DNA of 64,000 nt from Ulva prolifera. Taxonomy: Eukaryota; Chlorophyta; Ulvophyceae; Ulvales; Ulvaceae. This document shows, piece after piece, positions 1 to 64,000 of the stretch. The translations under genes were made by a program, and so were the position numbers. The stretch lies in contig CM041197.1 of assembly GCA_023078555.1 (NCBI GenBank), positions 10,536,552-10,600,551 of the forward strand. The letters run 5' to 3'. The notes beneath the pieces were generated by a model that was given only the letters and a program-made list of their open reading frames with translations, did not search any database and was not told the DNA's origin. The stretch's first letter is position 1; every line of letters begins with the position of its first letter.

Positions 1-174
1 GCGGCGGCGGTGCTGCCTGACTCCTGGGCGACTGTGTCCTTGCAACACACCCGTCCAACATCAGACACACTCATCGTCCCTGGTGCGAATCAGCGCGGGC
101 CGGCGGGGCTGCGCGGCGGTGCCAGGCTTGCCGGGTGTGCTGTGGCTCTTGGGGTGGGGTTTGGGGCTGCCCAT

Positions 175-192
175 CCCCCCCCCCCCCCCCCC
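175..192. repeat. Poly-C tract (18 nt)
   Basis: An uninterrupted run of 18 C lies in a G/T-rich stretch. Overlapping glycine- or proline-rich open frames here come from the homopolymer. The exact length is likely to be sequencing-sensitive. Confidence 0.9.
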
Positions 193-437
193 GCGATCGG
201 GCAGCCAGGAAAGGCGGCCTTGGGCAGCAGTGTGTTGGGCGCGGCCCTGTCGCACGGCGACAGGCGTTGATGTGTTGGATGCTGTGTGGTTATGTGTGGG
301 CCGTTAACGTTGAGCTTGTGTGCGTGTGTGGGTGTGTGGGAATGTGGTTGGCGGTCTGCAGATCTGTGTCGTTTGCTGAGGGCGTGATGGGCTTTCTGTG
401 CGAGATGGGAGTGGCGTGCGTGGGTGTCTGGGTGTAT

Positions 438-502
438 GCTTGATCTGCTTGCTTCTTTCGCGGTGCTGCCCGCCTTGCCGGCTTTATCCTTGTAAAACAC
501 CC
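438..502 (+). repeat. Dispersed ~65-bp motif, copy 1
   Basis: This segment, with core CGGTGCTGCCCGCCTTG followed by TCCTTGTAAAACAC, recurs inverted at 60412-60482, at the very start of the long LINE frame. Shorter or more diverged copies sit at 9-52, about 565-602, about 46313-46350, about 53650-53690 and 53859-53911. It behaves as a short interspersed repeat, possibly a LINE end or a tail-less SINE; its identity is not recognised. Confidence 0.65.
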
Positions 503-960
503 ATGTATGTGTGCTTGATCACACCGTCGGTCATCCTGTTCATGTCGTGCGCGCAAAGTCTGCGGTTGAACTGCCTCTTTGGCTTTGTCCTTGTGAAACA
601 TGCACACACCTCACACATTGTTGCTCCCTGTTACTAGTGTAGTACCTGGCTAGCTGCCCTGGGCGTCAGGCCGCCCATCTTCGCACATGCGGCGAAATCT
701 GTCCTTGGCATCCACAATCCGGCTGCTCTAGTCTGTCCAGCAAGCGAAATTGGTGTTAGGTGCATGGCCTGTACTCGCTCTTTCAAGGCCGGAGCAGTAC
801 AGATTTTTTCGGTGCGGGGAGAGCGGCACGAGGTGCATCTGCGTCAATACCGGTGTTTGTGAGGGGGGGGTCTGGGAGATGAGGACCCTTGCAGTCGGGT
901 TTCCGGGCTGGGGAGCTTCCCGTGCGTCTGTTGTCTTCAGACCCCCTGTCATCGCCACGT
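503..960. other. Stretch with no recognised gene
   Basis: No reading frame here shows domain-like composition or a convincing splice structure. A weak copy of the dispersed motif (TTTGTCCTTGTGAAACATG) lies at about 565-602. Nothing else was recognised. Confidence 0.5.
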
Positions 961-1255
961 GGTTCAGTGGCATGTCCTCTGCACTGCATGTGCGGGCAAA
1001 GGGCATGGCAGCACAGACTCCATCAGTGCAGCTGCGGCCGATGTCTTTAGATGCAGTGGCATGTCCACTGCACTGCTTGTGCGGGCAGAGGGCATGGCAG
1101 AACAAAAACCATGCATCACCACACTGCTGTTGCAGCCAATGTCTGCAGATTCAGTGGCATATCCTCTGCAATGTCAGTGGAGGCAGGGAGCACGGCAGCC
1201 CAGAAACAGCAGCATACACAGTTCTGTAAGGGTTTCTGTAGAAGTGTGCAGTGCC
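961..1255. repeat. Diverged ~90-100-bp tandem repeat, about 3 units
   Basis: The string CAGTGGCATGTCC..CTGCACTG begins units near 965, 1050 and 1153, with a weak fourth near 1245. Each is followed by a GGGCA..GGGCATGGCAG segment. Units differ by substitutions and small indels, so the array is older than the 138-bp minisatellite that follows it directly. Confidence 0.65.
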
Positions 1256-1275
1256 ATGCCATGTGCACTGTTCGA

Positions 1276-2484
1276 CATCGTAGGCAACCGTATTAGCATG
1301 CTGTGATGAAGATTGTTTCAAAGCTATCTGGAAGCAGCAGGAAATCCATTCGTTGCCGCTCCACAGATGCTGGCAAGGCTGGAGATGTCAGTGCTGAGGA
1401 TCTGGGCCTCAGACATCGTAGGCAAAGGTATTGGCATGCTGTGATGAAGATTGTTTCAAAGCTATCTGGAAGCAGCAGGAAATCCATTCGTTGCCGCTCC
1501 ACAGATGCAGGCAAGGCTGGAGATGTCAGTGCTGATGACCTGGATCTCAAACATCGTAGGCAAAGCTATTAGCATGCTGTGATGAAGATTGTTTCAAAGC
1601 TATCTGGAAGCAGCAGGAAATCCATTCGTTGCCGCTCCACAGATGCTGGCAAGGCTGGAGATGTCAGTGCTGAGGATCTGGGCCTCAGACATCATAGGCA
1701 AAGGTATTGGCATGCTGTGATGAAGATTGTTTCAAAGCTATCTGGAAGCAGCAGGAAATCCATTCGTTGCCGCTCCACAGATGCAGGCAAGGCTGGAGAT
1801 GTCAGTGCTGATGACCTGGATCTCAAACATCGTAGGCAAAGCTATTAGCATGCTGTGATGAAGATTGTTTCAAAGCTATCTGGAAGCAGCAGGAAATCCA
1901 TTCGTTGCCGCTCCACAGATGCTGGCAAGGCTGGAGATGTCAGTGCTGAGGATCTGGGCCTCAGACATCATAGGCAAAGGTATTGGCATGCTGTGATGAA
2001 GATTGTTTCAAAGCTATCTGGAAGCAGCAGGAAATCCATTCGTTGCCGCTCCACAGATGCAGGCAAGGCTGGAGATGTCAGTGCTGATGACCTGGATCTC
2101 AAACATCGTAGGCAAAGCTATTACCATGCTGTGATGAAGATTGTTTCAAAGCTATCTGGAAGCAGCAGGAAATCCATTCGTTGCCGCTCCACAGATGCAG
2201 GCAAGGCTGGAGATGTCAGTGCTGAGGATCTGGGCCTCAGACATCATAGGCAAAGGTATTGGCATGCTGTGATGAAGATTGTTTCAAAGCTATCTGGAAG
2301 CAGCAGGAAATCCATTCGTTGCCGCTCCACAGATGCAGGCAAGGCTGGAGATGTCAGTGCTGATGACCTGGATCTCAAACATCGTAGGCAAAGCTATTAC
2401 CATGCTGTGATGAAGATTGTTTCAAAGCTATCTGGAAGCAGCAGGAAATCCATTCGTTGCCACTCCACAGATGCAGGCAAGGCA
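1276..2484. repeat. 138-bp minisatellite, about 8.7 units, with 276-bp higher-order period
   Basis: The motif GATGAAGATTGTTTCAAAGC recurs every 138 bp, with unit starts at 1306, 1444, 1582, 1720, 1858, 1996, 2134, 2272 and 2410 (the last one partial). Units are nearly identical but alternate between two types, one reading AEDLGLRH and the other ADDLDLKH in the plus frame, so the true period is 276 bp. Because 138 is divisible by 3 the array stays open in one frame (46 residues per unit) apart from TAG codons in some type-2 units; the later ones carry TAC instead. Whether it is translated is unknown. The uninterrupted frame is as well explained by array homogenisation as by a repeat protein. 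Confidence 0.93.
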
Positions 2485-4135
2485 ACCCCGTCTCGGACGA
2501 CACGCAAGAACGACGCGAAACTTGCTTCATGTGGTTTGGAAACAATAGTGTTTAATACAGCCGAAACTGAGGCGGGCGTGAGCTCGTTGGAACCCTGCAT
2601 GATCAAATTTGCACACCACAAACATATCCCGCAGTGGAGCCCACAAGTAAACGGGAGGCGATCGATCGTCGATTGCACCACATCTATAGCCTTCGATAGA
2701 GGGCTGCAGGCGTTCCACACAAGAAACGCCGTATGTAATACAAGGTGGCAGAGACAAACGAGGCCCATTGATCAACGGACGACCCCTAGAAGCCACCGCC
2801 CAAAAAACGGGGGTGCGAGACGTCAACGCAGACAGTCCAGCTGAATGCAAGATAAAGCGCAACGTCGATGGACGTTCATCATACATTCCTTTTGTTGGCA
2901 GGAAGTTGCCACGGCTATTAGAATCGAACCGACGGAGCTAGCGTCAAAACAGGCTCGCCGTCACTGTCTCAAGCCAGTCGCCGCCTGGACCAACAGAGGG
3001 GCAAACTTTACCAAAAGTTAAAGTACGATACTACATGTGAGTGAAACAAGTGGGGATGAAGTGTTGCCGATGCAGGAGGGGCGTAAGCCGACGCGCCATG
3101 CTGATGTTAACCGAGCCGTCTCGTACACAGTCTGAGCATCGTCCCTGCACCTACGCGCCCCCTGCTTGTAAGTAGAACGATAATTTGAATAATATGATCC
3201 CTGACGCGGATAGCAGGCCAAGAGGCAGTATAGAAAGGTGATCGACGATTGAGCCTGACTGAAATGCAGTGCAGCAGTTGCTGTGATTGCAGCAAGCAAT
3301 TACAGGCCAACGATTGAGATATGTAGGTTCAGATACATGATGATGCTCCGTCCGTGTAGGTGGCCTTGAAAAAGGACGTTCCCAGTTACGGGACAAGGGG
3401 ACAAGCGGACACGCCACGACGTCTACGGACTGCCTCGATGGAAGGTGCTCATCATTCCTGATACGTGGTTTGCACTGTACGATAGTATAGCGATCAAGAT
3501 TGCATTCGCGATGCAGGGCTTCCATATGAATTCCCTTGAAGTGAACATCCTCGTTGCCCAGTACGGACAGACTAGCCGGTGCGCGGGCGATCCAGAGCCC
3601 TTATTGCATTGGAAGACGTAGCGTAGTTGAGTATGTATAGTGCCGTGAGCTGTGTGATATTTGCATGCAGCGTCCAATCACACGAATGCTGCAATGCAGG
3701 CTGCCCTTCTCGCCTGCAAGCTTCTAGACCGGATGGTACGCTCGGACAATGACAGCTGCGATAAGCAAAGGGATGCTTCGGTGCGTGCCACGGTCCAACG
3801 CCGAGTTGCCTCGCATAACAAGCGTGCTGCGCCACATCTGCCACCACGCTGCTGTGACGCTGAAGCACAAGAGTACTCTGTTTTTATGACTCACGCTAAG
3901 GCCCGGGCCACATCAAGAGCCAACGATCTTTGAATGCAGGGGCCGAATCCTCAAACGCCTAGAAGATATGTACCTCTGTGTCCACGCATCCGCAATTAGC
4001 TGCGACATGGGGGCGGCACGTGGTGGCGTCGTGAAGCAAATAGCAGTGCGGTAATCTATTGATTGATTCGCTCCATGATTACACTGGTCGTTGGCGACAT
4101 TGTCAGGCGTCCCCTCGGGGCCCGTAGGAATTCGA
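2485..4135. other. Non-coding or unrecognised stretch
   Basis: Only short frames with no domain-like features were seen on either strand. The frame running out of the minisatellite continues to 2844, but its sequence changes character at 2485 and is probably read-through. No repeat shared with the rest of the window was noticed. Confidence 0.45.
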
Positions 4136-4200
4136 TCGAGATGTCGGGGGTGCATTTTGGGAGCGTCAGACGCTGTCAAAATGCACCCCCGACATCTCGA
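4136..4200. repeat. Perfect 24-bp inverted repeat (hairpin), 17-nt loop
   Basis: The left arm 4136-4159 (begins TCGAGATGTCGGGGGTGCAT) is the exact reverse complement of the right arm 4177-4200. The 17-nt loop has its own AGCG/CGCT mini-stem. It could be a small-RNA precursor, a fold-back element or a recent inverted duplication; the sequence alone cannot decide. Confidence 0.9.
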
Positions 4201-4329
4201 GACGGCTGAAGCACATGCACCGCCCACATGCAGCGGCAGTAACCATGGACGCGCGTCATGACGTTCAGGCGTCATCATTATGACACGTTGCCTGCGTAAT
4301 GTTTGCAAGGTACCATGGGTCGATACAAG

Positions 4330-4380
4330 GATGCCTTCTGCAAGAAGCTTTGCAAGGTAGCGCTTCTTGCAGAAGGCATC
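4330..4380. repeat. Perfect 19-bp inverted repeat (hairpin), 13-nt loop
   Basis: Arm 4330-4348 (GATGCCTTCTGCAAGAAGC) is exactly complementary to 4362-4380. It lies 130 bp after another perfect hairpin of unrelated sequence. Arm length and loop size are in the range of microRNA-like hairpins, although perfect pairing is also typical of very young inverted duplications. Confidence 0.9.
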
Positions 4381-4643
4381 TTCTACAGCTGTCGTTGGAG
4401 CAAGCACGAATATGATGGACGCCTTGGACATAAACTGCCAGTGCACGACACTTGACGTGTTGGACCCATGCGCGATGATCGTCACCGTGGCGTGCATGAA
4501 TGGACTTGGAATTATTTGGAATTGGCAACGGCTTGCTACAGTGGATCCCATAAGTGCACTTCAGTGATTGCCGAGGCATCTCCCGTGAACAGGCGTGCAA
4601 TCCACGCAGACGAGGAAAAGAAAGCCGCGAGGAGTCAGTTCAG

Positions 4644-4796
4644 TCCGCCCTTACGCAATGACACAATCCGCACTTACACATGACCGCACACAATCCGCCC
4701 TTACACATCAGCGGATCGAACCCCCCCCCATAAGGGCGGAGCATAACGGCGGCATAAGTGCGGAACGACATTAAGTTAAGGGCGGAATAAGGGCGC
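4644..4796. repeat. Inverted array of the decamer TAAGGGCGGA
   Basis: Copies in reverse orientation (TCCGCCCTTA or one-base variants) lie at 4644, 4667 and 4694. Forward copies (TAAGGGCGGA, TAACGGCGG, TAAGTGCGGA) lie at 4731, 4744, 4755, 4777 and 4788. Orientation flips at the C-run near 4720. Clustered short motifs in both orientations resemble the subterminal repeats of CACTA-type transposons, and the motif recalls the AAGGAC motif of the CACTA elements at 29.8-35.7 kb. No terminal inverted repeat was found for it. Confidence 0.7.
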
Positions 4797-4829
4797 CATG
4801 GGTTACAGACGAAGTTAAGTTGGGCGAAA

Positions 4830-5052
4830 TGTTAAGTATGTGTGCGGAGTACTTAGCACATGACGCCTGAGATCTGGGATCACACCTGCATGGTCAGTAT
4901 CTGAGTCAGATACTTGAACCATGACCTTGTTCGACCTATACATAGAGCTGGGATGTGTCTTCTCATTCGCGGGCTGGTGACTGCCACGTGTCACCCCGTG
5001 CGTGCATTCGCATGTGCACCTGCCTTGTGCGCTACGAGGCACTTTCACAACA
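4830..5052 (+). mobile_element. Copia-type LTR (family 1, copy 1), 223 bp
   Basis: The segment starts TGTTAAG and ends TTCACAACA. A 223-bp reverse-orientation copy at 16462-16684 differs at about three positions, and a diverged, interrupted copy lies at 15806-16296. The shared stretch AAGTTAAGTTGGGCGAAA upstream of both good copies looks like an internal 3' end with a polypurine tract, so these are probably 3' LTRs of truncated elements rather than clean solo LTRs. No target duplication is visible. It contains the palindrome GTATCTGAGTCAGATAC. Confidence 0.72.
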
Positions 5053-5064
5053 CTATATCCAGAG

Positions 5065-7834
5065 GCGCTGAAGGTCAGATTCGTTATCGGTGGCCAAATG
5101 GTCAACGTCGAAGACGTCGTCAAAGAGTCCCTCATGATGGCAGTATCGCACGAAGTTGTCAACAACGGGTACCTTAACACGGCGACAATGTATACGAAGC
5201 GACCCGACTTCAATCGATTCCACCTGGCCAAACAGAGAGAGTCAGGCACCGTATGTCTGCGACTATGCGGAGAGAATGCACCGGCAGACAGTAACTGCGC
5301 CAAACGCCGTCGGGGAAGAGGAAGAATCGGCCAGTTCATTCAAGTGCGTCACGAACCGCATCAAACGCAGGCCGGGCGCTAGTGTCCACGCTCGGGAATG
5401 ACATCAAAGCTAGCATCGACAGTTACAGTCGCCGGAGTCGCCGATCTGTCGGTTGGCAGTGTCCATATTAACACAGGTGGGTACTTGTGCAGGTTGGAGC
5501 AGCGCTCAAGCACTTGCGAGGTAACAGCGCAGGCAAGTGGACACCCCAGCTCCTGAAGAGAGCGATGAGGCTTGCCGCCCGACATGAGACGCCAGCGGCT
5601 GTCGTCGTGGGGCCTTACCTGCCTTTCTCTGGCGCAAGCACGACCGCAGCCAACAAAATACTAGCTGCCATCAGGCTGCCGAAAGGCAACGCCAAACCAG
5701 AGGTTGGGATCACTGCATTTGAGATGATAGTGGGAACGCTATGCCGGGCTGGCAGTAGGAACATCCGCTGAGTACAACAGCGCTAGCTGTGCAGGATTGG
5801 CAGATTGAGGCCGCGACACAGGTGAAGTTCCTTGATGACATCGCTGGGCAGCAAACAAATTATTACAGAGACTTTGTGCTGGCTGAAGCTCAGCGACTCG
5901 CGATCCCCGGCAAGACAGGCCCTGGACATCAGGCACAAGTCAAAGAATTCCTCACCAAACCTTGGCAGGATGGCATCAGCGAACACAGAGAGGTCGGCCC
6001 CCTCCCGAACCATACCTTGGTAAATGCAACGGTGCTGGCTTACAAATCTAAATGAGTGTATATACCACTGTATATGATGAACGATGCAGTACATGGAGCC
6101 GCATCTAGTGGCTGATTTCGTGGCATTCTCCGCGACTGGGGAGTGGCCGGAGAAGGTCAAGGATATTTTTGCCATCTACGAGAGATACACCAACCCTGAC
6201 CATTTGTCGAAAACAGGCTCCATCACTGCTCGAATGATGACAACATTGAAGCGCGAATTGAAGGCAACTCTGACTACCCCAGCGAATAGACTGGTGCGTG
6301 CAATAGTCGCAAGTCTCGTGCCTGCCCTGGGCACGCCAGGCTCCTAGCAACGTCACCACTGAAATTGTGTGTAGGTTCACATGTCTTACATTGAGGCGTG
6401 GCTGGACAGATTAGCCGACTTGTACACGTCTGCTCTTGCCAATTTTAAAGAAGACGGTCAAGAAGCTTATATCTCAGCTGCTATTTCCGCCCCAAAGACA
6501 CGGGAGTCCCCGATCACCATTCGACTGGCCACAGACCTACATGATATGTTCGCAGGCAAGGAGCTGGTGGTCCTGGCTTGGCCTGTGCTTGGCCTCGAAG
6601 ATAAGAAGAGTGTGTGGCTGGAGGTGGGGCCTGATGATTATCCATCAGACAACGCTTTCCTGCAACACATCAAGGAAACTTGCATCACCGATTTTTACGC
6701 GACGGTACTGGAGGACATGATGACGCGATTCGTGGTGTGTGTTTGCCAGCCTCCCTCCCACTGCAATCCGGGGACAGCGCACATCACAAGCTGTGCACCC
6801 TACTGCGGACATTGACTTTCCGGAGAAACACGCATTCCGAAGCAGTGGTACTGCAACATCTGTGGTAGGTAACAAGCGAATTCGCACCAGTGGCACAGAG
6901 AGCTTAGCCAGCGGCGATTTGGTCAGCAGGCACGATGCACACATGCCGTTAGCACCCGAGCCAGCCACACGTCCGCCCGGGAACATCACTCACAGCGCAT
7001 GTGATGCTGCCAATCGTACGGATGTCACTGCTGGGGGATCCGGCGTGACAGCCTTTGGCAACGCCGACTTGATTCACTATGAAGCTGATGGCTTGGGTGA
7101 AGACGCCACACAGACAGCTCCACAGCAGCTCCTCCTACAGCCAGTCCAGCACGCCGCTATGGTAACACGGCAGCAACGTGTAGCCGATGCTCCAGCTGAT
7201 GCGACACAGCCTTTGCTCGCAGCGACCGAACTCCGCGTGGCCGAAGATCCACAAAATGAAGCTGAGGTATGTCCCGAATGTGGGTGCTACACCCACAACA
7301 CACATTCAACGCCGGTCTGAAGCCAACCCATATTACGTCTACACTTGCACATGCAGAACATCGACCCGACCGTAGTCTCGATTGTACCGACGATTTCAAG
7401 ACCTAGAGCTCCACTTTGCAAATTACAGACGCCGCTGACAAACCACAAGAAGGGCAAGGGTAAAGCCGCCAGGGCACGACTGGACCAGAAATTGAAAGAC
7501 AGAATGGAAACAAAGGTGAGCAACACTCGGTCATGCAACTGAGGGCGTTTTAATCGGCAACTTGCTTGCACATGCCAACTTGTGGCCTGCTGTCCGGGTG
7601 GACAGTCCAGCTGAGGAGAGCCTGTTGCAGAAAAAGGCCTTGGCTGCCCCGGCGAAGAAGAAGTCCCAGCAAGTCCTCGACGATCTTAGCGACGAAGAGA
7701 ATTTTCAGGCTACAGCCCGAAGTCTGCGAAACAAGACAGCTGATGAGGCTCCCATCTCGGGACACGACGCTGCCCAAGGGAGGTCGAGCAAAGGGCGAGC
7801 CCGAAAGCCAAACCAGAAGTATGTTGCAGGTTGA
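5065..7834 (+). CDS. Multi-exon gene of unknown function
   Basis: I do not recognise this protein. A consistent spliced model can be read: exons 5065-5343, 5493-5729, 5795-6019, 6090-6293, 6375-6734, 6826-7266, 7357-7515 and 7631-7834 (stop). All modelled introns are GT-AG and phase 0, and exon lengths are multiples of three. About 700 residues result. The first exon ends in a basic KRRRGRGR run. The last exon is Lys-rich, then acidic (DDLSDEEN), then basic, a pattern common in nuclear proteins. The true 5' end is unknown: the first acceptor lies 12 bp after an LTR. The gene resembles in architecture the minus-strand gene at 36387-28307 (phase-0 introns, acidic then basic C-terminus), and the two may be distant relatives. 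A role as the second protein of a CACTA-like element is possible but unproven. Confidence 0.6.
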
Positions 7835-8751
7835 GGTAAGAATGAAGCTTCATCCTAGAACAGGCTGATAATGCTAAGGGTGTAGGTCGCCATGGCGGTG
7901 ACATAACCACATGTGCCAGGCTGCGGGGCACGATCCCACTACATGTAGGCATGACTATTAATAACACGATGGGTTGTAATCATAAGTTTCAAAGCAACAT
8001 GATCCAGGCACTGTGCTGCCGATGCCTGCACGTGATCGTGTCCGCGACGAAGGTACCCCGGAACTCGAAATTCCCTTGACAGTACAGGAACGGTGCTTAT
8101 GGTGACCCCAAACATCATGCTCCGGGACCGGCAAAGTAGGCGTTGCGAGCGAATGCACGCACTGTGACGGATTGAAAGAGCAGTGTTAGCATGATTGATT
8201 GTTTTGCATCGGTCCGGTACGTCGCGGGGCACGGGGCACGTCGACACGATAGTGACGAAAGACAGCCGGAGCTCGCAAGACGCAGCCACTTTTGCTGGAC
8301 TACATATGGATCACATAGACAAAGGCGGCGACGTTACCACAACCGCTCCTGAATTAAAATTGACGATCACCGGCGACACCAGGCAGCCATCAGACCAGCA
8401 CAGCTCCAAGATCGACTGGAATGGGAGCACCATACCGTCTGAACGCTCACACTACGTACGTGAACTCGCTAAACGGTTACCAGATCAAACACGCCCCGAC
8501 TCATTTATACACCTTTCTAGAAGCACTGACGGCGAATGTGTCTGAGTTTGCCATGACGGTTTGACGAGGCGGTTGATGCATCCCATATGGGAGCACAGTG
8601 CGTCTCAGCTTCAAGTCGGCGACCGACGCGGAACGCGACTCCTATACGCAAGAGAGACGCCGGAAACACTTACAAAACACAATACCTACGGTATAATGCC
8701 GCCAAACCGGACATTGACATTGGTATCAGGTGCCCGGACTTGCACAAACAG
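7835..8751. other. Stretch with no recognised gene
   Basis: A 116-codon plus frame (8195-8545) is rich in Ser, Thr and Asp but shows no domain, and its splice context is unclear. Nothing else was recognised on either strand. Confidence 0.4.
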
Positions 8752-8772
8752 CACACACACACACACACACAC
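8752..8772. repeat. (CA)n microsatellite
   Basis: About ten CA dinucleotides run without interruption. Confidence 0.9.
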
Positions 8773-9008
8773 CAGATGCTTAACGCACGCAGGCTTCGAG
8801 CGCCTACGCACAGGTGCAAGAGCTTCCAACATTAAGTAATAAATGCTCCAGCGTGATTGTTTGCGGCAGGGGAGTTTAGGGACGCGCCAACATGACGCGA
8901 ATAGCCTGCACGCACGCACAAACATGCGCGTACCACCGTTATTGTGCGGCTCACCTTGCACACGAACGCACGGCAATCCACTTCAGCATTCCCAACGGAG
9001 GATTCCAT

Positions 9009-9108
9009 NNNNNNNNNNNNNNNNNNNNNNNNNNNNNNNNNNNNNNNNNNNNNNNNNNNNNNNNNNNNNNNNNNNNNNNNNNNNNNNNNNNNNNNNNNNN
9101 NNNNNNNN
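9009..9108. other. Assembly gap (100 N)
   Basis: Exactly 100 undetermined bases, the usual placeholder for a gap of unknown size. It falls just downstream of the last readable exon of the recombinase gene, whose C-terminus may lie inside or beyond the gap. Confidence 0.98.
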
Positions 9109-9219
9109 CTTGCAGGTTACCCGTCACGCCGGCGTGCTGCTGCAGAGGCAAACGCGCGCAATCAGACGCCATACGCGGGCGGGCGGTGGGACCGGAGCAC
9201 AGATGGGCTGGCGACGTAC

Positions 9220-12156
9220 CATGCCTCCGAGCGTGGTCGCGGCCGCCCGGTTGGAGAAGTAGTGCACCATCGCGGCAGAGTTGCTGTTCTGCACCCAGGC
9301 GCCCGCGTGCCGCATGACGGTCTCGTCCGGGGCGCGATCCGAGGTGATCTGCATCAGCACCTGCCGCAAGACCATCGAGGAACGCAGCGCCCGGACGCCG
9401 ACCTTGACGCCGCGGCCAGGTGGACCGACGTCCGCGAGAACGCCCGCCATCGCGACCAGCCACGAGATCCGCGTCCCCGGCACGTTGATGTAGGGCAGCA
9501 TCAGCAGGTCGTCCTGAGCACAGATGACGTACCTGCAACAAGTCATAGGTGAGGTGCGAGTGGACACGGCAGCTCTGCTGGGCCCACTTCCCTGCTCCAT
9601 AGCTTGCGTCCGTTCGGATTGCGATTGCTCTGTCAGTTGCATGGAGTCAAAGTCTTCCAGATCGACATCATGCACGAAACAGCGATCGGCATCCCATGCG
9701 CTCTGCACTGCCTGTTTTCAGCATGTGGCCATGCTGTCAGAAGGATGCATGGTGTCAGAGAATGACCCATGTCTGTTCATCAGAGGTGAAGGCAGGAACA
9801 AATCATATGTGCTGGTGCATGTGGATGATGCTGATTGTGATGGCTCTGCCGACAGCTGAGCAGGAGGCTGATATGCTGCTGGGCGAGCATTTTCAGGTGA
9901 AGGATCTGCGACCGCTGCATTTCTTTCTGGGGCAGCAAGTTGAAGAAGTGGCTGGAGAAGGCCTGCTATTGAGGCAGCCTCAGCATGCCAAGAATGTGCT
10001 ACAGAGGGCCAACATGGGGGGTTTTTTGTTTTTTTTTTATGATTGTTATTATTCAGCTGCCATGGCGGTGAAAGAAGCAGTGTGGCTGAGGAAGTTGCTG
10101 GGTGATACCTATGGTCGTGTTGAGCGGATGACTGCTTGTTGTGACGATCAGAGCCTCTGAGTGCTTTGCATCTGACGAAGCAGAGGACTGCTGGCGCTCC
10201 AGGAAGGAGCCAACACATCGACATCCAGCAGCACTTCATTAGGAACAGATTTATGCGACAGGAGAATGATGTCCAGTTTGTGCCGACAGCTGAGCAGGAG
10301 GCTGATATGCTGACCGAGGCTTTGGCCGGTCCAGCGCTGGGAAAGGCAGTGGATGGGCTCGTGGTTGAACCTCCGAGCGACAGCGACAGCGCACGAGGGG
10401 GTGTGCGGGGGGCAGAGCTCCCCTGGTGCAAGCGTGTCTTAGCTGTGATGACGCCGTAGCTGTCAATTCCAGGTCATCTTTCACTGGCAATTGGCAGGTG
10501 AGAATGCGTTGCTGTTTCCGTGTGTCTGTCTACCGGCTACAGCAGAGATCAGAGTGCTGAGCGTGATACGTCGTGCAGCAGTCTGTACTGTATGACTAGT
10601 GATCCTAGCAGCTAACAGAGCTCAGACTGCCGCAGGTGGGACACACGGCAGAGTTATTCTGCAAGGTCTGTGACCGGCAATTGACAGGATTCTGTGACAG
10701 GCCGCGGCGCACCACTCCTCCGTCCCAGGCTTGCACGTCAGCATCTCCCCGAAGGCGAGGGCGTCGAGGGACGCCCAGTCGAAGACGCCCATCGCCAGGC
10801 CAAGCTCGACCACGGCGTTTCCGACGAGCGGCAGGCCCCGCCTCGCCGGCAGGCCCGTGGGGTCGAGCGCGAGGACGTTGACGCCGTACGCGTTCGGCGC
10901 CTTGGTGACCACGTGGCGCGTGACGAGAGCGTAGCCGATCTGCGGAGGCAACGGCGCGGGTGAGCGCAGGGGACGCAGGCGCGGCGGGCGGAGGCACAGC
11001 GGGCGGATCCGGCGCAGGCGGCCCGGACGGCGGGTTGCAGGCGGATCTGGAGCGGGAGCCGCGCACCGTCGTGTCCTTCCGGGCCATGTTCTCCTCGGAG
11101 GCCTGCACCGCCTCGCCGTCCAGCAACAGGACCTTCTGCAGGAACACGTCCTGCCAGCGCCAGAACTGGAAGAACGTGCTGCGGACGCCCACGATGGCGG
11201 TCAGCGCGAACACGGCGCGCGCCTGGAGCATCCCGAACCCGCCGACGTACATGCCCTCCACCGTCCGACGGATCTGGCCCTCCGTCAGGGGCGTGATCTT
11301 GCGCGTCCCGCCGAGCCCCGACGACTTGATGTACATCGCGACGCCCTTCACGACGCTCTTGTAGCGCTGGAAGGGGCTCGCAGCCTCCACCACCTGGACA
11401 GGCAGCGGGGTGAGGGCGGTCGCATGCGCCGTGCGACTGCAGGCCCCCGCCCACGGCGGCTGACACGCCAGCGGCGCGGCAGGGCGGCCCCTCTGAGCAC
11501 AACTGCGGGCCCCTCCGCGACGCCGCGGACGACAGGCCGCACCCCCGTCGCCCTCAGCAACGCGGCCGCCCGTGAGCGGCGCGGCGACGCCGGACGGGGC
11601 ACGCACCTCGTTCGTCGCCGCATAGTACTCGCCCATGAGGTTCCCCACCGCGTTCTTGATGCCGTCCAGCGAGCCCTTGCTGCCGATGACCTTGCTGTAC
11701 AGCAGCACGTGGAGGACCTCGACGAACCGGTCCTTCGTCATGGTCCTCCACGACTTGACGGCCTCGAACATGTCGACGACGAGGCTCTTCTGCCCGTCGG
11801 CGGACGTCTCCTCCCGCAGCATGGCGTCGGTGTCCTCGCCGCGGAGGGACATGACGGCGTAGTGGGCGCGGGTGAAACGCAGCGCGCCGCGCTCGCCGTC
11901 CTCGAGGCCGGGCAGCGTGCGGTGGAAGCGCGACAGCAGGAGGCGCCACTCCGCGGGGTCCGGGAGGACGCAGTCGGGCTTCTCGGTGGCGTTCAGCGCC
12001 GCGCACACCGCGCGCGACGGCTTGCCCATCCGGCTGACCTCCTCCGCCGCGCGGTTCAGGCACGCGCGGGCTTTCTCCATGCGCTCCCTCGTCAGGCCGG
12101 CGCCCTCCAGCGCTCTGAAGGCCTCCTCGCCCGCCGGGTTCAACTCGTACCTCCGC
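9220..12156 (-). CDS. Spliced tyrosine recombinase (Crypton-like or domesticated), partial
   Basis: Four GC-rich exons splice in phase on the minus strand: 12156-11607, 11393-11067, 10939-10737 and 9532-9220. They give about 464 residues with N- and C-terminal parts missing. Exon 2 carries a hydrophobic helix ending in GVR and then WRWQDV, matching the first catalytic arginine region of tyrosine recombinases. Exon 3 has a beta-hairpin lysine (VVTKAPN). Exon 4 has RALRSS (box II, with Arg where His is usual in HxxR), RHAGAW (second His) and VHYFSN (nucleophilic Tyr). Such enzymes cut and rejoin DNA through a 3'-phosphotyrosine. No reverse transcriptase in the same orientation is attached, which argues against a DIRS element. 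Donors are GTGCGT, GTGCGC, GTGCAA and GTACGT. Exon 1 starts at an acceptor (CGCTCGCAG), so at least one upstream exon exists, perhaps in the GC-rich island at 13.4-14.6 kb. Confidence 0.72.
9690..10425 (+). pseudogene. Decayed Ty1/copia reverse transcriptase and RNase H remnant
   Basis: Plus-strand frames hold copia pol signatures in pieces: LVHVDD (RT active-site region, about 9815-9833); FQVKDLRPLHFFLGQQVE about 9890-9945 in another frame; and, after a break, SQHIDIQQHFIRN plus a TAEQEADMLTEAL segment (10205-10330) from the RNase H C-terminus. Frameshifts and a missing middle make it non-functional. It lies antisense inside the intron between recombinase exons 3 and 4. A 32-bp block around GACAGCTGAGCAGGAGGCTG occurs twice, at about 9848 and 10281. 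Confidence 0.75.
10457..10700 (+). mobile_element. Copia LTR-like 3' end (family 2, copy 1)
   Basis: Follows the copia remnant. It begins near TGTCAATTCCAGGTCATC and shares about 240 bp with 13079-13320, including the shared upstream stretch CAGAGCTCCCCTGGTGCAAG. It is the likely 3' LTR of the preceding remnant. Exact ends are uncertain because no target duplication was found. Confidence 0.55.
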
Positions 12157-12221
12157 CTGCGAGCGGCGACAGGTCGGGTCACATGCGCTGCTGTGCTCGA
12201 GCAGACGCCCCGTGTACGGGG

Positions 12222-12690
12222 ACGCCGTCACTGTAGAGAGTCTGATATGCCACCAGGCTGGTACGGGGTCATGTACCGGCGAGAGATTGTGGAGGCATCG
12301 GGCAGTGGGTGATCTGTTGTCTGTAAAATTTTCAGAGACAAATTAGGCGATCTGTGTAGTTGGGCCTGATTGCGCTCTCAGTAGGCTTGGCTGCCACCCG
12401 GGGGTGCAGCACAGCACCCATACACCGCTCTGACACCCCCGCCGCACGGGCGACAGCTGCGCAACAATCCTGTCCTTTGGATGCAAACAGCACAGTTTGC
12501 TTTGGAGTCTACGGGACTTGATTGCCGTGAGTTCCGCCAGGCAGCGTGCGGGTGGGCCCGGTGATCCGCAGAGTCGAGTGGCCCCATAAGCGTTTTCGTG
12601 ACCGTGTCCACACACCCGACTCGGCGTGCGAACGTGGGCTGCGCTGCTGGCTCAAATGTGAGGAACGCACGCAGCACACATGACCAAGGA
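12222..12690 (-). repeat. Dispersed repeat family R1, copy 1 (inverted copy at 52510-52930)
   Basis: About 450 bp match the reverse complement of 52510-52930, for example GGGGTGCAGCACAGCACCCA against its complement near 52745. Divergence is moderate with small indels. No coding capacity was recognised. It interrupts the upstream part of the recombinase locus. Confidence 0.75.
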
Positions 12691-12866
12691 AACAGGTAAG
12701 TGTAGGATACACCCTTCTCATCATGCACATGCTGTCTCAGCTCTCAAGCTCCATTGGGCTGTGCATGCTGCTCTCTCCAGCAAGAGGACACACAGAGACA
12801 AACGTGACAGGACAGGACACGCAGGCGGGCAACAGCCAATAGTAAGATATCGCATGCCACCTCCAG

Positions 12867-12909
12867 TGTACTGTGGCAGCGAGCTGGTGTACTGTGGCAG
12901 CGACCTGGC
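12867..12909. repeat. 21-bp direct duplication
   Basis: The phrase GTGTACTGTGGCAGCGA occurs twice back to back just before a second copy of the copia family-2 3' region (12950-12985). Confidence 0.7.
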
Positions 12910-13074
12910 TGCATATGTGACCTTGCAGTGGTCGGGGCTGTTGTGGGAAGCAGAGCTCCCCTGGTGCAAGCGTGTCGTAGCTGCGCTAACGCGAGTGCAG
13001 CAGATCACATGCATTTGGCTGTGAGTCTGCGGGCAGCCCGTAGGTCGGCTGTCCATTGCACAGAATATAGGACG

Positions 13075-13370
13075 TAGCTGTCAATTCCAGGTCATCTTTG
13101 ACTGGCAATTGACAGGTGAGAATGCTTTGCTGTCTGTGTGTGTCTGTCGTCTGACAATAGCAGAGATCAGTGTGCTGAGCGTACTACGTGGTGCAGGAGT
13201 CTGTACTGTATGACTATAGTGATCATAGCAGCTAACAGAGCTCAGACTGCCACAGGTGAGACACACGGCACAGTTATTCTGTAAGATCTTTGACTAGTAC
13301 TGGCAATTGACAGGAGTCTGTACTGTATGACTAGTGATCATAGCAGCTCACAGAGCTCATATTGCCACAG
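13075..13370 (+). mobile_element. Copia LTR-like segment (family 2, copy 2) with internal duplication
   Basis: Matches 10457-10700 closely. A ~60-bp block starting GGAGTCTGTACTGTATGACT appears twice (13194-13255 and 13312-13370), so the copy carries a ~118-bp tandem duplication. The shared 3' coding-end remnant lies at 12950-12985, separated from it by about 90 bp of extra sequence. Confidence 0.55.
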
Positions 13371-13439
13371 TACCCGGCATGTGTACTGTTGGCCGCGTGC
13401 ACCGCTGGCGCATGCATGTAGCGCGGAACTGCAGCCGCT

Positions 13440-14600
13440 CCGCGGGCAGCGCCAGGCGGCTGCAACCTTCGCCACACCGCGATGCCACCTATTGACAACG
13501 TGACGTCAGGTACCGTGCGCCTGCCACGCGAGCGACCCGGGCGTGCACGGCGAGCGCGGCCCTATCGCGGGGCGAAGCGGGGTCGGCAGGTGCTGGCGCG
13601 GCTGCCGCGCGATATGCATGCGGCATGCGTCGTGCGACCGCGACCTCGCCCCGTCTGCGCGCCCTCTATCCCGGACCGCCGCAGCGACCGGCGCCCGGGC
13701 GGCGCCGCGTGCACCGCGAGGCCTCCCGGGAGGCTGCCGTGCACTCGACGTCGCCGCTGTGGCCGCCGGGACCGCGCAGCGGCGCCAGCGGGCAGCGGTC
13801 GGTGCGTCGACAGCGCGCGGCGCGCGTGTGCATTGCGCATGCACGCGCCGCGGCGACCCTGCTGACGCCGCGGCCTTACGCTCGCGTCCACGGGCTGCAG
13901 CAGCTCGCGCACCTCTCCGCGGCCTTCCTCCGCTGCTCTGCGGCCGAATCCTGCTCCATCTCTTCTCCTCGGAATATATCCTGCCCGTGCCGGCCGGCTG
14001 CTGGCCGTGGCGGGCTGTCCCGCCTCGCTGCCTCCCTCGACGCTCGGAGACCGCCCCGCGACGCCTGCTTCGCGCCCTACGCCCGCCTCAGTGTCGAATA
14101 CCGATGATTCTCTTCTGATAGACCGATCCTCGCCGCGCCGTGCGCCTCTCGCCCGCCACGCCACCCGCTGCACGTCGCTGCGCTGCCTCGGCGCTCGCAC
14201 CGCCGCTCCTGCCTCCGACGGCTCGGAACGAAGCCTCTGAAACGCTATCAAACGCTGTATCACCTATTCTAGCGAAAAATACCCGCCGCCGCGCCGTCTC
14301 TACGCCGCTGTCGCTCGCCCGGGTCCGTGACAACGCCGACGTCTCGCATGCACGCTCGCCTGTGCTAACAACGCACGCGAATGCCATCCGCAGGCTCCCC
14401 AGCCGTCCCTAACGGGCCTCGCCCGCCGCGAAACGTCGGTTTCCCGTCGGTCTCGCGGAACGCGCGCCCCCCCTGCGCCACGCCCAGATGGTCCGGGTTT
14501 CGCGCGCTTCCTGCACCGCCCCCCGGCCGCTGCCGCCGCCGCCGCCGCCAAAATCGCCGCGCTTTCGACGCCCGCACCGCGTCGACCCATGCGAAAAGTG
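13440..14600. other. GC-rich, CpG-rich island
   Basis: The stretch is far richer in G, C and CpG than its neighbours, and all six frames stay open for long distances, which is compositional. It resembles the base composition of the recombinase exons at 9.2-12.2 kb. It may hold the promoter and 5' exons of that minus-strand gene, but no exon can be assigned. Confidence 0.5.
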
Positions 14601-14646
14601 CTAAAATACTACCTGTCACGGCTAATTAACTTAACGCAACAGGAAA

Positions 14647-14718
14647 TGGAGCTACAAGAGATCGAATCCTGGACCTTCTGCATGCAAAGCAGACGCTCTA
14701 CCACTGAGCTACAGCCCC
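14647..14718 (-). tRNA. tRNA-Ala (anticodon UGC)
   Basis: On the minus strand the 72-nt sequence folds as a complete cloverleaf: 7-bp acceptor with G-U pairs, D arm with AGTGGTAGA, anticodon stem TCTGC/GCAGA around TTTGCAT (anticodon TGC), and T arm CAGGA-TTCGATC-TCTTG. Discriminator base is A and no CCA is encoded. Internal A and B boxes are intact. It lacks typical plastid features and looks nuclear. No intron. Confidence 0.93.
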
Positions 14719-14817
14719 ATTTTTGTGTAGTTTGGTTTTAGTAAATTTTTATATCACCATAAAATTATATTCATCCTCACCTACTTTACACACACTCGCA
14801 CACACACCCCTCTCTCT

Positions 14818-15009
14818 AGTGATCGGTCCAAACATATTCGAGCGCGGCACCTACGGGTCCAAAAAGGTGTAGAGGCGGATGTGATCCAAGTGGAGTGGGT
14901 GGGGACCAAAGACCAGTTAGCTGATGTCTTCACTAAGGTTTTGCCTGGACCCGCATTGAAGGACGTTCGAGAGAAGCTGCATCAAATTCAAGATCAGAAG
15001 ACCTTCTAG
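14818..15009 (+). pseudogene. Copia RNase H C-terminal fragment
   Basis: An open segment reads DRSKHIRARHLRV, then VEWVGTKDQLADVFTK, then LPGPALKDVREKLH and a stop at 15007-15009. This is the conserved tail of Ty1/copia pol (SKHID...TKDQ.AD.FTK.L). Nothing upstream in frame continues it, so it is a 5'-truncated fragment. It lies about 100 bp beyond the tRNA-Ala gene. A frame at about 15485-15610 (IIEAETKTW) may be another scrap of retroelement pol. Confidence 0.8.
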
Positions 15010-15805
15010 GGGAATGTCATAAAGCAGTGTCTAGGTACACTTGCAATGCATGACGCGCAGGTTTGCACATGGGTATGGTGCCCAAGGGCCATCCCGTGTT
15101 ATGTTAGGATATTATGCATGAGCATACTTGGGGCGCTCCGTGAGCGGATCGCCCCGGGCCATTGTCATTGGGCCACGGTAGAAATGCATATGCACGAATG
15201 GTCGCAGATAGTCTTATTCGTCCAAATCTGAAGAAACCTTTCTCTTACAAGTTCCATAGGTTCTTGCACTGTCTTGCATCCACTGCAGTATACTCCCTGA
15301 TCTGTGTAGTGACCTTTCGTAAGCCCGTGGCGGCTCTCCAGGCATATGTTCTACTAACCTCCTATAGGATCCTAATGCACACATAATAGGTTCTCGTTTC
15401 TAACAATAACAGTATACATTAATGTATTCATGTGTAGACACACTTCACGAAGGCAGTAGATAACATGTCGCGACCCCGGTTGGGGAGATCAAAAAGGTGT
15501 TGTCGTCGATCATCGAAGCTGAGACCAAAACATGGCTCTCGGCGGCTGACCTCCACGGCAGCGCCGCCCTCATTGCCCCGCGGCATGCCAACTCAGCCGT
15601 GTCAGAGGACAGCTCTCTGTGTCACAAATACTGCTCCATCTGCAGATCCCTTTCAAGAGTATATTTAGGTGTTCGTATCCACATCCCGGATTTGCCTCGC
15701 CATCCATACCTGCGGAACAGCTAGGCAACTCGAGTGATTGCAGCTCCTACGGTTCGAATGCAAGCGCGAGTGGAGGCGCCATACCGTAAGTTCAAGTGGG
15801 CGAAA

Positions 15806-16296
15806 TATTAAGGATGTGTGCGGGGAGTACTTATCACATGATGCCTGAGATCTGGGATCACACCTGTATGGTCCGTATCTTAGGTACTTGAACCATGATG
15901 TTGGGATCCAAGAACATAGCTGACATAATCAAGGGATGCGTCATCAACCAAAGGACTCGTTGCTTCAGGTGCGCCCCAGTGGTTAGAGCATGATGTGTGT
16001 ACTCATGAGGTCACCGGTTCAATTCTTACTCTCATTTCAGCTACGCAAATTTACGCGATGGCAAAGGACGCTCCCCTCCACGTCGCCATTCACAGTCAGC
16101 ATGCTTACCGGCTCAGGCACGCGCATGAAGCCCTGTGCACACTCGATGAGACTAAACATCGACACATGACCTTGTTCGACCTCTACATGGCGCTGGAATG
16201 CGTCTTCCTACTCTCGGGCTGGTGACTGCCACGTGTGACCCGGTTCTTGCATTCTCATGTGCACATGCCTTGGGCGCTACGAGGCACTTTCGCACA
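15806..16296 (+). mobile_element. Diverged copia LTR (family 1, copy 2) split by an insertion
   Basis: 15806-15898 matches the first half and 16165-16296 the second half of the 223-bp LTR at 4830-5052. A 266-bp insertion (15899-16164) separates them. The first bases read TATTAAG instead of TGTTAAG. The upstream flank (GCAAGCGCGAGTGGA...) matches the flank of the inverted copy at 16462-16684. Confidence 0.75.
15899..16164 (+). mobile_element. 266-bp nested element with TG...CA ends, tRNA-like segment and CATGA target duplication
   Basis: CATGA precedes (15894-15898) and follows (16165-16169) the insertion, and removing the insert plus one CATGA restores the LTR. Ends are TGTTGGG...CATCGACA. 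Inside, 15969-16035 is tRNA-like, with an A-box-like CCCAGTGGTTAGAGC and a B-box-like GGTTCAATTC, but with a poor T stem. It is either a small LTR-type element or a tRNA-derived SINE. Confidence 0.7.
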
Positions 16297-16461
16297 GTGA
16301 AGAGGCAACGAGACAATCTCGTTTCCTTTTCCAAAAGGCAGTTTTGCCGTTTTGTAGTGGAACCACTTGGCATGTCTAGTTGTTTAATTGTGTTTGACGG
16401 ACACTGCATGTTTTAATTGAAACACCGAGCATTTGGGTTACAACATCATGTTGTCAAGTGT

Positions 16462-16684
16462 TGTTGTGAAAGTGCCTCGTAGCGCACAAGGCAGGTGCAC
16501 ATGCGAATGCACGCACGGGGTGACACGTGGCAGTCACCAGCCCGCGAACGAGAAGACACATTCCAGCTCTATGTATAGATCGAACAAGGTCATGGTTCAA
16601 GTATCTGACTCAGATACTGACCATGCAGGTGTGATCCCAGATCTCAGGCGTCATGTGCTAAGTACTCCGCACACATACTTAACA
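16462..16684 (-). mobile_element. Copia LTR (family 1, copy 3), inverted
   Basis: The reverse complement is nearly identical to 4830-5052 (about three differences in 223 bp). It faces copy 2 (15806-16296) about 165 bp away, forming a large imperfect inverted repeat. Confidence 0.78.
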
Positions 16685-16962
16685 TTTCGCCCAACTTAAC
16701 TTACGGTATGACGCTTCCACTCGCGCTTGCATTCGAACAATTGTGCAATGTAGCGGTATTGCATAATCAGCTAGTATCGGCCCACACCATGCCCATTTCA
16801 TACATATCGATGCATAAACATATTTCCATATGTTACCATCATTTTCAGATTGAAAATCATCAGTTTGAAAATCTTCAAGCACCGAAGTGGCATATGATCT
16901 AGAGGGATTCGGCATGGTTCCTACGGATGGGATGTGCGGCGGCAGAGTTGTATGCCGCAACG

Positions 16963-17010
16963 TGCAAGGGTCCAGTGGTAGAGCGGTCGTATCACTGGAC
17001 TATCAGAAAA
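16963..17010 (+). repeat. tRNA-like ~45-bp repeat (inverted copy at about 45008-45060)
   Basis: Reads ACGTGCAAGGGTCCAGTGGT then AGAGCGGTCGTATCACTGGACTATC. It contains an A-box-like GTGGTAGAGCGG and an inverted GTCCAGTG/CACTGGAC pair, but no B box follows. The same block lies inverted at 45 kb. A tRNA-derived SINE head is the likeliest reading. Confidence 0.5.
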
Positions 17011-17054
17011 GCTGGGTCCTCTGAGATTGAGGCAGACTCTATGAACTCCCTACG

Positions 17055-17480
17055 TCCACGACGGCACTCGAAACCTCATCCAACACCATATTGCAATCAT
17101 GGATCCAAGATCTGTCCAAGGAACCCGCCGCATGCAACGCGATAAAGGACTTTTTCAAGGCAAGGAACACACCATGCTGGCCCAAAGAGTCCACCGTATA
17201 ACCTGTGCGAGCATCGTAAGACTCAAATAGAACACCCTCTACTCGACTATTCCATCAACTGCTTTCGTGCACCACATATGCTTGTCATTCCGTGCGTCGC
17301 TCTCGCATGCATATGCGCACACGCACATTGTGTGTGTTGTTCGAGGTCGGAGGATAATTTTTGCCGCTTGTGCAACATCTGCCCACTTTGAATGCCTCCT
17401 CTTTTCAGTTTTGTCTATAGCGATTGGCCCCGTTAGCAATTTTCTGACCGCCTGCATTGGTCGGTTCGTCAAACCGTAGG
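17055..17480 (+). repeat. Dispersed repeat family R2, copy 1 (second copy 52931-53340)
   Basis: About 400 bp align in the same orientation with 52931-53340, e.g. ACCTGTGCGAGCATC, ACGCCCTCTACTC-type, GCGTCGCTCTC.CATGCATA and GCGATTTTCTGACCGCCTG-type blocks. No protein was recognised. Confidence 0.65.
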
Positions 17481-19130
17481 GGCATGCTCGGGCTTGGGAT
17501 TGGAGATGCGCGTGGGTTGCGTTTTGCACCGCTTGAGGCAGTACTGGAGGGGTGCACTTGTCAGAACTGTAGTTGGTTCATTAATGTCTGGTCCCAATTG
17601 GTTAACCACTCTTATGTGAGTGAGTGTTTACGTAGGAGCAAAGTAGGTGCAACAATGGCCCCAGTGATCAACTCACTTGCTTACGTTGCCGGCACCACTG
17701 TAGTGTCTGCACCACTGCAACGCGCCATGGTACATTTGTTCTGGATACACAAGGTAAAATCTAGAAAATGTCACTTTGCAGGTGAGACCTGTGACACCAC
17801 GGCGAAAACGCGTTTACTTTGCTGAGAAGTGAAGTGGCATGCAGAGCATTTCCTGGGGACATGTTGAAGAGGTAGGTTGTGCCATCACACAGGCAAGATG
17901 CCATACTAACTCACTTGGGTGCGCTGGCGGGAAGGGTGCGCCACCTGGGGGTGCGGTAAGTCACAACTTTTCCGGAAAGGAGTATGCTCCACGTTTGGGG
18001 TGGTATTGAGATTACCTGTTGCATATGCAACATTGTGAAGGTCTTGGTTTGTTCAATGTAGTCTCACGGAGGTTATACTGGCTTGCGTGAGGAAGTTCGG
18101 CGCACCTTTGCAGTGCGGCAAAGATTTAGGTTCGCCCTGTGGAAGTGAGTCACGGCAATGCAGAGCGCATGCGGCGTGCTCAAAGCGTACTGATGCCTAT
18201 GAGTTGTAATCATGTCACTGGACAATACGAGAAGGCTATTTACTTGAGTTCAGGGCGTGCCATGTCCTGTGCTCGCTTATCTGTGAGGTTGGACTGGACA
18301 ACCAGATTACACAAGCGCCATCAGCGTCTCGCGGCATTCATATAACCAACATATGTATGTGATTATGTTGATTTCGCGTGGAAGCACGATCGGGTCACAC
18401 TAGTGTGTCTGTGGATCTATTCTGGCGTGTTCCGGTTTGTTCTCGTGATAGATACATAAACTCTTGACATCGTACCTCGGCATGTGCAACGTATACGTCT
18501 GCGCACTTTGTAAGTACATCCGCGCTGTATCTGTGCGGCATGGGTGTGTTGTCCTGCAGCTGTACACAGCTGTGTGAACAAGTAGCCCCCCGGTCACCAT
18601 TCGGCAACTTGCGGCACATCAGAAGGTAAGAGCAGCCGTCTGTTTTCCCGAGTCTATCACCGATGTAGGAGTGCGCAGGTTTGATACTCTGCTAGGCTGA
18701 ATGCTTGCAAGGTATGTATGCCATCATAACAAACTGCATATTGCATTCATAACTAGCGCTTAGTGCGTCGCCTCCTACAGCCAGCCTTCGCGAGGCGCCA
18801 GCCTTACCTGATGCTATGTCCATGAATAGATATGGACGTTCAATTTGCATAGATTTGATCATTGAGTCCAGCAATTTCCTGCACGTTGCAATGTTATCTG
18901 CAACTCATAGGCACCACATGGAACCAGATGGTCCGCAAGAACTCGCGCGGGCTTATATGCAGGCAATTCCATCTTCATATTTCATAATTCGATGCGTGGA
19001 AGCATCTACTTCAGAGCGCACTTCATCAGAGAGGTTGTTGTTGATCAGCCTGCGTTGGAAGCAGGCCCCAGTGTGGCAGCACAGATATCTTCTGATCAGC
19101 CCATGAGCTGTATGAATGAGACATGCTGTA
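17481..19130. other. Stretch with no recognised gene
   Basis: Only short frames without domain character were found. No repeat shared with the rest of the window was noticed. Confidence 0.4.
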
Positions 19131-19550
19131 GGAGTACTTTGTGCATTGTCCACTAGGTAACAGTGGGACGTCTGGTGCACGTCTAGTGTATTGTACGCTA
19201 GGTACTATGCACATGAGAGCACCAGCTAGTGAGGGAATGGTGTGATGGAGTTGAGAGGATGTTCTGGTGGAACTGAGTTCCACACAGCAATAGGTTTCTG
19301 TGGGCTGTGGTGTGCGTGGAGATACTATATATAGAGCAGTGCATTCTCTGGGAGACATCTTGTCTAAGCACATTAATGCACAGGTATGCACCCATAGCCA
19401 CGCCATCTCAAGTATGTTTGATTGTGCTGTGGTTGTCATGAGCAGAACACTGTGAGATACAAGTGCTTACAGAGCAGTTGTTGCAGGTGTTGTATTGTAT
19501 TGATCTCGAGAAGAGTCAATAGCAAAGGCTAATCACCTGAGATTCTCACA
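19131..19550 (+). mobile_element. Probable 5' LTR of a copia element
   Basis: The segment ends ...TTCTCACA directly before a primer-binding site. A TATA-like CTATATATA lies near 19324. The left end is guessed at TGTAGGAG because no second LTR exists in the window for comparison. Confidence 0.5.
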
Positions 19551-19561
19551 GGTTATGGGCC
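19551..19561 (+). other. Primer-binding site, half tRNA-iMet type
   Basis: GGTTATGGGCC is complementary to the anticodon-loop region of initiator tRNA-Met (GGCCCAUAACC). Drosophila copia uses the same internal site, priming with a cleaved 5' half-tRNA. It sits directly after the presumed LTR end and 18 bp before the gag start codon. Confidence 0.7.
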
Positions 19562-19578
19562 TATCGTGTTGATGCGCA

Positions 19579-20925
19579 ATGGAGCACCAACAGAACCCAA
19601 TGAATGCTGTCCGCAAGCTGAAGCGGGACGGCGACTATCGCATGTGGGCGGTGCATTTTGAAGCCTCTATGGTGACCATGGACTGCGAGCGCTGGCTCAC
19701 AGAGGAGCCAGACGTTGCAGTACCGGCTACAGTCCGGGAGGACGTCAACGCCAAAAGCAGAATGCTGCTGACGGTAGATGACAGGGGATTGATGAAGATC
19801 ATCCAACGCGCTGTCACTGCATGCCATGACGGCGTAGGAGAGTGTGCGGGCTGAGTTAACGCTCTAAGCGGAATTGCAGCTACGCCAGCCACTCATGGAG
19901 AACCAGCTGAACGCGATGCAGCAAGGGTCGACAGAGACCTGCGTGCGGTTCGCGGAGCGTGTGCTGGAGGTGCTTGAGAAGCTCGAAGACACGGACTTTG
20001 AGGCGGCGGATCAGCTGGCCGTGAATGCTTTTGTGCGAGGACTGCGAGACTCGGCAGAGAAGGGGTCTCTAGTGCTGATCTTGACCCCGCATGTGGTGTC
20101 TGGATTCAGCCGGGTCGTCACGGAGCTGAAGTCTGCGACGCGCCTTCTGGAGAGGGCCCGGGAGCAATCTGCGCACAAGGACAGAGAAGGGCGTGCGATG
20201 CAGTCTGAGGCCGACAAGCCAAGGAGGGAGACGAGAAAGTGCTTCAACTGCGGAAAGCAAGGGCACATTGCGAAGGACAACAACCTGTCCAAGAAGGAGA
20301 AGCCTGGCGCAGCAATGATGGCAGTATGCGAAGCGATGGCCACAAGTGTGCTAGGGGGCGATGGCCGGCGGGGAATGTTGTACGATAGCGGCTGCTCACA
20401 CCACAGCGTCCACGATATCAGCGCAGTTCGCAACAGTTCGCAGAGACCCAGCGAGACCAAGAGAGTGGTGCTGGGAGGCGGGGAGGGGCATGACGTGCTC
20501 TGCGAAGGCGAAGTGTGGCTAGGCGGAGGACTACATGGCGTGGTTGAGCTTCGTTCTGTGATGTGCGTGCCAAGCATGAAGGTCAATCTGCTGTCGGGGC
20601 ACTTGGCCACCGAGGCGGGACACGAGTGCTGGCAGCGAGGCAAGAAGTGCTGCATCATCGACGCAGAGGGCTACGTGGTTCTGAGGGGCCACAAGAATGC
20701 ACGTCTGTACAGGCTTGACTGCTACGTGATGTTTGCGGCCGCACCTTCGCAAGCTGCGGCACATGTGGTTGTGTCAGCAGAGACATGGCATCGGCGCCTG
20801 GGACATCCGGGCCGCAACGTGGTGCGGGAGATGGCTACAGCTTCAGCACACCCGGGCCTAGGCTTGGCGAACAGAATCGCCATCGTTTCAGGTTCAAGCC
20901 ATGGGCAATGTACGTTCAAGCGTTT
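19579..20925 (+). pseudogene. Ty1/copia gag-protease-integrase N-terminus, frameshifted and truncated
   Basis: The first frame (19579-19854) begins MEHQQNPMNAVRKL and has a W..HFEASM gag-like start. Reading then shifts to a second frame from about 19860. That frame continues gag, then a zinc knuckle (CFNCGKQGHIAKDN, last Cys replaced by Asn), the aspartic protease motif YDSGCSHH (about 20380-20403), and the GAG-pre-integrase motif WHRRLGHPG (about 20789-20815). Copia-like sequence stops near 20925 before the integrase catalytic core; RT and RNase H are absent. The single frameshift, the lost zinc ligand and the truncation mark it as non-autonomous. Confidence 0.85.
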
Positions 20926-21645
20926 CATTTTCGCATGTTTACACATGTTGATCTGTGACGATTATACGCATCACGATGATTCTCTATCGGTGTCAGATGC
21001 TGCGTGACCGCATTCAAATGTCGTCTGCAGGTTGAAACACAAATCAAACGGTGAAGTTTTTACATTCGTATACGCTGGAGATACGTAAACTATTCAGGTT
21101 AGTGTCGAGCTTGTGTTGTGTGTTGCGGACCAGCCAATGAATCGGTTGCTGAATGCTTCCGAATTGGGCAAGCTGGGGAGTCCGCAGCTTGCCCAAACCT
21201 GAACCGGAATGGAGTTGTCTTTCAAGTTGACGCCACCCATGTGTCCGCTTTGGTGAACTGCCATAGCTATAGGTTGCCCTGTGTGCAGTTGTGGAGAGCA
21301 TCGAGCATGTGCGAGCCACATCCACAACGGTCACGGCGTATGATCGCCCCGTGTGCAGGTGTGGAGCAGAATTTCGTATGTGGATATTTGTGAGGCAACT
21401 TCATATGGTTGTATGCTGTGATGTTCAAGGTGGCTCAATGTTCTTGATCTGGTATGAAGCTGGCTCCATGTTACATCTGTTCCGAGGCATTGCATTGACT
21501 ACTCACGTTGCGAACTCTGCAGTACGTTTGAGTGCTCGGCTTAAATTGTTGTGGCCTATGCTGATCATGAGAGATTAGATGATTACAACATCCATTGCAT
21601 GGCAGGTATGTCTCGCAGCTTCCAGCATTTGCTAGCCTATGCTAG
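20926..21645. other. Stretch with no recognised gene
   Basis: Short frames only. A near-duplicate phrase, CCGTGTGCAG.TGTGGAG, occurs at about 21279 and 21348, hinting at a local tandem duplication. Confidence 0.4.
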
Positions 21646-21935
21646 CACCGGCGTGCCAGAGCGGGCTGAGTGCATAACAAAGAGGTTGCAGTGTGCTGCA
21701 GTGAGCAGCTGCGGTGCATGGTAAGCAGCGCTATTGGAAGACAGCTTGTCATGTGGCTGCTTCAGCACAACTAAGTGTGGCCATGCTGAAGGGTGTGGCA
21801 CGCACATGCTTGACTTCTGTGGCCACAGGCAGCAAGCCATCAAGGTAGTGCAGGGATCAGCGCTGCTTTGGGAAAGACTGCCTGTCTAGCCGCTTCAGCA
21901 TAGCCACATGTGGTCATGCGCATGACAGATATATC
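21646..21935 (+). mobile_element. Internal fragment of the CACTA family
   Basis: Matches the right-central part of both CACTA elements (about 31710-31990 in A and 34925-35200 in B), including GCCAGAGCGGGCTGAGTGCAT and the CTTCAGCA...TGCTGAAG palindrome. No terminal repeat accompanies it, so it is a truncated relic. Confidence 0.7.
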
Positions 21936-22424
21936 TGCCGTTTATTCATTGTTGAGAGCGCAGATGGTACCTCAGGCGGTATCGCGGCCTGCAGCGGTCT
22001 AGACATTGCGGTCATTGAAATACGCTGTTGTTGTAGATGCACGGTCTCTTATCTACCATGCGAATGACCATTGTGACGTAGACGAGGAGCTGCTACGCTG
22101 TAACGTAGGTCCTGCTAACGGCAATGAAGTGTCGCTGCTACAATGTACTGCGTGTGGATGCCAGGTTCACGGCTGTGCACATTCTGATGAAGACTACTGG
22201 ACGGCGCTCCGCTATGAAGCACTTGGAAGTGAGATCAGCATGACATGTACGATCCATGTTGTTACCATAATAGAATCATGTTAACAACAGTGGTGGCTGG
22301 GTGTCTGTACCTAGTCATTGGCACTACCATGCCGGGTTCCGCATCAACTGCACATGCTGCGCGGATCAATGCCCAATACACCAACCCACAAGCACTCCGT
22401 AGCCTGTGACAGTAGCATTGTCAC
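21936..22424. other. Stretch with no recognised gene
   Basis: A 92-codon plus frame (22006-22284) has several Cys and His residues but no recognised domain. Confidence 0.35.
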
Positions 22425-22690
22425 AGGTTTGCCAGTGGCAGCCTAAGCTCCTTCACAAGAAATCCGGCATGCTCACAGAAGCGGGAAATCAGCATGCACG
22501 TGCGCCATATTCAGCCAGCACCAACCCAGCCTTGGGCTGCTGGAGTTCAAACTGCACAGTTCACTGCACATGTGAGTTGATGAATGAATATGCAGCTCAG
22601 GTGTGCCAGTGGCCGCCTCAGCCGCTGCACGAAAAATCCGGCATGCTTGTAACAGCTGCCATGTGTAACATGTACAGCTGCACCCAGGGA
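22425..22690. repeat. Two-unit direct repeat, ~174-bp period
   Basis: CAGGTTTGCCAGTGGCAGCC at about 22425 and CAGGTGTGCCAGTGGCCGCC at about 22598 start similar ~65-bp blocks, each running to AATCCGGCATGCT. Confidence 0.6.
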
Positions 22691-23289
22691 ATGGTGGGAC
22701 GTGTGGTTCGTGGACAAAAAATTGAACTCTGTGTATAGCAGGTTGACATTGGAGAGGAGTCTATGCCGGTAGCAAAGGTATTTCTGCACAGATCAGTGTC
22801 ACGAGTCGCGACGCGTTTGGGTTTGATGCAGTTTACATCCACGACTCTTTATTCTTCCCACGATAATTTTATCCAAGTATGATTTGGTGTGAAACACCGC
22901 ATCAAGGTGATTTAATTCCTACACACATTTCTGACTTGCTAGCTTTCGAGGTAAGCATCAGCAAGGCTGGTGTCCCCAATGCCGGAGAACAAAATTTGGT
23001 GTAGGCAAACCTACTCCCCACATCCCTCTTAATTTGAGACCTGTACACTAGGGAAAGGGGGGGGTTGGGGGACGGGCACATCCATCATGGATACACAGGT
23101 TCCACGCAGGTTTGCGCAAATCCACGCAGGAGGCCAGCGCCCCACAGGGTCACCCCGGAACGGTTGGGAACCCATGCTGGACTGCTTCACCGCGTGCCTT
23201 GGAATACTAGTGGACCACGTTGGCGTGGCGGCTCTCTCGTGCCAACATGGCCCAACTGCAGCCATAGCGGACTACATTGTCACCAAGGT

Positions 23290-23690
23290 GGTGCTGTGTC
23301 TGGGCCATTGTGCATGCGACATGTAATTGGAACCATGATGGGCTGTTGGAACCTCCACTATGGTGAGGGTGACTTGTGCAATGGTGTGCATTACCTCAAA
23401 CAACCACAGTGGTGAGTGGCTCTGACCATTGTGGTACTGAATTGAGGCCGGGCCACGCCATGGGGTGCAGCTCTCACCATCATGGCAGCACTAGTGGCCA
23501 CTGTGCGTACAACATGTAATTGTAACCATTACGGGTTTTTGGAAACTTTACTACGGTGAGGATGACACGTTCTATGGTGCACGTTGCCTCAAACATCCAC
23601 GGTGGTGCACATCTCTGACCATTGTGGGACTGCCTTGAGGCCAAGGCAGGGCATGGGGTGCAGCTCTCACCGTCGTGGCAGCACCAGTAG
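23290..23690. repeat. Two-unit diverged tandem repeat, ~191-bp period
   Basis: GGCCATTGTGCATGCGACAT and GGCCACTGTGCGTACAACAT begin two aligned units (GTAATTG at 23325 and 23516). Each continues through a GGGGTGCAGCTCTCACC block. Confidence 0.7.
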
Positions 23691-26641
23691 ATGGAAAGAC
23701 ATAGCTGTGTGCAGCTGTCATGATCATGTCAACTTTCGGATGCCTCCTTGTGCAAATGGGGTAGGTGTGGCTGCACGTGTCAAAACACATGCACTACCAG
23801 AATGCAGCAAGTCTCTACAGCTACTACATATTCTGATGCTCTATACCTTCATGTTACTTCAGTACACTGCAAACACAAACACAAAACAGCTGCAATTCTG
23901 CACAGCTTTGTAGCCCCATCGAATTTTGACATTCTGCAAAGCCATGCTGCTTCCTGACCATATTTATAGCAGGGAATGAACCTCATCAGGGCCTGATCGC
24001 TGTGGTAGGGCTGCCTCAGATCATTGCTACTGGCTGTAGAGCACCTGGAACTGCCACAATTGTTATGCAAGCCTGGAGGTCACATGCAAGACATCAGGGC
24101 AGGACTGATTCCAGCCTACCCCAGATCCCAAATGGATTTACACGTATTCAGGTTTGGTGATGTATGCATGTTTCATAAGGAAGTTGTGCCATGAAGTGAA
24201 GCTGTGATGTTCTAATGTATATGCATAGCCATCGTCTAGCGTATGCCGTACGCCACAATAACCTCAGGCATTCCATCACATTAAGCTGCTTTACCCTTTT
24301 GTGTACAGGATGATGTTGCCCTCACTGATGCCTCAGTCCAGCAAGAGGACTGGCCCATGACACAGCACAGCGGCACTGGATGCAGTGCCCACAGTGATGC
24401 CAGAATCACTACGTCACGTCGTGTCATGATCACGGTGATCATGGCACTGGGGAGAACAGTTTCATGGCCCTGGCAGAACACGAAGCCTTGTATCCGTGCA
24501 TAATGTTACAATTGACAGCAATCGCCCACACCACAAATGCTCACTACCTGATCATCGCTACTGCTAGTCAAGCTGGTGCCTCAATAGCTTGACACGTGCA
24601 TGATTGCCATGACTGCAGCTAGCCACATATGACTTTTCATAAGGTGAACCCAGTTGCACAGCTTCCCAGGCTTGGCAGCTATTGTAATCAGCTATTGTAG
24701 GCATTTGAGATCTGCATAATGCAGCCGGCTCCTCAACCTGCAAAATAAAACACTACATCATTGAGTCGGACATCTGCGTCTTAGACAAGATCATGCACAC
24801 GTTTCATGTCGAGGCAGCATGATCTATTTTGGAACGTCGACTCGAATCTATGGCATCAAGCCATTTGCAGACACGCTAAGCATATGCCTGCACATCATGC
24901 GATGACACTGTATTTCACAGCATCTGCTAGACCTAGGGGGCTGCGACGGAGGCGGAACATCACTTGTGAGATCAGCCAGCATAAGCCCAAATGCCACACT
25001 CCTCAGTAGGGAAGGACCGCATACCTGAGAGATTAACCACTGTCTTTAATCGCAATGTTTCAGAGATTTCCTCTCGTTTGGTGACCACAGCTTGCATCTG
25101 GCATGTATCAAGTGTGTGGCCAGCACGGAGTGAAGCAGGTGTACACAGCTCAGGCCCACGCAAGCTGCCGACCTATGTTATCGCTAATTCAGCTGTCATA
25201 TACCGATTGAGACAGGATCGGTTTGCGGGGAAGTACGAGACGCATGCTCAACGATGTACAACATTTTGCCCGAGCATCACACGCCTTTTCTGAATTCGCA
25301 TTACGGCCTTGCACGACATTGTGATCAGAACGAGAATCACAAAGCAGTTCTGATCGTCAGCGGGCAGCATGCGTCCGGGCGTTCCTGGCGTATGCGGTGC
25401 AGCCTCCGCCAATTCGCTTGTCGCGGTAATGCGCATGTGGCGCCGGGGCCAAATCGGCGACAATGCCAGTGGTGATCGAAGACATACGACCTTTATATGT
25501 CAGGATCACGAACTCACCGACGATTATTCTCTTCCTTGGTATATATCTGCGGGTATACGTGGGCTTTGCCGCGGCCCGTTACTACTGCGCAGCCACTCTC
25601 CTGCTGGCACAAAGCACTTACGCCAAGAGGCAGACTCGGATCATTTGTTGAACTGTGTACTCGCATTTGATCACTGTTGAGAAGTACATGATAGCTGCAG
25701 CGTTGCGTGGTATCCGGTACGTCATTATCAGCGTCCGCATTGTTACGCAAGCACTGTTGACCACCGCATTGCCACAGCTCTGCAAGGGAGCGTGTCACAC
25801 AGCGCAAACGCGATCATGTATCCTTTGTAGGTTATTGATGCGGTGCGCCTTCTTCTTCAAGGTTGTGAGCACCTGCGGATGCACGACGTGATGCTGACTG
25901 AGCTGTCCGTCGCTTCACATGCGCGCCGCAATCTGATAACTGTAAAATGCGCAGATACTGACATGAAGCCGCTCGCAGCTGCATGGGGAAAGGTCATGTG
26001 GGAACCACTCTTAGCTGACCTGGATGGATGGTATATGCACTATTGTTACGACCTCTTCATCGTGTGCAGGGGACAGATTTCCTTGACTCAAGAATGCGGC
26101 AGGAGATAAAAATTCGCTGAATATTTGCCACCGCCAGGGTTTGAAGCTGCTCTGCCTGCGCTGCCTGCAATGGGGTCCTGTGTTACCATGCAATGTCAAT
26201 CTGAATCCCGGACCACATTTGTGACATGTGCTCCTCTTACTGACTTCAGCTGAGTGCAGGATCTTGGTGCAAATTAGGACCGTTCAAAGCCAGGTATGTG
26301 CTTTTAGTATTGCATCTCAGCCACCCGCTTTGCTGTGAATATGCCCTGCACCTCTATCTGCCAAGAATTCTGGCATGAACAGGCTGCAGAACATAGAACA
26401 AATACAGAGCCTTCACAGCTGAGCTAGGTTTGCATGTGTGCTCGGACATCTCTTGCGTGTCTTGCGACCATCGTGGCATGCGAACGCAGTGCAATCATCA
26501 CTTTGTTGTGACTTGAGCTTGCTGCACAATGTTATTGACAATGACCATTGCCTTGCATTGGAATCGGGCGTGATTGCGTCCTCACAGCCTCCGACGCGGT
26601 GCAGTGAGCAGCGGCACGCAGGAATACAGGGCCTACCGCCA
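23691..26641. other. Long stretch with no recognised gene
   Basis: Frames on both strands are short and lack domain-like composition. Short exons could be hidden but cannot be supported from sequence alone. Confidence 0.35.
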
Positions 26642-26666
26642 AGTCGCGCACCCGGGGTGCGCGACT
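26642..26666. repeat. 11-bp perfect inverted repeat with 3-nt loop
   Basis: AGTCGCGCACC and GGTGCGCGACT flank CGG. It is GC-rich and stable; its role is unknown. Confidence 0.8.
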
Positions 26667-28306
26667 GTTGGTGCGCGATAGAAATGCGAATCAAAAGTTT
26701 TCGAAAAGAGCTCCAAATGGCATAATTACACGTCTACATTGTCTATATGTCTCTTCTGTGTAACATGGAACAATTCTGAGGTCGATCGGGTCCCATTTGG
26801 TCAAGTTACGAACGTTATTATGAATCACCTCGTTTCGGCTGTCCGGCATATCAGCCCCAAAAGGCGAGCCCGGGGATGCAGATACGACCCTGATGACTTT
26901 GAGATAGGCGATGATGTCGTCTGTGTGCGTTCGGGGTGCCGGTTGGTGGGCGCCTGGGCACTTACATGCGTGAGGCGATCTGAACCAGGTAGCCCCTGTT
27001 CGCGGTATCTGCAAGACCTCTCGCGCTAGAACTGTCGCGCACCGATCCTTAAGCAACAGTGTGACTTGCTGGAAGCTATTGGGACCGAGGGCTAGTGTAT
27101 GCTCGGTATGTACGTTGGAATCTAGCGTGTGTCTTGGCTGTTGTGGTTGAGTGATGCTGCCACACGTTGCAGCATAACTCCTGAAGTCGGCATCAGCGGG
27201 TGGTATTCTTAACATATTACTCTGTAGATGGCACAACGTCTCTATCGCAGTCAGTTGGGGTTTGTTTGGTAGCAGGGAGTGACGTGCAGATAGTGCCCGC
27301 CATACAAGACATGGCGCCTACGAAGCAATGTTCCGGCGTCATCCTCTCCCACCGGTCGTCACTCGGATGTGTTTCCATTGATTTTTGTTTTTCAGCGGTA
27401 CGTCCTTCCTGAGATGGTGTCAGTGCCACGCTGAGGCGTGCCGTGTTGTCCGATCAGCGCAATCTTCTGCACGTATCACAGCGCAGCTAGGAGCCCTGTG
27501 CTACCCCCGCACGCCGTCCTTCAAACATATCGACTAATGGCACTATCAGATGGTATAGTGTACGGGACTGCTGACTTCGCGGCCGTGTGTGTCACCTGCT
27601 TCATTCGCGTTTACTCTGTGTTGGTGCCTTGGGGCTGGACACACCGCCCGCCCGGCTGAATCGGTGTCCGTGTGTTGCATACAGACTCTACTTGGTGAAA
27701 GGAATTGACTCGCGGGTCGTGTTTGTGCACTTGCATGGCTCGCGCACCTGCTGTCTGCTCACCCTGTGTATCTGCCTTCCCCACATTTAGACGGGTGCAC
27801 CTACGCGGTGAGCTGCACGACAGCAGGGTGCACGATTCAGGTGAGCCAACAGCAACAGTACAATTGATGAAATAATTCAGTGGTTCATACAGTAGCATTA
27901 CCACATGTACACTCGGTAGTCGAATTTACATTGACCACTGTCAGCCATCCACCCAATCACCCATCATCGGCCAGGCCGTGGTACCAGTCCAATCGCGGGG
28001 CAGCAGCTATCCATCGCACACATCTACAGCTACCAAGGGGAATTTATCAATCAACACACAATCCCACTAACATCGCATGGACAACCACTGCCAAGTTGGG
28101 TGAGGTAGGATCAATCCTGAAGAGTGTCGTCTTGAAGCACCGTATGAATGATAAAAAAATAGATATAATCTGAGCAGTCTTGGCAAACTGCATAAGCATA
28201 AGAGTCTCAGTACGGTCAGATGTCGCACAAATAGCAATCGTGCCGTAAACGAGAACTTCATTCCCCAACATTACGTACAAGGGGTATCTGCTTACCTCTG
28301 CAGACC
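26667..28306. other. Stretch with no recognised gene
   Basis: A plus frame (26739-27029) and a longer minus frame (26691-27236) overlap. Neither shows recognisable motifs. This stretch lies 3' of the minus-strand gene that ends at 28307. Confidence 0.35.
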
Positions 28307-31300
28307 TCATTTGCGCGAACGTCTGGATTTCTTGGCTTCTGTCTTTCCTTGGTTGCGTGGTTTGCGCTTGGGGGCAACGGGAGGTGAAGCATTGTCCTCG
28401 ACAGCCTGGTGTGCCTGATCTGCGGCCGTTGCTGCCACCTGCCAGCACAACTCCCTTGTTGATTGGAGCCAGTGTCCTGTCACACCTTACAGTCATAAGC
28501 AACCGCATGCATCAGCAAGTTGGAGTTGTACCTCGGTTGATATGCCTGTAGCTGATAACCCAGCTGTCTCTGGTTCATGTGTCGATTCCAGCTTCTCGGA
28601 CGCGGCGACTTCGGTGAAATGTGTAGAAGACGATCCTTGCTGCAGCGCCCGTTTGCCTTGTTTCACAGTTTCTGATCTGCGTTGGACGCGCTGTGCTCTG
28701 GCACTGGTTGAAGCGCCACCTCGTGTTTCGGCTTCATCGCCCGAGTCCAGCTCTTGGTCTGATGGCATTATGTCTTCGAGATCATCAGCCTCTTCCTGGA
28801 TAACCACGCCCGCTTGGACTGGGGTAGTGTGGGCCAGAAGCTCAATGAAAGTCTGCAGCTGTGTGGGGGCAGGCATTCCATGGGCTTCGAATAGCTCCTC
28901 CTGCATCATGAAAGGGTTGACCAAATTCAGCAAGATGCCGAGTGCCGGTCCGTAGCATCGTAGGGGAGGGGGCTGACCACAAAGGGCATCATCTCCACGA
29001 GCATCAGGACGCCCGCAACGAGCATGTAGCCACTCTTGGGCCCCTTGACTTCAATGTCCACAATTAACTTCTTTGCCGGGTGATGCAGACTCACAGGTGT
29101 CACGTCGGTGGCATCGTTGCCCGTCTCTTCTGTGGCCTCGTCGGTCTCGTTGCCTGCTTCTTCTTGCGATTTGTCGACCGGCACACATGTCTTCTCAGCT
29201 GGGTCAGGAAGGGGCACCCTCCAAACAAGCAAATTGTGTAAGTCACGGAAGAGGTGGAACCCTGCGGGTGCATTTTCACCATGGGCCATGAACAATTTGG
29301 CAAGGGTGCAATGCTTCTTGTTCGCCAGAAGGGCTCTGTCTGTCTGGTTCTCGGGTTTGGGGATGGCGCGATCAGAATGCCAGAAAGCAAAGGGACACTC
29401 CGGCGAGTTGTCGCCGAGGGCTCCCCACTCCACAGGCCACAGCAGCAAGTCTGCATACTTCAGAGCGCTGTCACACCCCTTCACTTCTGGCATGGTGTGC
29501 ACCCGTTGCGTGTCCATGGTAGTGTCCTCCAGAAACGTCTCGATGAAAGCGAGATACAACGCTCTGAGACCCTGCATGGTGCTGCCATGTAGCAAGTGTT
29601 CATGATTGTGCATGCACATGTAGTTCAGTCGAATAGCATTGTGCACTCGGATCTTTGCATGCAATTCAATGCGCCCTTGTGCGACTTTGCTGCAAGTACA
29701 AACTGCGTTTGCATCGGGACACACCATTTCTGTAGATTCTGAAGCAGCCATTCCGGCCAGAGCTGTACGCAGGGCAATTCTGTACTGCTTGGCGTCTTTG
29801 CCCTTCCCGACCTCGGCACTGGTGTCCACAGCACCTTGGAGAGCTGTCTTGACACTAGCAGCACCGAGTTGTCCTTACAGCAGCACCACGCGATCCTTAC
29901 GTATGGACGTCCGAATACCATCCTTATGACGTCCATGTGACTTACACGAGCCATACGGGCGACAGGGCTGCAGCACAATGTCCGTAAGGACACATGATGT
30001 GGTCATTAAGGGTAGGACCAGACTGGGCTGGAATTGGGACACACATTGCTGCTCTGTATGGACCGAATAGTGCCCAGCTTGTGGCAGGAACAGTGGGAAG
30101 CTGTGAGGACAAAGTGAGGAGCTGGTCAGGCTCAAGCGGCGACAGTTGTATACGCCGTAGTCGTGATCATGGAGTATGTACATCTCGTACTACAGTTACT
30201 GTATGCCGTGGTGGCAATGTAATCTGTCAAGAACTGCTCCCCTATGTGATCAGACAGCAATGGGGACAGGCGAGGTGAGCCTGAAGTGTCAGAACTGGTC
30301 ACAAACCCAACAGTACTAGTGTTGCCACTTGACATTATACAAGACTGTTTCATCATGAACACCGACGTGCAGCACATGCCATGAATTGTGATCGGACGAT
30401 CCCTGCGCCCATAATGTCGATGCTGTCCGAACACCAGCAGCTCAAGGCGCTTGAATGCGAGGCCAGATGCTTGCGCTTCGCTCTCTAGATTCATCCATGA
30501 TAGCGAAGTATGCTCGCGATGGGTCTACTGTGTCCTTTGGTGGGCGGCAGGCGTGCCTGCGCCAGACATGGGGTAAGCCTGTCGCCACCGAACCTCAGGA
30601 GTGGCGCGGTGCCGCATGAACAATGAAGTGACACAGCGCAAACAACCACATAAAGCAACGAACGCATGTACGTCCGATGAATCGCTTTGGCATATCGTTC
30701 ATTATAATTAATTAAGCAAGGTGCAGTTAGGCACGCGTAACGCTGTGGCACAGTAGCGCGGGTGGCACGATTGGTAGCGATCGAGCCAGAGTATGTCTTG
30801 GACCGTATCGATTGCAGTTCCGTACTAATCACAGAAATATTCTTCCAGTGAGGAGCGTGATCGCGAGCGTGTTGCTCTCAGTTCGCGGTACTCTTGTTAG
30901 CAGCAGCTGAAGAAACTCTCCACCGATGCCTAGGCCACAACGATCCGCTGTCCCGGTTGTACCTGAGGTGAGACCATGTAACACTGACGACTAAACGTCT
31001 TTTTGGTTTGTGATTGCAGTGCACAGGTGTCTGGAACAGGCGTGCGACGGTGATGCACGACTGCACACGTCGAACACATCGCATCATCGGTCGACGTCTG
31101 ACTTTGCAGCGCAACAATCCTTTCTTCAAGTAATTTGAAAGTTTTTTGTCAACAGTCCAGCAAGGGTAGCCGATTCCAGTGAAAAGCACCGCTGTAGTTG
31201 CTGGTCAGCGCATAGGTCCTAGCACATGTCCATCCAACGCAGACCCGCATTCACAGGGAGGTGATGCACTGAGTTATCTTTTCTGTCGAGCCCGTGCAAC

Positions 31301-34300
31301 TAAGTGATAGCGTCCGGGGGTTTCGCTCGATCTCTCTCGAGGCACCGTCAGCTTCGCCCCACCATGCAATCAGTTGCAGCTTACCAACTGTGCTTGCACA
31401 CGGTGTCAGCACATACGGATAACAAATTTCTTGTTTGTGCTAGTTGTGAAGCAGTGTCGGCTTATCTCGTGATGTTTACATTGCATTGTGCATTGAGTCT
31501 TGAAGCTTGTTCCTGTGTCCCGCATGATGTGAACTACTGTGGATCGAGCGCTTCTGCTTCAACTACATGAGTTTCTTTCAACGAGTATGTGCACAATGTG
31601 GAATATGGATGCAGATCTTTCCTGGACACGCTACGGAAATGGCAGGTGCAGGGAGGTTAAGACGCATCTTTAATTGCAGTTCACCAGCTTTTGATTCAGC
31701 CTCTGCCACCGGCATGCCGGAGCGGGCTGAATGCACAACAGAGAGGCTACAATGTGCCGCAGTGAGCAGCAGTGGTGCATAGTAAGCTGCGGTACTCGAA
31801 GATAGCTTGTCATGTGGCTGCTTCAGCACAACTACGTGTGGTCATGCTGAAGGGCATGACATGGTTGTGGCACGCACACAGTTGACTTTTGTGGCCGGCT
31901 GGCCATAGCTAGCAAGCCATCAAGGTAGTGCAGTGAGCAGCGCCACCTAGGGAAAGACTGCCTGTCATGCCGCTTCAGCATAGCCACATGTGGTCATGCT
32001 GAAGGGCATGACATGTACGTGCTGCCCCTAGGTGGCCGCTGCTGGCCACCACCAATCAGCCGATGAACCAGCCACGACCAGCTGGTCCTAGAGTGCACCT
32101 TGAGAACAACCAAAAACCTCACAGTGTCATGACATGGTCCTAACATCCCACTGGCATGGTTTCCATTTTCAGTCCCATCCGTAAGGACAGGAAATGTAAG
32201 GATTACCTTATCATAAGGCAAGGAGCTTGACCAATCCTTATGCCGCCTATGATGGTCCTTACATAAGGACCAGGACCATGCCTCAAATCCCGAAGTTGTC
32301 CTTAACCTGGCCCTATACCGGCCTTACGCCCCATGTGAGGACGAGGTAAGGTCGCTGTAAGACCGCCATAAGGACAACTCGGTGCTGCTAGTGTGAAGAG
32401 CTCCAGAGCCTCTGCATCGAGCTGTGATGGCTCGCCTACGAGGACTCTTTCAAGATCACCAGACTTCTTCATGTCATATGCCCATGCCAGTAGTAGCAAG
32501 TCCTCTGAAGCTCTCATCTTTCGCGCGTTGTTGCTGTCGTCGGATTTGGAGATATTGTTGAATACAGCTTTAGCTTGAGTTGCAGCAGCGGGGGTGTGTG
32601 TCTGTTCTGATACGCGGCGGATGTAACTGTACACCAGCCGGAATACTTCTGTCTTTGCTTTCTTCAACATAAACGCATCTCGCAGTTGTATCTTTCCTTC
32701 CTCGTCCTGCAGTCGCCAAAAGGTATCATATAGCGGAGTGGTGTGAGTCTGGTGCCACCTGTGTGTTTTCACAACTAATAACCGGATTGATACACTAGTA
32801 GCACTGAGTTGTCCTTACAGTAGCACCACGCGATCCTCACGTATGGACGGCCGAATATCATCCTTATGACGTCCATGCGGCTTACATGAGCCTTATGGGC
32901 AACAGGGCTGAAGCATAACGTCCGTAAGGACACACTATGTGGTCATAAAGTGTAGGACCGGATTGGGCTGGAATTGGGACACATGTTGCTGCTTTGTAAG
33001 GACCAAACAGTGCCCAGCTTGTGGCAGGAACATTGGGAAGCTGTGCACTGTCACGTGAGGACATACTGAGGAGCTGGTCAGGCTCACGTGGCGACAGTCG
33101 TATACGCCGTAGTTGTGATCATGGAGTATCACCATGTCATACTATAGTTACGGTATACCGTGGTGGCAATGCAATCTGTCATGAAGTGCTCACCTACGTG
33201 GTTGACAGCAATGGGGACAGGCGAGGTGAGTATGAAGTGTCACAACTGGTCACAGCCCCAACAGTGTTTTAAATGCCACTTGACATCATACAAGGATCTA
33301 TCGTGGAGCCAAGTGTCAGAAAGCAGTGATGTCTGCAGGACTCCACTGATGCACAACAAGCACTCACGTGCTAGCATCAGCAGGACAGCATGGGAAGCAC
33401 GTTGAACATCTGCTTGTCCGACCTGACGTTCTTGTTCTGACTGGTCACTTCTCACGAACGAGTCCGCGCTCCTGGTTCGGTGATTTGCAGCCCATACCTA
33501 CGGCGTGTTGTACAGCGCTGCAGTATCGTGCACGTCAAGACACTGGCAGCATCGTTCAAGAAGCATTTGCAGACTGCTTCATTATTAACACTGACGTGCA
33601 GAGCATGCCATGAAATGTGATCGGACGATTCCTGCGCCCATAATGTTGATGCTGTCCGAACGCTGCGCAGTGCAAGGCGCTTGAATGCGAGGCCAAAAGC
33701 TTGCGCTTCGCTTTCTAGACTTGTTCACGAGGCAAAATATGCTCGCGATGGGTTTCATGTGCCCTTTGGTGGGCGGCAGACGTGCCTGCGCCATACATGG
33801 GGAACGCCCGTGGCCACCGAGCTTCGCGGGAGTGGCGCAGTGCCGCATGAACAATGAGGTGATACAGCGCGAACAACCACATAAAGCAGCGAACGCATGC
33901 AAGTCTGATGAATCGTTTAGGGCATATTGTACATTCAGCAAGATGTAGGTAGGCACGCATAATGCTGTGGAATAGTCGCGCGGGTGACACAGTTGGTAGC
34001 GATCGACCCAGCGTATGTCTTGGACCGGAACAATTGTGATTCCGTACTCATCATAGAGTTCCTGATCCAGTGAGGGGCGCGATCGCGATTGCCGTGTTGC
34101 TTTCAGTTCGCGGTGCTCTTGTTAGCAGCAGCCGAAGGGACTCAACCCCGATGCCCAGGCCGCAACGATCCGCTGCCCTGTGTATACCTGAGGTACGAAA
34201 TTATAACGTTGAAGACTGATCGTATTTTTCTTTGTGATTGCAGAGCACAGGCGTCTAGAACAGGTGTTCGACTGTAATGCGCGACTGCACACGCTAAACA

Positions 34301-36387
34301 CATCACGTCACCGGTAGACGTATGATTCTGCAGCGCGATATCCTTTTCTTTAATATTTTGCAATCTTTTGTCAACAGTCCAGCAAGAGTAGCCGATTCCA
34401 GAGAAAAGCAACGCTGTAGTTGCTGGTCAGCGCATATGTCCTAGCACATATCCATCCAACGCAGACCCGCATTCACAAGGAGGTGAAACACTGACTTATA
34501 TTTTCAGTCGGGTCCTTGCCACTAAGTGATAGCGTCTGAGGGTTTCACTCGATCTCTCTCGAGGCACCGTCAGCCTCGCCCCACGATGCAATCAGTTGCA
34601 GCTTACCCACTGCGCTTGCAAACGGATTCAGCAGATACATATGACAAGTTTTTTTGCATGGGCTAGTTGCGAAGCAAGGTCGGCTCGTAATTTTTACATT
34701 GCAGTGTGCTTTGAGCTTGTTGCGGTGTCCTGCATGCTGTGAAATACTGTGGATCGATTGCTTCTGCTTCAACTACATGAGTTTCTTGCAATACGTGTGT
34801 GTGCACAATGAGGCATATGGGTGCAGATCTTGCCCGGATACGCTACAGAGATAGCACGCCAGGAGCTGAAGACGCATCATTGAATTGCAGTTCACCAGCG
34901 TTTTTTTATTCAGCCTCTAGCAGCGGCATGCCAGAGCGGGCTGAGTGCATGACAGCGAGGTTGCATTGTGCTGCACCGAGCAGCAGCGGTGCATAGTAAG
35001 CAGCGCTACTCGAAGACAGGTTGTCATGTGGCCGCTTCAGCACTACGTGTGACCATGCTGAAGGGTGTGACATGCACACGCTTGACTTCTGTGGCCTGCT
35101 GGCCACAGATAGGAAACCATCAAGGTAGTGCAGTGAGCAGCGCTGCTTAGGGAAAGACTGCCTGTCATGCCGCTTCAGCATAGCCACATGTGGTCATGCT
35201 GAAGGGCATGCCACGCACACGCTTCCCCTAGGTGGCCTGCTGGCCACAACCAATCAGCCAATGAAGCAGCCATTGCATGTTGCAACAGCATCATGTGGTG
35301 GCGATTGCACAGTGTGCAATGCACACTACACACGCATGCACTACACACGCATGCACCACACAGACACTACACAATCCTTGCATGGTCAATACACAGTCCA
35401 TATTTGCCCCAAACACAGTCCATACTTGTAAGGACTGCAATCTAACAAATAAGGACTGCGATCGTAAGGACGTCCATATCGTTTGGACTGACCCCTATTT
35501 ATCCAAACGTGTCCTTGCCCAGGCCTTGCGTAAGGACTAGGGCTATGCCTGAAATCCACATGTTGTCCTTACATCAGCCAAATATCGGCCTTACCTCGCC
35601 TGTGAGGACTGGGTAAGGCCGACATGGGGCTGCTGTAAGGACAACTCAGTGCTACTAGTGATACACACCAATTCTGCTTCGTAGAGGCGCCAGCCGTCTA
35701 CATCCACATGTCGGAGCAGAGCCCGGATGCGATTGGAAATCACGACGCCCAATGACAATGACGGGCCTTTCTTGAGTGCATCAATTCCCATGGTCGCTAG
35801 CACGTGCAGGCGAGCCTCAGGCGTCATTCGTGGCATCAGTATTCCAATGTTTCTCTGCAGCTGCGTCTCTGCCTGCAGAAGGAGAGGCGATCAGGTGGAC
35901 CTGGCATGACATGCTCTGGTTTGGCGGAATAACAATGTCGCGAGTTGTCGCACAGAACAACACCGGTCAAAGCAAGGGCTCAGCTTACCTTTGTAATAGT
36001 CCTGACATTTTTTTCACCTCGTCCTTTGGAACCCTTCGATGTGGTGGCCGTTTGCTCTCCGGAGCGGGAGGGCTCCAACCGAATAACGCCAGTCTTGTCC
36101 CGAACGGCGCCTGTCCATATCTCGCGATTCTCGTACGGAATGATGTAGATAGCCTCGAATACGTCCTCTGTTTTATCATCGCCTAAGGCTGCCGCGCCAG
36201 CGACGCTATGAAACCGGCGGGTTGTGATTTTGTGGACCCTCCGCGTGAATTCTTCCTGTCGATCGTCGAAAAAGTGTGCCAACGATACCGACTCCCTCTT
36301 TCGGAGAGGCAATTGGAACGACTTGTCGTCGATGTAGACCGACAAGGCCTGTAAGTCTCGCACGGCTACCTGCACTGGTTCAGACAT
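28307..36387 (-). CDS. Multi-exon gene of unknown function, interrupted by two CACTA transposons
   Basis: I do not recognise the protein. On the minus strand, exon 1 starts with ATG at 36387 (MSEPVQVAVRDLQ) and runs to 35989 (donor GTAAGC). Exon 2 is 35872-35669. Exon 3 begins at 32706 after a GCGACTGCAG acceptor and is split by element A after 32394. It resumes at 29849 and ends at 28532 (donor GTACAA). The last exon is 28438-28307 (stop). All junctions are phase 0. Skipping element A and one TCA duplicate leaves exon 3 in frame. A one-base frame break near 28945 separates two otherwise continuous parts; it is either an inactivating mutation or an assembly error. About 780 residues in all. 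The C-terminal third has an acidic run (EEADDLEDIMPSDQELDSGDE), and the last exon ends in a basic KKSRRSRK tail, suggesting a nuclear protein. The Tnp2-like gene lies just upstream in the same orientation. Confidence 0.65.
29853..32393 (+). mobile_element. Non-autonomous CACTA (EnSpm) transposon, element A
   Basis: Starts CACTAGCAGCACCGAGTTGT and ends with its exact reverse complement; the perfect TIR is 25 bp. TGA flanks it on both sides (29850-29852 and 32394-32396), the 3-bp target duplication typical of CACTA elements. AAGGAC/GTCCTT motifs crowd both ends as subterminal repeats. Total 2541 bp with no transposase frame. It is a sister of element B but lacks about 278 bp present there (33295-33572). 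It sits inside exon 3 of the unknown minus-strand gene. Confidence 0.95.
32792..35660 (+). mobile_element. Non-autonomous CACTA (EnSpm) transposon, element B
   Basis: Starts CACTAGTAGCACTGAGTTGT and ends with the exact reverse complement; the perfect TIR is 28 bp. ATA flanks both sides (32789-32791 and 35661-35663). Length 2869 bp, same orientation as element A, no transposase frame. AAGGAC-type motifs are dense in the last 250 bp. It lies in intron 2 of the unknown minus-strand gene, starting 8 bases beyond the splice donor. Confidence 0.95.
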
Positions 36388-37180
36388 CGTTCTGTGCCTA
36401 ATTAAAGCTATCGAATGGTCACGCTAGATTCCGCAACAAAGTGTCCGATAGCGCGCATCGCGTAAACATCCTGATTTCATATTCCTGCTTTGACCAACCG
36501 CATTTCAAAAAAGGCGCTTCCCGATATCTGAACAGAGCATGTGCCCTGTAGACACAGTGCGGCTGCGGCATGACTTGCCCTTCGTCGACTTCAGTTCTTC
36601 GCACAGTAGTGTCTAGTCGACATAAAGTGTAATCATATCCTTATCTCTTAGTCACTCGTAAATATGTGCATGTCGCTGGACGAACAGGGGGCTGCAAATA
36701 GGACTCTCGTGGGAGCTGGAACCCATGTTTCCCCGTATTACCTAAATCATTCCAGCCATGATCTACTCGTTGGTATAAATAATTTGCATGCCTCTGGGAT
36801 GTCCCTTGAGGACAGGCCTGCCCTATTGCCCGTGCTGGGTCCAGAGCAGAGGAGTGGCGTAGCTAAGTTCGTCGAGGGTGTCCTCCAGCCCACTACTTTC
36901 GAACGGTGGGATCCTTACTAATATTATTGAGCAATCTGTAATGTTCACCATCTCTGAGTAGCCGTGTCCGGCCTTGCAAGTCTGCAGACATCACCCCTTC
37001 CCCAGACAGTGTTTTCATGTACAGGAGACGTCTCTGATACCTTACGGCCATTAACTCGCCGCACAGGTGAAAATGCAGAAGAAGTGCAGAAGGATGGGAT
37101 GTGTGTGGTGGTTGTTGGCGGTAGCAAATGGTGCAGCTGCTAAATGTATTACACTTGTTCATGACAAACCGGGTAAATTC
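36388..37180. other. Intergenic stretch between the unknown gene and the Tnp2-like gene
   Basis: Both neighbours are on the minus strand, so this should hold the promoter of the gene starting at 36387 and the 3' end of the Tnp2-like gene. A minus frame at 37246-36893 (with CTICYRQ) may be a last exon of the transposase gene. No terminal inverted repeats were found. Confidence 0.35.
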
Positions 37181-40100
37181 ACCGCAATCCGCGGGGTTGT
37201 ATCTTGACTTGAGTGTCTTCTGATGCATCCTGGAAGATAGTGTCACTCATGTTCATGTTGCAGAATGAATGCACAAGCCAATCTATTGGCATATGGCTGT
37301 GCTGAAGCACAGCTCTGATGAGGCTCACCTTTGGACACTCAGCAGCCTTCCTACTGTTCATAATGTATTCCATTGCCCAATTGCAGCTGCAAAGCCAGTA
37401 CATTAAATTAATTAGAACTTGCTGCAATGTATGCCCCCACGTAGACAATGCACTGAAAAAAAAATAGTAGCAGGTACTGTGTCATTGCAACACTTATGTG
37501 TGGCTCATGACATGTGCGTGCATGTACATACAACACGAAGACAATATCACTTGAGATGCACACCGACCTTACAAAACAGTGTCAGTTCGTGCATCATCTC
37601 GAGATGATCCACCTACGGCATCCGGCTCTGCCACACCAGCCTCAAATAACATGTCCGTCCTACCATGAAACCCCATTTTGCTCAATGTAATAAACATGTC
37701 GCCAGCCTTATCAGGTATATACACACAAGGACAATGGATTTGTCTTAGATGCACGACGTACTTGTACCCAGCCTTCCGTTTGGACGGAGTGCGCAACAGT
37801 ACTCTGGGCACACAGCACGAACCATAGACAGGGTCATCATTGAACATGGTCTCCAGAGCTGCCCCGTTACCAATCCTCAAATGGTCCCAAATCTCTCCTA
37901 CGGCCAATCGTGCCTCGTTGTTTGGCCACCCCATATTCTCCCGGCACACAAGCACAATCTTCTCTATCTTCATCACGCACGCGTTGTGAGTTGTACCCGA
38001 TCTGAATGGTATGTATACATACTGATCTGTGTGGGTCTGCCCGTGCATGGAGGACCCGCTGTCAGTGCGCACAACGAAAGCCCCATGCGAGATTGTAGCT
38101 GAATGGGCATGGTACACCATAGGCGCGTTGGTCACATCCGTATGCACGATTTTGCCTGTAACTGCGGACCTTTCGCCTTGAATCTCTTTAGGTGTGAGAA
38201 TGCCTGCAAGTTCTAGTTCACCCTGGACTCGATGACTTCGCACAGCCTTATCGGCCATGCACTGCAAATGGCTCACTAACGTGCTAACCTACACGACCAG
38301 TGCCCCTCTTCAATACCAATGGAGCAGCGTTGCATTCACCGCGATCGCGAAGCACATACACCTTCGGTGTAGTTGATAGGATTAAAAGCACACCACATCA
38401 CCTTCCTCTCCGGTGTAGGCAGACAGTAGCTGATGAAGTTGTACCCCATAACTGTCGCCGTTGTCACTTGGCCGGGACCTTGCAACCGGACGTATCCTCA
38501 AAAGTGGGCCGTCAATACCAGGATGTTTGTGTTGCGATAGGCGGAGCCCCATCTCTGTGAGACAGACATCTGCCGAGGCTCTTGCTGCCTGCTGTGTCGA
38601 GTGCCCTGTGATGCGGCTCTTGGTTCGGCGCACTAGCCTTTCCCCCCAGTCTTCACGAAGGAAAGCACCTGGCATCGTTGCAAGGACATGAAGTGGAATG
38701 TGAGCATAGCATCGATGTACCAAGCATGTCAAAGTCTTGCAATGCAGATGCTGCTCAGCATACTCTCCAAACTGGAATATTTCCTGTTGAGCTGCCAGAA
38801 CTTGTGCTTCTGTGTGTTGGCCGGGCCGGTAATGCAAAAAGTATAGAGTGAACTTACGCAAATGACTCCACATTTTCATGACTCCAGGATGCACTTCTTT
38901 CCTGGCAACGTAAAAACATGCAGCTCCCGTGACTTCCACGAATGTATTGAGTTCCTCAAATAGCCATTTTGAGATGGGCACACCCCTACATATGGCTGAC
39001 GTGGTTGGATGCGGAACTGCAACGTTCGACATATGTTCGTGTACCATTGCAAGACTGTGAATCATCTAAGAGCACGCACCTGCGCAACTTCGGGGGACGG
39101 CGGTTGAATGCACTGGGGTATTGAATCTTATCTGAAAAACGGTCCATCCTATCCTGTAGATCAGATGACAAACAGAAGCTGCGACCTCCAATCTCGTATC
39201 CATTAGCGGTATGACATATGAGTTCCAAGAATCCGCGGACCAAACTATATAGGATGGAATGGGACATCGGCTCTTCAAAAGTCAATTGAAAGCTGCAAGA
39301 CACCACGATCAGGTTCCAGGAGTATGGAGGGACCGCTCTAAAAGCTAGTGGTGCCAGGATACAGAATCACACTCATATGACTTCAGGCCACTGGCTTGAA
39401 AGGGGTTCACGCCCCTGCAGCCGATCTCCTTGTGCTTCTCGTTTGCCCAGTTGTACCGAGACTCCCATTTGATCTCACAGTCTATGAGAGCATACCGAGT
39501 CAGGCACAAATTGATGCGGGGTGGTCGTTCACATTCGAAGTCACTGCCACTCCATGCATATGTAACCAGCAGATCTCAAATGTTGTACATAGTGCACCCC
39601 ATGACTGAGATCACACAAGAGAGAGTCTACCTCGTGTGAGCCTGAATTGTTCCTTTGTGTTGGGATCACTGCCTAACGCACCCCCACATCGGGCTTGCGC
39701 AGGTAGGGGGTATTTGGTTTCAGCGGTACATGTGAAGGCCTCAGCCTGCGTGCTCCTTATGCGATGCTTGTCATCGGTTACCAAGATCTTGGCCAGTGCA
39801 GCCTGATCCGGCACCCCATTCTTGCCCAGTTGGATTGTGATAGTGTCCCACTTCTGCATAGGTGCATATAAGGGTCAATGTCAGCTGCGCATGACATGAG
39901 TCCGGTTACTTGAGTTGGTAAAACGACGTCCACAACACAGTACGGACAAGAGCAATCCTCAAACAATCGAACTTGCACAAATAGCCAAGGATACGCAGGC
40001 AGTTTTGGACAAGGAACCGGTGACACAAGTGTCAACACTACACAAGCAGTATGACAAACAATACCTTCTTGTCTGCATTCAAGACGACGGCTTCACATGG

Positions 40101-42430
40101 CCGCTTGTATCCAGTAAAGGCTGTCCAGCCAATCTCAACACCATCTGGCAAAGAACGTGTGCCTCTGATCCCACACTTGTCGCACCCACTGAATCCGGTT
40201 GCGCCAATAGTGAGGTTCCAGCTCCTCCGGGCCGGTGTGTCAGCGAAAGCGAACACAAACACAGGGAAAACTTTGCGCAGCTTCTTCCTGTAACTGTCAT
40301 AGACTTCTATTGGGTCGCCTCTGACATGGATGGCACCTACAAAGGAGGAGCATCAGGAATCAAATGACCGAAACCAACGCTGGAAGACTCAGCTTGGGAA
40401 CATCATCCACTGCCCATTCGGGCCCCAGACACAGATTGTGTGACTGACGGGCAGTATGGGAAGTAGTAAGGAAGCATGCCTTTGTCATCTACCCATCCGT
40501 CGGGCTCATGGTTCTTGAATTGTTTGAGGATGATGGCCATGATCTCTGACATGTTGGTGGGCTCCTTACTCCCGCCGATGAACGCGAGCGGATAGCTGGC
40601 CAGATCTGTGTTACACAGGAAGCCCGGGAGATCAAGACACTTGACTCCCACGACAGTGGTGGTGGCCCTTCCGTGAGCATGTAATTGCACGCCATCCACA
40701 AACAGGGCAAAAAACAAGGTCATGGTATCCCCGTTTTCAGTCATTACCTCATCGATGGGATCTGCATTTACAGAGTCAGGCACCTCGGTTGTTGGACAGG
40801 CACCAATACTGGAAGGAGAAGCAGGAGATGCAGCGCCCAAAGCAACATTTGAGTTGTTTCCCCGCGTTTGACCTGCTGAGCCTGGTGAAAGGGCAGATAT
40901 GGCTCCGTTGTGGGTGTGGTCCAAGTGCTGGTAAAAGTCAGAGTCAAGAAAAGCATGGGTACGGGTGCCAGCGAACTTGGCAAATGCTTCCACTCCAAAC
41001 AAGTGACGAATAATGTCCGCTAGCTTTAGGATGTATGCACTGCACCGCACCGAACCGATGAAGCAGATGAGCATGCTTTTCTGTAACAGTCGTAGTGGAG
41101 CTTCATACCTACGGGCTGCCTTTACTTGATTATTCCGTTTCACATACCGGAAATTGCCACATCTTTCGCACCTCTGGCCCTGCCTCCTCAATCTGTCGGT
41201 CGTTGGCAATTGAGGCCCATAGACAGTGGGACACTGCCCATTATCACACATGTCCCAGGCATACATGTCCGGGCTCTGTAGGCAGAGCACACCATTGACG
41301 ATATGTTGAGATCTGCAGCACACCCCGGAGATGTGATAGACAAGGATACTGCTACAGGTTCTACCGATCACTGCATTGGAAGACAGGTGCATAGCGCGTA
41401 CTTAGGCATCTTATTACAATCCCCTCCTAATAACCCACCGAAAGAAAGGAGCTTACAGAAGCTGTCCAGACATTGTCCCGTCATCCCACCACGGAGCTTC
41501 AGGGCAGCCAGAACAAAACATGCTTGCAAGACAGTGACATTGCTTTCAGCAGATATGAGCTCATGGGCGTTTTCCTGGTACCATCTCACGGTATAGGGGA
41601 CAGGAGGAGGCCTGTGGTCATTCAATTGATGTGCTCTCTGTTCCTCCATCCGGGCCTCAAGTTCGGCCCGCAGCACCTCCATACTAAGGTCAGGAGACAC
41701 ATACAATCCTGCATCCATAGCAGCCATCAATACAGCATCTGCGTCCACACCTCCACGTGTACGCCACTCAGATTCCCCAAAAGCGATGAGCTCTCCTATG
41801 TCCTGCATGGATAAGAGTGGATCAACATGGATTCCGCAGTCTGATGTCCACGGGGGATGAGAGAACAACATGTCCGCAAGCATGAGCAGCTGTAGATCAC
41901 ACCGCAAAAGCGTAAACATGGGACTCAGCAGATTGGGAGAGATTCAGCTGAGACATGGAGTCTTCGATGTCATTTGTCTCCCAGACGAATGGACCACGTT
42001 CTTCACCCTCTGTTGGCTCATCCACCAGGGGAATCCTAGGTGGCGCCAGCGTGGGGTCGTCTCTGTCAACATCAAAGTCATCGTTGTATACTGCAACATC
42101 CAAATGATCTATTGGGATCGTTGCAACATCGCTTCCTGAAGCAAGCCCGGGACTAGCGGGCCCTCCATCTAGCAATGGTCGAGCATCACGATCGACGTCA
42201 TGAGGAGCAGATACGGAGTAGCGACAACTTTGGCGTGTGACAAGGTCCGGCGGTGGATGGTACACTGGATTACTAGAGCTTAATGCAGCGGCGACTGTGT
42301 CTCGGTGACCAGGCGAATTGAGGTGCCTTGACAAATGTTTGGTATACTTGAACTGAAGCCCACAGAATGTGCAATGGAACCAATTAAAGGGCAGTTCTAC
42401 GAAGTAATCTCGGGCCCGTTTCCCTTGCAT
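37181..42430 (-). CDS. Tnp2-like CACTA transposase gene, multi-exon or decayed
   Basis: Minus-strand segments in order. A start at 42430 gives MQGKRARDYF and a C2H2 zinc finger (HCTFCGLQF...HLSRHLNSPGH) to about 41897. A segment 41900-41390 ends in VLQACFVLAALKLRGGMTG. 41390-40403 has MYAWDMCDNGQC, RCERCGNF, TLFFALFVDGVQLHAHG and FIGGSKEPTN. 40345-40040 has FAFADTPARRSWN and GCDKCGIRG. 39870-39640. 39290-39080 has EEPMSHSILYSLVRGFLELI. 39005-38400 has FLHYRPGQHTEAQ and CLVHRCYAHIPLH. 38276-37570 is a C-terminal domain with VMKIEKIVLV. Order and spacing match the transposase family Tnp2 of CACTA elements. Changes of frame between segments fit short introns, but at least one (near 41910) has no convincing intron and may be a mutation. 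It could mobilise CACTA elements such as A and B if functional. Confidence 0.65.
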
Positions 42431-44345
42431 CCTACGCTCGACGGGACGCCCGCTAACGAAGAGGATCAGCACGAGCAGCACGATGAGTCTGTGTTGTCCT
42501 CCACACGATTTTTACGCATGATACATATGCCGACTGACACGCGTCGCACTGCACTAAGGCCGGTGGCCGATTGGCAAAATACAGCAGCGTGCCGAGCAAC
42601 GAGGGAGCCCATTACACGCGTGCATCCCATGCAGCAGTGGCATGCCTTCCGAAGACAGCAGGTCAAGACGATCGGATCCGCTGAATGGCTCGACATGTAC
42701 AGGCCATATGTCTGGCATGTCAGCTCACGTGCAAGGAGAATCTAGCTAGCTAACGGAGCCACCAGACGCAGTGTACCCCGATCATACAGCACCCAGTGCA
42801 TGACATTGCACAACCCATGCTTGCGCATGCACTGCCACGGTTCATACTTTCTTCATAAAGTTGAGAGCCTCGGATACGAAGCAGTCGAACATACCGCACC
42901 GTCCATCTACCTTTGATGCACCGCTCTGAACACTGGTGCCGAGGCGTTTGCACCAACGCGAATTCAAACCACAACCGGCCCACGAAGGATATGAGTTGGG
43001 ACGGCATACATGACTTGTTAAGGCGGGGAGTTCCAGGATCACGTCCATCGGGCAACGCAGACTTCCCAACGTGCGCGCACCCAGCTCTGCACACCACGCA
43101 GGGCCGCGCGCCCACCCGGTGAGCTCGCCCTCCAGCTCAAAACTCACCAGCTGCAATAAATTTTAACTTCAAGCCGACCAGGCGCTCGCATATATATCTA
43201 AAGACATTGCTTGATCCGCATGTAAACACACACGCAAGGTTACACGACCCTTGCCACGCTCCCCACCTGTTGGCCGCTCACCCGTGCACTATGCGCACCT
43301 GCGATGGTGCGCAAAGTCAACTTACTAGCCACCAGAACATCGCAGATTAGAGGGATGTGGACATCACATAGCTCCGAAAAAGCAACACAGCACACTACAG
43401 TCACCCTCCTGCCAGCATAGCACCATTTTGACACTTTCAGACCAAGCTGCTGTGTCGCTCACCCACGCTTCGCGCACCTGGGAAGAGAGCGCACCCAGGT
43501 GAGTAGAGTAGGCTGTAGTCTCTGTGAAGGTGAGCCTGCCATGCGCCATTATCATTGCCACGAGTGGCCATGCGAATGGGCATGGCGGGAACACAACAGC
43601 CCTGGGTGCCCTGCTGGCCACCAGCATGGGTGTAAACCACAACTAGCACCATGATGCATCGCCGGCATGCGCACCCATAGTACAGTGATTGTGAATGAAC
43701 GCCACCATGATCATGCACCATTCACCGTGGAATCCCAGTTTTGCACACACACACTCCATGTCGCACATCCACTGTGCATCGCTATATACTGTAGGATGGA
43801 AATGATTCAGGCTTTCGTGTGATGTCAAGAGTCCCGCATGGCTGCCGTTATTTCATAGTGGACACCACTCAGTAATTAGTTATGGGCGAACATTCTCATG
43901 GTGGGGGGTGGACATTCCATGATGGACTAAACCTGATGCACACCCACAGCATCTTCCTAAACGGTGTGTGCAAGTCTGGTATACCCATGCCCCAGCATGG
44001 GGAATTTTGGTGATTGTTTGTATGAAGGGGTGCAGACAGTCCACAGTGGACCAGAGGTGATGCACACCCAATGTGGGTTTTAGAGAGGGGTATGCAAATA
44101 TGGTCAGCCCTTAAGCCAAACCAATGCACTCTGCCATGGGCTGAGATGGTCTTTGACCCATCATGGTCAGGCTGCTCACCCTTGTGGACCGCAATTTTAG
44201 CATGCTGGCAGAACATCTCATGCATGCCAGCATGGTACTGTATGAGGCTCATGCTACGATGCATTATGTACTTTCCGGGGCGATCCCGATGGAAAGTGTG
44301 CTATCCACACCGGAATGCCCTGGTCCACACTGCCAAATACAGCAC
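42431..44345. other. Stretch with no firm gene; simple motif repeats at 43900-44120
   Basis: The phrase GATGCACACCCA occurs at about 43935 and 44052, in similar contexts after CATGATGGACTA and CAGTGGACCAGAG. A minus frame (43156-42842) is open but unrecognised. Confidence 0.35.
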
Positions 44346-44630
44346 TCAAATACAGCGAAGGCAGACTCGGGTGAGGACCTCGATAAACAGGTCTGAGCTC
44401 AGCTTGGCCCGGAGCCAAAGCCTGGCAACAGGCAATCCCGGTAGCCACCATCGGTCTTCTGGTCCCCAGAATGTTACTGCCTTCGGCAGAAACTTGACCT
44501 CGACGCGATATTCGGAATCGGCCTTCAATGCTGCCTTCAGAGCTACCTTGGACAGGCTTGATGGCATGTATGCTATAGTTGCCAGCCAATGTTTAATTGA
44601 CACGTTTGCCACGATTTGCGCCATAGGTGG
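44346..44630 (-). CDS. Possible coding exon, unknown
   Basis: A minus frame reads MAQIVANVSIKHWLATIAYM and continues with protein-like composition (YRVEVKFLPK, FWGPEDRWW) to about 44350. Splice sites and neighbours are unclear, and no family is recognised. It may be a retroelement fragment. Confidence 0.25.
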   Translation of the reverse strand, partial: PPMAQIVANVSIKHWLATIAYMPSSLSKVALKAALKADSEYRVEVKFLPKAVTFWGPEDRWWLPGLPVARLWLRAKLSSDLFIEVLTRVCLRCI

Positions 44631-45189
44631 AAGACTTCCAGCTCGATCCCGCCACCACGAACACCACCCACCTCGGCGACTTCCAAGCATGCATCCAGCC
44701 GTCCAGTACCGAAATCCCGTACACCACACAGCGCTGCATATACTTACGCAAGTACCTACATCGCCCACTGCTTCCCCATCGTTTATACGTTATAAGCATT
44801 GCGCGTAGACCGGCCAAACATAATTATTGCCCCACGGAGCTAGGCTCTGTTTGATCCGAAGCGATCGCTGCACGCCAGAGTCGCCGCTTGCCACCACATA
44901 CGGACCTGTTACATTTCATGTACTTGATGTACTGAATGGATCTCGATTCTGTACAGAATAACGCCACTCACAGCCGCAGCTGGCTTCAGCCCCTTGCCAG
45001 TGTCAGCCTGTGATAGTCCAGTGATAAGACCGCTCTACCACTGGGCCCTTGCACGTCGCCATACAGCCCCAGAGTTCAGGCAAATGTGCCCCCAGTGCTA
45101 CACTCGGACTCATGGATGATCATCCAACTGCCCCAAGTGCGCCTTACAATGTGCCCCTTCTGTGAGTCTGGACCAGTCAGGTTTCTTGT

Positions 45190-45631
45190 AGTATGCAGAA
45201 GGGCATGACACGTACACGCTTCCCCTAGGTGGCCTGCTGGCCACAACCAATCAGCCAATAAACCAGCCATTGCATGTTGCAATTGCATCATGTGGTGACG
45301 ATTGCACACTACACGCTCCTTGTATGGTCAATACACAGTTCATATTTGCCCTTAAAACAGTCAATACTTGGAAGGACTAGAATCGAACAAATAAGGACTG
45401 CGATCGTAAGGACGTCCATATCTTTTGGACTGACCCGTATTCATCCAAAAGTGTCACACGTGCGATCGTAAGGACGGTCCTTGCCCATGCCTTGCGTAAG
45501 GCCTAAGGCTATGCCTGAAATCCACATGTTAACAATTGTCCTTACATCAGCCAAACATCGGCCTTACCTCGCCTGTGAGGACTGAATAAGGCCGACATGG
45601 GGCTGCTGCAAGGACAACTCAGTGCTACTAG
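45190..45631 (+). mobile_element. Truncated right end of a CACTA element (copy C)
   Basis: Matches the last ~450 bp of element B (about 35200-35660), including CTTCCCCTAGGTGGCCTGCT and dense AAGGAC motifs. It ends ...CTCAGTGCTACTAG followed by ATG rather than TG, so the terminal TAGTG is damaged. No left end lies nearby. Confidence 0.85.
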
Positions 45632-45749
45632 ATGCATGCCTCCCTGTGCTAGAGGCAGAAGGACAGGACCGCCCACTTCGACTGCGCCGGCAGTGGCAGC
45701 CTGGTCAGCTTGTCGATGTGCGCCGTTGTGTGTGCTGGCAGCGCTGCTT

Positions 45750-46240
45750 CACGTGGGCTTCAATGAAGGCCTCGCGATGCCGAGCGGCGTGACGCAGACT
45801 ACATTCCCATCCTCGGCGACCGTAGCCTGCAACTGCGCAGCCACATGGCGCGCATTCTCCGGATCGGTGCAGTACACGCCGGATTTCGCGCGGCTGCATG
45901 GATGCCATCCGGATCCAGTGGCGCGTGAGGATCGCATTCGCAGCAGCCACCACACTGTCCGCATCGCCCTGCACATACGTATCATCGTGCCAGGATGCGA
46001 CAAGGGCGTTGGGGGCAAGCCGCTTCGCCTCTTTCAGGGTGAGGAGGTAGGCGAGCGCAAATAATAGTGGCCCTAGGGGGTCGCCCTGCCGCACGCCTGT
46101 CTCGCTCCGCAGCTCCACGTAGGTGCCATCCAGGCGGTGGGCGAGGAGGGCGCTGCTCTGCCCATACACCGTTCGGAACGATGCGGCAAGCTGCTCCTCC
46201 ATTGCCTCCCGGGACATCACATTGAAGGCACTCTGCAGAC
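45750..46240 (-). pseudogene. LINE reverse transcriptase remnant
   Basis: A minus frame reads SAFNVMSREAMEEQL, then ETGVRQGDPLGPLLFALA (RT motif with GxxQGDPLxP) and WHDDTYVQGDAD (active-site region, YADD-like). It then shifts frame near 45880 and continues as AKSGVYCTDPENARHVAA. The Asp expected just before the AFN motif is missing. Frameshift and truncation at both ends make it a pseudogene. It abuts the truncated CACTA end. Confidence 0.8.
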
Positions 46241-46606
46241 CGTGGACACCGTGACGGTGTCTGACTTCGTAAAATGTGTGCTGCGTGTGGCTTGTTCCCC
46301 TGGTTGCTGCTCGCGGTGCTACCTGCCCTGCTTGCTTTGTCACCTCCGCCGAGTCTGCAGCTGGCTGTACATGCATGTTGACATGTCAACACACAGCTGA
46401 CTGTACAAGTGCGCACCGTTGCGAGACATGCCCGCGCCCATGGCCTGCCATCGTTCGCGAATGCTCAGGTCTATCTACATTCTACGTGTGGTCTGTGGCC
46501 ACCCGACGACATGCCGTTCCGACATGTCATCTTCAAGGTAATCGCAGAGCTTGCGTGCGTCTGAACTTGTTGCAGTAGAAGAGGTCCGCGTGGACACAAC
46601 ACGAAG

Positions 46607-46653
<47 letters not shown>
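46607..46653. repeat. Poly-C tract (47 nt)
   Basis: Forty-seven uninterrupted C. The glycine-rich minus frames across it are artefacts. Exact length is doubtful in any assembly. Confidence 0.95.
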
Positions 46654-46654
<1 letters not shown>

Positions 46655-47588
46655 AATAACAGTGCAGATGAGTGAACGGGAGAACGCAAATACCATGGAA
46701 GATTCTCATCCAATTCAATAACCCCATCCCCGAACCAGCGTCAACGAACACAGCGACAATGCTGCGGCGTATAGTTCCTGATGGAATTGTACATGGAATA
46801 GATCAACTACCAGCAAGCCGTAACCGGCTTCCTCCGTGTACGACCTGAAAACGAGCTACTGAAAGGCGGTGATTACTGCTGTCACGTCACAGACTTACAG
46901 ATGTAATGGCGCAGGCAGGGTGGCGTGTCGTTAGGCGTAGTAGCTACCCTGCACGGACCAGGGCGTTATCGCTGTGGGGGGAAATGGGTCTGAGTTACAT
47001 GTCATTGCAATGTACAATGTCACAGCTGCTTAGCTAGCCAGAGAGGCTGGGAGCACAGCCCACTTCACACGCATGAGTTGGCCAGTACACATGTGTGGCT
47101 GCGTTATGAGTGTGACCATGACTCATTCGGAAGCTGCTTCACATGTTGGTCTTGTGTTCTGTTGACACGACTGGTGTTGACTTGCAGCCTGGTCACATTG
47201 TTACCACTCTCCTGCAATGGCTGCCGGACATGCATAGGCAGCGGTCGGTCTTCATGCAAACCACTGTGAAATTGGTGTAGTGGCATAGACACTGAAACAA
47301 CACTCAACTCAAGATCAATGCCTGTACTTTACAGCCCACAACACAAACAAGATCCACAGGGACGCACATGCGAGTTCAGTCAATAATCGTGTACATGATA
47401 GCTCTGGCACATGCTGCCACAGCTCAGGAGCTGCATCGTGGGCACAACCCATGCATGCAACTGTCTGCCAGTTTGAACATGGCCACTGTCAGTGCGCGGA
47501 CACCGCTGCAGCTCTCGCGCTCACATCAGAGAATATGATTTTGCTGGCCTTGAGCTCGCAGCCAGCTGCCTCTGAACCTGAACAGCAC
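46654..47588. other. Stretch with no recognised gene
   Basis: Short frames only; the 3' flank of the minus-strand Ser-Pro-rich gene. Confidence 0.4.
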
Positions 47589-49004
47589 TCAAGCTGGTGC
47601 AGGAGTTGGCGCCATTGCTGCCATGGCTCCGCCTGGACCTGTCCTTCTGCCCATTCCCATTCCCATGTTCGTGCTTGGGGATGAACTCGGGTTGGGGCTG
47701 GGGCTGGGGCTGGGGCTGGGGCTAGGGCTGGGGCTGGGGCTGGGGCTGGGGCTGGGGCTCGGACTCGGGCTCGGCCTCGGGCTTGCTGCTTGCCCCTCAG
47801 CGCGGTCTCCGGGCTCTTCGCGGGTGCTGTTAACCTGAGATGCAGTGGTAGAAGCCGGTGGAGGACTCGAAGGCACAGGGGCAGGGGATGGTACTGGCAC
47901 TGGCGTATCATTGACGCCTTGTGCTGAAGAAGTACGGCTCTCCGATGGAGCAGGCGACAACGCCTCGGTCGGCGCTTCGGTGCTCGAGTTCCCGGAGTCG
48001 CCGTCCATGTCACCACCAGCACTGGAGCCAGATGTGGCATCGTTGACACTCATGACGATGACTGGCTCCTCTTCGTCGTTGCGGCTTCTGTTCCTGTCCG
48101 ATTCTCTCGGCGCGCGCACGGTGCGATTCAGCATTGCGGGCGGCGGCGGCGTCTCCGGCTCCCCCGGCACCGGGCCGCTGGATGGCTCAGCGTTTGAATC
48201 GCGAACGGCATCTGAACGGCTCACTGGGACAGAATTTGCATTCGTTCCAGCGGTGCAGACGTCCGGGCCGCTTTCTGCGATCTCCTCTGTGATGTCGGTG
48301 AGGAGGATGATGACCGTGTCTTCGACGACTCTCGCCGCATTGCCTACTGTGAAGGGCTCCCCTGAGAAGACGAATGTCCCCTGCAACAAAGTTGACGATG
48401 TTTGCACAAACCGTGGGACGGTTGTACGAGATGCCAAGTAATCACCCCCCAAAATACGCGTACGACTCAGAGGCTACGCACACCCTTCCAGTAGTGCACT
48501 GGTCGGCAGCAGGCGCCAGCATCTATATGACTATGATGCCACATACACGGCCGCAGTCACACCACAACGATGTGCAACGCTGTCAACAGGAGCTGACACT
48601 GGGTTCTCCGTCGAAGAACTGGCAAACATGCACCTACGACTCCAGGAATCAAACAGTCAAAAACGGCAGCAGCCTGGCCAGGCGGTCACACATTGATGCT
48701 CGCCTCCGCAACGGCAGTCACCGGCATCGCCTCGATGGCAGCAGCGAAGGCCGTCAGCGCCGGCTCACACGCGTCGCACACTCCAGAGGCGGCGATGATG
48801 GCCTCCGAGGCCACGCCGACGGCCTCCGCGCGGGCCACCGCCCGCGAGCGCGCCTGCACCGTCAGCCGCGCGTCCCCCTCTCCGGAGCACTGCCCAGATA
48901 CCTCTGCCACCGCGGTGGCAACAGCAGAGGCGACGAGGGAGATGCTCTCGCCGAAGGTGCTGCTCAGGGTTCCCCCTGCGGCGGAGGCGCAAACGGCCTC
49001 CGCG
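47589..49004 (-). CDS. Secreted or cell-surface-type protein: Ala-rich domain plus (Ser-Pro)n region, partial
   Basis: Two minus-strand exons join in phase. 49004-48687 encodes an Ala-rich helical segment with regularly spaced alanines and Cys residues (VASAVATAVAEVSGQCSGEG, AIIAASGVCDACEPALTAFA) and ends at a GTGTGA donor. 48380-47589 starts after TTTGTTGCAG and reads GTFVFSGEPFTVGNAARVVE. It then becomes acidic and Ser/Thr/Pro-rich, includes about 14 Ser-Pro dipeptides in a row, and ends in a Met/Ala/Pro-rich tail with stop at 47589. Ser-Pro repeats are typical of hydroxyproline-rich algal wall proteins. Upstream exons are missing; the SRCR exons at 54.6-55.8 kb on the same strand could belong to the same gene. 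Confidence 0.55.
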
Positions 49005-52000
49005 ATGTCTATCACTACACAGTGCCACGGAGTATTGGGTTGTCGGCCATGCGGCTCACATGCATAGCGGCTATGTATACCTGTGGGAGACTCATCAATT
49101 CAAAGCGTGGTTTCATGTGTCTGGAGTATTTTGCATTGCATTGGCTGCATTTTGTGTGGTGACATGCACTGTTGCAGTGACCAGGATGATACAGAAGTGC
49201 TAGTTTGCAATGTCCGCGTGACGTACACCAAGTCCGTGCCCTTCACAGGGCCTGTGTGGCGAACGGTTGTCAACTGCATCAGGGATGAATTCAGAGCTAC
49301 CAGCAACAGGAACCTGTGGCATCGAAGGGTGTGTCCCTAGTGCAGCAGCTATAATGGAGGCCAGCGGAGACTCCACACCCGTTAACACCCGACAAGGTGG
49401 GAGTTCATGCAGCACAAGAACACCCGCAATGCATGGATCGTCCACCATTCACACCACGCTGATTTGCGAATCCATGCAACCACATCCAGAGATCCAGCCC
49501 ATGCCGTACATGTGCTGCTGGTCAAGTGGGATGGTGGCTCCCGGTCAGACATGAAATTAGAGAGCCGCACATGCATCGGCGTACCCCTCCTGCTCCGCAA
49601 TGCTCCTCCTCGTCGCGGAGGTGAATCGGCACTGCACGCGGTTTCCCTGCGCGGAGACCATGCAGCCTGCACAGACACCCGCCCCGGCCCTTCATGACAT
49701 GTGTATTATTCAGACGGGGATGAATCAGAAAACAGTCTTCACTGCATTGGTCTGTGTTGTCTCTGTGTGGATTCATTCAGTCATCGCCGCCACTGCCATC
49801 GCAATCGCGAGCTGCAGTGGTGCCCCTCGTCAGGGACGCAGTGCGTGGCCACCTGTAGCCGCACCTCTCCTCTGGTTTCGCGATGCAAGTATGATCCTCT
49901 TGATCCAGTAGCGTGCCCAGGAACTTTTGTACCTGAGTATAAGATGACCCAGATATGGATGCACCGAGGTGTGGAGTGGACGCAGCAGCCATGAAGTCGC
50001 ACCTGAAGCTGCGATGAGAAGTCCAATGGCAACGCCCAACAGCCCTTGTGGCCTCTGTGCACGCGGCTTTATGTTCACCATCTTTGGCGCAGCTCTCAAA
50101 CGCATGCCTGCACCATCAGCCACAAATGATCAAATTCAAGCGCAGTCTCTGTACCCACATACTGTACAGCCGTGTCTGACTGGTGATGACAAGCCCAGAA
50201 TCTGCCTGTCAGCTGCGTGGCACTGTAATCCAACATGCGTGCATTTCTACAGTTAGACACAAATGTGTTCGGATGATTGTACAAGTCTATCCTGCTGCGA
50301 AAATATTCTATTGAATTTACGCCAAATCTTTGCAGCAATTGAATCAATGTAGCTTCAGTTGAACTATTGCAACTGGGGCATGGGTGTCTGACCGGCTCCA
50401 GTCTGCACTGGCCTTGTAGCCACATGCAATCTGCTTACTCCATGACCAACGCTCAGGATAACTGAGAGGCACCAGAGTTCTGTGTGACGGGTTGAAAGGT
50501 GGAAGTATACGTTGCTGTTACTGCAGCACAAGTACGTGCACTCCTGACTGCGAACAGCAGCACTGTCTTTGCTGGCCAGGCTGTGGTGCCAGATCCATGT
50601 GTTTGACGGATTGCAATCTCGGAGACCTTCAGTATGCTTTGTGCATTTTACTCAACGCGGCAGGTGGGTGGGGATACGGCAAACTTAGGACAGTGCAGCA
50701 ATGGAGCAGGCGTGAACGTGGCTGTGGCTGCGTGCCGGTGCCGGCCCTGGTCAAATGTCTTGCTGTGAAGACACTGTCAAACAATGAAAATCTCTTTCAA
50801 GCTGCTTATCGCGTGCCTGTGTCAGCGTTAACCAGTGCTTGCACGAGTGGGATGCGTCCAGACCCGAAAGGCACGAACAGGGCAACGGGCACACCTGAAC
50901 CTGAACGACGATCGAGCTCGATGTAGTTTCTCTCAGGTGGATCCGAGCCAAGGAGTCGAATAACGTTGAGTCGAAGCAGGATTGATACCGCGCTGCGAAG
51001 CCATGTCCTCTCGCTCGGGTTGACAAGCCAGCAAGCAGAGCAAACCAAACCTCGGCTGATCTTCCGAGAGTACGGGTTTACTACGATGTGTTTGCGCCCG
51101 GGAGCTCTAGGGAATGCGACTGCATGAGCGGTACATTCTCGGAGTTGCATCCGCGTGTGCAGGCAGCGCCGCTTCCGCAATGTCGACTGCAACGAGGCCG
51201 TTGCGGGATCCTCGATAGATGTGATCATGCTGTGTACTCTGGTTTTCTGCCAAACTCGTTGTGTTCACATCCAGGTTTGGCATGACTCAGCAGAGTGAGG
51301 CCGAGCGAGCCCGCCATGCCAGCCCCCAATTCCAGCAGCTATGCCTGGCACTTGTATGAGTAGCACATGTAAATTATGTGGCAGGTGGGATCCATGTGTG
51401 GTGCTGTCCACCTCCAAATATGCCCAAAAACTGACTTTTTCAATTCTCAGTGCAAGGATGTTTGTGGCAGGCCACTGTGACACCCAGAGTGCATTACCAC
51501 TGATGTTGTGTTGTGAAAATTCGCAGCCTCAAGGCCAAACAACCAACATGCAGCTCGACCAAAATCCGCCCGATCAGCACTTCACATATACCTCAAGTGA
51601 TCACCTGTTCGAATCTGAGCCTCAATCCTTGCACACCAGCTCCAACAGCTATTCTGCGTGTGCTATCGAGCCCGAACATGCGTGTGCTTCACCATTTTCG
51701 GTGCTGAAAGTTGCTGTGCACTCAGTCTCACAAATCGAATGCATTCACCAGCAGCTTTTTTGCGTGCTTCGCGAATCTGCAATCCAGTTGTCAACACTGA
51801 TCTCGTGGAGTGCATGGCGTGGCGGTGTGGTCAGTGGTGTCGCGTGACGCACGCCCCATGCGAGATTCCAACACCCCGAGTTTGGCTGAAAACCGGTGTG
51901 TACATGGCGGGCCGCAGCTGTGCGCAGTCGTGGAGGAATCCCGCGCGAAAGCATCGGTGGACGCCGCAAAAACGGCTGCCGAATAAGCGATGATGGACTG

Positions 52001-54675
52001 TGGCGAAAGCAATTGGCAGCATCTCGTGTTTTGCCCACGTTCAATCGCACCAGGCTAGATGCTACGCCCCCCTTTGGCTGCAGCCAGGTGCAGCAGGTAG
52101 ATGCTGGCGCGGCGCCGTGCACGGTCCCGCGGCATGTAGCGCGGCAATGCTGAGTGTGCATTCTTTCTGTGAACAAACTTGAATGGCAATGCAGTGCATC
52201 GACTGTGCATGCGCATCAAGCAGTGACAACACATATCCTGAAAAGAGGAGTGGCGGCTCCGATTCAGCCGCCTGTTGCAGCACAGTACGAAAACAGCTCG
52301 AGCTCTCCGGGCCTTAAGTGAGCGCTCTCACGAATTCGCATGAAACGCAATATATCTCGAGTTAGGCAGCAGCCCACAATCGTACAACCGACTTGGTTCG
52401 GTGCGTGTTTCGGATGAGATTCGGTTTCAGCGTTTGTTTTCTCCCGTTCACTCTTTTGTAATACTTGGTTCGGTGCGTGACGTTGCGGCCGCTTGCTGTG
52501 CCCGTCGCCGGGTACCCTGCATCTGTATCGCCAACAAAACAGAGTCCTGCGGTCAGGAAATGCTAATGGGGCCATTCAACTCTGTGAATCATCAGGCCCC
52601 ACCCGCAGACTGCCTGGCGGAATGCACAGCAATCAAGCCCTGTAGACTCTAAAGCAAACTATACTGTTTGCATCCAAAGGACAGTATTGTTGCGCAGCTG
52701 TGGCCCGTGCGGCGGGGGTGTCAGAGCGGTGTATGGGTGCTATGCTGCACCCCCGGGTGGCAGCCAAGCCTACTGAGAGCGCAATCAGGCCCAACCACAC
52801 AGATCGCCTGATTTATCTCTGAAAGTTTTACAGACAACAGATCACCCACTGCCTTATGTCTCCACAAACTCTCGCCGGTACAAGACTCCGTACCAGCCCG
52901 GTGGCTTATCAGACTCTCTACAGTCGCCCGGTCCACGGCGGCGTTCGAAAACTAATCCAGCACCATCTTGCTATCATGGATCCTAGATCTGGCCAGCGAA
53001 CCCACCACAGGCTGCGCGAGAATGGTTGTTCTCAGGGCAGTCAACCCGCCATTCCGGCCCGCACAGTGCACCATATGACCTGTGCGAGCATCATGAGACT
53101 CACAAAAACGCCCTCTACTCAACTATGCCATCCACACCTGCTCTCGTGCACTACAGATGCCTGTCGTTCTGGGCGTCGCTCTCCCATGCATACGAGCACA
53201 TGCACATCGTGCGTGCTGGTGCGCCGCTTGTGCAAGCTTGACCCACCTTGGATGCTACTTACAGTGTCGTCTACAGCGAATGGCCCCATTAGCGATTTTC
53301 TGACCGCCTGTTGTATCTGTCGATGGTCTCGTCGGAATCTCATGTGCTAGTTTATGGGTAGCCCACGACATCATTCAGCCCAGTGCACATCCTGCCGAAT
53401 CCGGCTTCAGCTGCGACTTCTGAAGGATCCTCTCAGAGGTTGGGGGCTGTGAGGGAGGCTGTTTTTCTGGTGGTCCCACAGTTATGCTGCAGAGTGGCGT
53501 ACTCAACTGCGTAGGTGCGCATGCTGCAGCTGCGTGGTAGTACTTAGACGCAGTGCATACATACAACGTTGTATGCACTGTTTAAGCAAACTACTTGTGC
53601 ACCATCGAGCCAGCTTCCGTATGGTGGACATGTTCTTGGGCTGCCCGTTGATGTTGCGGTGCTGCGTGCCCTCGCTGCTTGCACCACACACATGTGCATT
53701 TGATTCCAGCTTCAATATGGCAGTTTGCATACAGCGGGCGTGAGGACCACCAGATTGCAGTGGCGATGCCAGTGGTTGGCTGTTCGGTGTGTGATGCCAG
53801 AACCCCACGCGACCTGCCTCACGGGTCGGCCCCAACTGGTGCACACACCCAGACAAGCAGATGTTGCGGTGCTGCCCGACTTGCTGCCTTTGTCCTTGTA
53901 ACACACCCAGACAAGAAGCCTCAATATTTGAATGCCACATGCCAAGAATGAATCAAGAGCAAATTGTTTTTAGTGCTCAGCTTCTGGTTTGATTATTAAA
54001 TTGACTATTGATTTGCAGAACAAGGCACCGCACCATCACACTCCGCTCTCACCAACTCATATATATGAGTTGGATATCGCCATCAGGTCCATCAAGGTAG
54101 CTAGCATAGATGTACGAGACACCCTTTGAATAAGCACGTACCGAGACAACAACTGTTCAGGCCAAAGCTGCATCACGATCAGCGACCGTCGATACCTTGC
54201 CCCAGCTTACTACTTCCAGCGTGCATCCCTGTCCAACGATCAAAGCACCAGCACTGTGCTACCCTCTACCTCAAGAGTGCAAGCTGCTAATTAAAAAACA
54301 GTCATGGCTCAGGGAGTATGGTCTTCAGACATCGCTAAAAGGTATAAAGTCCGACCTTGCCAGGGCACATCGACCACAGCAGGCCCATGGTGCCTTGAGG
54401 CATACGCGTCTAGATGGCCAGACGTGACTAGATGTGCATTGGTAGTTCTTGAAGGCGATCATCGAATGAATGCCGAGCCTGCATAAACCGGGAATGTCAT
54501 GCGCCAGACCAAAAAAGCCACAGCTACACTGTGGTCATCATGACGCCCATGGTGAATAGCAAGGTACTGGTAGATGCATTCAGGTATCTTGTGGTAACAG
54601 TAGCTTGCAGGCAACAAGCGCACATGCGGACGCTGGTCGTAGGGTCGCACCTTCAATCTCAAACTTCCCTCACAC
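49005..54675 (-). other. Unresolved region between SRCR exons and the Ala/Ser-Pro-rich exons
   Basis: If the minus-strand SRCR and Ala-rich exons are one gene, this is intron space. Candidate coding bits on the minus strand include a hydrophobic helix (GLLGVAIGLLIAASGATSWL, about 50045-49985) and an Ala-rich frame (AAVFAASTDAFA, about 51980-51940); none can be fixed. Repeats R1 (52510-52930) and R2 (52931-53340) lie side by side here, and dispersed-motif copies lie at 53650-53690 and 53859-53911. Confidence 0.35.
52510..53340 (+). repeat. Adjacent copies of dispersed repeats R1 (inverted) and R2
   Basis: 52510-52930 is the inverted partner of 12222-12690, and 52931-53340 is the direct partner of 17055-17480. 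Here the two are contiguous, so they may be parts of one longer element that was broken up in the left half of the window. Confidence 0.65.
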
Positions 54676-55050
54676 GACCGCAAACCGGCCTCCGTGGTTG
54701 CTACCACACGAAGCTCCTGTAATAGGCTCAGATGGCAGCCCTGCAGATGTGCCGTTGCCTGAAGCTTCTGGAAAGAGGCATTTGTCGAGGCGCTCCTCAA
54801 TGCCCGTGCAGCGGACGTCCGTGGCCCACACTATGGACGCAGCACCTGCGGCCACATTGCTACTCACCAAAGGCAGTCTTGTGCCGCGCTTCGGCCTTGA
54901 GTCAAGGGGAAGCCAAGCTGCCGGCTAACTTCGGCGGCGTCTAGCTCAAACTCATCCGGCTCGACGCCATACATTCCTAAGCAGATGCGGCCCCATCGGC
55001 CTTGGTTCCATCTCGTCAGGCATCTCGTCACACTCGGCTATTGTCTGAGC
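54676..55050 (-). CDS. SRCR domain 2, split and apparently frameshifted
   Basis: The minus strand reads NQGRWGRICLG then AAEVSRQLGF (first half of an SRCR domain, with Ser where Cys is usual in V-C-RQLGF). It then continues in another frame as SIVWATDVRCTGIEERLDKC and ASCGSNHGGRFAVV (second half). The frame change near 54920 may be a mutation or a tiny intron (GTGAGT...CCGCAG, 22 bp, too short to be convincing). SRCR domains are disulfide-bonded extracellular binding modules. The domain lies downstream of an intact SRCR exon on the same strand. Confidence 0.6.
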
Positions 55051-55475
55051 CTGGCTCAGCATGCCTGTGCTCAGGCAAGACGAGGACGTCGCCTTTGGCT
55101 ACCGGTGCATTGCCGCTGCTTGCTGCTCATCCTACATCCCAAGGCCATCGTTTCTCGCACCCATTGGGACAAGCTTTACCGGTCAGCAGACGAAACGAGT
55201 TACCCGACACTTTGCGCTACACATGCAATCTCTTCAGGCACAGCATTTGCATGTATCAAACTCACAGAATATGTCTTCGCGTGCGCACACCAATAGCAAT
55301 ACACCTGGGGTTGCCGGGGCTTGGGTGGCAAGATTCTGGGAATTGGCCGCAACATCAGTACATAGGGTGGGACACCCACCGGATGGATCGCTGCATGCGA
55401 CAGCCTGTGCTGAGCGGACGAATGGGGTGCCTCAAACTCTCTGATGATCCGGTACTTCTCCACGACACGATTCAC

Positions 55476-55777
55476 CTGGCCCGAGATGTCACAGTCACTG
55501 GCACTCGGGTCAGCCTCACCCCCTGCACACTCGATGTTTCGGATCCGACTGGCCTCTGACGGCGGCTCCGACAGCGCCCCGTTGTCGCCCGGGAAAAAGA
55601 GCTGCACGCCAATGCCGAAGCCGAGGGACTGGCAGGCGACGGCGGCGGCGGCGCCGTTGAGGCGCGACTCGGCGAAGATGAAGCCGTCGTGCACCTCCAT
55701 GAGGCCGTTTTGCCAGGCTGGCGGCGCTGCTGAGTCAGACTGCCCCCCCACCAGACGGGCTTCTCCCAGCCTGTCAC
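55476..55777 (-). CDS. SRCR domain exon (domain 1)
   Basis: A 302-nt exon bounded by GGTGGTGCAG (acceptor) and GTGAAT (donor). It encodes GEARLVGGQSDS, GLMEVHDGFIFAES, AAVACQSLGFG and IRNIECAGGEADPSASDC, the standard order of an SRCR domain (VRLV, G-x-x-EV, VACxxLGF, CxGxE..). It is extracellular by family. Probably one exon of a multi-SRCR surface protein transcribed away from the plus-strand SRCR gene at 58.5 kb. Confidence 0.78.
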
Positions 55778-58539
55778 CTGCACCACCAAAACGTGTCAAG
55801 TAGAAGCCAGGGGTAGATACCCCGCGAACAGTATTGCATATGAATGGCCACAAGATTCGGATGTATCAGCGCTAGCGTAACAGATAATTATCTAAAACAA
55901 AGTGAATAGCATGAAGGTGCTCGGTCAAATTGCCTGGAGTGTTCAGGAAAGAGATTCATCAAACTGTTCCGAAGTCAACTCTCGGATGTGTTGGCTGCTG
56001 TACAGCTTACACATTTGCCGCGAGTCGCTCACACAATGCAACATGCGGGAGAGGGCTTGCAAGGATCGTGATTCCCATGGAGAATTGCGTTTTATACAGT
56101 GCTATGCCCCCCCCTCAGCTGAGACATGTCCATGCCGTGCAGAGCAGACTCCATCGCCTGAGCAGGAACAGCCGGCCAAGGCACACTGCGTTTGCACATG
56201 TATACAACGCGTGTGCCAAGAAACCTGGTTGTAACGCACTCGCATCGAAGGACCTGCAGCTGAGCCGCAGCTGTGAGTCCACGCATTCCTGGGTGTCACC
56301 GAAGAGCACATCTTCACACCCCGTGACCTCCTCGAAGCCTGGTGTTACGCCTTTCAGGGCATGTCGCGACAGTGCAGCCTACGTCGGTAAACATCCCGGC
56401 CCGCGGCGCACGAAACCAGCCAAACACCGCAAACGAGCGATCATAGCTTTTTATCAAACAGTTGAAACATTTCATGCGGTCTAGGAGATGGTTTGAGCGT
56501 TCTGTGGGCAGATCCTCGAGGAGATCCCAAGGACACGTGCACAACCCATAAGGCGGGCCGTCACGGGCGATTTTTTGCTTGTCAGGCCGCGGAGATGGTC
56601 CATCAGTGATGCTTGCGGGTATCAGATGGGCGTCATGCCGCGTGGTCACGTCGTCAAAATGCGGTACCGCCTACGGGTATAGCATGTAGTACACCGTATG
56701 AATGCCAGGACGTTTATGCTGAAGCTGTAGGCGCCTTCTTGATTGCTGGCGCCCGCAATTATCGCAAGTTCGCACAATTGGGTGCCATCTGTCTCTCTGA
56801 GGTACGAACCAGCATCATGCCAACTTGCATGAAGTGCTAGCATTGCATAAAGGATCAGCATCGCTGATTCAGCGACCGCCACAAGCGGCGTCCGCAAGGC
56901 GTCAACCTTGAGCTTATGAACACCAGGAAGCCAATTACCACAGATTTACGTTCCTGCTCGCCAACACAGCGATAGTGGAATTTACAGAGGATATTAACTG
57001 TGGGCCAGGAGCAGCAGCCGGCCGCTGAACACGGAGGTGCGCTCGAACGTGGTTTCGCAGCGATGAACTTGCCGCTCTCGTGTGCATTCACTCGAGTTCA
57101 CAAGACACAAGCGTAATTGATACATCATAAAGTATATTCCTGTGAATGCGCTCGGACATCCGAGCATTGATTCATATCGTACTGCGTGGCCCTCGAATGC
57201 CGTAACCTGCATCAGGCTTCGGCACTGTGCTCTACAGTAGAATCTTGATGCGGACATCATTGCTAGACGTGATTAAATCGTGATTGTCGAAGTCCAGTTG
57301 TGGGGGTTTCTGGCCTGTTTACGGAGTAGCCCGCTTGAGTTGTTCAGCTTCAGCGGACGTGGTGCCGTGGCTCATATGATTGACCAAGGCTAATCGACAC
57401 CTATGCGAGATCGCACAGAGGCACAGTAAAGTCTATAGAAAGTCTACATGTATGGCCTGCTGAAAGCATCCGCTTGAGGTTCGTGAAGCGGACGTTACGG
57501 CGATGGCTATATGCCACAGCAGCGACGATCACCAGTTTCAATTCGCATCCTTCAGACGCGTTGTTAAATCTGTAGATGTACATAATTCCGTGACGCTTAC
57601 ATATGACACACCAGGCTCAGCCCGCCAGTGCAGTGCAGTAGGTACCGCTGTCCCAGCTGCAGTGTCGACATGTGCAAGGGGTGACATCTTGGCAGTGGTA
57701 ATCTTGAACAACCTTTCAAGTGGTGTCGCATCCCCAGTGACGTCATGGGATCCCACCATGGGGTCCTCATCATTGCCATGCACTGCATTGCACTGCACAA
57801 TATGGCCTATCGGACTGCACTTTAAATACTTCAAGTTATAAGTTATATGTGATGCACTTTGTCCACCCCTTTACCTTTGACGTTGCCCTTCAGCATGCTG
57901 CCATACAGCTTGCAATTGAGTACCACTCCCATGTTTACACATGCGCAGCCTGCTAACATTGCAGCCTGGGGGGCCTAGCAACCTCAGTTCATAGGCACCC
58001 CCAGCAGGGCGAGCAGGATTCGCAAGGCCAGTTGGACCATGCATGCATGCATACTTCCAGCATTGTGGCACAACCATGGGACAACCATGGGACAAAGTAT
58101 CCCCAGATGGGGGGGTCAGGTGTCATGCTGTAGTAAACCTTGTCTACCACCCCCATGTGTTGCAACCACAACGGCAGCACTACAGTCAATGTAGAGCCGC
58201 ACATCGGCATCACCCTGGCCACATTGGTGTAGCCAATCAAACCACCAAGCAAACCATCTGCAACAGCCCCCCCCAAGGCAGTAACATCGTGTTGTGTCAG
58301 GCCCATACCCATCCAGGCCCTCCCCCAGGCCCGACCATTCACGTGCTGCGCCAGCCCCATGTCTGAGCCTCCGCACACTGCACCCTGCACACTGCACCCT
58401 GCACGCCCAGCGCTCAGGCTGCTTCGAACACGGCGGGCTGAATCCGTGCACTGCAGGGGCCAACTTCTCGTCACCTCTCCAACGCAGCTGACTCATGCAT
58501 GCTGTGCTGCAGTTGGCTGCACAGCACAGGTGCTCTGCT
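55778..58539. other. Region between two divergent SRCR loci
   Basis: Should contain the 5' exons or promoters of both genes. A minus frame near 56340-56190 has several Cys (TGCEDVLFGDTQECVDSQLR) and could be an extracellular exon, unproven. Nothing else was recognised. Confidence 0.4.
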
Positions 58540-59834
58540 ATGCATACGGCCGCGGTGGTCCTCACCGTGCTCCTCGCCGCCGCCCCGGCCTGCGCCGATG
58601 TGCCATCTATTGATTTGACAGTCGACAGCAGCCGGAACCCTGGGCGGCCGGTGCGGCCCGCCCGCCCAACGCGCCCCTCACGCCCCGGGCGCCCCAATCT
58701 GGCCCCGGCTCCGGGGGGGGGCGATACCATCGTGCCCGACCCCGCAACGCCAGTCATCGAGCCGCCCGCAGGCACCACCCCAGAGGCGCCGCCGACAGCT
58801 GTCCCAGGTGGTGTGAGGCTGCAGCCTGCCCGCTCCAGATGCAGCACATGCATGGTGAGCCATGTAGCCTGACTTGGCTTAGTACATTTCGTGATTAAGC
58901 ACGTAATGCAAAAGTACACGTATGGTATGTTTGCTCCAGCTAGGGGGGGTTGACCAGTACGCTGCATAGGCTACATCACTGGCTTGGCGCCGGAGGCAAG
59001 ATAAGGTAATGCAACTCGTATTAATGCAACTCTGCATGTAGCCACGTGCCTGCTACAGCCAACTGCTACTCAGCTCACCGTCGAACAAGAATGTGTGGCT
59101 GATATGCTGGGACTCGGGTCACCTCAAGTACTGCCTTAATCACCACCCAATGCGTAGCTTGGAGATAGTGTCAAATCAAGTGTAGGTCAAGTTGGTGCCG
59201 AGCCGTTTGTGTGTTCCTAGGTGCACGGCGGAACGGGATAGGGTGGAGATATGGTGAAGTAACAGGCCCCCAGACTCCTGAGGCATGCCACAAAGTGCTT
59301 ATGCATGCATCACTGTGTAGTTTAGTCGCGCATATCTGCCATTGCAGGCTGCTCTGCCATCAATACATGTGCATCGAGGCGCCTGAACCTGTTTCAGGCT
59401 GTATTGCCAGAGCTTACCGCCGGCATGCATGTGCAGAGGAGGGGGGCTTGAGGCTGGTGGGGAGGGTCGATATCAACGGCTTTGCCACGGGAGCGCTCCA
59501 ACTCTTCCACGACGGCGCCTACGGCGCAGTTTGCATTGAAGGCTTTGACGCAGCGGCCGCAGATGTCGCGTGCCGGCAGCTGGGCTTCATCGGCGGCACC
59601 AACATCCCGCTGGCCATCAGGGGTAACTTGGACAGTAGGCAGATACGCTCTGTCATCGAGGTCCGTGCCTTCTCCATGTAAGACGTAGGTACTGCTTTCA
59701 GATCACAGGATGCTCTACCCCGCAGGCTGCTGAGCAGTGTCGGAGTTGGGGCTGGTGAAAGGTGTGTACTCGAATGCCTTGACAGCGCCATTGGTCCGCC
59801 TGTGTTTCATTTCATGACAGCGGGAGCTCAGTGA
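58540..59834 (+). CDS. Secreted SRCR-domain protein, 5' exons
   Basis: Exon 1 (58540-58854) starts at ATG with a clear signal peptide (MHTAAVVLTVLLAAAPACAD), then a Pro/Arg-rich linker with RPxRP repeats, and ends at a GTGAGC donor in phase 0. Exon 2 (59439-59677) follows a TGTGCAGAG acceptor and encodes GLRLVGRVDINGFATGALQL, GAYGAVCIEGFDAAAADVAC and RQLGFIGG, the first part of an SRCR domain; donor GTAAGA. Exon 3 starts at 59726 after CCCCGCAG and gives GAGERCVLECLDS, the expected C-terminal half. An in-frame stop follows at 59832-59834, but a typical SRCR domain would go on, so more exons are likely. An earlier in-frame start at 58495 is less likely because the signal peptide begins at 58540. 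Confidence 0.72.
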
Positions 59835-59910
59835 ACACAGTTACAGTGTGGGGAGTGACCAGTCAGGGCATACCACACCTGTCATGTCAGCGGGAGCTGA
59901 GTGAACACGG
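59820..59910. repeat. Short direct repeat around GCGGGAGCTCAGTGAACAC
   Basis: CAGCGGGAGCTCAGTGAACA and CAGCGGGAGCTGAGTGAACA occur about 70 bp apart, just after the SRCR exon. Confidence 0.7.
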
Positions 59911-60385
59911 AAGTGTTCACCTGCTACAGTCTACCTGTATGCAATCAATATACCCAACTGCCATGACTCTCTACACAGAGCTGATCAGACCTATGCATGC
60001 ACATGCATATGCACACAGTGCACTAGACTACACAGCAACTTCTCAAGACAATTCATGCAAGTGTGGGAGTCATGGATGTGTGCTTGTGGAAGTGTCCAGC
60101 CTAAGAATGGCTGGGTTCAGATGGAGCTGCTTTCCTGCCTCTGTGCATGCTAGCCAGAGCATTTTGACCTCCTGTATGTTGGGTTTGATATCTTGGAACC
60201 GTTGATCCGACGATTTCTTGGAACTGTTGATCCGAGTCTGGAAATTTTGTGACGTGATGCTTTACTTGATGACACAGCTGTAGGCTACACAGCTGTAGGT
60301 GTTACTGCTGTCATTGCTATGTGAATTTTCGCAGTGACACAGCTTTGGCAGTTTTGCAGCCCTGACGAGCATTCCAGGCTCGGAT

Positions 60386-63091
60386 ATGTGCTCAGTGTAT
60401 CGTTTGAGGTGGTGCTGTGTTACAAGGACAACGGCAGCAAGGCGGGCAGCACCGCGAAAGAAGCAAACAGACGAAGCAAACACACAGGAGACAGTCGCAA
60501 AATTTGAGACAGCCCTGCAAGCGCCCCTTGCGCAGTTGCTGCACGACATGGACTCATGTAGCATGCCGCATGCTGAAGCTGCCAACACTTTCACATCTGC
60601 CCTGGCAAACATCCTACGTACCGCAGGAGAGCAATGCTTTGGGAAACACCAGGTACGGACCCATCGCGTGCAATGGTGGAACAAAGAATATGCAGACCTC
60701 AGACGCGAATGCTGGACCCTTCATGAGACACATTGCCGGACCGGCAGCGACACTGACAAGCTAGCATTCCAGCAACGCCGAGGTGCAAAGAACCAGCTGA
60801 AACGCGATCTTAAACGTGCATACACCAAACAGCAAGCCAACCATGTCTCTAAAACGTGCACGCCAGGACTTGAGTCTAAAGTTTCATGGGTGTCTGCGAA
60901 ACGTTTGTTGAAACTGCTAACCAGGGGTGGCTCGACGGCCGAGCACCCCGTGCCTTCTGTTATGTCTGGGGGAGTCCCCACTGATAATATAGACACAGTG
61001 ATGCAGGTTTTCTCGAATCACTACCAATCTGAAATGAACCCGGTCCCACATGCCACATTCTGCGAGCAAACTGATGCACATGTCAGAGACACATTGCACG
61101 CATGGCGCCAAAATGAGCCTCCACACAACCAAGAGATGGATGATGCCTTCACACTTCACGAACTTCAACAAGCACTTGCTACAATGCACAACTGGAAAGC
61201 CGCAGACCACGATGATATCATCTGCGAACTACTGAAGGCCGGGGGGCCGCAATTGCAAACCGTCGTCCTGCAGCTCCTCAATTTCTGCTGGACGCACGAA
61301 ACCATTCCCAATGCGTGGTCACTCGGAACAATTGTAAGCCTCCACAAAGCCGGGGATGCAACAGACCCCTCCAACTACCGGGGTATCACACTGCTTTCAA
61401 TATTCCGGAAGCTTTTCAGCACACTACTCAGGTCCCGCCTCCAAAACAATATAACCCTCCATGAGTCCCAAGCCGCATTCCGCGAGGATCGCGGCTGTGT
61501 AGACCATGTCCACACCTTTGCACGCATTGTCCGGGCGGCCGCCGCGGCGGACACTCCACTTTATGCTTTCTTCCTGGACATCCGGAAAGCATATGATACT
61601 GTGTGGCGCGACGGTCTGTTGTACAAACTACTCCAGAAAGGAGTGACAGGCCGCCTCGGTCGGGTCATCGCACACATGCTCTCAAACACGAAATCGAGGG
61701 TGCGCTTCCAAGACCAGGAATCACCATACTTCCCCATCACCCTCGGGGTCGGCCAAGGCGACCCCCTGTCAACCATTCTCTTTGATGTGTTCATTGATGA
61801 TCTGCTCGCAACACTGCACACCCGTCCAAAAGAACTCTGCATTCCCCTTGACTCACCAGACACCGATAAAATTTCCGGACTCACTTATGCAGATGATGTC
61901 AATGCAATGTCCTTGACACCGGCAGGGCTTCAGGGACATATTGATACAATCGATAAATGGTTGTTTCAATGGCGCTCCTTACCAAATGTGTTGAAGTCTA
62001 AAACTATGGTGTTCAATCAGCCGCAGGGCGGCGCACCAGTTGTCTTCCAGCTGCGGGGGTCGCAGTTGGAGACTGTTCACACCTACAAATACTTGGGTGT
62101 TTTCTTCCAGTCAAATGGCTCTTGGTCTGAACATATGCATCATGTACGCGCAAAGATGAACAAGGCACTTGGCGCGTGGCGGCCAGTGCTGCGTTGCCAC
62201 TACCTCCCGGTGACCGCCCGGCTCCGCCTTGTTTATGCGTTCATATATACTCCTGCTTTGTATGGGGCTGAGGTATGGATTGGCCCAAAAACTGAACTCG
62301 ACAAACTTGATACCATCTGTAAAAAGGCAATCCGCATGGTGTTTGGTCTGCACCAGTTCGATTGCAGGGAGGAGATTCTTTTTTCCGACACGGGCCTCCT
62401 GCCTGTGAGCTCAATGATCAAGGCAGCTAAACTTTGCTGGTACGCAAAGCTGACACACATGGGGGCGGAGCGATTCCCGGTTGCGGTGGAATCCACCGCG
62501 ATTCGGGGTCACTCTCAACGGGGGCCGGGGGTGGGCGGGGACTTTCACTCCCGCATCACGGCCATTGCGGCAGAACTGAAACGATATGCACACATCAGAC
62601 TTGCCTTACAGGCTCCACCCGAGCCTGAGCATCGCCGCCGACGTGGGCCACCCAGGGTGTCCAAACGTCTCGGCATGCATGATCAGCCGTCCAAACAAAG
62701 CCCTCTCACAATCACGTACTCAAATCTTACCCGTGAGAAGGTCGTGGCTGTCATGTGGTTGGCATACCTTGAACAACGATTTGAGAAGCGTGGTCGCGAC
62801 AATAAGGTCACTGGAGAGTGGTTGCGTGGTGTGATAACACACGAACTAGGGTCACTAGCCCCGTTTATGGACTCCGTTGAGCCCGGTCTTGTGCGTGTGC
62901 TAATGTCTGCTCGTTCGGGTCTGTCTCCTTTCTTGTGTAGGCACCGTAGTGAAAAGCATTTGGAATATTCACGTGCTGCTGATGTCTTCACATCCTACAT
63001 CGCACGTGCACCCATCGGGGCAGTTCTGCCACCTGTCCCAGTGGCACATCGTGATCGGCATGTCTCCGCCGTTGCGGTTTTGGTGCGGTAG
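60386..63091 (+). mobile_element. LINE (non-LTR retrotransposon) ORF with reverse transcriptase
   Basis: A 901-codon open frame. After about 230 residues of pre-RT sequence come the RT motifs: ELLKAGGPQLQ, NYRGITLLSIFRKLFS, AFREDRGCVDHVHT, FFLDIRKAYDTVW (about residue 392), GVGQGDPLSTILFDVF and the active site TYADDVNAM (about residue 501). A C-terminal domain of about 350 residues follows, ending with a C..H-containing tail (LCRHRSEKHL). No endonuclease domain precedes it, and the first residues come from a dispersed repeat also found at 438-502, so the copy is probably 5'-truncated. The uninterrupted frame suggests recent activity. It lies downstream of, and may be in an intron of, the plus-strand SRCR gene. 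Confidence 0.9.
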
Positions 63092-64000
63092 TTGCTCGCA
63101 CGGCCAGGTCCTTATGACAGTGCCTCTGGTGTTTCGTGGTCTGATGTAGCGGTTGTGCTTATTGTCGGTGTTGATGGTGTTGGTGGTGATGCTGGGGTGT
63201 CGGGTGTTGCAAATCGCCCGTCCCCTCTCGGTGAATTGGCTCGTGTTGTTGCATTCTGTGGCGCAAGTCAGAGTTTGCGGCAGCATGTTGCTTGGATGCC
63301 TCTTTCGGTCCCGGATTTCGGAGTTGTCAATGTCCAAATGGATACGGCTATGTAATCATGCATACATACATACATACGACTGCGTGAGTGGATTTGCGTG
63401 TGTATTCCTGGCAACGGCTCGCTGCCCGGCCTCTGTCCTTTGTAACTACATACATACATACATACATGCCATCTGCCGTATCTTTATCGTACGTCTGTCG
63501 TCTGTGCTGTGTCGTGGTCCCGATGTAGACGCATGCCAAAAGAACCCGGCTGCGGGAGGCAGCAAAAAGAAAACGAATAGGCCCTTAGTTGTGTTCTGTC
63601 GTCCGCTGTCGTGCAGCTGCAACGAATACGCGCGCCAGCTGCCAGTGTTCCGTCGTTCTGCAGCCCCACTAGAATGCCAGCGGACTGACCGCCAGTGGCC
63701 TGCAGCCTTGCCCATTTGGAACACCTAGATGTCTGTTCTATGTTTCGCCTGGCCTTCCTGGTGACCCGCTTGGCTGTGCAGCCGTCATGTCGGCGCGGGC
63801 CGCTGGCTGCCCGCGTGCCGTTGTCCGGCAGTCCCACTGGCAATCCTGCGGACTAGCCGCAGGTGATCTGCAGATTTGATTCGTTAAAAGTGTTGTGTGT
63901 TTGTTGTTTTAGTTTTGTGCCGTCTGGCCGGTTCAATGGCCCGTTAGACTGCACCGTTAGTGTGTCCGCTTTCAGCGGAACGAGTCCCTGCGTATGAGCT
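63092..64000 (+). other. LINE 3' region with CATA microsatellites
   Basis: T/G-rich sequence after the LINE stop codon. (CATA)n tracts at about 63357-63377 and 63446-63467 are about 90 bp apart. Similar phrases with GCCAGCGGACTGACCGCC and CCTGCGGACTAGCCGC recur near 63675 and 63845. The LINE 3' end was not located. Confidence 0.5.

Follow-up and report, generated by a model that had tools for sequence, protein, structure and literature searches.

A probable large, intron-bearing transposon of the recombinase type, 3'-incomplete in the window, with SBP-like zinc modules and a PIF1-like helicase

Gene structure in the window

The window (the whole stretch of 64,000 nucleotides that was analyzed) carries on its minus strand a multi-exon gene for a recombinase-like protein. 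Exon 2 (12156-11607) encodes the N-terminal portion of this protein, exon 3 (11393-11067) the box-I Arg (GVR) and WQDV, exon 4 (10939-10713) the conserved Lys (VVTKAPN), and exon 5 (9532-9220) the box-II Arg (RALRSS), GxW and the Tyr (HYF). These four exons were placed by joining of open reading frames, together with spliced alignment for exon 2 and motif alignment for exons 3 to 5, and all of them have an AG acceptor and a GT donor. Joined, they give 472 amino acids, in phase and free of stops; the third-position GC of this frame is 0.958, against a mean GC of about 0.54 in the window. The first-pass annotation had reported four in-phase exons here, and its outer coordinates are exact; splice sites and open frame are confirmed as well. 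Its exon count fell short, since the gene extends beyond these four exons on both sides. Upstream, at 13959-13913 (minus strand), a likely exon 1 with the start codon and an end two bases into a codon was spotted by eye, and its phase fits in the spliced alignment; in the B copy the spliced aligner missed exon 1. According to spliced alignment a sixth exon, of about 115 aa in other copies, begins at 9139 on the same strand; its start (9139-9110) runs into an assembly gap (100 N, 9009-9108) that interrupts the gene. Exon order and phases recur in other copies, of which the C-type copies carry extra introns. The exon set is not a product of chance, because the same exons and phases are found in other copies and dN/dS is 0.145-0.386 (see below).

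Within the window the element extends on the minus strand from its 5' boundary at position 14615, an end common to six other copies, to the gap (9109-14615); the alignment to a C2 copy also ends at this gap. The 5' terminal sequence, CAGGTAGTATTTTAGCACTTTTCGC, occupies 14591-14615 (minus strand) and was delimited by comparing the 5' ends of the copies. The intron between exons 4 and 5 (9533-10712) is common to the C2 copy, as judged by alignment. On its plus strand it holds, by eye, an apparent decayed piece of a Copia reverse transcriptase. Related repeats at 10453-10750 and 12934-13370 lie in two introns of the gene; both align, with 82-87% identity, to one and the same intron in the C2 copy. 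Elsewhere the window contains a long open frame at 60338-63088 (plus strand; RVT_1, E 1.5e-24; non-LTR-like), a Copia-type gag/pol piece at 19868-21004 (plus strand; matches to zf-CCHC, gag_pre-integrs and Pol_BBD), and a 138-bp tandem repeat at 1274-2483 (8.8 copies, 93% matches).

Probable assignment to the tyrosine recombinases

The gene is best read as a spliced eukaryotic tyrosine recombinase, as proposed in the first-pass annotation, but no curated profile matches it. In a motif alignment of seven divergent families Arg, Lys, Arg and Trp are invariant in all seven, and so is a Tyr 11-12 residues past the Trp, which the aligner shifts by one residue in families D and E. The series GxR...W.D[VI], Lys, LR[ST], GxW and Tyr is kept down to hardly recognizable sequence identity. 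Four of the catalytic residues named from the window alone, the Arg of GVR, the Lys of VVTK, the box-II Arg and the Tyr of HYF, are conserved across the seven families; the proposed catalytic His of RHAGAW is lost elsewhere (the C8 copy has EMKGDW, families D and E have LRGQW and LSGQW), the Trp of that motif being the conserved residue. The usual box-II pattern is H-x-x-R, and the position of its His is Arg in seven of seven families; substitutions at this place occur within the tyrosine recombinase superfamily. The spacing from R to W is 29 residues and that from W to Y 11-12, against 22-23 and 9 in usual tyrosine recombinases.

A profile search, which the first-pass annotation had suggested as a check, yielded no match of the recombinase domain to Pfam, PHROGs or NCBIfam profiles, nor to PDB sequences, and the PF00589 profile had 0 matches in the genome from which the window comes. 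Comparison by hhalign with XerD, FimB, FimE, lambda Int and Cre gave a score of 26.5 (P 0.0079, probability 5%), with ten shuffles and two reversals scoring at most 16.1. A larger profile of 74 recombinases, for which 69 of 80 loci with relatives passed a length and motif filter and 80 loci with relatives of lambda Int were left out, gave 26.6 (P 0.0054, probability 7%). Its 30 shuffles reached at most 24.6, so that one of them nearly matches the real score, the next being 18.9 and the reversal 15.5. In the 74-member alignment the box-I Arg pairs with the box-I Arg and RALRSS with HVLRHA, with Trp and Tyr unpaired; in the five-protein alignment the second Arg is offset. An AlphaFold model of exon 5 alone was uninformative (pLDDT 37). 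We read the protein as a putative divergent tyrosine recombinase in which Arg takes the box-II His position and Trp the His/Trp position; confidence is lowered because Trp and Tyr stay unpaired and the overall HH-suite probability of similarity is only 5-10%. It is unlikely that the protein is no tyrosine recombinase, its motifs being coincidental and the element moving by other means. Such an explanation would suit the missing curated match, the weak HH-suite probability and the long spacings; it leaves aside the motif series kept in seven families and the two Arg that are colinear in the profile alignment.

Copies, insertion sites and accompanying modules

At least 129 exon places in the genome of origin (88.9 Mb, 44 contigs) match the protein. 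Copy number had been named in the first-pass annotation as a point to check, together with the flanking ends; a hand count from the match table gives at least 29 loci with the first large exon, on contigs C1, C2, C6, C9 and C10. Copy counts are lower bounds, with 90 of 173 candidates scored. Ten of the 29 loci are A-type, that is, window-like (one with a stop), five are B-type (about 75% identical) and 14 are C-type (50-55% identical). Further relatives are a divergent one on C8 (34% identity, 204 of 596 positions), a broken one at C1:7.98 Mb, and families D (C1:3.54-3.77 Mb) and E (C5:3.36-3.47 Mb), which have the same recombinase motifs. Zinc modules also occur in D (L054, C1:3.55 Mb) and E (L053, C5:3.44 Mb), and an 839-aa open frame ahead of the family D gene is perhaps an N-terminal extension. 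All copies inside any one cluster are on the same strand. Such clusters, among them C6:5.62-5.92 Mb, C9:1.03-1.08 Mb and C2:10.84-10.90 Mb, may mark special chromosome regions and could, for example, be centromeric. About 340 bases in intron 1 of a C6 copy (L032, 3730-4071) recur at 11 further places of the genome with 77-93% identity, and shorter pieces of this repeat sit on small contigs. Nei-Gojobori dN/dS was calculated for eight pairs, one of which lacks synonymous changes and has no ratio. The other seven range from 0.145 to 0.386. Pairs of the same type gave 0.19 for the window against the C6 A copy (12 synonymous and 7 non-synonymous changes), 0.17 for B and 0.15 and 0.24 for C; pairs of different types gave 0.30 for A-B, 0.39 for A-C and 0.38 for B-C. 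The gene is under purifying selection.

The comparison of 5' ends covered ten upstream regions, one of them the reference. In seven, the reference included, a sharp 5' boundary with unrelated flanks is seen, and the remaining three did not align. This common end precedes exon 1 by about 0.66 kb and is found on four contigs. The start is CAGG[T/C]AGTATTTTAGCAC in the window and in two copies each on C6 and C9, and AGGAGAGTCTTTTAGCAC in one C1 copy and one further C6 copy. Several copies begin inside others: one starts within a C-type gene, in its active-site exon, one has its 5' end at a B-type exon and another inside a separate A copy, and the 5' end of a B-type element lies within a C-type intron. 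Between host and element 0-17 extra bases were counted by eye where the uninterrupted sequence is known. The downstream part of the host was not found at nested junctions in either of the two informative searches (exon 6; A/B 3' region), an unexplained result, since simple insertion or plain cut-and-paste would leave it in place. The element's 3' end was not found by comparing copies; the A-type copies on C9 and C1 share a span of at least 13.1 kb, in which they differ by about 0.5 kb, and are alike into the helicase. Two candidate termini were discarded: CAGGT as a short repeat at both ends, since two copies continue past it, and C2:10882773 as 3' end, which is a break of that single copy. 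A third, the last base common to the C10 and C1:2.77 Mb copies, lies within the reading frame of the helicase and is possibly another break.

Of the two options in the earlier proposal, a Crypton transposon or a domesticated recombinase, mobility is favoured over domestication because of the many copies, the sharp common 5' end with unrelated flanks, and the copies inside copies. A host gene family, possibly domesticated, that was spread by segmental duplication in heterochromatic regions and is not itself mobile would account for the clusters, the purifying selection and a C+B block of about 12 kb that is present twice within C6. It is improbable given that copies on four contigs begin at the same sharp 5' boundary next to unrelated flanks, and that 5' ends lie within coding exons and introns of relatives.

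In other copies the open frames run more than 700 residues further, with repeated C-x4-C / C-x2-H / C-x2-C modules, about three to four per protein as counted by eye, in a part where exon boundaries are not fixed. On pieces of this part PF03110 (SBP) matched at E 5.1e-4, 0.0069 and 0.028; four of eight pieces had no PF03110 match, one of the four matching an unrelated family weakly. Genome-wide, the same profile gave 30 matches at E up to 1, for a Pfam cut-off of 27 bits: two strong genes with at least 60 bits, two family D copies with 27.4 and 27.9 bits, and four C-type copies with 27-27.3 bits only when neighbouring matches are added (one of these has an in-frame stop), all others being below the cut-off. 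Of 14 control genomes none exceeds the cut-off and three give weak signals. The SBP domain is called plant-specific in the literature (PMC7238634), and this, together with the two strongly matching genes, is the basis for placing the host in the green lineage. The modules resemble those of SBP-domain transcription factors in the C-x4-C, C-x2-H, C-x2-C arrangement and in best PF03110 scores at the cut-off, and differ in that about three to four occur in one protein with a recombinase-like domain.

A genome search for the downstream ATPase returned 13 rows at 12 loci. At eight of the 12 the ATPase follows exon 2 on the same strand at a distance of 8.8-11.5 kb, in A-, B-, C- and C8-type copies; three more loci are within recombinase clusters, and one, on C5, is about 95 kb from cluster E. 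The C10 ATPase, joined by hand from three exon readings, scored 22.8 bits (E 7.9e-5) with PIF1 PF05970, below the cut-off of 25.9, and PIF1 was its first match in the PDB (E 0.018, or 0.0013 with a two-sequence profile). The A-type helicase piece alone gave only a weak AAA_16 match. Inclusion of the helicase in the element rests on co-location. No RVT_1 match lay in recombinase clusters among the best 150 of 452 candidates, a list from which the window's own RVT_1 frame is absent. A classical Crypton, a recombinase-only transposon with 4-6 bp direct repeats and the helicase as a chance neighbour, would agree with the introns, the recombinase-like protein and the lack of a reverse transcriptase among the matches listed. 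It is quite improbable, given the same-strand helicase at a roughly constant distance at 8 of 12 loci, next to four types of copy, and the C9 and C1 A-type copies that are alike into the helicase. Pairing of a recombinase with a helicase is common in DNA viruses, where the two serve as integration and replication genes in the reading of the locus as an endogenous virus-like element; introns throughout, and two pattern scans that found no relative among viral contigs, make this reading highly improbable.

With a probability of roughly two in three, the locus holds a fairly young copy, incomplete at the 3' end, of a large DNA transposon with introns that is of the recombinase type and resides in a host of the green lineage. 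Reading inward from the 5' end, such an element would encode the tyrosine-recombinase-like protein, with tandem SBP-like zinc modules in the C-terminal part, and then the PIF1-like helicase. The recombinase would cut and join through its tyrosine, perhaps by way of a circular intermediate, the zinc modules may bind the element ends or the target, and the helicase may unwind or replicate the element. Repeated insertion in the same orientation into existing copies would produce the same-strand clusters. A bolder version, which we consider unlikely, makes this a new green-lineage transposon superfamily apart from Cryptons, which would use a tyrosine recombinase and a PIF1-like helicase to move and would insert with polarity into its own copies, its zinc modules sharing ancestry with the plant SBP domain or being the source of that domain.

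Comparison with known systems

Eukaryotes have few transposons based on a recombinase, and little is understood of how these move. An element that combines a helicase and plant-type zinc modules with a clear 5' end and numerous fairly young copies would lend itself to tests, and it has a bearing on the origin of the plant-specific SBP domain. The literature searched held no element with a recombinase plus SBP or plus PIF1 among the matches listed, which does not prove novelty, subscription papers being mostly outside the search.

DIRS, Ngaro and PAT retrotransposons have a recombinase domain with GxW before the Tyr, as here, and differ from the present element in their reverse transcriptase, of which the clusters hold none among the matches listed. 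Helicases of Helitrons are of the PIF1 type, a likeness to the present helicase. Going by the genes found, a recombinase-like protein would take the place of the Rep endonuclease, Helitrons encoding a Rep-helicase protein (PMC6431247). Starships of fungi are described as large, multi-gene elements with a 5' recombinase gene reading inward, some families of which insert into other transposable elements (PMC12134995). The present element is similar in its inward-facing recombinase gene at the 5' end, its large multi-gene make-up and its insertion into transposable elements; unlike a Starship it has zinc modules and a helicase, its host, judged by the SBP evidence, is no fungus, and the DUF3435 captain profile (PF11917) matched none of 5 alignment members. 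Cryptons are described as transposons with a recombinase as sole enzyme, bounded by 4-6 bp direct repeats (PMC3212892). The element shares with them a recombinase basis, introns and the lack of a reverse transcriptase among the matches listed, and is set apart by its larger size (at least 13.1 kb), the SBP-like zinc modules, the PIF1-like helicase and the Arg in place of the box-II His. It is Crypton-like in outline and logic, and no standard Crypton; a recombinase-like protein with plant-type zinc modules and an accompanying helicase gene appears to be an unusual combination.
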